Source: Crossaster papposus (taxonomy: Eukaryota > Echinodermata > Asteroidea > Velatida > Solasteridae). Taken from it: a DNA stretch of 64,000 nt. Location of the stretch: NCBI GenBank assembly GCA_037893245.1, contig JBAIAA010000110.1, positions 1,116,001 to 1,180,000 on the forward strand, given 5' to 3'. Each line of letters opens with the position of its first letter. The stretch's first letter is position 1. A program made the position numbers and the translations under genes. Shown one piece after another: positions 1 to 64,000 of this stretch. Below the pieces are notes generated by a model. The model searched no databases and was not told the DNA's origin. It saw only the letters and a program-made list of their open reading frames with translations.

Positions 1-1782
1 GTAAAATTGTTGAACAAATTTTTCCATTTTGAAGCTTGACTAAAAGGTACTAATTAATGTTCTTGACTGATATTAAACCAATGCTGTTTAATTATGTTTA
101 AACAAATGGACAAGGGTTTATTTAAAGCCAGCACATTATATATTCCCTTGTTAAAACACACTTCGTGTAAATTTGTCATCAGCTTCAAAATCACTCACAT
201 CCGTCACCAAAAAACAGTTACAAATCGACAAGGGATACTTGAAATTATAAAATGGCTCATTACCAAAACTGACAATTTTATGAAAATCGGTCTGTTTCGC
301 ACGTAATAAAGTTCCTTTGAACATACAAAGCGCATATAGACAACCTCTGAATATACAAAATATAAACCACCGGAAAAAATAGGCTTACTGTAATAATAGT
401 CCACATGGCTTCATAATCATCTTCTTCATAATAATAATAACAACAATGACTGCATTTTAAACACATGGTGATTGTAGAATTCCAAGGCAATAAATTATGT
501 AAATATCAACAGGTCTGTCTATGTACAATAACCAGTGGCATATCCAGCTGCGGGGGAAAGAGAGCATCTTCCACAATTGTTGGTGTCATCTAAAGACACA
601 GTATCATGGTTTTAAGACGGTTCTAAGATGGTTTCTAAGACAGTTTTACCAGTGGAGGATCTATAGAGAAAAGGGGTTGCACCCCCCCCCCTCCCCCTCC
701 CCGTTTTTTTGGCCATGGACTAATGTTACGGTACTGCAAAAATCGGGCAAAAATAATGCCAGACGGCAGGCTAGCTAATTACAGATCCATTCCACATTGT
801 CTGTTCCAGAATGCAGGCCAAAGTATTGTACATTTCCAAAATGTTCCAGGGGGCATGCCACCGGACTCCTAGCAAGCAATCACACCCCCACCCCTTTACC
901 CCTCAGTTTGTTCTAAACTACATCTGTCCTTGTTTGTCCTTCCTGGATAAGTAATACTGACAACAATGGGCGTGTGCCTGCGGCACACGGATGATTCAAA
1001 AGTGACTCATAATCGGTGGTTCGCTGGTTCGAATCCGACCTCTGATTTTGTTGCGTGGCCTTCAGGCCAAGTGACTCCTCTATTCCACACCGCCACACCC
1101 CTCCCTAAAGAGGAGTAAAGGGGTAGACTGTAATAGGCAGCGGAGGAAGGTATTTGAAACTCTAGGTGATTAAAGTATCTTGAAGATACGATGTGACCTG
1201 GTATTCGTTGTTGGCTCCCGCGGTTATTGCTTACTCCTCAGACTCACATCTGGTTGAATGCGATTTGTTTTGTTTTGTTACACATACATGAAGCACAGAG
1301 TAATGAAGTTAAGTCCTCACGGCCATCATCAATTCAGCTACATTTCCTTTGATGTTGTTCTTCTCTCTTTACCAATGGCGTAACTTTAGGATTACACGTC
1401 TGGGGCACCTAGGGTGTACATTGTTTTGTTTTTCGGGGGGTGGGAGGGGGGTGGACACGGACGTCCGCTGGGGTTGGGGTTAGGGAGCGTCACCCTCCTC
1501 CGTAGTTATGCCATCTTACTTGTTAGCCTACTTGTTATTTGACTTGCGACGAACTTGACTACAGCTGCGTGCATGATGTCTTGAGTACAGCCGCAATTCG
1601 TCCTAGCTTTAGCCTCACGAAGTTCGAATAGAAATAAAGCCATTTGTTAATGAGATGTAAACCTTCCGAGTGAGTGCATCTGTTTGCCAGGTAAGCAGTA
1701 GATTCCGGGACAATTTTCAATGATGTTTATATCTGCTAAGCGTATTCATTTCTATTGTCTCGAAAATGACTGGACTATTTAC
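1..1782. other. Intergenic region, no gene seen
   Basis: No convincing coding exon is visible. The stretch is AT-rich with short chance ORFs. It holds a C-rich run near 680-705, a tRNA-like repeat near 950-1230 (listed separately) and a G-rich tract near 1435-1485. The right end is the region downstream of the first immunoglobulin-domain gene, which reads on the minus strand. Confidence 0.6.
950..1235 (+). repeat. tRNA-derived SINE-like element
   Basis: Positions 1025-1036 carry an internal pol III B-box match (GGTTCGAATCC). It follows a direction-consistent tRNA-like segment and is followed by about 200 bases of unrelated body, a layout typical of tRNA-derived SINEs. I do not see a clean cloverleaf or acceptor stem, so it is not called as a functional tRNA gene. 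Family assignment would need other copies from the genome. Confidence 0.4.
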
Positions 1783-3651
1783 TTATGTCCCGATCAGGGA
1801 CTCGTACTGATTTGTGTTTTCTAGATTGAAATCCCCGTAAATCATAAAGTTATTCGGCAGCGTAACGTGCTTGCTAGCATCAGTTAGACTTCCGATCACA
1901 TTGCTGTACTTCTGTCGGTTGTTCTTCCCCGCGGCGCTCTTGTAGCACGGGATTGTCCTGCTCCGGTCGTCATCTGCCTCGTAGAGGCTATTGACCACTG
2001 TCTCGGCGTACACAACCAGCGGCATACCGCTCGGGCCGTCCACGGTGGAATCAACCAGTGACTTCTCCGGTAGAATCCTGGCCTCGTGGTAGATATGAGT
2101 TGACGCTACGGTGATCTGCTGTCGTCTGGAGGGTTCTCGCCTCATCGTTGCTTGTCTGGAGTTGGAGCTCCACACGTTCTGGTAGCGGCACTTCTGGGAC
2201 ACCTTCCGGTTTAATCGCTTGTGATGGAATCGCTTGATGTAGGCCACGCCGAACACGACCACGACGACAAACAACACGACGACAACAATTAGTGCAATGC
2301 CTGTGGGTTTGGAGTACCACGGTTTTAAAAGAGAGGTCGGGAAGGTTGGCACAAGAATGTGACCAGGATATACAGGTGTTGGTGTCTGGGTGACGTTCGG
2401 GTAATGACGCTCAGTCCCGGGCAAAGGGGTGATATCCTTATCAGTAATAATTTTTCTCGTCACCAAGCTTTTTAAACTTCCCGTGGTTCTTAGAAGAGGT
2501 TTGGTAGTAGTAGGTACAGTCGTTGTTATCCTCGGAGCTTTGGTTGGAGGAGGTCTTGTGGGGAGAACCACTCGTAGCCGCGAGCTCGCCCTACGCGTAA
2601 TTCCCCGAATAACCGTCTGGCAAGTAATCACTAAAGCGTCGTCATCAATCTCAACTGCCCTGATCCGCACCGTATCTGCGTAGTTCAGGTCACGGTTGAC
2701 CAACCGCTCCGGCTCAATGATCGGAAAGGTGGACCAGGTTTTCTGTACCCACGCCATGTCCACGGGAGGGGAGATCGTCACGAGACAGGTGAACTCTGCC
2801 GGTTGTCCCACGGCCACTTGCAAGAAAGGGGGATCTATGCCCACACGAATGGTCGAGGTGGGAGGCACCGGGACGACGTAGATCGGACCAATGATGCAAG
2901 AAGATAACAGCGTGCCAAGAAGAGAACTGGGAGCTGGAGCCGAGATAGTACAGGGGATGCTGCTGGATGTATACCTTGGGGATATCTCCACTGTAAGTTG
3001 ACGGACAATGGTGTCGTCGTTTTCGTAGTACGTCCAGTTGGCCGGCCGCTTTCCTACCCCGACAGGTGGCGGCACTACCGGCGATACGCTCACCCCATTC
3101 ACCGTCCGCGTGATGTCCATGTTTACGGTGGGGTTTCCTGACTGCGACGTGCATGACATCTCGACTAGGCTGTGGGCCATGACGAAGAATTCGCCTGATG
3201 GAATGCAGGAAGGCTGGTCTGGGAAGTACAACACCGACACGCTGGCGGTAGTGTACTGCACTGTGGTGCGAGTGAAAGTGTTCATGACTTGGCAGCGGTA
3301 CGTTCCATCATCCTCCGTGGTCAAATGGCTGATACTGAGACTGTATCGAACTCGCCCCCCACCAATGGCGGCCAACGACACGGTGAACCGATCCCTGTAA
3401 AACTCCTGGACTACAGTCCCGGAACTAACCAGCTGGTCTTGCACCCTGTCCGCGTCCAGAAACACCCAGGAGAGGTAGTGCGTGGACCTGACCATGTTCT
3501 TGATGTTACAGAAGATCGTAGCAGGCAATCCGATGCCTTTTTCGACAGCTCTGGGCGTTGTGCTGACGTCTAGTCTCCAAGCGACCACGCTGCCTGGCAA
3601 AACGAGAGTTAATCCCAACACGATAATGAATCTTAGTAATCTAGGAGCCAT
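1783..3651 (-). CDS. Single-exon immunoglobulin-superfamily type I membrane protein (IgSF paralogue A)
   Basis: The start is the ATG at 3649-3651 (MAPRLLRF), giving 622 aa. The open frame runs 54 bases further upstream but has no ATG there. A hydrophobic signal peptide (about residues 5-23) is followed by a V-set-like Ig domain with the canonical DDGTYRC motif. Two more Ig-like domains follow, with the first ending at a SCIIGPIYVVP segment. Then come a Thr/Pro-rich stalk, a transmembrane helix at about residues 450-472 and a tail of about 150 residues. The tail carries several tyrosines (HIYHEA, VVYAETVVNSLYE, KYSNVI, MIYGDF). The role is probably cell-surface recognition or adhesion with tyrosine-based signalling; the ligand is unknown. 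The neighbour at 9097-10761 is a paralogue with the same order of parts. The lack of introns inside the Ig domains is unusual for an animal IgSF gene. It is not assigned to a named family. Confidence 0.85.
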   Translation of the reverse strand: MAPRLLRFIIVLGLTLVLPGSVVAWRLDVSTTPRAVEKGIGLPATIFCNIKNMVRSTHYLSWVFLDADRVQDQLVSSGTVVQEFYRDRFTVSLAAIGGGRVRYSLSISHLTTEDDGTYRCQVMNTFTRTTVQYTTASVSVLYFPDQPSCIPSGEFFVMAHSLVEMSCTSQSGNPTVNMDITRTVNGVSVSPVVPPPVGVGKRPANWTYYENDDTIVRQLTVEISPRYTSSSIPCTISAPAPSSLLGTLLSSCIIGPIYVVPVPPTSTIRVGIDPPFLQVAVGQPAEFTCLVTISPPVDMAWVQKTWSTFPIIEPERLVNRDLNYADTVRIRAVEIDDDALVITCQTVIRGITRRASSRLRVVLPTRPPPTKAPRITTTVPTTTKPLLRTTGSLKSLVTRKIITDKDITPLPGTERHYPNVTQTPTPVYPGHILVPTFPTSLLKPWYSKPTGIALIVVVVLFVVVVVFGVAYIKRFHHKRLNRKVSQKCRYQNVWSSNSRQATMRREPSRRQQITVASTHIYHEARILPEKSLVDSTVDGPSGMPLVVYAETVVNSLYEADDDRSRTIPCYKSAAGKNNRQKYSNVIGSLTDASKHVTLPNNFMIYGDFNLENTNQYESLIGT

Positions 3652-6600
3652 GTTGAGTTCACAAAGCGCACGGTGTAAGTGCGCGTACAGTTCTCGTAAT
3701 GACAAACACCAGCGAAATGTATCAAACGAACTGTATCAAAACTCGACTTTATTCCGACCTGCCACTACTAAAGAATTAGTTCTTCAACTCCCCAAGCTGT
3801 AATGCCATATCCCTAGCGGAAAAACCACATGCCCCGACTTCTCATGATTGGAAGTAGGTCCTTATTCAAGTCGAACTGTCTTAGTGTGAGGCAGTGACAT
3901 GTACCGCCGTACCAGCGTTTGCCCCCAACATTAAATATGGGCACAATATACTCCGCGTGCAAAAATATCGCATTAAGTCATTTCCCACCGACACGCGATT
4001 AGTTGGGGGGTCTGTGACGCGCAACTGCCCGTCAAGGTCGGGATGTATCACACATCGTGGCAGTGACGTCGACACTGCTTGCTGAGAAGTGGTACAAATG
4101 CAACCGGGGTCAATTAGTTCCTTTAGCTCTTCCTCCCTGCAATACATTGTAAGCAAAGAGGTGAGTGGTGCCGGAGGGAAAATTGAATTGGAAGGCTGCC
4201 TTTTGTACCTGCTGATGATGCCTCGGGCATGGGTGTGGCCTTTTGTTATTCGCCATGATTCGAGCTAAATAAACATAGAAACAAATGTTTTATATAGATT
4301 ACTGAGCCGACGATGAAACATAGTGAAGATGGTGATTGTGCAACTTGAAATGGCATTCTAGACATCGCGGTCTCAGTAATGGTTGGGAACCATTTTGACA
4401 GACTGTCTATTTTATTTAATATCAGATCCCAGCTCCCTGCCAGCTAGGTTTTCTAGTACTTTTTGCTGGTTTCACAAGGGGAAATGGTAGTATGGCAGTC
4501 TCCAGCTAGTAACCGGTTGTCTCTAAGCAAATACATAAATTGTCTGACAAACGTCTGAGCGTAGAACCTCTAACCAATTTTGCTCAGCAGTGCAATAATA
4601 ATGATGTTAACGTTTTAACTCGGGCAGTATTTAGACGACCAACGGTCCGCACACACTGTTCAGGGAGAACTACATGCACATCCACATGCATTAGTTCGAT
4701 GCACGTACAATATCTTGGCAAAAGGCCGTACCGTCCCGACTGCTTATTCCCCGGATGTATCAATGACGAGTCGGGAAGACACCTTTAAATACCCGCTGAC
4801 AGACCGATGCATCTCCGGTGATGTGCGATGCTAGCCGGCAGGTGCATATCTTCGTAGTTTTCCCTGGACACACGTTATTAAAGGTGATGTTTCTTCGTAG
4901 ACCAACATCAGAAGGTCTTTTAAAGTCTTAAAGAAAACAAAGAATGATACAGATACAAAGGAAACGGAACTTTAAAGTTGATCGTTCTGATGACGAGGTT
5001 ATGTTTACAAAGCGCAAAATGTCAGTTAAAACGGGCGCTGTATATGTGTCTTATACGTTGCACAGTGTAAAAAAAAAGGACGAGATAACAAGATATAAAG
5101 TGTAAGAGTGATTGAAGGAGACAAATTAAAAAGACTAATTTAATAAAAAACAGAGGCAAAAACGCATGGCTTGCTTTACCAAGAAGCCGACACTCTGTTC
5201 AAATTGTGTATGATGTATTGACAATCAGAATCGGAGGGGCGGGGCGTGGAGTGGTACCGAGTGGTACTTCCTGCTTCCCCACTACAGTTACGCCAATTAC
5301 GCCGGCCTCCCACCAGTCTATCGAATCAAACCTTTTTAAAAGCTGATATGGAAACAATACCCATCATATTTACAAGCAAGGAGTAGTTTCCTTCTGACAA
5401 GTGACTGGTTCTGAATTCCGATGACCCGTAAGACTGAGGCTGACTTGTTTTAGGAGGGAAGACGTTAACAAGAATGGCTGCGTTGTGACGTTGCTCTCTG
5501 TCTCGCCTCGGGCACTGCTCAAGACGGGAAATCAAAAATTGTTTCCATTTAAGGCTGCTAGAATTTCTTACATCTTTTCCGTCAATTCATCTCCTGACAT
5601 CAAATTATTTGACACGCCCCGCAGGCAAAAATTAAGATTCGGTTCTGGGTATACATGTATTAACATTGGGTATATCCGTGTATTATACGACAGGGATTTT
5701 GTTCACAGCAGCTCAACGGATGTAAATTCTCTAGGGAAAGCATATACAAATTTACTGATAAAACCAAAGCGCCACTCTTAAGTCTTATTAGTAAAGTGAC
5801 AGTTTCTATGAAACTCGCCTGCATGCCAAGTATAGGTACTTTATATACGGGTCTATTCTGCTATAGCTCTCACTGCCCGACCCCAGGCCGACACATCCGA
5901 CGGAGCCGACACTGGTATAACGACAATTTGGTGGTGACATACAACACTTTGCAGTTCCTTCACAGCGCAATTTATTGGAACGCTCGAAAAGCGTGGGTTT
6001 CTTAGAAACATACATCGTTCGGAAAAGCGATTGTTAACGAATAATCACCGAGGGATCTGATGACATCAGAAACGATCCAATTGGCTTGGTAATCGCAGGT
6101 AATAAAACAAACTCATTGAAATATCATTTCGAGCAAGGGAGTAACCCAATACATCAACAGGTGGCCACCTCAAGGTATGACTCTGTACATGACCTGCCGT
6201 CGGTCTAATTAAATCAGGTCCAGGGGTCAGCCTGTTAATTACCGGTTTAACCGGTTTAAGTTTTAAAATGTGGTACCCTGGCTCCGCCCGGAAGAATAAG
6301 GAGGTAGGTTTAGGCTTGCACATCCCCGCTGTTAAGTTCTCAGGAAAGGGGGCAGTACACTGTGTAATGGAGGAAAAGCCGCCAGCAGGTGTCTTCACCA
6401 AATAGCAGGAAACATCCCATTTATCCGGACAAAAATGGAATAATAGTACATGTACAACACTGCACGTACAGAAAGAACACGGAAATCTCCAAGAATGGGG
6501 ACACTTGGGATCCTTTAAGACGGTTCTCTACAGCATCCAAAACAAGAAAGGGGATATCATGTGACATCAGGGACAATCTTAATTGAACTTGCAGTTACCA

Positions 6601-6966
6601 AAGGATGTTTCTCCTGCAATTAGGCTAGGATGATTCCAAAAAAGGTATGGACCATTAAGATATCAACCACAACAGGTGAACGGCCTGCTCTAACCAATGG
6701 AAGAGTCATCAAGTTTTTAATGAAGACAAAAATACCGACCTTTATTAAACAGTGCCCCGGAAATCAAGACTATAAGCCCGTCTGTGATACCACCGGCTTC
6801 GCGGCATCAACGAACGCTGTCTGAATCACAAGTAACGACTTGATGAAAATGACCAATGTTATTAGACCCTGCCTAATATTTGACGGTAGTGACAGAAACT
6901 TCCACGTTTCACCCTGCATGAACGAATACCTCATTTGTCACTTCTGTTCCTGTGAATGGGAGACTT

Positions 6967-7069
6967 TTGAGACGATAGCGGGCGCCCCATCAACTGGTCC
7001 TGTTTTGTTGTTCTCGACATTAGAATAATATAAAAGGACCGATAGGTGGGGCGCCCGCAATCGTCTCAA
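6967..7069. repeat. Short inverted-repeat element (hairpin/MITE-like)
   Basis: Two 24-base arms at 6967-6990 and about 7046-7069 are reverse complements with about two mismatches. Both contain the GC-rich core GGGCGCCCC/GGGGCGCCC and the outer TTGAGACGAT/ATCGTCTCAA. A shorter inner pairing (GGTCCT with AGGACC) extends the foldback. The whole element is about 100 bases with an AT-rich loop. It could be a miniature inverted-repeat transposon or a structured transcript; no protein is encoded. Confidence 0.65.
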
Positions 7070-7106
7070 TATTATCCAATGTTCATAGCTTGACACTATC
7101 CGTCCT

Positions 7107-7128
7107 CATGCTAAACATGTTTAGCATG
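7107..7128. repeat. Perfect 22-bp palindrome
   Basis: The 22 bases are fully self-complementary (CATGCTAAACA followed by its reverse complement). A partial repeat of its right half (GTAAACATGTTT) follows immediately. It lies just after the hairpin element at 6967-7069. It may be a dyad protein-binding site or the remains of a larger inverted repeat. Confidence 0.6.
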
Positions 7129-8626
7129 TAAACATGTTTTAAAAGTGTTTGCCCACTAAACACGATTTTTGCAGTGTACCCAGAATTGGGCTGTGCCTAT
7201 ATCTAAACACAATCGAAAGTGAGTGTATTCAGAGTTGCCCAAATAATTATTGGGTATATGCCTACTTGCAGTTTTAGTACACCGCATTATGCTGGTTTTC
7301 GGAAGTATTTCCAATATTTGTTAGTGTTAGTGGCAGTCAAAGCCTCAGTGGGGAAACACAATTAAATGAGACTATATGGCCAGCTGCCGAATCGGATGTG
7401 GTGATAATGTTATCCCGTATAGACAGGGTTTTATTTTGGTCTGATCTGATACCACTCGACGATTACCTCATGTGCGCAGGATGTGTATAATAAGCCCAGT
7501 CAACATTCGGTGGCCCGGGCAAAGCCTCATTCATCCTATGATGATGCTATGAATAACAATAAATAGACCCATCTTGGTAATCTCAACAGCTGTGCCGAAC
7601 TTTAAATAGCACTTTGATTAAAGTGCATTATCAGGAACTTTGACGGGTATACACTGAGAGAATAAACGAGAAAGGATACTTATCATTGCCCCCTTTAATT
7701 CCTCCCCTTCCCCTCCACGAACATACGCAGGACAACTTTGAAATGATAGTTAAATTATATTTTAATGAAAAGAATCTAAGAATAAAGCTCTCTTGAATAT
7801 AAACTGTAATATACATATAAATAAAACAGCAAGCAATTAGTAATTCCAATAGGATCAGGACTATGTCTCCTAACTAAACTGCGATTTTTTGAATTTATAA
7901 ACCCAGACTCTGAGCTTGTCATGTGTATACAAGTAAACGTACCAGCAAGATGCTGTGCCCCAACAAGCCGTGCTAATATTAATTAGCTCCTCACTAATTA
8001 TCGGGTGTCAGATGCATTAATTAGTGTTCTTGGCGATCCTGACCGGCACATACCTAATAATCCAATTTGAAGGACCATCAGTATCAAACCCTCCACTACA
8101 ATCAGACTGCCACAATAGCTATTCCATTGTATGGATTCTTAGTTTTTCTTACAATGACAACCATCAAAAGGCTTTTATAAAGTACAACGGTTGCAAACGG
8201 ACGCCATCTCGTCTTAACTGCAAAAGTAGATATTTTAAGAGTGCAGCCGGTAAGCAGGGTATTCTAGACAATCCTAAGGAAATCCTAGAAGGGCTTTCGC
8301 TTCCACTGGACGCCCTAAAAGGGTCTCAGTATGTCACATAATACAGTGATTTCCTACAATTAACAGTTTGTGGGGACTGATTGAAACGTCAGCTGACATA
8401 ATTATTCTGTTGTATAACGGTTATATTTGTCAGTGCTACATTCCAGGACTGGTGATTGGTGGAGTAATATTCACACGAGATCTAGTACTAGTGACACGAA
8501 TTGGAGTGTGATTAATTCTAAAGTATACTGCTATATTTTAAGGTACTATAGAGAGCGAAATTCAATGTTTACCATCAAGACGAGTACTTTTTTTGCATAG
8601 AGGATGCCCTTGGTATAGAGATATGT

Positions 8627-9079
8627 GTATTTACAAACAATCTAACAAAACATTGATCTCTGCACAATAAGAAGTAGTACATGAACTAAAATGTTTATCG
8701 TAAAAATTACTTAGACAAGCTACACGAACTGGCTAAACATTCAGATCCACGAATTTTTGTTAAAACCAATTATGAACATAAGATTTACTTTTTCGAACCT
8801 TGTGTTTCCTTCCAATCATATTCGATGTTGAGGTTTAATGAGTGCTAATAAGTATTTACAAACAATCTAACAAAACATTGATCTCTGCACAATAAGAAGT
8901 AGTACATGAACTAAAATGTTTATCGTAAAAATTACTTAGACAAGCTACACGAACTGGCTAAACATTCAGATCCACGAATTTTTGTTAAAACCAATTATGA
9001 ACATAAGATTTACTTTTTCGAACCTTGTGTTTCCTTCCAATCATATTCGATGTTGAGGTTTAATGAGTGCTAATAAGTA
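8627..9079. repeat. Perfect 225-bp tandem duplication
   Basis: Copy 1 (8627-8851) and copy 2 (8852-9076) match base for base by eye, and a shared GTA closes the array at 9077-9079. The array ends 17 bases before the stop codon of IgSF paralogue B, which reads on the minus strand, so it lies in that gene's 3' flank or 3' UTR. The unit contains no coding frame of note. Such identity means either a very recent duplication or an assembly artefact. Confidence 0.9.
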
Positions 9080-9096
9080 ACGAAAAACTATAATGG

Positions 9097-10761
9097 CTAG
9101 ATAACTGCAGCGTAGGTATAAGATCCTTCAAGGAGGTCACCGTTTTCTAAAGTTGCGACTTCGTAGTTGCCGACCAGTCTGGGTTCTACCGCTCCATCAG
9201 CAGCAACTGTTGGGTTATTGACATAGGGTACGTAAAGGATATTTTCAACTGTCTCAGCATACACCTCCAGTTGTGGTTGAGGAGACGTGCACACGCTGTA
9301 AGAATACTCGGCAGAGGGACTGGGGCACTCTGGCGTCTCCCTGTCTTCATCTGGCAGTTGGTTCTGATCGGATAGCTCGTGGTAAATGTTCTCGGAGATT
9401 GGTCTGGGCTGCAAGGCCACCGGTGGATAACTTGAGGGCTGCTGCATCTCCATCTCTTCTCGCTTCCTTTCACGTTTATGCTTGCGCCTTCGGGAGATTA
9501 GACAGCTGACAAAGATCAATAAGAACACAAGTATAGCGGCTGAGAGTGAAATGGGAATGATGAGACTCGGCGTGGAATACCAGGGTTGGTTTTGTGGTGT
9601 TGGTGGACCTTCTGTGAGCGTGGCGTTGGTGGCAGCTGTAGGATAAGCGTTAGAAGATGCACTTTCTTGAGCTACAGTAGTTAGACCCGGCACAGTGCTT
9701 GCAATAGGTGATACCACAAGTGCCACATCGTCTCGGTGCGTAACACCTTTATAGGTAACAACGCAAGATAAGACGGCACCGTTGTCTTGTTGGGAAATTT
9801 TAATAACGATACTTCTATCGCCGGGTATATTCGAACGAAATACTCTCCTTGGGTCGATCTTCGGAGAGATATCCCAAGACACCTCTATGGCAATCCCCAG
9901 AACGATAGGCGTTCGAGTAAGATTGACCTCGCACGCAAACTGCACAGCGTTCCCGTCCTGTAGCGGAAACTGTGGATGAAGCACCGCCAATGAGACTATC
10001 ATAGACGTTGGGATTATCGTGATTGGACCTATGGTGCAGGATTCGAAGACGATCACGCTAAAATGTTCGTGTTCTCTTGCCGCAATACATACAAACCAGC
10101 TATTGTTGTAACCGGCATTAGCGACGATGGTGAGCTGTTTTGTAAACGGTTTGTCTTCGTGAGCTAAGACAGTCCAATCCGAGTCTGTAGACCCTATCTG
10201 AGAATCACCAGTCGGAAACTGCCACTGAACACTCAAATCGTCAGGAGAGTCAACCGCGTCAGAGGAGCACGACATTGCCAGCAAGCTTCCTTCCATGATG
10301 GCGATTGATCCTTCGGGAGAACAGGCAGGTTGACTCGGTCGTTCCAGAACTGCAACTGTGGCACTTTGCTGAAAGCTAGCTCCGTTTTCCTGAACGGCGC
10401 AGGCGTACGTTCCTGCATCCTCCGGCATCAGATTGCTGATTCGTAGAATGTAATCCAGACCACTGGTGTAGTAGTAAGCAACGATGGTACTTCGTTCCCT
10501 GTACATATTTTTCGTCAACGTGGAAATGGCGACAATGCGATTCATGTGGAACCAGTAAGGGGTTATTGACCGACCATTGCCGCTGCTATTCCGAACTGCG
10601 CACTGAAGCTCAATCGTCGTTCCTTGGTATTGCTGGACCACGCTTGGGGTGACCGCTACCTGCAAACCTGCTGTTCTCGTGAAAAGATGTCCCACCAAAA
10701 CGGGCAGCAAGAAGACCACCCCGCCTTTCGAAGCAAACAGTTCCATTAACACATTGCCCAT
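9097..10761 (-). CDS. Single-exon immunoglobulin-superfamily type I membrane protein (IgSF paralogue B)
   Basis: The gene encodes 554 aa from the ATG at 10759-10761 (MGNVLMEL). The order is signal peptide (about residues 12-32), an N-terminal V-set-like Ig domain (C near ELQCAV, then EDAGTYACAV), a second Ig domain (AMSCSS...SCTIGPITIIP), a third Ig domain (FACEV...LSCVV), a Ser/Thr-rich stalk, a PWYSTP juxtamembrane motif, a transmembrane helix at about 399-421, a basic stop-transfer stretch (RRRKHKRERKR) and a tyrosine-rich tail. The tail has NIYHEL, EYSYS, EVYAETVENILY, NYEVATL and a C-terminal YTYAAVI. It shares IGPI, PWYSxP, IYHE and VYAETVxNxLY with IgSF paralogue A, so the two arose by duplication. 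The likely role is a surface receptor or adhesion molecule with phosphotyrosine signalling. YHEL fits YxxL, but the tail has no complete ITAM. Coding sequence is uninterrupted. Confidence 0.87.
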   Translation of the reverse strand: MGNVLMELFASKGGVVFLLPVLVGHLFTRTAGLQVAVTPSVVQQYQGTTIELQCAVRNSSGNGRSITPYWFHMNRIVAISTLTKNMYRERSTIVAYYYTSGLDYILRISNLMPEDAGTYACAVQENGASFQQSATVAVLERPSQPACSPEGSIAIMEGSLLAMSCSSDAVDSPDDLSVQWQFPTGDSQIGSTDSDWTVLAHEDKPFTKQLTIVANAGYNNSWFVCIAAREHEHFSVIVFESCTIGPITIIPTSMIVSLAVLHPQFPLQDGNAVQFACEVNLTRTPIVLGIAIEVSWDISPKIDPRRVFRSNIPGDRSIVIKISQQDNGAVLSCVVTYKGVTHRDDVALVVSPIASTVPGLTTVAQESASSNAYPTAATNATLTEGPPTPQNQPWYSTPSLIIPISLSAAILVFLLIFVSCLISRRRKHKRERKREEMEMQQPSSYPPVALQPRPISENIYHELSDQNQLPDEDRETPECPSPSAEYSYSVCTSPQPQLEVYAETVENILYVPYVNNPTVAADGAVEPRLVGNYEVATLENGDLLEGSYTYAAVI

Positions 10762-12605
10762 AATCGTAACTTAGGATTCAAGTTTAATTCAAGTCATGCA
10801 CTATGTGCCAAATCATTTAGTGTATCAAAGTAACTGCTTGATTTACCTTATAGCTTAAAAGAGGTCTCAAGCGACATTGGAAGTATTGGGTCACGCCGCA
10901 TACAGCCCGAGTTCAAAAGTTATTTTACCGTCCTTGATTTGGAAACGGGAACTTCCACTTCCACCACTGTCACATCCTTCCTCTCTTGGACAACGCACCT
11001 GTCCTGCAATCGAGCTATCGCTAATATGGTGTCTGGGGAGATATTTCCTCCAGAAACATCTCTGTCATTGTTTCCGGTTAAAAACAAAGAGGTTAACTGG
11101 GTGATGTGCCAATTAGTTTTCTCCAAACGATTGGATGACCATTAATTAATCTCTTTTCTTTTTCGTGTTTTACAGCACGGATAACTAACGTCATGGTGAT
11201 CTGGTAGTTACCATCACTGGCATCACTACACTTGGGGTTGTTAATGATCTTTAAAATTACTGCTCAATGTAAACGACGTTGCAACACATTGGAAAACGAC
11301 TACAATTTAATTTCTATATACACCAAAAGGAACTCTAATCACTTCAAATATTTGCACCACAGGTGGCGTTTTTTTTACCCTCATCATATTTGCCTTTAAA
11401 TCAGTTTTGTCACCAGGCGTGTCTCCTTATACATAACACAGACTGGAAAACAGCCACTTCAAATCAAGTTTAATTATAAATTAAGTTAACACCAAGAACC
11501 CTAGCGTGTGTCCTGGCAGCGCATACAGAGTTTAAAGGGGTTCCAGTGAACGTTCGGATGGAAACGCGTGATTGGAAACAGGACGTAAGCGAGGTCCGGC
11601 ACCAAGGAGGACAGGCTCCCCCTTGTGACGAACTTGACATTGGCGCCCTACTGTGGATAATGACGCCTTGTATAAGATGTAGGGCTTGGTAAAAATGTAG
11701 CAGGCAGAAGCTTAAAATACGGACACATGAAATAAAACGTATAAGGTGAAAAGAGTTGTGGAGCATCTTAGATGTCCTGTGGATGCGACGCCGTGCCGTG
11801 CAATTAATTCACAAAGGCGATTCTTCGGCTCATTGAGATGACACCTGATGTTATTACACTGACGCGATTGGAAGGACTTGCACCAGTGGACTCCAGTGAA
11901 TTACAGCTGTGAAAATATTATTTGGGGGCATTTGTTTGTGGTTTTGTTATTGTTTGTCTTTTCAAGTTGTTTGTGATGTTGAGTTATTTTGATTGAGATA
12001 ATTTGGTAGCAAAATAATGTTCCCTTAATTTTTCTGGGTTGGGTGCACAGACTGTCGCCGGTTTTGGGTTTGGTCACAGGTCCCTAATTGTTAGTTGTGC
12101 GGTTTGTTTATGAATAAGTCAGGTATTTGTATCTTTCAAGGTACAACGCACGCGTACACGTATATCATTTACACAGTGTTATCTTTGAATTATACTGCGA
12201 TACTGGTTTCCGACGAATTTTCCGGCCACTTACGTAATTATCTACGAACACAAGTTTATCATGATCCGATATAGTGTTGCATAATATTCGTGTCGACAAC
12301 TCAATAAAACTACACTTGCCAATGTTACAAACGACATTAAAATTACCAATACACTGTACGTGTAATGTAATTTTCTGTTCTGGGAGAGGGTCTATAATGT
12401 CCCTCTGAGATTACAGAACGAATGTGCTCACTGACTTGGCATGACCTGCCTAGTGATGAGGGCTCACATTGCAAGGTGTTTGTACTCGAGTTATTGTCCA
12501 AACAGCATGCATTCAATTTTGCTTACACCTTGATTTATTAAGTTTGGAGAAATAACGCGCTGTTTTTATACAAGCTACCGTTGATACTAAGAGAAACATT
12601 GTTTG

Positions 12606-12638
12606 AAATTCATCTATATTGAATGTATAGATGAATTT
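12606..12638. repeat. Hairpin with 13-bp perfect stem
   Basis: AAATTCATCTATA at 12606-12618 pairs perfectly with TATAGATGAATTT at 12626-12638 across a 7-base loop. There is no U-rich tail typical of a pol III terminator and no neighbouring gene. Its function is unknown; it may be a small inverted-repeat remnant. Confidence 0.6.
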
Positions 12639-14960
12639 GTTTTCTGACAAAGCGAGTTTTACACCATCTTACATATCATTACTGGAATAAATTATAATAA
12701 ATACAAAAGTACGTGATAACTATTGAAGTCACGCAAACATTATATTAGGCAACCCTCAGAAGTTAGAAGTTAATATAAAGCAATAGATAAGGTGTACAAA
12801 TTTAAAAATATGATATGTTGTTTTTTCCCGTAAAAATTGATAGCAGCAGTGTTGTATACAGCACAGCAAGCAAATTCGCTACACATTGCTAACTAAAACC
12901 AAATTCAAATTGACCTTGAATTATGTTACATAGTAGAATTATAATTTATATGACTAACATAATTTATAACACTCAACATTATATGACTCACAGAAGGTAT
13001 GCCGAAAGGGCTGATACATTTTGCAAATGATAATACACAATCATTGATTTTATCTTTACAAAAATGTACATTGTATCCCAAAGATGACATGGAACATAGT
13101 AATTGCAGCGTGCCATGGAGGTATTTTCTACCTCAACGATTACAGTATTTTGTTATCAAAGTACGCGGTATGGGTGCTAGAGTAATGGGGAAAAGCGAAT
13201 ACATGTATTCCATATTATACATTTAGGGCAGTGTAGCCATCTCGATTTGACGACAGAATGCGTCCACTCATTGTGCGCATATCGAGTGTCAGGAACTGAA
13301 AACCGTTTGATACAAAAACAATGATTTTTTCCCCTAAGCTGCCGCGTGCCTCCGCTTTGGAAACGCCCTTATAGTGACTAATAATTATGATTAGTATCTA
13401 CAGCATTCAATACCTTTGATAGATATACCAAAAAATAACCTTGACCTTGGTAGGGATACAAGCAAATTAATATGGAAACTGGAGAGGCATGTCTGCCATG
13501 GAAATTTGAATTCAACACAGCACGCTCATAATTAGCACACGCAATATTATTGAGCTTTATCTCATCACTTCTATAACGAGTACTAAATATAAAAGCTAGC
13601 ATTTTTAGAACTAACTAAAATAACAAATAATATATTTTCGTAGCTACAGCTACTTCATGTATGTATTATGGCTACATATACATGTATATCGTTGTTCTTT
13701 GTTATACATTCAACTCCGGATATGTGCTTTTGTCATATAAAATATGGAAAGAAAAAACGAATGCTTGCGAGTTCTACTTCCGCAACCGGGCAGAACAAAA
13801 GCACACACCTCATCAAACACAGCTGCAATGCCAAGGATCTGCTGAGGGGAGTTTCTTTTGGATAACCCTCTCCATGAAACATTTAGAGAGTACCAAAAGC
13901 ACCGTCCTAAATGAACCTTTTTTTCTGGATACATTGTCTTGGCCTTAAAAATTTAATTTAACGCATTATGTATGTTGCTTACTTACCAGATGTGGTTTCT
14001 CTACAGACTGGAAATTAACCGCCTTGATGAACATTCCCAAACACTACCCTGCACATGTACAGCGCTTTAATTGTTACCCTGCAAAAACAAAGTTAATTAA
14101 ATTTGTGACTTGAATTAGGCAAAATGAAAAATTCAGAACTGGCTTTAAGCCAATTACGCCAATAAATGCTTACATTATATAACAGCCTCTCGTGCAATTT
14201 GTATTGTTGATTAATTAGTGAGAAAAACATTGAAAAATGTAGCAATACAGAAATATAACCGAATGTAATAATCATCATACAGATGCTATTAACAAAGCAC
14301 AATGTGTGCAAATTATATTTGCACATTTTTATAAAAAAATCTATATAAAGTTATGCAAGTTTATACATACAGTGCATCTTGGATATAAACCGTTTATTTT
14401 CCCTGTGTTTCAAACACAAAAGCTTAAATTTAAATTGCAATTTTTCTAGCAATACGAATAACAACTCAAATATGGCTCACAAACAATCCATGGTAGTCTA
14501 CCATTTAATACATTAAAAAAAACTCATTTAAAATGTAATTTTCTGAAACTTAGACATGTGAACTTCTTTGATCTTACCCCCGACTTTTAGCTATGGGCAT
14601 GTCCAAAAATAGGGGGTCAATTTTTGTTGTCCTTGTTACGTCTGACATAATTGGCTTTTTTAGGACAAATTTTGGATGCCTTTTATATCCAATAGTCATA
14701 ACATAAAGCAATTTACCTTAAACAAATTTTAAAGTTAAATTTACTGACACTTACTGACACTTAAGTACACAGGTCATGCGTAACAGGGATACCAACAAAT
14801 GTCACACTTTTAGATTACTTATTTATTAACAAACCCTAATGTATTTTGCTTTGCAACACTTTCATCATGAACAAAATTCTGCAGCTCATTTTAAGCTGAA
14901 GCAACACCAATCATAAACACAAAGACTGTGTCATGAGCTTCAATATTAGCTACACATAAA

Positions 14961-14966
14961 TTTATT
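14961..14966 (-). terminator. Candidate polyadenylation signal of the Kelch gene
   Basis: AATAAA on the minus strand lies about 65 bases downstream of the Kelch gene stop codon. That would give a very short 3' UTR. Other AT-rich hexamers occur further downstream, so the true cleavage site is not certain. Confidence 0.35.
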
Positions 14967-15028
14967 ATTTATAATTTTCAAGTACAATGTAGTTTAAACC
15001 ATCAAAGTTTGAAGATCTGCAATTTCTT

Positions 15029-16939
15029 TCAGTGCGAGAACTGCTGGCTCACAGAGGTAAAATTTGACAGAGAGCTTGTCCCTTGGGAGACAGTCGACTG
15101 GTTGTCGGACGTTGCAAGGTTCAACAAGTTACAAGTCAGGGTCATGGTACAGCATGCCATCCGCAAGGCCGGTCCAGGTAGTTCTCCCACCACATCCCAC
15201 TCATCCTTGCTGACCGTATAGCAGTGGATGTTCTTCTCCCGCTGTCGGGCCAAGCCGCTGTAGCCCCCGATGACGTAAATCCTCTGGTTGTCCATGACGG
15301 CCACTCCAGCCATGCTGAGACCGGACAGCATTGGGGAGACAGACAACCACTGGTCATAAGCCGGGTTGTAGCGCTCGACACTCATCACATCCACTCTCTC
15401 GCCGTATGAGTTAAAGTGATTCCCACCCATAGCGTACATCTGGTCGCCAGTGGTGCAGGTCATATGGAAACCACGAGGTACGTTCATCGCACAGCGTGGC
15501 ATCCACTCATCTCGCTGGGGGTCATACTCAAACGTGGCTTTGCTGAAGTTGTGGTTTGTGAAGCCACCACAGATATACAACTTACCACCAATGGTGCAAC
15601 CAGCATGTGCATACATAGCTTCAGGGAGATGCTGAAGGTAGTCCCAGGTGTTTTTGCTGGGGTTGTAGACCTCCACAGAGGCAAGGGAACCCTGCTCATT
15701 TTTACCTCCCGAGGTATAAAGCTTGCCAGCCAGTGACACCATACAAAAAAAAGCCCTTCGCTGCTGCATTGGACACATTTGTAGCCAGGTGTGGAATCTG
15801 GGATCGTAGCGATGAACTGTACCGATACTGTCTTTGCCACTGGATGTAAGGGTCACTTGTCCACCGACAACATATAGGAAGTCATCCAGGACTGCGGCAC
15901 AGTGGTCAACCCTCCTCAGCGGAATTGATGCTAGGTGTTTCAGTTGGTAGTGGGGTTCATCCAGGATCATGATGTTGTTACTGACGCACTTGTTGGACAA
16001 CTCTCCACCAACAAGCAGCATCACCTCATTTGTGGATCGCATCCTTGTCCTAGCATTCTGCATCAGGTGTTGCCGCTGGGGTACCAGGTGATAGTTCAGA
16101 GCCTCCAGCAACAGCTGGTGGCACTCTGCATTCTCAATCATGAAGCTGTGGGACTCAACCTGGTCCACCAGGTCGTCGGAGGAGATCAGCGGGAATCGGA
16201 TGTGCTTCATCAGCTGAGGAGCAAACTTCATCCGGGATTTGTGCGAGTGGTTGATCCATTTTGCGGCAGCACTAAAGAGCTGTATTTCAGATCCCGACAC
16301 CAGACGATCCTGACCAATAAAAAATGAGATCTGCTCTGCGGTAAGGGTCTGATAGTCCTTGGTTTTTGAGAGACTGATAAATTTCTCCAAGATGAAATTC
16401 TGCACTGCCGACTGCAGCTCACCAAAATCATGTTTCTCTGCAAGATGGAGTAACTCAATGCAGTTCTGCATGCAGATTGTTGTGATAAGGTACTGGACAC
16501 ATAGATCAGTGACATGTTTAACACCCAGCTGTATTGCTGCACGCAGTGTCTTTTGCACGTTTTCTGAAGTCAGCGTCAACTGGGAGGTGTATGCAAAGTT
16601 GATGAGCATTTCAAGACCAAGTCTTGAGATGCTACTGCTGATCTGAATGTCCTTGATGTTGTCATTCTCGATAAACATTTTCTGGAAAAAGTCACTGAAG
16701 GCAGCAAGGACGACACGGTGGATTGAGAAATGGTGCTCACCGCAGATCAATGTTCCATCGCACAATACCCGCCTTGTTCGTAAGACACCAAGTTGTTTCA
16801 GCATGTCACTGCTGTGCTCTGCACAATCAAACACTCTCGTAGGTGGTGGAGCACTAGAATTATTCAACTTAAATGAATTTCTATGCTGTAACATGTTGGT
16901 TGGCACTCCTGTTGAAACCTTTGAAGCCATGGTAGTCAT
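15029..16939 (-). CDS. BTB-BACK-Kelch protein, KLHL9/KLHL13/KLHL26-like, intronless
   Basis: The gene encodes 636 aa from the ATG at 16937-16939 (MTTMASK). Residues about 50-155 form a BTB domain (VLCDGTLICGEHHFSIHRVVLAAFSDFFQKMF). The next 110 or so residues form a BACK domain (CIELLHLAEKHDF, then KFAPQLMKHIRFPLIS). From about residue 300 there are roughly six Kelch repeats with recurring GG and Y...W signatures (LYVVGGQ, LYTSGG, LYICGG, MYAMGG, IYVIGGY). Proteins of this architecture are substrate adaptors for CUL3 ubiquitin ligases: BTB/BACK bind CUL3 and the Kelch propeller binds the substrate. The pattern of residues, for example RYDPRFHTW and MGGNHF, resembles the KLHL9/13 clade most. 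The exact orthologue is not settled and the substrate is unknown. It is transcribed away from BCAS2 with about 1.2 kb between the two start codons. Confidence 0.9.
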   Translation of the reverse strand: MTTMASKVSTGVPTNMLQHRNSFKLNNSSAPPPTRVFDCAEHSSDMLKQLGVLRTRRVLCDGTLICGEHHFSIHRVVLAAFSDFFQKMFIENDNIKDIQISSSISRLGLEMLINFAYTSQLTLTSENVQKTLRAAIQLGVKHVTDLCVQYLITTICMQNCIELLHLAEKHDFGELQSAVQNFILEKFISLSKTKDYQTLTAEQISFFIGQDRLVSGSEIQLFSAAAKWINHSHKSRMKFAPQLMKHIRFPLISSDDLVDQVESHSFMIENAECHQLLLEALNYHLVPQRQHLMQNARTRMRSTNEVMLLVGGELSNKCVSNNIMILDEPHYQLKHLASIPLRRVDHCAAVLDDFLYVVGGQVTLTSSGKDSIGTVHRYDPRFHTWLQMCPMQQRRAFFCMVSLAGKLYTSGGKNEQGSLASVEVYNPSKNTWDYLQHLPEAMYAHAGCTIGGKLYICGGFTNHNFSKATFEYDPQRDEWMPRCAMNVPRGFHMTCTTGDQMYAMGGNHFNSYGERVDVMSVERYNPAYDQWLSVSPMLSGLSMAGVAVMDNQRIYVIGGYSGLARQREKNIHCYTVSKDEWDVVGELPGPALRMACCTMTLTCNLLNLATSDNQSTVSQGTSSLSNFTSVSQQFSH

Positions 16940-17125
16940 TTTCTGGCATTCAGCTGAGATGCTTTATAATCCTTGTAAATAAAGTTTTAAAATAAACAAT
17001 GAAAATTGTTAAAAGACAAAATACTTTATTGAAAATCATTACAGACTGAGCTTAGACATATAAACCCTAACCCTCAAGGGCGGGCGACTTTTGTATTGAA
17101 GTTTATGGATTAGACATAATAGTTG

Positions 17126-17158
17126 GGTTATCCATGGAGGATTCCTCCATGGGTTATC
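17126..17158. mobile_element. CATGGAG hairpin element 1 with 7-bp target duplication
   Basis: A 19-base foldback (17133-17151: CATGGAGG, ATT loop, CCTCCATG) is flanked directly on both sides by GGTTATC (17126-17132 and 17152-17158). This is the arrangement expected of a tiny insertion with a target-site duplication. The same design is seen at 17769, 54183 and 62245, and as a half unit at 17691. Confidence 0.7.
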
Positions 17159-17690
17159 AGATGTTATAAACATTTCCATTTCATTTGAAGGTAGAATATC
17201 ATGTTGTCATCACATATATACAAAAACATTGCAAAATGAAAAAAAGGTGAATATGTGTAATATTATTAAAGGAAATACATGTAACAGAAAGGCAAAGATG
17301 AAAATAATGCATTTTATTGCAAAAGTTAAACTGCTTTTCTCCCTTGTCTGAAAATATTTGTGGAATTGCAATTTGGTCAATAAATTATACATAACTAACT
17401 TCAAAGCATGACAATAACATTTCAAAGTTTTCATTTGTATTTTAGCTGTTAGAAGTACAACCCCTAAATAAAGTAAAACATCTTCTCTGAGACTAGTTAG
17501 TAAATACAAATCAAATGATAATGTTTTCACCTTGAAAAAATACATTCAAATAAAAAATAAAAATGCAAATGTCCTTAAGGGTAGGATACACCTCCACAGT
17601 ATATTGGCCTGCTAATCTGTGAAACTTATGTAAACTGTTGTTCGTGTTTAGCTTTACCGTTAAACTTACAATAAATGCAGTGCAGTTTCC

Positions 17691-17717
17691 ATTCAACCAT
17701 GGAGGAAGGAATTCAAC
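17691..17717. mobile_element. CATGGAGG half element with 7-bp target duplication
   Basis: The 13 bases at 17698-17710 (CATGGAGGAAGGA) represent only the left arm of the hairpin family. They are flanked by perfect ATTCAAC direct repeats (17691-17697 and 17711-17717). It may be a truncated or decayed member. Confidence 0.55.
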
Positions 17718-17768
17718 ACTGACATCACATTGGCTGATCACACTCCGTTAACAATGATCGATCAGTGC

Positions 17769-17802
17769 ATCAAACCATGGAGCTATAGCTCCATGATCAA
17801 AC
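17769..17802. mobile_element. CATGGAG hairpin element 2 with 7-bp target duplication
   Basis: The 20-base perfect palindrome at 17776-17795 (CATGGAGCTA and its complement) is flanked by ATCAAAC on both sides (17769-17775 and 17796-17802). It has the same termini and flanking-repeat length as the element at 17126 but a different centre. Confidence 0.7.
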
Positions 17803-18169
17803 AAAACCGTTGAAGTTTCACTAAATGTTATCGTATGCTGTGTGTGCTCGTTGTAAAACTATCTGCAGCTGTCAAATTGTACACACTGTCTCTTCGGTGT
17901 TGCAAAAGATCAAAGCTGAATGATTACCAACAATACAATGATCTTTTTTTGTCGCCAGTATTATTAGTACTATACTGCCGGTAATCAATAATATACCAGG
18001 CGTCCTTGGTTGTCCATGAGAACGACCAAAATAAACCTTTGACATTTGCATCTGCTTAGCCGAGGTATAGTATTCGCCTACTTTACTTATCCGTACCCGT
18101 TACTTATAGTTTGACGGTCCGATACCAGACTAAGGTCGCTAGCGCTAGAGAATAAAAAAAAAAAGCAAA

Positions 18170-21100
18170 ATGGCCGGCGAGGTTTTGGTGGATGCGTTGC
18201 CTTATCATGACAAGGGTTACGACGAGCCTGGCGAAAAGGAATCGGTGAGTTTTGTGGTCCAACAGTAGGCCTAGTTAAAGTTTTAAATAAGTGCCGGTAC
18301 TATGCTTGTGGAACACTCAAACACTAGTAGGGGGCCCTAGTTGTTTCGTTGAAAAGTACAACTTTAGCCAAAGTTTTGATTTATTGTGTTAAAGCAATGC
18401 ATAAATCCGTATATTTACGACACCTTTGTCATGTTTGTTTCATTTGCTGTTTAGGTTTTTAACGTTAGGCCGCTTATCGTAAATATTAGTTGGGCCACGT
18501 TAACCTATTAATTATTTTTTTAAGTAGTTGGCCCTAATTAAATTAACAAACCTTAAGTTAACGTCACAGATAGCCCAATTGAACTTGGTGTGGCAGATAA
18601 TTCTTTTTGCAATGGACCTAATAACCGTCGTTGTCATTTTGCAGGCATATGCCCTGGTAGAAGAAGAGACTCGGCGATATCGTCCAACCAAGAATTACCT
18701 GGAGCATCTGCCAGCCATTGACCACACACCGTTTGAAACTGATGTCTTGAAGAATGAATTTGAGCGTCTGGCTTCCCGCCTCCCCATGGATGTACTCAGC
18801 ATGAAAAGGCATGAACCGCTCTTTATCATGTTTGCTGTTGTATTGCATTTATATCTGACGGATTTATATATAACGGATCGGCACAGCCATAAATCAAAAG
18901 TGATGATTTTTACGAAGGCAGGAAAACTGGAGAGCCTGGAAAAAAGAAAAAACAGGAGAAAATTAAAGAGTCAGTGTATTCAAGTCCCTGCAAGTCCATC
19001 ACAAGTTCTTCAGTCTAAAAATCAAAACCAACAAAACATGCTAAGTTTATTGCATGGCCCTTCAATGCACTCCAAGAAGGAATGACACAGAAAACTGGAG
19101 GTCAATTTGGTTATAGTGTGAGACTGTGAGTACACAATGTATTACACTGATAAGCAAAGCCAGGTGCCAAGTTATTGCCTTTACTGATAGTGCCCCCAAT
19201 GCACTCCAGTGGAAGCAATGAAAATCAGTGGTCTGGTAATGCAAAGAATCCTCCAATGCACTGCAGCATGACCACTGCAATAAATAACTCTCATAGTGCA
19301 AGGGTTAACTTTCTTTCCAATGTATTGTTGCAGATACGAGCTTCCTCCGCCACCTGCAGGCAGACAGAACGACGTACTTGCCTGGAATGAGTCTGTGGAG
19401 AATTCTATGGCTCAGCTGGAACACCAAGCAGAAAGGTCTCATAGCCCCGTAGCCTCTCTAGAGGTTTTGCTAGATAAACCTTTCTGGGTCCTTTGCCAAT
19501 GTAGCTTACATGTAGCTACATTGGCAAACTTATTATTCTGTAATCTTGCAAGGTCTTACTCTCAAATCTCTTACTCTCAAATATGAATGTTGATTGATAG
19601 GAGTCATCATTTTTAGAAAATCAAACACATTTACTGTGTAGTAGCCTTTGTCTTGGGCCCGGCACCGTGCCCCTAGGAAGAGGTCCCACATCAGCAATGA
19701 TGTCATCATCTGAGGCAAAATTGTGTCCAGCGAGCTGCTTCTTTAGCTTCGGGAGGGGTTAGTAGTGAGGGGGATTTGGGAGGGGTAGGTAGGGTCAAGT
19801 TAAAGAAAGTATTATAAATTTATATATTCTTTTTTTCTTCTTCAGAATTGCCAACTTAGACCTGCTGTCAAAGTTTGGAAGTCAAGCGTGGCGGGTGTAC
19901 AATGAGTAAGTTCTGTCTTGGAATGTAGAACAATAAGTTTCAACCTATTAGAGATGATAGTTTATAATCGGCTGAAAAATTCTTTATGAAAGTGATCATA
20001 TAATCACGATCAGGCACCTGTAATGCAAAGATGGCAGCATCCAACTATTAAAGTACGGTCATCTTTTTGGCTGACTATCTGAATGTCGTTTGTCATGATA
20101 AAATTGTGTTGAAATCCAACCACCTTGATACATTTTGCTTCATTAGCATGATCTGTCATTAACGAACGTGCGGTGACCCTAGTCATTCTCGTGTAACCAT
20201 TACAAGTATTAACCTTGCACATTTTTTTCACAGTTTACTGGTTCGAATGGTGGAGCATGCACAGAATCAGCTGCAGCAAATCCGCAAGCAAATTCAAGAA
20301 ATGAACTGGCAGCGCAAGACAAAACAGGTAAGCCCTATATTTTTTACATGGTACTCCAAATCACTGCTTCAAGAAATAACATACAAAACCGCAGGTCAAC
20401 TAGGTCATGTCGAGTCTACGTATTAGGTGCATTGAATTTCTTGGATTTTGTTTTTTCTCTTAGAAAAGTGCTGGAGAAGCCTTGAAGAATCTTGAAGAAA
20501 GGTAATTATATTCTCCTAAATCCTAGGCCCTAAGGCGCTCTTTCCGATGATTCCACTGTGAACAAATAAGAGTTTGAAATAAATAACCGCACCAACCTAC
20601 TCATAATTAATTCCATATGTAGTTCGTCTGATTGTTTGGTATTTAAGAATCCATGACGAAACAATGGAGCAGCAACTTCCAAGATTTAAAAGGGGTTGGG
20701 TTTCTTGGCGGGTAGTGTACCCATATATATTTTTTTTCTAAATGAGGTACTCGGTTCCTATACTACCTGTAAATGAAGACTATTTTGTGTCAATTATCTG
20801 CCCTCACAATTTTCTACAAGATGAATTAGGCTTGTTTCCAAGAGTAAAAAGTTTGATATATTCATAGTAAATGTCTTATCAAATATTACGTTTGAGTCGG
20901 TTGTTATGGGAATGTTTCATTTTCGTTGTTGTAGGTAGGTCCCACTTCAGGCGAGGACACTTGAGATCAAGATATATGAGTTTGCAAACAATTACTGAAT
21001 GTTATTATTTGTTTCAATGGCAGCTGGACTGGCCTTGTTGCCAAAAACTACGAGATTGAGAGAGCCTGCCTGGAACTAGAGCAAGAGGTTGACCGAATGC

Positions 21101-21243
21101 GACAGGAGCAGATAATCCGACATACCAAGGAGGAATACAAGACGCAGCAGATGCTGCAGCAGGGTCATGAGGGAGACGCAGGCAGGGAGGATGAAGGAGA
21201 AGACAGCGATGAGAGTGGAGATGAGGAAGTAGGAGACAGGTAG
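18170..21243 (+). CDS. BCAS2: BCAS2/SPF27 pre-mRNA splicing factor (Prp19 complex subunit), 7 exons
   Basis: Exons are 18170-18244, 18645-18808, 19334-19435, 19846-19905, 20234-20327, 20464-20501 and 21024-21243. All phases agree and the product is 250 aa. The N-terminus ([21 protein letters not shown]), then [50 protein letters not shown] and [13 protein letters not shown], follow the SPF27 family closely along its length. SPF27 is a core subunit of the Prp19/CDC5L complex in the spliceosome, acting in the nucleus. The C-terminal half is predicted coiled coil ([21 protein letters not shown]). It ends in an acidic Gly/Glu/Asp-rich tail of about 35 residues, making it longer than the 225-aa human protein. 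The intron after exon 2 requires a GC donor (AAAAG|GCATGA at 18809); the other donors are GT. Confidence 0.95.
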
Positions 21244-22581
21244 CTCAAGGTCAAGGAACACTTCACTAGTTCCCTTAGGACTACCCTGCTACATTTGACA
21301 GTAACTCACAAGTTTCTTGCTCAATCCAATACAGTCCAAAATGCCAAGTTGTTAGGTACATGAACATATAAAATGACTTGCCTGCTAAATCCACCAGGAT
21401 CAAACTGTTTCTTTTTTCCTGTTTGTTGCTGGATCCAGCAGAGTCCAACTTAGCTTAATTTACCAGTAACTCAACTAAAGGTTTTAAAGAATATATACAA
21501 GGGCTCGGCTGCTCAATCAAACAGGGCCCAACGGAAATATAAATTAGTTGGATATGTTGGATTTACCACATGGAACAGTAGTGACCTTATTCGGAGGAGC
21601 TCGAAAGCAAACCAACCTAAGTTGAATAGGGCTGGTATCACAAGAGCTGCATTCCAGTAACAAGACCTTTAGTCTTGCACAGTTAGTCGACTCGAAAAGT
21701 TACAACCTGTTATTGTTAGTGTGGTAGGTCAGTACTGTTTTCTAACTACATGTACAATGGGAGTTGGACTTGTCTCTCGCCGGAAATTGGCAGGTGCTTG
21801 AAAACTGTACTTCATCCATTTGCTAGGATGACCTGCTCTATCACCCTTTCAAGTAACAGTAAGTTATATATCTTGTCATCCAGGACACCTGAAACTTTGT
21901 ACAGAGCATCCAGCAACACCTGTTAAAAGTCTACAGACATTCACATTTGGGCGATTTCAATTATAGATCCATTCATAATTTCCCTATTCCAACAAAAAAC
22001 CTTCCGTGACTGTTGTTTAGATTAATTTGGGTGCATATTACGTACTTTAATTTAACGTTGTGCATACTAATAAATGGTTGTCAATAAATGCTTCTCTTGT
22101 TATAAATAGTGGATTTTTTGCCAGTTCATTTCAAGCACAAGAGCCCGTGACAATTTAAAGAATAGTCCAACCCCTTTGTGGGTGCACTTCAGAATTCCCT
22201 GGGCTACGAAGGAAAGATCTTTGTAAACAGCTGACATGAATTCTGTAGACGACACATTTTACCAGTTCGCGCCGGGATTATTTTGACATAGACTGGACCC
22301 AGGCCCGGGATCGTTATTCACATGCAATTGGTTAACCTTACTATTTAAAGTAAATTTCGCCAAAAATTGACTTTCGCAAACGACGCAGAAATTCCTTCAG
22401 AGTTCAGAGGAGCATCATCCCAGTTCATAAATTATATTGAAGCTTGATGCATGCAGCAAAGAAGGCACTGCCTAATAAAAAAACAATTGTCTCAAAGAGC
22501 ATGGTACAGCAACGTCCTGATCCTGATTATTTTCCAATTTGGGAAATTTCAGATTGAACAAATCCTAATCTATATCCATCG
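21244..22581. other. BCAS2 3' UTR and gap between convergent genes
   Basis: The first 850 bases probably form the BCAS2 3' UTR, up to the paired AATAAA signals. The rest separates BCAS2 from the stop codon of SIGMAR1 on the other strand. No other coding signal is seen. Confidence 0.5.
22069..22088 (+). terminator. BCAS2: Candidate polyadenylation signals of BCAS2
   Basis: Two AATAAA hexamers (22069-22074 and 22083-22088) lie about 830 bases past the BCAS2 stop codon. They sit before the convergent end of SIGMAR1 at 22582. They are the first closely paired canonical signals downstream of the gene. Confidence 0.5.
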
Positions 22582-25006
22582 TTAATCAACGAGTTCTCCC
22601 ACATAGCAGGCTAGCTCCTGGCAGAGCAGTCGTATATACAACTTTAGTATCTTGAGGAGGCCCAATATGTCTTGAGTGCTGAAGATGGTGTCCGAGAAGG
22701 TGAAGGGTAAGGTGGAGGGGAGGAAGCCACGGCCGTATTCAACCATCCAGGTGCCTTCTGACCACTGCACCATGGTGACATCTCCCCACACGTGGAGGAT
22801 GGTGTCGCCTGTGAACGAGATCGAGACAGGGAGAGAGTTTGGGGAGTTAATTACGCCCGTTTCAGATTAGCGTTCTATAACCGCGCCGAATAAAAATAGA
22901 CCTTGTGCAGGTGTAGTTTATCGAGAACAATAGAAGACGTAATTACGCTTGTTTACATGTGCGCTTGCTTATGGAAGCCAGTTCAGGACGACGGTTTTGT
23001 AGTCTCATAGAACAGCAAACAAAGTGTTACGTCATCATAACATAGACGTATTTTGGGGTTTTGTGGCGAGTTTTTGTGTCGGATCAAAAGCTTGCCGTTT
23101 CTAGTTACCTGGGTGAAAAACCTGGCTGACTGTCGTGCCCTCCGACCACTGTCTAAACGTTCCGGTCAATACCGTGTCGGATATATTGGCCCAGTAGCGG
23201 CCTGAAATAATAGAAAGAAACGTAGAACTCTCTAAGTATCTAAAAACAGAAATTGTAAGGAATGAAGTTAATTTAACATTAAATGGTAGAACATGTTATG
23301 TTCGGTACGTAATGCGCAGGGATAAATGAATAAATCGGATCCATCTCATAAGTTGCCTGTACTCGAGCAGAAGATGACAAATGAATGCTTTCCTCACATT
23401 TTTTAAAAATATAGCCAGTCATCAATGACTGAAATGGAATGACTGTCGATGTCACGATTTGTGATTAGCCTGTGTGGATTTGACAACATCTGTATAATGC
23501 GATGATGACGTTTAACTATTTAATTACGAGTGATTAATAAAGGTGTGGCCTAAGGTAGAAGGAGTCGAGAGCTCGTCTCGTAGGTACCAGCTGATCAAAC
23601 ACTTTGCCCGTTCATTGGCTGAACTCTCGCACAACACTTCCAAGGAGTCTATTTCAGTCATAAATTCAAATTCACCGCTGCCTTCTGCGTCACATCGCTC
23701 CACACCACACAGTACGCGCCACGTGCGCGTAAGTCATCATATCCTAAGGAGTTAAACTGATATCGCGGACGAGGCACATGAATATAGAGGTGTTTCACAA
23801 AACACGAAGTAAATTAACAAAGCAAATCTCTACTGTTAAAAAGAGTACATGTACATGTGTAGTGGTTGGTTTTGAATGCCGTGACGGCGTAGTCGAATTT
23901 GCCAGCCATTGGAGAGAAAGCTTTCAAAGCGGCGTCAAGCGGCTAGGGTGGATGCTGTCAATTATCAAAGAGGTCATATTACCCTCCGACCAACCTGAAT
24001 GTCCAACGGTGTCCACCGCCGTGCCGAAGAAGATGATGTACTCTGTGATGGAGGCGTGAATCATACACATGGCGGCCTTCCAGCCTCCCGCGTTCACAAA
24101 CATCCACCGGGACTCCTCAGGTGGTAGAACGTGGCCCGGGTATCTGTTCATCAGCTCAGCGTGGATCTTGTCGAAAGCCTCCTGGTGTGGGAGCCCTGTG
24201 CGTGAAAAGTGGTATCGGAATAGCCCAATGTGTAATAATGACGGCAACTTCATGTTTACCACATTACATTGCACGAGCACGTGTACGAGCCTCCACCTAG
24301 TTATGGGGACAGGCTCTTTTGTTTGGAAAAGACAGACCGAGTAGTGGGGACATTTTCGAGTCACCATAGCGCGTTGGGTCTTCAGTAAAGGTAGAACAAG
24401 GGAAAATTGGGTTAGGATCCGGGTATAATGAAAGAAAATGAAGAAGAGGACAAATTAGGGTGATGCTGACAATTTTTGAATTTTATAGTGTTCTGAGTTT
24501 GAGATTAGATAGATTTCAGTTTACACACAAACCCTATGGGTTGTCCCCATAACGCAATGTACCAAAAGAATGTGTGAGTTTATATCCGCATTCAAATAGT
24601 GGACGTAGAACAATAGAGGACAGTAGGTCCACGATTGACAGAAAGTCGACCGAGAGCTACGTACTGAGCAAAAGGTCGATCCGTTCCGGGCCATGATTTG
24701 CTCAGCATCGCGAGGCAAAAATCTTAGCAAACGTTTACTGCACACGGTGAGCTATACGTGCTTAGCAAACGGCCTCGGATCACTTTTTGCTCATCAGCAG
24801 ATAGCTCTCGTGTGCGGCGGGCTTGAATCATTGGGGTTAAAACAATGTTCGTCGGACTCACCCACATATTTTTCGGCAATTCTCGCGAGAGTCTGGTCAT
24901 CGAGGAGGTAGTTCTTAGTCTCCATCCAGTAGTGGATTGCAAAGATACTCAGCCCCAGGACGGCCAGAGACGAGAGGCTGATTTTGGTGGCAAATTCGTA
25001 CTTCAT
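22582..25006 (-). CDS. SIGMAR1: Sigma non-opioid intracellular receptor 1, 4 exons
   Basis: Exons in coding order are 25006-24862, 24195-23995, 23201-23109 and 22808-22582. All junctions are phase 1 and the product is 221 aa (human 223). Sigma-1 is an ER-membrane ligand-operated chaperone with one N-terminal transmembrane helix and a cupin-like barrel. Here the helix is within residues 8-28 ([18 protein letters not shown]). Family blocks seen are [55 protein letters not shown] and [14 protein letters not shown]. The acidic residues matching the two ligand-binding carboxylates are kept (Asp in SDT, Glu in VEYGRG). The C-terminal helix region ([24 protein letters not shown]) is also present. 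The exon 2 donor (GTTGGT) is weak, but it joins the conserved HSG/RYW sequence exactly. Confidence 0.95.
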
Positions 25007-26983
25007 GGTGATTGACGATTGACTAAACTATGGGCCGAATGCACATGCTAACTGAAGTACATACAGAAACGGCCCGATCCGAGTTAAATGGTACAAGTTT
25101 CCAGCAAAGAGTTAATAAGACAAAAATAAATGAAGTTGTAGACTAGGTACTGCGCAATCAGTACAAAGCTTCAGTGCATTGATACATTATTAGCAGGGGT
25201 TCGATTCTCTTGCATGCTGTTAACTCTTGCAGGAAGGAATGCTCTTACACATGCTGGTATACCAGCGGCTTTTGTGCACGCCATTAGTGCGTGTACAGTA
25301 CAATAGTGCAAATCACGCTGTGTAAACCAAAGGACATGCGCTATATTCGAAACCGGGGGAGAAGTTACTGATCTCCATTGATGGGTTGAAAGGTCGACAG
25401 AATAGTGAAAATAGGCCGTTAATATAAATGGTCATGTCCGACTCCCGTGTAAACAAAACATATTAGAGCTATAAAAAGAAACATCCTAACTTGAGAGCAA
25501 TTCATTTTTTTAATTTGAGGAGTATTTTTCACGATAGATTACAATGATGATGCCTATTATGAACAACTTCGAATAGGCAAAATATACCCTAATTATCATA
25601 AGGTTAAAGGCCGTTGGTGGGGATGGCTATATAGCAATTAATTGTTACATTTCGAATTTGTATATCAAAGTGCACAGTAAACTAAATTAGGGAAATACTC
25701 GTTCAGAAATAGTCCTATAACTATCTCGTGCACCGATCGAAGTTCACAAAGTGACCCCGTATACCAACGGCCGTTTACTGCCCGTGCTTGATTACATTGA
25801 AGGGGCGTGGCTGTGCTTACAAAAATGAGGAAGGGGATAATTACCGAACCATGCACTGTACAAATGTCAGGCTTATGTTGGATCACAACCGATACTCCGC
25901 TTGATAAATGAGATGCTTTTAAATGAAGGCAAGCCGCTTGTCGCGTGAACTTGAAAGTTGACGAATAAGGTTCTTAAACTAATTGGATAACTCAATGTTC
26001 AGAATAGCTATTATATGCCGTGTTCGTCTTCAAGAGATTCATGGTCAATACCGCATCTACTTGCCGCAAAACAAACCTCTAGTTTATAATTGCACGTACT
26101 CAAATCTATAAGCAGTTGCGTATATGAATGGTTACACCATAACCTCGATTTTGGTGCACCGAGCCACTTTCACCCCTTTCAACTGCAAAACCCGCTAGAG
26201 TGTCATCGTGACAGTTTGTGAGCTTCCCGTTCTCCGCCCCCCCCCCCCCCCCCACCTCCCCACCCCTCCTCTTCCCCACCCCTCCTCTTCCCCACCCCTC
26301 CCCCTCAAACTACCTGTTACCTCTCGTACTAACAAAAGGAGCGAGTCCTATACCAGAGTCAAGACGTGTGTATTGGAAACGGCCCCGACATGGCTTAATT
26401 GGCCACTTCTTTGAGCATATACAAATAATTGCGGTAACCACATAATAAAGTTTTGTAGTTAATTTGCATAACAGCTGCCTTATAATGACCTGTTACATCA
26501 CAGGCTCCTGAATTACTGGACGCTAAACTGTCTCGTAAGATGCAACCGCTGGTGCAGCATTATTTTTTTTGTCAGGGAAATGAATACAACAGATGGCTTC
26601 CGTCCACCGCTGATGCAATGCTGCATTATAGGAGATTTCGGTTCGTCAAATAAAGGTGGGATCCGCCTTAATATTTCAATAATTGTGTAAAACAGGAATT
26701 TAGCTACAGACGTATATAACCTTCTATTGTCGTCTGCATCCAGCTGGACAATTAGTGCAAAATATTGTCAACATATTTGACCATTAGGCTATACTACTGT
26801 TATTAATATGCAAGGCCTACACCTATTTCTCAATGTGTATTATTATGGGATGCGTCTGACGCGCGCGCCATCGCATTAAGAATTTCCCAAATACTGCGTC
26901 GCCTCGTGACAATTTTTTTTGTCACATTCTCATCAAGTTCGCCGGTTTGCTTTCTTCATGTCTGGATTGCAGGAGCTACATTA
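25007..26983. other. Intergenic region with a C-rich tract
   Basis: This gap between the divergent SIGMAR1 and FN3-like genes shows no supported exon. At 26236-26310 it has a long C homopolymer followed by a CCCCACCCCTCCTCTT minisatellite, which could fold as a G-quadruplex on the minus strand. An apparent splice acceptor (TTGCAG) at about 26966-26971 precedes the next gene's start codon, suggesting an upstream 5' UTR exon. Confidence 0.45.
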
Positions 26984-27571
26984 ATGATGGGTATACCAGG
27001 ACCCTCAGCGACTTCCCCTGCGCATTTTATTGTTACGATTTGTACTGTGTTGACATTGACGGCGTTCGGCCTCACCTCGGCTCTCGACTACGCCTCAGAT
27101 ATTTCAGTGAGCGCCGACCTCACGTCCGCTACTCTAACATGGACGGCGGCAAGCAGCGGCTCAGCCAATAGCTACCTCCTGGTTTTGCTACTGGATGACG
27201 GTACGATCAACGTCAGCAACTACACCATCAGCGACCCGAATACCGAGACATACACACTGACCGACCTGGTGTTTTCCACCTACTACACCGTGAAGCTGTA
27301 CACCGTGTCTAATGATGACACCGGACGGACGGTGGGTGCCCCCACCGTGTCGTTCTGGACCAAGTACGCCGTCTGGAACAAGAAGTTCATCGCCGCCCTG
27401 GGCGTCATTGGGTTCATCTTCCTCACCTTGCTGGTGATGATGGGACTCAAGTCCGCCTTTCTGGAGGAGAAGAAGAATTTAGACGAGAACCCGGTCCTTG
27501 AGGACGAGGAGGAAGGTGGAATTGAGGGGAAACAGGCGTGGAGAAACACTGGGAATATAGCAGTATTCTGA
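26984..27571 (+). CDS. Small single-pass membrane protein with one FN3-like domain (copy 1)
   Basis: The first ATG in frame is at 26984, with a second Met directly after it. The frame is open further upstream but without an ATG. The product is about 195 aa. It has an N-terminal hydrophobic signal segment (FIVTICTVLTLTAFGLTSA). One beta-sandwich domain with fibronectin type III character follows (SATLTWTAASS...SYLLVLLLDDG...YTLTDLVFSTYYTVKLYTVS). Next come a transmembrane helix (FIAALGVIGFIFLTLLVMMGL) and an acidic cytosolic tail (DEEEGG). NVSN and NYT are possible N-glycosylation sites. The family is not recognised. The gene at 29436-30059 has the same layout on the opposite strand, so the two probably form a duplicated convergent pair. 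Function is unknown; a surface or secretory-pathway role is inferred only from topology. Confidence 0.7.
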   Translation: MMGIPGPSATSPAHFIVTICTVLTLTAFGLTSALDYASDISVSADLTSATLTWTAASSGSANSYLLVLLLDDGTINVSNYTISDPNTETYTLTDLVFSTYYTVKLYTVSNDDTGRTVGAPTVSFWTKYAVWNKKFIAALGVIGFIFLTLLVMMGLKSAFLEEKKNLDENPVLEDEEEGGIEGKQAWRNTGNIAVF

Positions 27572-29435
27572 TCCATGGGGGGCGGCGGCATTCATTCCCA
27601 CATGAATTTGAAAAGGATGTTTGATTCAGTGAAATAAGTGTTGCGGATAAGTTAGTTTTGGCGGACTTTTGTTTTGTTGCAGTGCATTTTGAAGCATACA
27701 GATTGATAATAAGCACAACAGTGCATTCGTAAATGTTTATTTTGTTGAATAATGTTGTGTGTGATATCGATAAACATCAATGTCAGCACTTTTAATATTT
27801 TAATATCAAGGGAAGTTTCGATTCAAATAGACAAGAAGCGTTCCGTATCCAGCCACCATATACACTTCCTGGCTCATCTTTAAATTCATCTTCGGTTTAA
27901 TGCATTATGCAGTGCAAACTTTGTGTCGGCCGGATACGGAACTCTTACCACGAAGGCTCCATTTTTGCAATCTTTTAGTTTTAGAGCGCAGGGCCAGGGA
28001 AATTGTAAAGTTTGTTTTAAGGTATTACATTTACAGAAATGAGTTCGATATGCGCAATTTTGGCACATGAGACAATAAGCCATTTGCGAGTATTGTAATA
28101 ACATCTGGTACACTGACTTGATGCTGGGTGCGTTTTAACTTTGAATTCTCCAGACTAACAGACTGTTGCTATATCACATGATTCGGAGCAAGCTCTTACA
28201 TACGTAAGAGACGCTTGGCACCAATACATTGTTCACAATTGGTGAGAATGACACAAAGACACCAAACCATTCCGGAGCTTGGGGTTGCTAGAATAAGGCT
28301 GCCCCAAATCACGTGATATAGTAACAGTCTCTTTGGTCTACAAAATTCAAAGTTAGAATGTGCCAAATGTATGAGCAAGTCAGTGTACCAGGCTTATTAA
28401 CATGCTGAAATAAATAGAAAGTTGTTTCTTAACTATGCATAAAAAGGTATTTATTTTACAATTATAAATTCGGTTCCACTTTATAAAAATATATACATGT
28501 ACATTTACAGCTATTTTCTAATGTCATTATTTCATAATCTGTACTGTTGCACTGGTCTTATTTAAAGACCGTACTGTAAGTTACGAAGAGTTGGTCATTT
28601 AATTCTCTTAAAGCCGTATTAAACAAATTCGATAGTACCTGCACTTCTGTTGTTTTGATAAATGAAGTGCCACTTGAAAGCACGTGTTTTTCAGTTCTGC
28701 GCGCACTACTGTCTTGAGTAATCTCATGCACGTTTAGCTCAACACCCAGAGCTCTCGAACTCCATGCCCGATGAGTAAAAGTCTATGGAAGGATACTTTA
28801 CCAAACACTGACGACTTTCAGTGGAAGAAAGAGTTTTTCAAATGCAATGCACTATGCCTTTGTGGCCTTAACACTGGGAACAGGTACAATGGATCCAGTG
28901 CCAAGTAAAAATAGATTTTCAATGTTAGTGCGCTGTTTTTCTTTTGTTAGACACTAAGATATCATAATAATAATAATAAGACTTGTAATACGCACATATC
29001 CACCCTGCTGGGTTCAAGCATAGAGAAAGGAACAGGCGCAGTAAACTAAAACAAACAAAATACAAACAAGAAAGTTACAACCAAATTAGTCCTTGAAAAC
29101 TTGAGACATGAGATAAGTTTTGAGAAGTGATTTGAATGTTTTTGTACAGAGACAAGATGTTCACAGTGTGAACGTCAACATGCAGCTCATTCAGTCACGG
29201 TGAAGCCATTTTTAATCGTGCTTCCATGAATCCCATACGCAATTTTGTCGATAATGTCTGCGTATTTATAGACAGGCGTATTTTTATGTACACGCATAAA
29301 TCAATCAACGCGTTTACATTACGCAACAAAGTCGTGCGACTTTTATCGCGCTAATAATTTCAAGAGTCGCGCAATCGTCGCATACTGTTATTAGTTGGAT
29401 AGGGTGGTGGAGGCGAGCGAAGATCTATGGTAAGT
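27572..29435. other. Gap between convergent FN3-like genes, with a dispersed-repeat remnant
   Basis: This holds the 3' ends of the two convergent FN3-like genes and no further coding sequence. An ATAATAATAATAAG tract at about 28965-28980 starts a segment (to about 29190) with the look of a SINE-like dispersed repeat (GACTTGTAATACGCACATATCC near its start). Confidence 0.4.
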
Positions 29436-30059
29436 CTAAATCGCTGTATCGCCGGGAGTTGGATCTGGGATGGAGACTAAGGAGTCGGGTCTAGGCTTGC
29501 CGGGTGCCGCCCTTTTCTTCCCCTTCTTTTTTTTCTTGGAGTTCCGCTCGAAGGTCTTCCAGCCCTGCTCCAAGAGTTCTTCCTCTTTGTGGGACATCAC
29601 CTCCTTGCGCTTACTGCTCACTGCAAAGTCCAAGATGCCGAAGACGATCAGGCAGAGTACCAGGAATACGCCGCTGACGATGGCTATGTACGTGCTGTTG
29701 CCAGCGGGCGTGGTGAAAACTGCGCAGCCCGACTCGGTGACCCCGCCAAGCGAGACGGTCATCACGCATGCGTTGTAGTACCGCATGTCGTCCAGGTTCA
29801 AGAGGAAGTGCGACGTGGTGCTGTTCTCGTCGATAACTACATTATCCATCATCGTGGTGTCGGCTTGAATCGCCAAGATGAATCCCATTACGGTCGTGTT
29901 GGCCGGGGTGGCCAAACTCCAACTTAAGACGGCGCTGTACGCCTCGACGCTTTCCACAGTCACTTCAATAGTGCAGTCGGACGGTTGAAAAACCAACCAG
30001 GTGGTGAAAAGTAGCAACATCTCCCCTAAAGGAGAATGGAATGTCCCCATCAACTTCAT
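29436..30059 (-). CDS. Small single-pass membrane protein with one FN3-like domain and lysine-rich tail (copy 2)
   Basis: The gene encodes 207 aa from the ATG at 30057-30059. An N-terminal signal peptide (about residues 13-30, MLLLFTTWLVFQP) is followed by an FN3-like beta domain of about 90 residues (VESVEAYSAVLSWSL...HFLLNLDDMRYYNACVMTVS) with NTT and NST glycosylation sequons. A transmembrane helix (YIAIVSGVFLVLCLIVFGILDFA) leads to a cytosolic tail with a strong basic cluster (KKKKKGKKRAAPGKPRP). Order and size match the gene at 26984-27571, although the tails have opposite charge (acidic there, basic here). Coding sequence is a single exon; TTTCAG upstream of the start suggests a 5' UTR intron. 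No function can be assigned. Confidence 0.72.
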   Translation of the reverse strand: MKLMGTFHSPLGEMLLLFTTWLVFQPSDCTIEVTVESVEAYSAVLSWSLATPANTTVMGFILAIQADTTMMDNVVIDENSTTSHFLLNLDDMRYYNACVMTVSLGGVTESGCAVFTTPAGNSTYIAIVSGVFLVLCLIVFGILDFAVSSKRKEVMSHKEEELLEQGWKTFERNSKKKKKGKKRAAPGKPRPDSLVSIPDPTPGDTAI

Positions 30060-33000
30060 GATAGTGGTTGTTTACACTGAAAAGAGAAGGGAATAGTTCT
30101 ATTCACATAGTTCAATCAAGTTTCACATCCTAGAAATCAACCACCCAACACCCGAATAAAACAACTTTACATCGGGCAATCATACCTCTAGCTCTACGAA
30201 CAAGCATACTTCCACTATCCTGAGGCTAAAAATACCTACGACAATGGATGGAGAATCTATAGAAGAAAAATAATACCAAGAATTCTCGATTTCGGCTAGT
30301 AGTTTTAGAAGTTATAGAGGTCCTTTTTCACCAAAAAAAAGGAAAGAAGTTGAATTAAAAAATCACATTATAGGGCTTACAGACTACCATGATAGACTTA
30401 TTGAAAAATATACAATACCAATAATGTCTGTGGTCCTGCCAAAATGTTGCAATAGTCGTCACAGATCGGACTATTTTCAGATCGAAACGAGACCACACAA
30501 TAATTATACTGGTTTCCGGCGTCGTGTTTTGATGTAGAACAAGTTTAGTGGTTTCATTTCCTGAATGGGTGGATTTGCCTGCTACATGTACATGTACATA
30601 CAAGTTATACATGCATGACATAATTTAATCCATTTACAATTTATACGTGAACTCTCTAGTGACAAAATGGCGGGCACCTTTTGAGTGATTGTCACTCTTT
30701 TAGTTTTAGAGGGAAGTTTGCCTCTTAGTTTTTGAGTAGTTTCACGACGGCCCATAGTGAGAGAAAAAAATTATATACATGTACTACACAATGTCCGTTT
30801 CATTTTCTAAAAACAACACCTCCCTTTAATAACACAATTTTGAAGGAGTTTTATGTAATTTATGTTTTTTACATGAATCTATCGACGTTATAGGTTGGAT
30901 TCATTATTATACAGCTCTATGGTTGGATTGTAATTATCTCGTGACCATATAAAAAGGACCACGTGCTCAATTAATGAAGGACACTGAAGGCGCCTAGAAT
31001 GATTATTAATGTAGTCTTCCGTGTGTTTATTTAATGATAGAACCATAAACCAAGGTTATTTCATAGAGTCACCTGCGGTTATGGTCAACTCACTAGTATG
31101 GACCAACTTAATGTTTCCATGGTAGTACATTGTACATATTATTTCTGGATCATACTTTTACTTGTGGTATTATACTTAGTAACTTGTGAATTACTGTTAA
31201 TGAGTTGGACATGAGGTTTCTCATGCATAATGACAACGTGGTGTTTTGCACTCGGATTATAAAAGAGCAACACAATCGTCAACAGTTCTACGTTGATAAG
31301 CAATTGACGAAATGAATAATTATACCAAACTGATCGATCGACTAGCAAGAAAAATATCCCTACCCATCGAGGATCGAGGATATAGTATTCACGCACAAAC
31401 CAAGAAGATATAATTATGTAATATAATTATGTATATAATTATGTTCCTTGCTCTTGGAAAACCAGTCGACATTACCAAAATGAAGACGTAAAAATTTTGA
31501 GGAATGATCGATCTCCATATAAGACCAACTTGAGATGTTGGCAAGACGACTGGCTTTGAGTTGCAAAAATGACACACATACAAATGGAACAGTTTACAAA
31601 CGTAATTAAACACAAAATAATGATTATAATTGTTCTAAGAGTTTATCAACGTTCTGTCGTCACAGATTCTCACCTTTGTAGTATTTTCTCGAGCAGAACA
31701 GCAAATTACCAACAGGTTTATACGCCGGTATCATCACCGTAAATCACGATCCTTAGGTATACGAGTTGCTGTAGCGCGGCCGGCGGATATAACTTGCGCG
31801 TATGTGTACTGTGTACATGTACACTGTACGTTGACATTTGTACGTGTTTCATCAGCACTTCGAGTGAGTTGATGACATGGAATGCTGGTTTACGTCGACA
31901 CAATTCCCGCAGTGATACGCCCACATGTGAGCGGTTTTTTTTAGTGTTGGTCCTTCGTCAAAAATCACACCCGAAATTAGAATGGCATACCTACTACGTC
32001 AGTAGTCTCTGACCTAAATAATTCATTGTGTGCCGCGGTTTAGCTAGCTGCGGTGGCGCGGCAAGCAAGGACTATTCTTTCCCGGTTGCATTGATCCCGC
32101 GTGCATTTTGCACGAGGCGATATTATTATTAGCAGGCTATGTCGAATGTCGATGTCAAGGTAAAGCTGAACGGTGTGACGTCACAAAGGTCACGCAATAA
32201 TAATTATTTGGTTTCTTTAGTATGGCGGCTATGGTGGTCAACCTCCCCGTTAAGCATGGACTAATGTTATGATAATGGAATTGGTATGATACCAAAATGG
32301 CGCAAAACATTTACTTAAAGTTTATATTATTTTATTACCAAATTGCCTTAGAATGCAGGTCGAAGCATTGTAATTTTCAAGACTTTACAACTAGATAGGC
32401 GAAATTTCTATTCAATAGAGATGCAACTTCTTGAGTTATCTTTCACGGCATTTCGTTGCTGTAAATTGTCATTAAACCGGCGGTGATCTGCAGACTACGA
32501 TTTTCAAAAGAGAACGTGCTACACAAATAGCACTGAAGCTCCATTGTGAATGCGATAATCTGCAGACTGCGACCATTACAAGTTTATTGTCGACAACAAA
32601 AATATATATTTACGGTGACTGGCTTTATATGGTCTTCAGGATTGTGACACAAATCCGTACCAATTAGTGGATAGAATTATAACTGCAATATTTTTTTGAG
32701 GTTATTTCCCCTGTTTACAAAAATGATATTTACGGTGACGAAAATGTTTGTCTATTTTAATCGGCATGTGACACCATTTGGATCTGATGTCGCTATGTCG
32801 CTAATACTATTGATGTCACGAGTGACGACTATTATATTTTATAAACTTCAGACAGAGACACCAATTATTGTGATAAATCAAAAACATTTCAAATCAAATC
32901 ATAAAATATACTACAAATTGATAACAATTAAATATAGCTCATCTTGTGCATCCGGGGCTCAAGACGACGGCTATACAGAAGGATCTGATCCATGACCGCT

Positions 33001-33620
33001 GGACTATAGGTCCAAGTGTGGTCATGTATACTTCAATTCACTTTATTTTCCACATAAAAAATTAAGACAACCGGAGGGTATGTATACATAATAATATGTG
33101 GATGGGGATCCCTAAAAAGCAAAGCTTGTCGAGTAGAGATTCCCAGTTACAATCATACAAACAATATACAAGGAAGACATACACACAAAACAACACATAA
33201 CACAGACATAAATATGGGAATGACATAATTAATAAATCAGTAGCCTATCCTGTAGCTGTAACCCCATGAAATACGAAACACTTAATTACTTTACAAATAA
33301 TTATTCAATAGTATATTTTTGTATTTACGAGAGACTGGATATATTTTTCAAGGAAAACTCGACTGAGCTCCACATACCATTGTGTATATAGGAAGAGAGA
33401 CTACGTTGAAAAATAATTGTACGTGAGTTTCTAAAACTGACTCCTTCTACCCTATAGGGCACGAACTTATCCACCATCATAGCAACCATCTTAGACAGCA
33501 ATGTATTTGTTTTGCTGGGATATGCATGAGTTATAAGCCTTTTGTGTATTATTGTTACTGAATGAAAGACGCCCTCTAAAATGGCGGCTATACACGCAAG
33601 GTCTGTTCTTGGTGAAAGTT
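30060..33620. other. Intergenic region, no gene seen
   Basis: The sequence is AT-rich with several TACATGTACATGTA runs (about 30587-30601, 31808-31825). Around 33030-33220, minus-strand A-rich and T-rich segments look like a retroelement 3' end, but no reading frame supports it. It contains the 3' flank of the M13 peptidase gene; a minus-strand AATAAA is at 33042-33047. Confidence 0.4.
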
Positions 33621-36600
33621 TTACCACACTTTGCATTTTATGTCCCGGTTCATGTAGCTTCCAGCCGGACAGTTAAAGGCGGCGTTAAACGCCTCGTTGT
33701 TTTGAAGCGGACCGATGACTCTACACGGGCGAGAAAGATGAGGGGAGAAGGATATCGAGTTACTATTTATGGAAAAGTATTTGTATAGAAATAACTAGAA
33801 TATAAGCCTGTGCTATGCACAGGAGATACCGTATTGAAGACTTGTATAAAATACTTGTTGAGCAATGTGGCGCATCAAGTGTACATGGTAATCGGTTTCA
33901 GAACAGAAGAAGAGGACAGATGTGAAAGAAAAGTAAAGTATCTCATTAACTAAGTATTGGATGAATAGATAGATAATTAGAGAATAAAATGTCGCGTGCA
34001 AGATCAGATGTACATGGACCAACATGTGTGTGAAGTTTCAGGTCTTTAGGTAGTTGATCAGATGTATGTGGACCACCTGTGTGCGAAGTTTAATGTCTAA
34101 GGTGGTCGCATAACGAAATACATGGAGCAAGGCACATCCACGGTGTTCTTAGTAGTATAGACTGCTTACGGTTATAAAGGCAAAGTGTACGCGTGCATGC
34201 GTAAATGCATGACCTACGGCAGTGAGACGTGATCACGAAGGTCGGAGAGTGCACACAGTGGCTAGAGCGAGAACAGATGATGATGGCGAGATGGATGTGT
34301 AAGACCACGGATGAATAAAATGGCAATAACTCCCTGGGTGAGAAAAAGAGAAGTGTAGACCTCCTGCGGTTCTGACGGAGATAACATAATGAATGAGATC
34401 AGGCAATGCAGATTGAGGTGGTATGGTCAAGAAGCAAGAAGGAAGGAAAGCCACTGGCTGAAAAAAAGCATGGAACTTTGAAATAGCCGGTCGAGACCAC
34501 GATGCAGGCCACGGAAGACTTGAATAAGACTCTGGCAGAAGACTTTAGACTGTTAAACCTTGCCAATGGGGATGTCGGAACAGGGTCGTTAAGGTAAGAC
34601 AACGTCTCACCCCCGCGTAGAAAAGGTGATGATGATGATGTTTAATGAATTGTAGCTCTTTTTTAAAACCTGCTACATACATGTACATAGTTACGTGCAC
34701 GTTGTACCCACATTATAATGTACATTTTATCTGGCTTAATTTTCTTCAACTGTGTCTTCAAAAAAGGGTTTCACTAACTTTCAGGTCCAACCCAAACGGA
34801 AACACTTTTATAAGCCAAAGCGGAACATGGTGTGCATTGACCTATAGAGTTCCTGACACAAGTGGTTTGAAAATACTTACCTGTATCGGCCAGGACTATG
34901 AACTCCATTGTCGATGGCGTTATCCACTCCCTCCGGCTTAAACAGACTGCACCAAATCTTGATTGATAACAAAAGCAAAGTTTTCATTACAAATTTAAAT
35001 GACTAAACCTATAGCTGCACAATAACATCGTAAGAGAAAACGAGAAAAACAAATTTAGCGAAACTTTGGATACGTATACTCTCTTTGAGATAATTGTCAA
35101 AGCTTGTGTGAAACCTTTTAATACAAATGATTATATCATATATTATATTATATTTTAAGTGGAGATTTCATGATGTTGACAAGCGTGAATCTGTTTCTAA
35201 AACATAGGGAGTTGAACAATTAACAACATAAATGAAAGAACAGTTAATACTGAACAAGAAACTGTGCTTTTTAAATTATGAGGGTTTAGGTTTGTGTGTT
35301 ATGACGAACAACAATGCACAGATCTACTAAGCCTCGCCTCAAGATGAGTTGACCAATCACAACCTTTGATTTTCCGAGAATATGCCTTCATTTGCATATG
35401 ACACGCCCAGCATGGCATTGGGGTCATTTGGAGATGCGAACGGTGGGCGGGGCTTACCTGGGAGAATGACAAAAAGAACATCTGCTCTTCGGTGAAGTCA
35501 ATGCCAGGAAGGCGAGGTTGTTTAGGTATGTTTTCCTTGTAGGCCTTGAGGAAATAAGAACATTTAAAAAGAAAATACCATCCATTGAAATGTCGATATC
35601 AAGGTTGTAAACTGTGCCTGTATATTTTCACGAACTTACGACAGCAATGGCGATCAATGCGCTCGCTACACAGTATAATGAAACAAGATGGCACTATTGA
35701 ACAAAGTTTTGAAAGCTAAGTTTAAGGTCAAATGTCGCATTTACCCTTCTGCGCTGAACGTGATACGAGCAATACAATACGTGTGGTTTACAGTATTTAA
35801 TCATAAACTAAAACGATAAGAAACTTGATATGTGCCCTAATTATTGGTGACTGAGATGCAATCAGTCTTTTCGATATGACTTCTAAAATAAAATATGGTT
35901 AAAATAGATATATTTATTTATTTATTGGAAACATTAATACCTTGAAAGACTCTCGCAGGCCCCCGTTATCGGCAATGTTTTCACCCTGTGTCTGGTCTCC
36001 GTTCAACTATAAAGAAAAATATACAAAAAAGTTTGAATTGGAAAATGTGACATTAACTTATATTTCCAAGCTTATACATCAATTCAAACGTTCAGCCATC
36101 ATTTATATTAAGTGTGAATTTACCAATAAATTGGTATTTTCTTTTTCTGAAGGTGCCACAATAACATTGGGCACACCGTACAGGATAATTATAACATTTC
36201 ACAGACGATTTTAAATACGATACGGCAGTCTATGCGTTTATATTGTGTGTGAGGAAGGTGTAATTTGGTTTTGTAAAAATAGCGCCCTATGAGAATATCC
36301 CGGCGGCAGCCAATTTCTGCGGTGATATACGTACGTGCACGCTCGCGCGCTCCGTGCTCCTTCGATCAATAGAGGACTTTTAGAGCGCGCACAGCGTGCG
36401 CGCAGCCGGTGGCGGTACCAAAAATGGCTTTTATAACTTTGTTCCTTAGATTAGTAGTCTAGACTGTGGGTGCGATATTAAAAAGAGCCACCCAGTCAAC
36501 GTCACCTACGTTTCGGTTGTTTTCCGGCATGACGAACCCGGAGTACTGGTCGATAATGCACTTCGCCTTCTCAATGAAATTGTCGATGGACTCCTGACTC

Positions 36601-39600
36601 CACCAGACTCGGAAGTTGCCGTCTTTGTCGTATTGTCTCCCTTGGGGAGAAAATACCAAGACAGGGGTTTGAAAAGATAAGTTATAGTCTCTGACGTCAT
36701 ATGTTTACATCTGTATTGAATTACGCCAGGCGGTATGCGCATACCACGCATCGTGTTTTGCATACAATTTGGTTGAGGATTCAATACCTAGATAAGTCAT
36801 TAGTTGTAAAATAATTGTAAAAGTGGTCTCCTTATAGGGTTTAACTTCAGACCGTTTTTTAAACCGTAACCCATATTTACCCAAAGTATACGGTAATATT
36901 TATTGACTTTATATGCTTTACCGTTGTTGTCAAAACCGTGGGTTATCTCGTGCCCAATAACGACACCAATTCCACCATAATTAGAGTACCTGAAATACAA
37001 GACAGAGAAACGGTTAACTGTAAAAGTCGAAAAAGAAACCCCACTTTTTCGAGTGGTATTTGCACTACTCTCAAGTAAAGATTGCATGATTTGAAGGTTT
37101 TGTTTTTTTACAATGGCTCATAATGAAAAACCACTCTAAAAGAGTGAATTAACTTTCACCTTTTTAAATAATTATCATTATGGGAGACAATTTTTTATGT
37201 TATTTTACTCTTTTACATTTAGTACAATACTGAGAAGATTATAAACCCAACGGTAAGCTGAGAAACCAAATCAAGCATAGGGGCCTAATTGATGTAATTA
37301 TTACAGTATCACTATAGTTCACTTTCTACGAATGGAGGACGACAGGAAATCATTTTACGGAATTCCGAGGTTGTTTTGATTGTAATTTACCAGGGAAGAT
37401 CCTTGTGGTAGAAAGGCGGTTGAAGAATGGCCGCTGGAAACACTGGAGGAAAAGAAAATACGAATATTAGACGAGTTATTTCGGTGGCCATTGGTTCGTG
37501 ATTTGTTGGGTGATCGGTTGTGGTGAATTTGTGGGTCAGCTACAGTTAGTTCGCTTGCTCGATAAACAGCTGTCGGTTATTCGGTTGGTCGGTCGGTCGG
37601 TCGGTCGGTCGGACGGTTTGTTGTCTGTCTGTCTGTCGGGCTGTCTTGGTGTCTGTCGGATTGTCGGGCATGGTGTCTGTTCGGCTTAATGGCTGGCTGT
37701 CTGTTGGGCTGTCAGTCGGTCGGTCGCGGGCTACCGTCATGTATTTTTAACTTGGAAATTTTTGGTCAATTCGAGTGGCTGACGGCCTTTGAACATTATT
37801 AAAATGGCCGATGCAATGTAACATGCGCGTCTTTTGTGCTTGATGGTATACAGAAAGGACACGGGGGTCGTTATCTTACGAATTCCGTTCCTGCTTGGAC
37901 TATAGAAAGCATTGACGACAGCCGGCCCAACGATAGACCACCTAGAAGCAGAACGGGAAGAAAAGTAGATATTGTTAACTCTAAAAATAATTGAATTTCT
38001 AATAATTTAATTATGTTGACAGTTGTTTATGAATGAACTGAGAGCTGAAACACTTTGCAATTGCAGAATACCGCTGCATAGTTCTTTTAAGCTATACACA
38101 ATCATAGGTTACCTGAGTAGAAGTAAAAAAGAAGATGTAAAGTCTGTCCCGAGCCAATAATGATACCCGTCCGGTGTTTGTTGTAACATTTATTTCAATG
38201 TTGCTATTAAAATATATATGTACAATCTTATATAAATTACGAAAAATTATTCTAGAAGTTGATAGAAACTATGTATACACACTAAGTTAAATATAGAAGC
38301 GATATTAAAATTAAGTGACAACATTTAGGTATAAGGTTAAGCGTATAACGCTCTGGACAGACAAATATACAAACAGGAAAACCACACAAAGGACAACAAA
38401 ATACAACGAAAAAACAGACTAGTGTGAGACAAGGCAGAATTATTAGTTCACAAATGAGTCTGGTTTCATTAGCATGAAACGACTGGACTAGTTATGTTAC
38501 TCCCCAGCTAATGACGGTACCCATTTAGAAAGGCAAGTTGGGTAAAGTGGCTTGCCCAAGGACACAACATATGACCAGCAGGTGGATTCGAACCCCATGA
38601 AAGGCTAATTGATATAGTGCCAATACCAACCATTCAAATCCTATACTCACAGTGAGTTATCACCGTCCACGTCTTTACGTAAGAGCGCCAATCCACTCTG
38701 CGATACCCACTCCCGATACCTCAGGCTATTCTGAAAATACTCGTCGTCCTTGGCAGTCAGCTTTATTCAGCAAGAGAAAGAAACACTCTAAGAGTAAGAG
38801 AGTTCATCAGCTTTCTTTTTTATTATTATTATTTACTCCTTGTTTATTGACACCACACTCTGATTTGATTAGTACGACAGAAAGGTGATGGGATTGTGCA
38901 TTTCATGATTTAAGCATGAAATTTGGCACACGGTCAGAGTATGTCACGAGAAAGATATTTGGCTGAAGGCCGTCACAGATTTGTCGTTTAAAGAAATATA
39001 GGTAGAATAACAAGAAATGGCAACCATTTAAAAAAATGTTGACAATTGCTGCTTATTCTACCTATTTTTACAATATATTTCTTCAAATGACAAATATGCG
39101 ATGACTTCATTGCCAAATATAGCTGTGGTCACTCCCCCAAAACAACCAAACTTTTTTAGTCTACATACATCGACATAGTCCGCATCTAGCTTTACGTTGT
39201 CTTTGATCCATTCTGGGTAACCAATCGCGATGTCCATAGCATCTGCCTAAATAAAATGACAGGTGAAGGCAATATTGTATAGGTAATGCGATAACGTATT
39301 TGTATTTCAAAAATAAAATGAAAAATACAATTAAAAAAGCAGGACAAGCTTTTAAAAGTTCCCGGTCAGATTTCACCCAGTCATCTGGATCAAAATAAGT
39401 GACACTTTCTGGGTCAAATTAGTGACACCTTTTGGCAAGGTTTCCCGGTCATTTTTACTCGGAAATTGTGTCATTTTGACCCCTTGACGCCTTACGAAAT
39501 ACGTAAGGCGTTAAGAAATTCGTCCAATGCAATGTTGAGGATCTTTGCTCTTTATAACACAATTAAACTGACCTACAATTAAACTGTCACCTTGATGACC

Positions 39601-42600
39601 TAAGACCTTACTTTTTCAGCGGCCACGCCCTTGTCTTTTTCCATCAGCCAGTCGTTTGTCTTCAGCATGGACTTGAAAGCCGCCTGCAAATTGCGAATCA
39701 TATCAAGCGTCTACAAAGAAAAAATGTAAAAAGATATTGTGTATTTCTGATGGGAATAAGACAATTCAGTATCTACATTAAGTAGACCAGGTCAAAGGTT
39801 ATTTAAGATAGCATTTCTGCCAACGTGATGTCACGCGATGTTAATAAGCAAACGCCCATTCTGATTGTAAACTCGCGTCCGAATCTCTTGTCTATGGCTA
39901 TTGTCTATAGGTGTTCGTCCATACAACTAGAACTACGCGTGAGCAGGCTGACGTAGCCGCAGCTTTGAAAGCCCGTTTCCGACACGGCCTATATACGCGT
40001 GCATGTCGTGCGACTACCTTGCGCGTTCATACGCGCGCGTATTACCCGAATGATCCTTGACCCATATCACTGTGCACACGCGCAGTTAAAATACCACACT
40101 AGCTTATTCATTTTCAATTTATTCCTTTACTCGCCCAAACTTGCAACTGTTGCTGTCTCGTACCTTCTGTTTGGCATCCATGGGGAAGTGGTCATCCACG
40201 TACATCCTCCCGCTAATGAAATCGTACTGGCTATTGGCGTTGTTGACGCACGTCTTCCAGCGGGCCGTTGGAGTACTCGTTCCGTCCACAGCCTCCTGGT
40301 ACTTCAGCCGGATAGCCAAGAATGTCTCGTTTAGGAAGGGAACCATCCGGCTCACCAGACGCCAGATCATGTAGTTGGCCTTGACCCTGAAATGAAAACA
40401 AAGACACAATTATTATACACTGTAATAATTACCGTAAACCATAACTTTTATATAACAAACACCGCCCAAAAACTGTACATACAAAGGAGTGGCGATACTA
40501 TGGTGCATAAAGGGCCATTAAATACTTTCAGAGTTGTTTGAATTTAATTGTATTCTTTCTGTAACCTCCCGTGACCTCGGAAGTGGTCATTGTACATTAC
40601 TGAACAATTTTACCTACCTGATGTCTTGGGTTTTAATCCACGTGGTCACGTTGCTGATGTAGTTGGGCCTGTAGTTGATGATAAACTCGTTTTCTGTAAC
40701 CCCAGGGTCGACACTTGCCGGCATCATTAGTGTATAGAAACGCGTCCAGTCGATCTTAAACAAAAATAATAATAACAGACTATGGTATGCAACTTCGGTT
40801 GGTTATAATTTACAATGTATAAACAAATATACCGTAACATTTACGGTTGAAAGCCGTGCGGTGAGATGCCAGGATTCGACCGTACGGTGCTGCGGTCGGA
40901 CCATAGTCGACGATCGGACCAGAGTCGACCGTACGATCGGACCGTAGTTGCAATTAACCGTATTTGTTCACTGTAAAAAGACTGTAAATTATGCCACTTT
41001 ATAGACATTTCACCGTGAAAATACGGTTTATCGGTAAATGCAGCTACGGTCTGACCGTAAAAAACACGGTCGAATCCTGGCATCTCGATGCACGACTTTC
41101 AACCGTAAATTGTACGGAATTGTTTTTACAGTGATAGAGATAATGTGCAAATATGATTTAGTTTTAGCAATTTGTGCTGATTTATCTTAATGGGTGGCTA
41201 CCTCGAAAATGCCCAACACCACCACCAACAAAATGTTTGGAAAAGTCTCGATGCAATGTCAAATCTTTACCGTATCCATTCCGATTTCCTTGAAAGTATT
41301 TTGAAGAACGTTATCTTCTGGATGCAACACAGTCAACTGGGGAAGAAAAAACCAGAATCATTGAGTACTTTCTTTAACTCATTGTATTGACACCATTGTA
41401 TTTACGTAGATACCATTATTCATACGAGTTTAGAAAATTGCATTTCTGTAACACCATAGCGATTGAGTAAAGGACAATATTATGACGCCTTAAAAATGCG
41501 TCCCTGGGTTGCAAGATGTGTAGATTTGATACAGGTGATTTAAAAAAACAATATAACGAATATTCAAATCCACCATTTACATAAAAAAAGGAGTTCACAA
41601 CAATTTCAAAAATTACCGTAAAATTTACGGTCAAAAGTCGTGCAGCGACCGTATTTTTACGGTCGGACCATAGTTGTATATTTACTGATTAACTGGGTTT
41701 TTTTACGGTGAAAAGCTTGTAAATTCTGCCACTTTCCCCCGTAAAAATACGGTTTATAAGTAAAGACAATTACGGTTCGTCCGTAAAAAAAATACAGTCG
41801 AGGGTTGAGATATCGCTGCACGACGTCGGATTATAAATTTTACGGTAATTTTCTAAAGGGAAGAAAAGACGAATTTCTTACGTTAGCCATATGCGACTCG
41901 AACTCGATAAGGTTTGTCATATCATCCTTCGCCATCACCTCGTCTGCGCCTAGGGCCACGGCAATGTCGATCAGGTATTGGAGATACGCTTTTTTCTCCT
42001 GAAAAACATTTTAAGTTGAACAGTTTTTGTCTACATTAACCACAAAGGCTCAATTCTCGGAAAGCGTGTTTTCATATACATTGTACCCGCCCAACTCTAT
42101 TTATTACTGTCGGACGTAGTTGTTTTACTAATAAACCGTATTTTCTTTACTGAGAAAAGTGATTAAGTCTTTAAATTCCAGAATTTACAGAATTTTCTCC
42201 GTAAAAATATGGTTTATCAGTAAAACAATTACGGTTCGACCGTAAAAAAAAAAATACGCTAGACAGGTGGCGCCTTGCTGCACGCCTTTCGAGAGTAAAT
42301 TTTACGTACATTTTTCACAATGTGATCGGTTTGGTAATTTGGCCCGAGAACTGGATTTTGGCCCGAGAACTGGATTCTGGTCCTCTCCCCAATTAAAAAA
42401 AAACAAACAAAAACGAAACACCTTGCGTACTCCGTACCTCACAAAACAAAAAGTCTATCGCCAAAAGAGATTAAGTTATTATGTTATAGACACGACTACT
42501 TTGGCTATCCCATGGCCAAATTTGAACAAATTCGGCAATACATTAATTTGGTACAAATCTGCTGATTGAAGTACATAACCTCAACATCGAGTTTGTAACA

Positions 42601-45600
42601 TTATGTAATACTAAGACTGCCTCTTTATCGGATGACTCGTCTCATATCGATAAGACGAAAACCACTACTTTTTTCAGTGTAATGAAATTAAAGCATTTGT
42701 AATTAAATTGCACATAATGTCATTCTGTACATTAGTTACATTGATTATAACCATTACCTACCTTCGAATAATTCTCATTTAAAAGAATTTTCAACCCCAA
42801 ACCCTCAGAATCGTCCTGTTCGTCAATCTGGGGAATATAAATGAAATTTATGTGGTTAATGTCATACCATAAAGTTGGTGCACTAATTTCGACAGTGAAA
42901 TTGAATTCAGGAATCAAGTATGTAACATCATAGAGATCTGTTCCATATGGTAACATACACGGGTATTTCCTTACCAAAGTCTTCACACCCCGCAAATGGT
43001 GTTCTCGACGTCGACCCTTGGTACCACGAAGGTGGGAGTGTACGCCTGACAAGAAAAAAAACCACTAAAATTTAAAATACATTCACAACAAAACTGAATA
43101 ACATAGCAGCAGACTGCGTCAGCTCTTTAGAACCAGAATCAGTAACCCAGCCCATATACAGAAAAATAAATAACAAGGCCAATTATTCCAAAGCACCTTT
43201 GCCGCTACAGACCCACTGTACTCTAAAAATCCGGGTCGCATACTTTATACTTTTCAGGGTTAAAATGCCACTTTCCGAACCAAAATGACATTATTCTGTA
43301 TACGTTATTGTATAGGCAGTTTTATTGCAATATTGAGCAAAATACCAACCCGTTTGCTCACTTTGTTTTACAGTAGGCCTATGTGTCATATCCCAGGTCA
43401 TTGTGAAAAGTGTTATTCTGGGTCATATATATACCGGGCTATTGTAAAAAGAAAGTGCTATTTTGACCAACAAATCTTATTGGGACGGAGACATTAGTAA
43501 CTCTAAGACGACAAATCAATTTGACCCAGAATAATGCCTGTTCGAATCGATCATACAGTCCGGGTTGAATTGAAACGAAATTTCAAAGTGTGTTTGGCGG
43601 GCATCCAACTTACATCCAACTTGTACTTAGTCTTGTCGAGGGGATCAAGATCAGTGCCCGTGGCCACTATCATCTGCACGTCGTACGTTCCCCTGATTTC
43701 TGCCCAGAGCTTCTCGAAGTCGAAGGCGGAGGAGTTCCAGTTGCCACCGGCCCGGGTAGACCCCAGCACCGGCCAGCCGCCCAGCGAAGTCAGCACGTCT
43801 GTCAGGGGCTTAGACCCCAACTCGTTGATTGTGTCTGTTAGATTATTGCGTGAGAACCGAAGCCTCAAATTCACTGCTGCATTAACTTTTAATCTTTAGA
43901 TAACTGAACAACTATATAAGGTGGCCCAAACACACAACGGACAAGCACCTTCACCACCTAAAGCCAAAAATACCTATACCAACGAATGAAAAGTCCTTCT
44001 AGAAAAAAAACCCGATACCAAGAAATCCAAAGAAAAATCTCACTCATAATTTTGTAAAGGAAAATTCGTAATTTGCGGGTGATTCGTGTTCCACTGAGCC
44101 AAACATTATTTTGATAACAATTGGCTTTGGCCTGGTAGTAGGTGAGACAACTTACCCATGTCTTCACAGGACTTGTAGTCGTTCCGTACGAGGTGGTACG
44201 ACGATGGTTCGCCAGCAACGGGACTCCGTTCAAATAGAACTGATGAGGAAATGGTCCAGATGATAGTTTTGATTAGGCCTGTACATGTATAGGCCTACAA
44301 CAGAAAACTTAAACATTTTTTCACGGACTATCAGTAAAATGACAACAGCGACAACAATCACCAATTACTGTCGACTAGGATGTGTCTGACGACTGGTTTA
44401 GAGCGACTGTGGAGCAAACACTTTCGGCTGTTCTGCCATTGTCACACTAGTAAAATCATTATGACAATAATGACGCGTGGAATTACCGACAGTGGAGGTG
44501 ATTTAGAAGTGGATGGCAATGGAAATGATGGCGATGATGTCGATGATAGAAAATCAACTGCCGTGATAATGCTGACAAGAAATGGCGATGACGAGGATAG
44601 CTTCAAAGAGGGCGTTGGCAATCATGTCAACGACGACATTGACGATTCGACGACCAGAAACATGGGCTGACGATGGCACTATAATGGTGACACTGATGAA
44701 AAGTCGATGAAAAACGACTCTGCGGATGGCGGTGATACGTGTTGTGACATTGCACACACGGAAATCTGTTTCAGAAAAAGAATGTGAGAACAAATAGAAT
44801 GAGATAACATTGCAAGATGACAATCGTATTCGTCAGCATGATGTTCATTGGCGTGTGGTATTATACCTTTGAGCTTGTCAGTCAAATCGTCTCTCAGTAG
44901 AGTGAATGTGGAGAAGCTACTCCGATCATCCGGTACGGTGTATTTCTTGGTCCATCCACCGCAGGCGTACTCGAAGAAATTATCGCACGGATTCTTGCTC
45001 TGATCCAAACTACTCAAGTAAACATACGCTGCAGTAAAGCATAAAAAACACAACGATTGAGCCAAATCCTGCCCTGATTCGTTTCCAAAAACGGCACATT
45101 TTGTTTATGTTTTATTCATGAGTTTTCAGTGTCGGACAAACCTACATACTTCCCTCTGAAGAGCTTTGTTTAGTAGACAAACAGCCCAGTAATCAATCTC
45201 GAAACACAGGCACTCATACAGAACCTGGAGGATGCTTGATGATCCTATAGGCATTCAATTTGGGTGCAGTACAAGTTACTACAAATACTCAGATCACATA
45301 GGCCAATAGAGTAATAGTATTTATTCAAGTATAGTATTGGGTGGCGTTAGGGTTAAGGCGTGTCAATGTAAAGGAAGAGAGCAAAGAAGATGGTTGCCTC
45401 TTTTGAATACTAATTTTAAAGAGACTTCAAAGGCAATAGTAACTTACACTGCACAACTCACCCCAGATGTTTTTGTTAACGTATAGTCCCACAAAGCCAT
45501 GTCATAAAGTTCATGTTCATATACAAATCTGCAACATAGGTATTTTTTAGACTGATTGTCAGCACATGAGATATGGGCAGCGACTGGCATTGTTCATGTT

Positions 45601-46531
45601 GTCGCCCATTTCGCCCGGGTCACAGCATCCCTGCCCTGTCTATCTTACCCGAGTCGTAGCATTGCTTTGTCGTACACGTCTCCACGTCTGGTGGTGGTGT
45701 TGGTTTATTGGCCATCATCTCATCCAGTTCGGCGGCAATGCTGTTCTTCTGTAGTGCGAACACAACTGCAAAAAACGTATAAGAAACTCGCAAAAGTCTG
45801 AAGACGAACAAAGTGGTGTATCAAGTGTTTTTTGGAGAAGCACAAGGAGTACCAATTTGTACGGGGGGTGCACCAAGAACAAATCTTCGCATAGACCTTT
45901 TAATCTGTCTTAAGTCAGAACCAACAGGGGTTAGGGGTTAGTTAAAGTTAAAGGGACAATATCGCCTTTTGCAACTTTCTAAAAAGTAACCAACCAAGTT
46001 ATTGTTCAACAATTTACTTGATGTAGGCCTATAGATATTAACTCCCTGAAATAATTTCTTCTGGTATGATGTCATTTTAAAGAAAAATAATAAAACATGT
46101 CATAGGGACGCACTTTTGGAAATGTGCAATTACATATGCATAATAGTAGTTGGTTCAAACATTTAATGATTTACTCAGAAAATACAGCATTACAGATAAG
46201 AGCTAGAAGTTCGTCAGGATAATTTACAAGCTTTACATTTTGGGAACTTTTGCTGTTTCAAAATGTGAACAATGCAAAACTGACAAATCGTATACTATAA
46301 CTTTCAATGCGACGAATGAATTAATTGCAATATTTTTAACGGTTTAAGATTTAATCGTTTGAACCGCCCCGGAAAATATTATAACTGTTTTTCACCTGTG
46401 GTGATCATGAGGGCGATGCTGGCAGCGGCGAAGATGGCCACAAGAATGATGGGAATCTTGCTGGGTGATTTGGAGGTGGTCATTTTCTCAGGCGTCAGCT
46501 GAACCCTGGAATTGCTTAGCTGTCCCTCCAT
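33621..46531 (-). CDS. M13-family zinc metallopeptidase (neprilysin-like), 21 exons
   Basis: Exons, 5' to 3': 46531-46396, 45765-45649, 45028-44867, 44239-44156, 43834-43614, 42827-42762, 41998-41882, 41336-41271, 40754-40618, 40386-40164, 39710-39612, 39246-39169, 38760-38651, 37941-37880, 37442-37391, 36989-36922, 36640-36510, 36006-35941, 35544-35458, 34957-34881, 33720-33621. The sum is 2259 nt in one frame, 752 aa (human neprilysin 750). It is a type II membrane ectoenzyme that cleaves peptides; its substrate is unknown. It has a short N-terminal tail, a transmembrane helix at about 26-48, and a cysteine-bearing ectodomain ([13 protein letters not shown]). NAFY (549-552) binds the substrate backbone. 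Zinc ligands are HEITH (590-594) and the Glu of ENIAD (652). The transition-state His is in VHSPG (714), and the C-terminus is CKVW. All catalytic residues are present. Several introns carry MITE-like repeats. Confidence 0.95.
34080..34640 (+). mobile_element. Degenerate non-LTR retrotransposon 3' fragment
   Basis: Inside the last intron of the M13 gene, on the opposite strand, translated pieces in several frames resemble the C-terminal end of LINE reverse transcriptase proteins. Examples are [10 protein letters not shown] near 34400 and [15 protein letters not shown] near 34540; compare the RLRWxGH and EDxxxLGL...DRxxWR patterns usual there. Stops and frameshifts break it throughout. It ends in a TGATGATGATGATG tail at about 34627-34641, as in RTE-like elements with microsatellite tails. 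Confidence 0.55.
37586..37730. repeat. GGTC/GTCT simple tandem repeats
   Basis: An intron of the M13 gene contains about seven units of GGTC followed by imperfect GTCT/GTCG units, and a second short GGTC run near 37715-37727. The chance ORFs here on both strands are only low-complexity translations. Confidence 0.8.
38430..38640 (-). repeat. SINE-like element
   Basis: On the minus strand a B-box-like GGGGTTCGAATCC (about 38583-38595) is followed by GTGTCCTTGGGCAAGCCACTT. That segment recurs in the minus-strand repeat near 57190-57300 and in many animal SINEs. It lies in the M13 intron next to exon 13. Confidence 0.5.
40831..41117. mobile_element. MITE copy A, intron 8 of the M13 gene
   Basis: This 287-base element has long terminal inverted repeats: the left end reads TACGGTTGAAAGCCGTGC and the right end is its near complement (GCACGACTTTCAACCGTA). 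Inner ACGGT/ACCGT motifs continue the foldback almost to the centre. There is no coding capacity. Related copies lie in the next two introns upstream. Confidence 0.75.
41611..41850. mobile_element. MITE copy B, intron 7 of the M13 gene
   Basis: The ends AATTACCGTAAAATTT (41611-41626) and AAATTTTACGGTAATT (41835-41850) are perfect 16-base inverted repeats. The interior shares GTCGTGCAGCGA, GGTCGGACCATAGTTG and CGGTTTATAAGTAAA-type motifs with copies A and C. Confidence 0.75.
42103..42318. mobile_element. MITE copy C (left-truncated), intron 6 of the M13 gene
   Basis: It shares GTCGGACGTAGTTG, AATAAACCGTATTTT, GGTTTATCAGTAAA and the right end GCTGCACGCC..TTTTACGT with copies A and B. It lacks the outer left inverted repeat. 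Confidence 0.6.
43220..43535. repeat. GGGTCAAAATGACA-type repeat
   Basis: The region is built from short alternations of CCGGGT/GGGTCA and AAAATGACA/TGTCATTTTGACC. Similar blocks are at 39380-39485 (another M13 intron) and 49735-49897 (a CDA intron). It is probably a degenerate foldback element family. Confidence 0.45.
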
Positions 46532-49289
46532 GGTTTATGGTGGGTTGGCTAGTTGGATTAGAGTTCCGCGACCCGGGAACAAAATGCAACTAAACAAAAT
46601 CTCGATGGTACTTTATTTTTTAAAGGTAACATGTCATAAAATACCTGACAATTGTATGTTTTGGATTGTTTATAGTTCGTGTTGGACTTCGGTTGGTCCC
46701 ACCGCCTGTACTGAGCGCTAGAAAGCGCTGATGCTCTTTGAGCTATGATTGGATTGCGTACAATTCAAAAGGTCATAGTATGATACCCAGAATGTCGTGA
46801 GTTTCCTTTGCAGAAACCTGTGAAGCCGCATCAGCGCTTCCCCGCACGGTCTAGTATATGGGCAGTGGGCCTGGGACTAAGCGAAATGTTGAACGAGCGG
46901 TTGCAACCGTATACTACCCCAACCATGGAGGAAAAAGTACCCTAATAACAACGTTGTACAACTGAAAGAAATCGTCCTTCGAGGATTCTGTGTTCCCTTT
47001 GTTCTCTTTTGTGTTTCGATCCTCCTTCGTAATACGATACAAGAGCACATTGTGTAAACACCTTCCATTGTATAACTCCTATTGTTCCTATTTTGCTTGT
47101 ACTTTGTGGTCGATTAGAGATATTACTTTTAAATTATCAGTTATAGCAGGGTTTCGTTTCAAACGCGTTTGGTATCCTAATTAAGCGCTTTCCAGAACGG
47201 ACGTATCCCTTTAATGGACACACAGACCCTCTCAATTCGGGACGTGTTCACTGTTTACCAAACTGAGGGTCAAGTGCGTGATGTCAGTTACGTGAAAACA
47301 ATTAGGGCTTCAAATTTAGCAGGTAGATTGACAATAAGATAGGGCTTTAAAGTTATATTATATTCTTAAAAAATGACAATGTTTTGTGATAAAATACAAA
47401 TAAACTGGTGTTTTATCGGGTAAATAAAACCTTTGACCGCTGATCACACAAAACGAAAAAGAAACAACCCCGCTCCTTTCACGGTCACAGCTTGTACCAT
47501 GTTTACGCACTTGAAATTTTAGCTCAGTCATGTTAGTAGGGCGGATCCGGGTTGATTAAGGGGTTATACATTCAGTTTCGGTTCCACAATACCAAACAAT
47601 ATTTTATGAAAACTATTAGACAATCAATTAAACATTAGCCCGTTAATTTTTGAAAATTACATCAAAAGCAAAGCAATTATGCTCGGCATTATAAAAACAC
47701 ACTTAGTGTGACGATTTAAATCCCACAATTTCAGACTCTTCGTGTTTTGTTTTGTCTCTATTTGACGATGGTTTTCTCTGTCGAATATTAGGGTTGTATA
47801 CTGGCACAAACAGAACATTTAATGCAAAATGTTTGAGCCCATTGCACGCACCGAAACATCGGTCGAACAAGATTGTTTTCCCTGATACTGGTTTCCTGTT
47901 AGAATCGAAAACACACACCAAAAAACTCAAAATACATACTAGCTATAATAGTTTTTAAATTTAAATTACTAATACAAACAAAGCAGACTGAACTAGAAAT
48001 AACCGATGTTAAAGCCACGTTGAAACGGTGGGGTTATTAGAATTAGGTATCTTATGCCCAAATAGGTATCTTATTGTGCGGAAAATGGTATCCGTATTGA
48101 CGAAATCTGACATTGAAAGTAGCTTCGAAATACACGGTACCCGTGAAGGCCCATAGTTTTGAAGGCCCAGACGCGACACCTAAAATATTAGGCAAACGAT
48201 TTTCTCCAAATACGATTAGGCTTATGTAGTATCCACCGATCCAACACTTTATAGGTTAGCTGGTATACACTCTATACTTGAGACTTGGTTGCGATCCCAC
48301 AAACACAAATTATCCTACAAACTTTCAAATACATTTTACAATTAATATGCTTACCACCGTTGAGCGCTTCTCTGCTTGATGACGAGATCAAACTGGTAGC
48401 GTAAAAGTTTGAACCGTACTTATATACCATGCACTGTGAGAGTATGGCCAATTGGTACCACGCTGTACTCGTATACAACGATAAGGGGATCAAATAAAAA
48501 GATACTTACCGGTACTGTTTAAAAAAAAAAAAATATTAAATTAGTTTTTTTTCTGAATGGGACTGACGAAACGAGTTGATCCAAAGATAGGTGTAACTTC
48601 CTTCTGTGCGAAAAGCTTGTTTTTTGTTTGTTATGACGCAAAGGTTGTGAATTATTATAAACGTCTGTATAAAGGACATTATTACGAAACAAAACATACA
48701 TTAGCTTGTCCGTCAAGTAAGACTGTATACTTTGGTAATAGTTCATAAATAGGGGTCCAAAAAGTGATTTTTATTTTGTTTGGTGTCCTGATTACACCTG
48801 ACCTGTGAAATTGACTATGCAAGTGACGTCATTGAAATTGACTTCAAACTTGTCTTATTTGATTTGCCTGTATAATGCTTTATGTTGTCACTTTTGGAGA
48901 TAGAAGGCATCAAAGCAAACAAATCAAATTCATCTACAGTGGCAAATTTTAAGCGAATTAGCTTTCTTCCAGACTGCTGTCGTTTCTTAGGTAGTCATAT
49001 TAGATGCCAGACGTTCATGTAGTCGTGAACCACATAACGATCGAGGCTCGATATTGTGTTTTCCCTTATTCCTATGTTATACCCAATCCCCATTGCTTTG
49101 CGCTTGCACCGTCGATCGAGGACCGAATTTTTCCATTCATACCGCCGACCGAGGGGCTTTTGTTTCGTATTGTGTCTCACCCCTCGGTGGTGCAAGAGCA
49201 AACAGTCGTGTTCACATCTGACATTTTAATGTTTAACATATTCAACGTGCAAGTTATGTCAACGGTTAAAGGTTGATATTGGTGCGTCA
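46532..49289. other. Intergenic region, no gene seen
   Basis: This stretch lies between the 5' end of the M13 gene and the 3' end of the first cytidine deaminase. It is AT-rich with only chance short frames. A solo CATGGAGG at about 46924-46931 lacks flanking direct repeats. Confidence 0.5.
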
Positions 49290-52124
<2,835 letters not shown>

Positions 52125-52996
52125 CGTAATTTCAGTTGTCCAAAACAGGACTCTATACCTCGAGTAATCGCTACCACAGTCTTTAAAATGTAACAGCACT
52201 AACTGGGCTGGACTTATTAGGCAACTAGTTTTCGTAGCTATTATAGGGCCTCTTTTGATTTGAATGAACTGTATTATAGAGCTGTTCCTTGCTCTATGGT
52301 ATTATGTAGCACGAGATGATACAGTATACAGAAATACGTCGCACCGCCACAGTACACTCTGCATTGCATTGTGTTATCTCAGGGCGCCCGGGTCAAGGCC
52401 AGACTAGACTACTGTTGGTTATATTATTGTCAATGTATTCGAATGAATTTGAAATCTTTGTACATGTACCTCAAAGTAATATACTCCCAACATTTTCCTA
52501 ACGTTTCTAAATTTCTCAAGCGTCCTAATCAAATTGTGATTGTTGTTTTGTAAACTTGTATTAAACAAAATACAAACCCCTTTCACTCAGCAACATGTTT
52601 ATTTCACAGAAAATACCAACAGACTGTAGGTTTTATTGACTTTCGTGCTATACAATTTAATATAAAAATATAAAGAAGGGTGCTAATTAATCAGTATTAT
52701 TTTGTGGGAAGTTTTAAATTTTGACATCACGGTAACTGGATTGGTGTAGGCGGGGGGGGGGGGGGGGGTTAAAGCGCTCATTTCCTTCTTATTCCTCCAT
52801 GCTCACACCGTGCATGCATCGCATTTTATTGGACAGAGAAAGCCATGAAAAGTAATGCACGCGACCATGGAGGAATAAGAGACCGCAATGTCTGTATTCA
52901 GCTCAGAGGAAGATAACCCCGATTCTAATCTAAAGGAAGGATCGCTCGTTTGTCTTCACCCCCCCTCCCCGGCCCACCCAACCAAGACAGGTCGCC
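52125..52996. other. Gap between the two cytidine deaminase genes
   Basis: It contains the promoter side of copy 1 and the 3' flank of copy 2. Minus-strand AATAAA signals (TTTATT on the given strand) are at 52598-52603 and 52825-52830, and a long G run is at 52751-52768. No extra exon is seen. Confidence 0.45.
52788..52879. repeat. Hairpin with CTTATTCCTCCATG arms
   Basis: CTTATTCCTCCATG (52788-52801) and CATGGAGGAATAAG (52866-52879) form a perfect 14-base stem around a 64-base loop. The arms contain the same CATGGAGG core as the tiny hairpin elements but point inward, and no flanking 7-bp repeat is seen. It lies about 120 bases downstream of the CDA copy 2 stop codon. Confidence 0.6.
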
Positions 52997-54958
<1,962 letters not shown>

Positions 54959-56752
54959 CGCTTTTCATCCGTTAGTATAGTCTGTAACCGGTCGTTGGAT
55001 TTCTTCACGATTGACCGACCGTGTCCGTGCACAAGTTGAAGTGTCCGAGTACGAGGCTTAACTATAGAAAACGAATGGAGTGGCCCTGTATGTATTATAT
55101 GGGTATTGTATACAGGGTTAGGGTTAGTCCATTCTATGCCCTAGGGTAAATAAAGTCGAGAGTTTTGAGTGGGCCCTGCATTCTATAATTGCTCCTTTAT
55201 GAAATTGGGACTCCTATAAATATGCTAATTTACGGGATCTCTCTAAAGCTCATACGTGCCCTGCAATTTCCTATGCAAGCGCATTCGATCAAGAATACCT
55301 GAACAAATACTGTGTAATTTACTGGAGCCAAATGCGTGTACAACCCGACCTTGAAGCATGCATGACTGCAATTCATTGTTTACAAACCAAACGCACGTTA
55401 TTAAAGGGGCAACTTTGCCTTCAAATCTCATTAAATTGTGCTGTTTGGAAATGCTCCTTATCCGTTGTAAGAGTTTCTCATGTAACAAAACGCCTATGAT
55501 TTGTTGTACACCTGTAATGAATGAATAGTAATACACAAAAATTGACTCTGACCCCAGTGACATAATTATGACCCGCGAAACATATTTCCAACACAACAGT
55601 AAATCCCATGGCAATGGTAAATGTACCACCGTCCAAATATAATACGCAAAATATAAAGACGAATCCAACGAAGGGATTTTTTTCCATTTATCATTGGCGG
55701 CGCTGTTTCCCTTTCGGTAGGGGGGGGGGGGGGGCAACACTAATTTCTTAGGATATGACTACTCCGATTTGCCGCGTTACGACCAAACGTAACATTAGCA
55801 TATTGTTCAAACCACATGATGTTTCCGCGCATGCGTAATTGTGTGACTATAAACTTGGTTATAGTGGTAGTATAGCAGGTGCCTGTCTTAATTTTTTTAT
55901 AAAAGTTTCGTGTCTTCTTGGGCTTTCATTCTTATAACAATACTGCACTCGTTTAATATTTTTTCTGATTCCAGAAAACATTTGAATACATAATTGGTAC
56001 ATAAAATTGTATAAACCCGAGGACAAAGATACATTTTTGACTTCTAAAATAATACAAATATTCCTTAGAAGAATCAAATACACAAAAAGGTAAAATTTTG
56101 AAATATAAACTTTCCAGTATAAACCTGAGAAAAAAGAAAGAACAAATGTCCCACAAAATTTACCGACCTTGTAGAAATTTATAAAATTATTAATGAACAA
56201 TAATGAAAACTGTTTTATAAAAACAATATTAATATAATTTTAATGAAGTATTTAACACAAATCACCATTACTATCCCTTTAGCTCCAGAGGCTTTGCGTA
56301 CATGTATAGTTATAATTATAATTTATAACTAAAAGTCCGTCGTACTTTGTACTTTGCGCTATACGCACTCGAACCATAATATGTGACATGGTATGTCAAA
56401 ACCAGGCGGAATTGGGCGCAGAGCTACGAATGGAGAAACAGCTGCAAAATGATGTAGAGTGTTTTTTGGTGATTTTATATTTTTTGTGGTACTATTTATG
56501 TTTCAACTGTTCTGTAAAACTTCATTGACAAAGCATTTTGTTTAATACAAAACTCCAACTTTAAAGGTCTTTAAAGGTAACATTTTCAAACAATGTGATT
56601 TCAAAATTGTATATCTTTACTTTGGAATATCCAATATTAAAACGTCTCTCCCGATATTCTCCCCCAATTCTCGCCGTTGAAAAGGTACTTGCGCACACAG
56701 CCAATCAAAACACATACCATCTATATAAATGATAGAGGGCACCATTGCACAA
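54959..56752. other. Intergenic region with a dispersed repeat
   Basis: There is no supported exon. The long minus-strand frame across 55243-55740 begins in a G homopolymer and has no recognisable domain. Positions about 55655-55765 are homologous to 62240-62380 (shared GACGAATCCAAC and CATTGGCGGCGCTGT), so both are copies of one dispersed repeat. Confidence 0.45.
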
Positions 56753-59700
56753 CTACTCCACCATGTCCTTCATGTTGATTGGGGTCCCTTTCCGATAGGA
56801 CTGTTCACAAGCCTCTGCGATGACTGTTGCCATGACAGTGTCTTGCCGAGAGACTTCAATGTGATGGTCAAGACCTAAAAAAACGGGATAGAAAAAAATT
56901 AAATTTGCATGTGAGCGTTGGAGTGTTTTGCAGTAAGTGTTTTATAATAATACAAATACAAATACAAATAATAATAATATAAGAGGGCTACTTATCGATA
57001 CTGGCAGCTGAGAAGCTGAATTGTTAAGGGTGCAGCTACAACGTGTTCGAGTTGATGGCACAGCCGCCATACGACACTATATCTGACCACGGAGCACAGC
57101 CAGAGACTGCATTTTGCTTACAGTCTCTGTTCATCAGGAACAAAACCATTTCTGCAGCAGCTCGAGATCAGCGCAATTGAGTCTCTACCTTCACAGGCAC
57201 CCATTTATACTCCTGGGTGGCGAGAAGCAATTGCAGTAAAGTGTCTTGCCCAAGAACACAATCACCTTGTTCCCGTCAGGATTTAAACCTGAATAAGATT
57301 AAAACTGCTGCAAATTTAAACCTGTGTACCATCGCACACGAATCAAATATCGTAACCATTACTTTACAATAAAATAACAGAACAGTATATTCAAATATTC
57401 GGTTGATGATCGAGTATTCTGTATATTTTGGACAGCCGTAAAGAGGCTCAGTCAACTACTTTTTTCTCCACTACCTAATTGGTAATCAATGAAGTAGTCA
57501 AGCTCGTTGGCGTAGGCTTCTGCATAGCGCTGGGGGAAGGAATGAGATATTGGCTCGGCAGTAGCACCCTGGTTACCAAGATGACCAACTACGTTGATCT
57601 GATGGCTGCAATTGCGCGTCTCCAACATTCCACCCGAACCGAAAACCTGTCGCAAAGGACGAGTACAAATCAGAGAGCTGTATTAAATTACTAGAGCGCT
57701 AACTCCTAATTTTTCCGTGTTTTACTCATCAGTGTTGTATATTCCTTTTTACCGCTAAACCTCCACTCCACCACCAAGTGGTGACGAAAAGAGCTGCTAC
57801 TGGGAAAGAGATGTGACGTACCTCGATGCGTTGATCATATCCATAGCTGGAATCTCGACTCAGGTCGATGACGGCAATGGTTCCGCTAGCAAACTTCATT
57901 GTAATGGCCACCTGGTCCACGTCGTCCATTTCGGCCAGCTCTTGACGGAAGCAGTGGGCCTGGGTGTAGACCACCTCTGGGAACTGACCCAGGATCCAGC
58001 ATATCACGTCGATGTCGTGGACAGCGCAATCATGGAATATGCCACCTGCACAAAAGATTATTGGGGATGTCCTAAAATAATTGCCTTATAATAATTATAT
58101 ATTTTTGGAAAGGGGGATGGGGAGGAGGGTGGGGGGGGGGGGGACGACTGGGTTACCGGACACCTATGATACAAGGGGTGCTGTTCACGATACAAAATGT
58201 ACTTCTACTTCAAACTTGCACACTTTAATACCTCATTAAACCACTACACCAATGGAACCTCCCCCCCCCCCCCCCCCCACACTTCTCATGTCTATTCTTT
58301 CCGGACTATGTATTTATTGTATTTATTCTGGACATGTATTCAAAAGCTCATGCACATCCACTGTTTTTCTTTTAGATTATTCTGGGTAGTTATTGTTATT
58401 ATTAATTCTTTCTGGTAATGAAACCAAATATCCCTCAAAATATCCTTAGGCACTGTAGCCCATAAGCCTGAAGAAACCTACAGTAAGAAGACAACGAGAA
58501 GAAAGTACAGTTTTCAAGGTGGGAAGAAAACCCCAGAAGAATATCCTGGAGAAAACACAAGGAATCAGGCAGGGACTAAAAACCCAATCCACATATTGGC
58601 CCAGGCCGGATTCGAACCCGGATCACATAGCAGTGGAAGGCGAGGAAAGAAAAGCTACGCCAACCTGACTCCCCTATCACATAATGGTGATCATTAGCAA
58701 ATACGGCAGCGAGTGGAGCTGAATTTTACCTGATTCCTTGAAATATGCCAGAGGTGGAAAGGGGCTGTCCCGAGAACATGTTTTGATGGACTGAACTTGG
58801 CCCACCGCACCGTTCTTGACACGCTGCTGGAGATGTCGTATGGAGGGATCATACCGCCTGTTGAAAAAAATTAAAATAAAGGAAGAATAAGCTTAGACTT
58901 TGAATGAACCAAACCTTGAGCCTTTTTATTTTGGAGGGAGCTATTAGAGCTTTCCGTTTTCGCATACTTTAGTATTCGATGACACATATCTGCAACTGCA
59001 TTAAACCAAATATTTGGATGTTTGAAATGGGCAGATGCAACTTCGTACCGTGCCGGGCGCGCAGGTCAGAAGTAACAATAAGGTTGTTTCACGTTCCAGT
59101 TGCGCATGCTCAGTAGAGCGCCCTCTGTAGGCCTACTACATGTAGGAAGAGGGGAACACCCATATAAACACGCTATCATCCGGGTAAGTTGGGTACCCCT
59201 TTTTGCGCTGAATCCAAGATGGCCGCGGAACGTGAAACAACCTTATTTACATGCAGCAACCAATATAGTTTGCTAAACTGTTTTGCAGGAAACAATTTTT
59301 TTTTCTTTTGCAGGAAACAATTTTTTATTGTCAGTGGCTTTGACCTGCCAATAGAATGGAACAATAAATCACTGTCAACATAAAATTTACCTTCAAACAA
59401 CAAAAGTGGCATCTGACAATAAAGTTCCGCACTTTGTCAATACAATAACACCACAGTTGCGAGTAGGCCCTATACCTTTACAGTTGAATTGAAAAGTGTA
59501 AAATTAAAGGTCACCTGTTGAATGCGCAGTATAACATCTTGCCATGTTTCTCGGCTAGATCGTAGCACGACTTAGTGGAACTGAGCTGTCTGGCAATGGG
59601 TTTCTCACAGAAGACTGCTTTACCTATGCAAGGGGAGAAAAAAGGAAGAGAAAAAGGTCATTCTGTTGCCATCTCACATATGTGACCGGCTCTACAAAAA

Positions 59701-62099
59701 GATATGACGTGTTTAAATATTGATTACTTCCTTTGAGTTCAAATTACAAAACTGAGAAAACAGGCTTTGAAATAGCCGGCTCTGTTGTACTACAACAGAA
59801 CGATGCACACAAAATGGTAGTTTTTTCCACTTTATTCATCAAAATCAATATTTCTTTGAATGAAACCTGTAACTGTAGGTATTAAAGATGTCATTCATGA
59901 CAAAAAATGAAAATCTAATTTTGATGAAATGTTTACCCTCTCAACGTTGAGCGGGCCATTACATGATAGTGCACAGCACGACATAATTTTTGTAGAGCCG
60001 GTCACATATTGGTCACTCAAGTCAACCAAAGTTTTCACAAAACCTTCCACGGTCACCGAGTTATATTTGGCTCTTTGTTTTGGTGGAGTTCATGTAGAAT
60101 TACTTGCTTGGTTCAAGCTCAGTGCAAAAGTGCCCGTTAACCCTAACCCCCTAGGCCCATTCGGTGTATCGTACCTTTAATGTTGCCATGACAACAATAT
60201 ATTTTTTTTACCAGCTGCCAATGCTTTCTTGACGATGTCTTCATGGGTGTGGGTGAATGTGCAAACAATGACTGCATCGATACTGGAAAGCAAAAAAAAC
60301 ACTAATTAGTAGGTGGTTGCATCTAAAAAAAATAATTAATTATCACCAAAAATAAATTAGTTCTGGCTAATCAAAACACCAAATATGCCACAAGAGGGTA
60401 CTTTTTCCTTTATATCCTGAAGGTCAATCAGTGCAAAAATGTTGAAACGACATGAATCTATATTATTGTAGCTGGGACACAGAAACATTTCCAATTTTGT
60501 TAAGAAATTTTCTTGACTCTTCATAGATTGTTCTACACAAAGTGGCATGAGCAGCCATGGGCCTATATTAACGAGTGAGCCATAATAATCTTCAATTTTT
60601 TTACTTGCGGATAGAAATGACCAAAAGTTAATTAAAAATTAATACCACTTCCAGTTCCAGTCTTCTCTTATGAATAATTTTAATTTTGTGTTAAAGCCAC
60701 TTTTAAAAAAATATTGAAAAATGAAAGTTAGGAAAGAATGATGAGAAGCCTCTTAGGCCACGAGAATGAAAGTTATAGATTTGCGTCCACCGCCCGCATG
60801 CCTGAAAAGCTACCGCACATAAATTTTCATTATTTAACATTTTTTAATTAAAAAAAATAAATAAATAAATAACAAAATTCATTTGATTACATGAATTCTG
60901 TTCAAAATCACCCCTTAAAAAGGTAACGGAAAGATGATCTATGAATAGCTATGAACGCAGTATCATCATTTTGCCAATATCTAGCGGCGGCGGTGGGATT
61001 ATTGTTGAAATATTAGGGCTAAACAATAAAGAAGTTTATTGACATTGCATTGATATTGATCATGATGGCATGATCGAAATGGGAAATTTTACGATTCATC
61101 ACTGCGCCTCCCGACTCCTCTGTATTTATTCCATATTGAAAATCATGCTTACATGTGCGTGTTTGTGTATTACCTGTTCACACAGTACATGGGTGCATAT
61201 ATGTATAAACTCTGGCTACGCCACTGTTTGTATATTATGTAAAACAACAGTCATTAAAAAATAATGAATAATGAAAAAAAGCCTCATGTGTTTTCAAAAA
61301 AGTCCGGACACAAATCTATAACTTTTAATCTCGTGGCCTTGGTGAGATGTGTGGTTCTGTTTGTGTATTACCTGTTCACACAGTACATGGGTGCATATGT
61401 ATAAACTCTGGCTACGCCACTGCTTGTATATGTAAAACAACAGTCATTAAAAAATAATGAATAATGTAAAAAAGCCTCATGCGTTTTCAAAAAAGTCCGG
61501 ACACAAATCTATAACTTTCATTCTCGTGGCCTTAGTGAGATGTGTGGTTCTGAAAGGAACCGGAGAAAACTCAACGTTTCGGACAGTATGCTCTGCCCGT
61601 CGTCGAGTAGAATGCAGAAATAGTCTGGTAGCATCCCATTTAACACTTTAAAATTTATAAAATACATTCAAGGAACACGACCAAAATGGCTTTATTATCG
61701 ACCTGACGGTCAAATAAATTCAGAGTACAGAGTATTATTAAGGCCTGCCGGTGTCTATCTTTTTTCCCTTTTCACCCCCAGTTTTGCAGGGTGAAGACAC
61801 CTTGATAAACCAAAAATGTCTCACCTGTGATCCTCATAGACCTTCTTAGATTCAGCAGCGGTCAGAACCTTGCATCCTTCCTCGACGTGATCGAAGAGCC
61901 ACCGACCCATGACCTCCTCGGCCCGGTCACGACTCTCTTCCACCACGTACCGAATCCGCGCCCGGGGATTCTGAACCAAGTTGCCAAAATGGATTGCGCC
62001 GGCACGTCCCAAGCCGAAGATTGCAAAGGAGACTTTCTTCGTCTTTCTTGGCCTTTCAACAATTTCACTGTTGTTGTTTACGTTGTTCTGAAGCGCCAT
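56753..62099 (-). CDS. Gfo/Idh/MocA-family NAD(P)-dependent oxidoreductase (inositol 2-dehydrogenase-like), 7 exons
   Basis: Exons, 5' to 3': 62099-61825, 60282-60212, 59623-59515, 58857-58730, 58045-57822, 57646-57475, 56874-56753; 1101 nt, 366 aa. The start is the ATG at 62097-62099 (MALQNNVNNN); the open frame continues a little further without an ATG. The Rossmann nucleotide-binding loop is GLGRAG (residues 29-34). The EKP motif (122-124), whose Lys is catalytic in the family, and the HDCAVHDID segment (199-207) with the Asp/His of the active site are present. The substrate is not identifiable. Bacterial homologues act on inositol and other polyols or sugars, and animal members are poorly characterised. 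A second, partial copy of exons 1-2 lies upstream at 62879-63787 with matching phases. Confidence 0.9.
56945..57310 (-). repeat. SINE-like element in a Gfo/Idh intron
   Basis: Read on the minus strand, a decayed B box (GGTTTAAATCCTG, about 57278-57290) is followed by TTGTGTTCTTGGGCAAGACACTTTA, a longer body and an ATTATTATTATTTGTATTTG tail at about 56946-56981. The GGGCAAG segment is shared with the element at 38430-38640. Confidence 0.5.
58440..58670. repeat. tRNA-like repeat remnant
   Basis: GGCCGGATTCGAACCCGGATC at about 58605-58625 resembles the T-arm/B-box complement of tRNA-derived repeats. It is preceded by a purine-rich body (GGGAAGAAAACCCCAGAAG). It lies in an intron of the oxidoreductase gene. 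No intact tRNA fold was found. Confidence 0.35.
60756..61531. repeat. Inverted repeat enclosing an intronic segment
   Basis: A 33-base arm at 60756-60788 is the reverse complement of 61499-61531 with one mismatch, and of 61306-61338 with a few. The arms contain GGCCACGAGA / TCTCGTGGCC. The layout suggests a foldback element whose right end was later duplicated in tandem. It lies in intron 1 of the oxidoreductase gene. Confidence 0.65.
61161..61556. repeat. Tandem duplication of about 195 bp
   Basis: Unit 1 (61161-61358) and unit 2 (61359 to about 61553) share GTTTGTGTATTACCTG, CTCTGGCTACGCCACTG and AAAAAGTCCGGACACAAATC in the same order, with a few substitutions and small deletions. The CTGGCTACGCCACTG segment recalls transposon ends of the GGCGTAGCCAG type. 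Confidence 0.8.
61556..61640 (-). mobile_element. Possible Penelope-like retroelement fragment with hammerhead-like motif
   Basis: On the minus strand, GGGCAG and CTGTCC form a 6-base stem around AGCATA, followed immediately by GAAAC. The preceding CGACGA partly matches the CUGANGA box of hammerhead ribozymes. Similar GACGGGCAGA...CCGAAACGT sequences are associated with Penelope-like elements in animals. The core is imperfect here, so cleavage activity is doubtful. Confidence 0.35.
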
Positions 62100-62244
62100 T
62101 TTGCAATCCACAGGTCTATCTGTCGCTACTAGTACTTCATAAGTTCAGTCAGTTGCATTTTCTCCTTCCCTTTCCTGGCCTTCCGCTCCCGGGCCACCGG
62201 AAGCGCCGCGCGCTGTATACATGTACATGTAGTACAATAGACGA

Positions 62245-62303
62245 ATCCAACCATGGAGGCTGTCATCGGCCTCCATGATCGATGATCCCATGATCGATCC
62301 AAC
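62245..62303. mobile_element. CATGGAGG hairpin element 4 with 7-bp target duplication and an empty-site counterpart
   Basis: A 45-base insert (62252-62296) begins with the hairpin CATGGAGGC...GCCTCCATG and ends GATCCCATGATCG. It is flanked by ATCCAAC on both sides (62245-62251 and 62297-62303). The homologous repeat at 55655-55700 has a single ATCCAAC (55663-55669) and no insert. Confidence 0.75.
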
Positions 62304-62531
62304 AAAGGAATTTGTTTCATTGTCATTGGCGGCGCTGTATCAATTTCAGGGGCCAGGCAACGCTAATTTATAATAGCGATAGGACAACTTACTGCCCCCC
62401 TACAATGTCCGTATGTACGATTGAATTCGTCTTTAGTAATTTATTACGGGCTCCATTTAGAGGTGATTGAATTATTTTAATGAAATGGCGTTTGTTCGTA
62501 AGAGCATGGAGGTCGGAAACATTTACAATGT

Positions 62532-63787
62532 AGAAAAGGTCATTTTGTTGCCATCTCACATATTGGTCACTCAAGTCAACCAAAGTTCTCACAAAACCTT
62601 CCACGGTCACAGAGTAATATTTGGCTCTTTGTTATAGGGGAGTTTATGTAGAATGACCCGTTTAAAGCTGGTTCAAGCACAGTGCAAAAGTGCCTGTTAA
62701 CCCTAACCCCCTAGGCTATTTTGGCTAAGACCCGTTCCTCAATCCTGCAAAATCCTCAAACTGCCACCATGCAAAAATTGTATTCATCCTCAATCTTCCA
62801 GAATCCTCTTCCAATCACTGATATTATGTAAAACAAGTCTATTTAATGTAGCCACGACAACAATTTGGTTTATTTTACCAGCTGCCAATGCTTTCTTGAC
62901 GATGTCTTCATGGGTGTAGGTGAATGTGCAAACAATGACTGCATCAATACTGGAAAGAAAAAAAGCCACTTTAAATCCAGTCAATCATCTTTAAAAAAAA
63001 ACATCTGCAAATATCATTATCATGAACCCCTTGACACCAGGCAGGACTATGGCCTTGGCAGGTATCTTTCAAAAAATCAGAACTTAAAATCAGAACTTAA
63101 AATCTCTATTAGAGCACCAATTTTAACATTACATGATAAACTAACATTTGAGAAAACAAAATGTACATTTTAAGCGTACTTATTAATTTAAGGCCAGAGG
63201 TCATTTTGCTACATGTTGTTTCTGTGCTAAAATATGAAGATATGACTTTGACCATTCATACTATAGCTTCAAAATGAGCTTTGTAGGTGCTATGTATTTG
63301 GAAAGAATAGAGTTCGGAGGTCATGCAAATTAGTGGGCAGTCATGTTACAATTAACGCGTATCTAAACAAACTAATTCAATTACCATAAAAAATAATCAG
63401 TTCTGGCTATTAAATAAACACTAAATGAATGAATAAGGCAAGTCCGAGTAACTGGACCCTGGTTATCGGTTGTTTTTTTACATTTAGACATGATCTGGCG
63501 ATCAGATATGTCAAAATGTTAAAAAAGCGATAACTAGGGTTCAGTATAAACTGGCGGCAAATAAAAATATATTCAGAGTAAGCCTATCTATCGTTTTTCC
63601 CTTTTCACCCCCAGTTTTGCACGGTGAAGACACCTTGATAAACCAAAAATGTCCCACCTGTGATCCTCGTAGACCTTCTTGGATTCTGCAGCGCTCAGAA
63701 CCTTACATCCTTCCTCGACGTGATCGAAGAGCAGCCGACCCATGACCTCCTCGGCCCGATCACGACTAGCTTCCACCACGTACCGAC
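62532..63787 (-). pseudogene. Partial duplicate of the Gfo/Idh oxidoreductase (exon 1 part and exon 2)
   Basis: Exon 2' (62949-62879) is 71 nt like the original and encodes IDAVIVCTFTYTHEDIVKKALAAG (His to Tyr). Exon 1' (from about 63787 to 63658) encodes VVEASRDRAEEVMGRLLFDH..KVYEDHR and keeps its donor. Homology in exon 1' stops abruptly at 63787, where unrelated sequence and a 27-base G run begin, so the Rossmann-loop half is absent. Non-coding flanks are duplicated too (62564-62735 matches 60002-60165; 63587-63658 matches 61757-61825). No duplicate of exons 3-7 is present. It is either a truncated duplicate or an alternative set of first exons spliced to exon 3, since the phases allow it. 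Confidence 0.7.
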
Positions 63788-63820
63788 CGTAACAGGCCCG
63801 TACACAGGGAAGGGAGAGAG

Positions 63821-63847
63821 GGGGGGGGGGGGGGGGGGGGGGGGGGG
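63821..63847. repeat. Poly-G tract at duplication breakpoint
   Basis: A run of about 27 G is followed by GTACGTACGTACGT and a C run. It lies about 35 bases beyond the point where homology to the oxidoreductase exon ends. It may mark a true breakpoint or an assembly difficulty. Confidence 0.8.
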
Positions 63848-64000
63848 TACGTACGTACGTCCCCCCCCTAAAAGGTCCACATTTTTCGGGTTAAATAATG
63901 GTATTTTGATGTAGAAATAACTGTACTGGCACACGAAAAATGTTGGTCCCATTTTTGGTCCCATCAGTACAAATTCGCCCTTAAAAAATAGGGGTATATG

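Follow-up and report, generated by a model that had tools for sequence, protein, structure and literature searches.

CATGGAG palindromes flanked by 7-bp repeats in the genome of Crossaster papposus are very probably excision footprints of P-superfamily transposons

Results

Five minute inserts beginning with CATGGAG

How do inserts of 13 to 26 nucleotides, beginning alike and consisting of little more than a hairpin, come to lie between perfect 7-bp direct repeats? The window, by which we mean the whole 64,000-nucleotide stretch analysed (G000:C110:1116001-1180000 of the 1.02-Gb assembly), contains four palindromes of the form CATGGAG...CTCCATG, together with a half unit (Table 1). An earlier note on this DNA took such inserts for ultra-short mobile elements. 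We conclude that they are very probably footprints (scars) left by the excision of P-superfamily cut-and-paste DNA transposons.

The structure given in the earlier note is borne out: all five inserts start with CATGGAG, four form hairpins of 19-26 nt and the one at 17698 is a 13-nt half unit. GGTTATC, ATTCAAC and ATCAAAC directly flank the three inserts at 17133, 17698 and 17776, as the note had it. Of the two further inserts that it listed, the one at 54190 is adjoined by ATACAAC on both sides, whereas at 62252 the right ATCCAAC follows after 19 additional bases. Perfect repeats therefore directly adjoin three palindromes and the half unit, and in the fifth insert the right copy is displaced by 19 bp. 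We infer that these 19 bases, ATCGATGATCCCATGATCG, are filler added in repair. The minus-strand stub at 52784-52801 is probably a one-ended scar; its arm type, CATGGAGGAATAAGAAGG, has 1866 copies in the genome and its reversed control none.

Several other features of the window were noted. The sequence CATGGAGGTATTTTCTACCTC at 13114-13134 resembles a GTAGGAAA-type scar lacking the right CATG, and a 7-bp repeat was not seen around it. More CATGGAGG starts resembling single stubs lie at 46924, 52019, 52866 and 62505 (+ strand), and CATGGAGGAA occurs seven times over both strands (0.1-0.5 expected). A gene region is duplicated in tandem over 59650-63790: the stretches at 62556-62970 and 63587-63786 repeat 60002-60303 and 61754-61953 at 88-94% identity. 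An insertion of about 320 bp at 59682-60001 has inverted ends, CCGGCTCTACAAAAA lying close to the left one and the complement of this sequence close to the right one, and TCACATAT flanks it on both sides. Read by eye, the tandem paralogue at 62534-62657 lacks it, so that it is a putative non-autonomous transposon whose empty site is preserved in the paralogue.

Table 1. Coordinates of the inserts, their flanking repeats and the related elements. Positions without a contig or locus name are those of the window; "scar" denotes the probable interpretation.
Feature	Position	Strand	Evidence or remark
Target duplication GGTTATC, left copy	17126-17132	+	sequence
Scar CATGGAGGATTCCTCCATG, 19 nt; CATGGAGGAA-type end stubs, short-overlap joint	17133-17151	+	identical 19-mer at G000:C5:53993
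Target duplication GGTTATC, right copy	17152-17158	+	sequence
Target duplication ATTCAAC, left copy	17691-17697	+	sequence
One-ended scar CATGGAGGAAGGA; lone 13-nt stub	17698-17710	+	CATGGAGGAAGGAA arm type known from whole palindromes elsewhere
Target duplication ATTCAAC, right copy	17711-17717	+	sequence
Target duplication ATCAAAC, left copy	17769-17775	+	sequence
Scar CATGGAGCTATAGCTCCATG, 20 nt; read as two CATGGAGCTA(TGAAG) stubs, TA overlap	17776-17795	+	
Target duplication ATCAAAC, right copy	17796-17802	+	sequence
Full 18-nt stub CATGGAGGAATAAGAAGG, exact arm-type match	52784-52801	-	no 7-bp repeat demonstrated
Target duplication ATACAAC, left copy	54183-54189	+	single ATAGAAC (3) or GTAGAAC (1) in four empty copies
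Scar CATGGAGGTGTTTCCTACCTCCATG, 25 nt; arm type CATGGAGGTAGGAAAC, GGT overlap	54190-54214	+	empty sites
Target duplication ATACAAC, right copy	54215-54221	+	sequence
Target duplication ATCCAAC, left copy	62245-62251	+	sequence
Complex scar: CATGGAGG...CCTCCATG (62252-62277, 26 nt), then 19 bases (62278-62296)	62252-62296	+	
Target duplication ATCCAAC, right copy	62297-62303	+	sequence
CATGGAGAAATAAGACAC-family palindrome, 36 nt; two 18-nt stubs, exact 18+18	C35:2809576-2809611		
CATGGAGAAATAAGACAC-family palindrome, 37 nt; two 18-nt stubs	C1:705699-705735		
CATGGAGAAATAAGACAC-family palindrome, 38 nt; two 18-nt stubs	C138:140338-140375		
Intact P element, 4920 bp	L056:823-5742		29-bp identical terminal repeats CAAAGATACTAGAAGGGGAAGATAGGACA; duplication GTAGAAC

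The inserts are not chance palindromes

We scanned the window for inserts of at most 80 nt that lie between direct repeats and end in inverted repeats of 6 nt or more, using four Markov shuffles as controls. Repeats of 7 bp gave three matches, all of them CATGGAG, and none in the four shuffles; the other repeat lengths gave five (one being the 17133 insert again) against 1.5 per shuffle. In the whole genome, CATGGAGN{0,30}CTCCATG matched 5620 times, with nested matches possibly counted repeatedly, and the reversed pattern 96 times. We read the flanks of 29 inserts at 24 fetched loci, the first four listed (L005-L008) and twenty picked for listed palindromes (L009-L028). The 7-bp repeat was perfect in 19 inserts, had one mismatch in four and two or more in six, a tally in which a nested pair in L014 counts twice and L005 and L006 share an identical insert and left flank. 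The six palindromes without a good repeat speak against the scar reading. Scanning the twenty palindrome-selected loci at 7 bp gave 20 matches, 16 of them CATGGAG, versus one in two shuffles; the counts at 6 bp (398) and 8 bp (337), where tandem arrays are suspected, were left unused. A search of IMG/VR with AACCATGGAGN{0,24}CTCCATGAT, treated as a chance control, gave four loci, none with a 7-bp repeat.

An empty site shows that the insertion created the repeat

The region 54100-54300 belongs to a dispersed repeat with at least 40 other matches (the best 40 of 73 candidates). Query positions 3-201 are covered by 34 of these 40, and 29 of the 34 are exactly 167 nt long (the other five 159-169 nt), that is, 32 nt shorter than the 199 nt queried, which equals the 25-nt insert plus one 7-bp repeat copy. 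All four fetched junctions read TATGTTCT-(A/G)TAGAAC-TCTGTAG, with a single repeat copy and no insert. The 7-bp repeat at 54190 was thus created by insertion, and the earlier note was right in taking the 7-bp repeats for target duplications. The dispersed repeat itself abounds in TTCTATAGAA-like units.

Taken with the shuffled and reversed-pattern controls, the empty sites make it vanishingly unlikely that we are looking at palindromes formed by chance or at conserved regulatory motifs instead of insertions, an idea that would suit the position of three of the five between the Kelch and BCAS2 genes (the genes of the window being animal according to Pfam). Drosophila P elements prefer promoters, and we tentatively liken to this preference both that position and the clustering of the listed palindromes, of which four of 45 neighbouring pairs lie less than 2 kb apart (0.6 expected). 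A target preference, suspected from the five inserts, is present among 22 scars; their symmetrised target lies near GTYNRAC, with which seven intact elements agree. The motif ATNNAAC first proposed for it was dropped as a small-sample effect.

Inserts differ in their joints rather than by point changes

We wondered whether the inserts could be mobile in their own right, as hairpins of 13-26 bp mobilised by a transposase for which CATGGAG is almost the whole recognition sequence. Beyond this heptamer the arms fall into several types, GTAGGAAAC, GAATAAGAAGG, AAATAAGACAC, CAATAAACTAG, CTATGAAG and GAAGGAA. By prefix matches of short stretches to these hand-set strings, the insert at 54190 was assigned to GTAGGAAAC, 17776 to CTATGAAG, 17133 to GAA... 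and 17698 to GAAGGAA; that at 62252 retains just CATGGAGG on each side. The two arms of one insert mostly agree and the arms of different window inserts differ, as expected if the arms come from opposite ends of the same element.

Among 47 inserts (from 50 listed places), 40 were distinct and not one pair was a single substitution apart. What varies instead is the point at which constant stubs meet, and the filler; short overlaps and fillers are present at the joints of the 47, an observation made without a chance expectation. Six insert strings occur two to three times, and the junction at 54190 (CATGGAGGTGTTTCCTACCTCCATG) recurs at at least three other places among the matches listed. Such identical inserts at separate places, together with the perfect 7-bp duplications, would suit ultra-short mobile elements; identical junctions are also expected where tails share a short overlap. 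The diversity of the inserts is unlike that of copies of a master, and one-ended forms exist (17698 and the GAATAAGAAGG type). With the arm-length limit and the second family described below, this makes ultra-short mobile elements very unlikely, and we have given up this part of the earlier proposal.

Intact elements continue where the scars stop

The 18-mer CATGGAGAAATAAGACAC has 391 copies in the genome. In 108 of them it continues exactly as AGGGAGTT; the remaining 283 belong either to scars or to ends that have diverged, counted here together. Among 100 places listed, six pairs of CATGGAGAAATAAGACAC on opposite strands enclose elements of 776-2814 bp; AGGGAGTT follows in ten of their twelve ends and has one substitution in the other two. 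Five of the six elements have perfect 7-bp duplications (GTTATAC, CTTAATG, GTACAAG, GTTGGAC and ATCTAAC), and the sixth, on C213, has ATTATCA at the right and, six bases off, at the left. From 100 of the 108 26-mer ends, at least 17 element-sized pairs of 652-2999 bp were obtained. A 100-base element end is 97-100% identical at the best 40 of 153 candidate places, which suggests recent movement.

While the terminal repeat of this family is identical across 26 nt in most copies read, its scars end near 18 nt. In the three palindromes on C35, C1 and C138 (Table 1), 0-2 bases separate the two 18-nt stubs. Exact 18+18 junctions are found in three arm families (C35:2809576-2809611, C21:2200753-2200788 and C527:370048-370083), in two of which, CATGGAGAAATAAGACAC and CAAAGATACT, the intact end is known to run past the stub. 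It is on families with a known intact end that the limit rests, the other arm consensus strings being themselves 14-20 nt long. In the GAATAAGAAGG type, 17-nt one-ended stubs directly abut a target copy in L031 and L035. Across 20 fetched CATGGAGGAATAAGAAGG/GAATAAGAAGG-type sites, an exact 7-bp repeat was present in four within the stretch read, and AA continues the 18-mer in ten, an extension not accounted for by a cut at exactly 18 nt.

These results bear on a further alternative, namely that the inserts are extreme MITEs, internally deleted elements already reduced to their ends before inserting. Intact elements of non-autonomous size (0.65-3 kb) do share the same ends. Internal deletion, however, predicts any arm length, whereas the scars end near 18 nt despite a 26-nt identical repeat. 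Nor do the inserts look like MITEs in other respects: one-ended forms have no second end, and the 47 inserts lack the pattern of copies derived from a master by point changes. We consider this alternative, too, to be highly improbable.

Intact parents were sought for other arm types. By eye, none was found for the CATGGAGGAATAAGAAGG/GAATAAGAAGG type among the 20 fetched sites, and no close opposite pair for CATGGAGGTAGGAAACAC / GTAGGAAACAC among 100 of 192 places listed. Within the window there was no convincing long CATGG...CCATG element of up to 6 kb with exact 6-8-bp duplications, and CATGGAGGAA-like right ends with at most one repeat mismatch gave no convincing full-length element. That no intact parent was found in these searches for the arm types of the window counts against the scar reading.

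A transposase-bearing P family leaves the same kind of scar

For PF21787, the N-terminal RNase H domain of P-type/TNP-like transposases, the genome gave at least 131 matches among the 150 scored of 172 candidates, and for PF21788 it gave 76. One intact P element (L056; Table 1) has an open frame with PF21787, PF21788, PF21789 and PF12017. A second copy, in L058, is flanked by AAAAAAC, so that 7-bp duplications are found in both copies read. This second family, the CAAAGATACT element, carries a P transposase, and its terminal repeat continues past the stub.

We sought scars of the second family as a prediction. The pattern CAAAGATACTN{0,30}AGTATCTTTG matched at nine places in the genome, its reversed control at none. 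Perfect 7-bp repeats flank six of the seven that were fetched from these nine places (five distinct loci, four of them perfect), and one reads GTAACAA-CAAAGATACTAGAAGGGG-CCCCTTCTAGTATCTTTG-GTAACAA, exactly 18+18. A transposase-bearing P family of this genome thus leaves the same kind of scar, in far smaller number.

The search for a CATGGAG element that carries its own transposase

The earlier note had called for a longer autonomous element with CATGGAG ends. Longer elements with 7-bp duplications were indeed found; the genome searches yielded none with a P transposase, which weighs against the scar reading. The nearest of 138 transposase places lies 27 kb from an intact end (100 of the 108 ends listed). 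Around the transposases at L029/L030, L055, L057, L059, L060, L068 and L069 (5.4-6 kb read for each), we found no 7-bp duplications that would pair CATGGAG terminal repeats. Within a 2.8-kb CATGGAG element on C213, 601 bases (L082) had no similarity to three P transposases beyond chance level; this segment (C213:8750-9350) contains a run of GACAGCCATTTT-like units. Two P transposase copies, L029:634-3005 and L030:619-2997, are 98% identical and have their boundaries in common; terminal repeats and target duplications were not found for them in the stretches read.

That the CATGGAG ends were linked to no transposase in these searches would fit scars of another superfamily that also duplicates 7 bp. 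To our knowledge, superfamilies other than P leave just a few bases of their ends. Moreover, the scars resemble those of the transposase-bearing P family in this genome, and the target near GTYNRAC resembles the GTANTAC of Galileo, a member of the P superfamily, as given in the available text of PMC4168063. An origin outside the P superfamily therefore appears improbable, and we infer that the CATGGAG elements owed their mobility to a P transposase.

Discussion

The inserts are best explained as excision footprints of P-type elements. The excess of genomic matches over the control, the perfect target duplications and the empty sites speak for this explanation, as do the intact elements with such ends, the arms ending near 18 nt in both families with known intact ends, and the scars of the transposase-bearing family. 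An element with terminal repeats starting CATGGAG would insert and duplicate 7 bp of target. Its transposase would later excise it by a staggered break, cutting one strand at the boundary and the other about 18 nt inside, so that each flank would retain a single-stranded tail of at most about 18 nt of terminal repeat. Being inverted repeats, the two tails could be end-joined via short overlaps, trimming or filler synthesis, and the product would be a palindrome or a lone stub between both target copies.

From sequence alone, thousands of candidate excision products with their target copies could reveal where an uncharacterised transposase cuts and how the germline of a non-model animal tends to join ends. 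A further lesson is that a very short palindrome between perfect target copies should first be tested as a possible scar; only then should it be called a mobile element. It is possible, though we regard it as doubtful, that in this animal lineage P-type elements are removed so efficiently, and the breaks end-joined so regularly, that scars far outnumber elements in several families. If so, P elements could be subject to a purge that is sustained or even regulated, and the scars would preserve thousands of germline end-joining products as a natural archive.

Neither genome-wide P excision scars nor CATGGAG elements were described in the titles and opening lines of abstracts in the open-access literature searched. 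The closest known counterparts are Drosophila P excision products, in which 17-nt tails lie between 8-bp target copies (PMC2895639, Table 1); the part of PMC10983969 available to us terms such 17-nt staggered cleavage atypical. We scored 63 isolates of that Table 1 by a criterion of our own, excluding three with flanking deletions. Both target copies were kept in all 63; terminal inverted repeats of at least 6 nt were present in 40, and the other 23 were shorter, one-ended or nearly empty (PMC2895639). As far as the accessible part of PMC2895639 goes, the Drosophila scars share with ours both target copies, a palindrome of two stubs or a lone stub, short overlaps, inserted bases and ends starting CATG. 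They differ in having 8-bp copies and 17-nt tails where we find 7 bp and about 18 nt, and they come from an assay whereas thousands are found here in one assembly. Filler between stub and target, as at 62278-62296, is absent from the Drosophila rows read in PMC2895639, which counts against our reading.

Galileo, a P-superfamily element of Drosophila, also makes mostly 7-bp duplications, at a palindromic GTANTAC (here GTYNRAC), in a text (PMC4168063) whose available part does not use the word "footprint"; it differs by its unusually long terminal repeats (PMC3688188, in the portion available). Zebrafish Pdre2 / THAP9 provides, as here, a P-type transposase family in a non-insect animal. According to the accessible text of PMC10983969, it has 13-bp terminal repeats and 8-bp duplications, and the zebrafish enzyme in fly cells leaves larger flanking deletions after excision. 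The mechanism that we propose is already known from Drosophila assays; what stands out here is the number of scars, which also seem to outnumber the intact elements in those families that we looked at.
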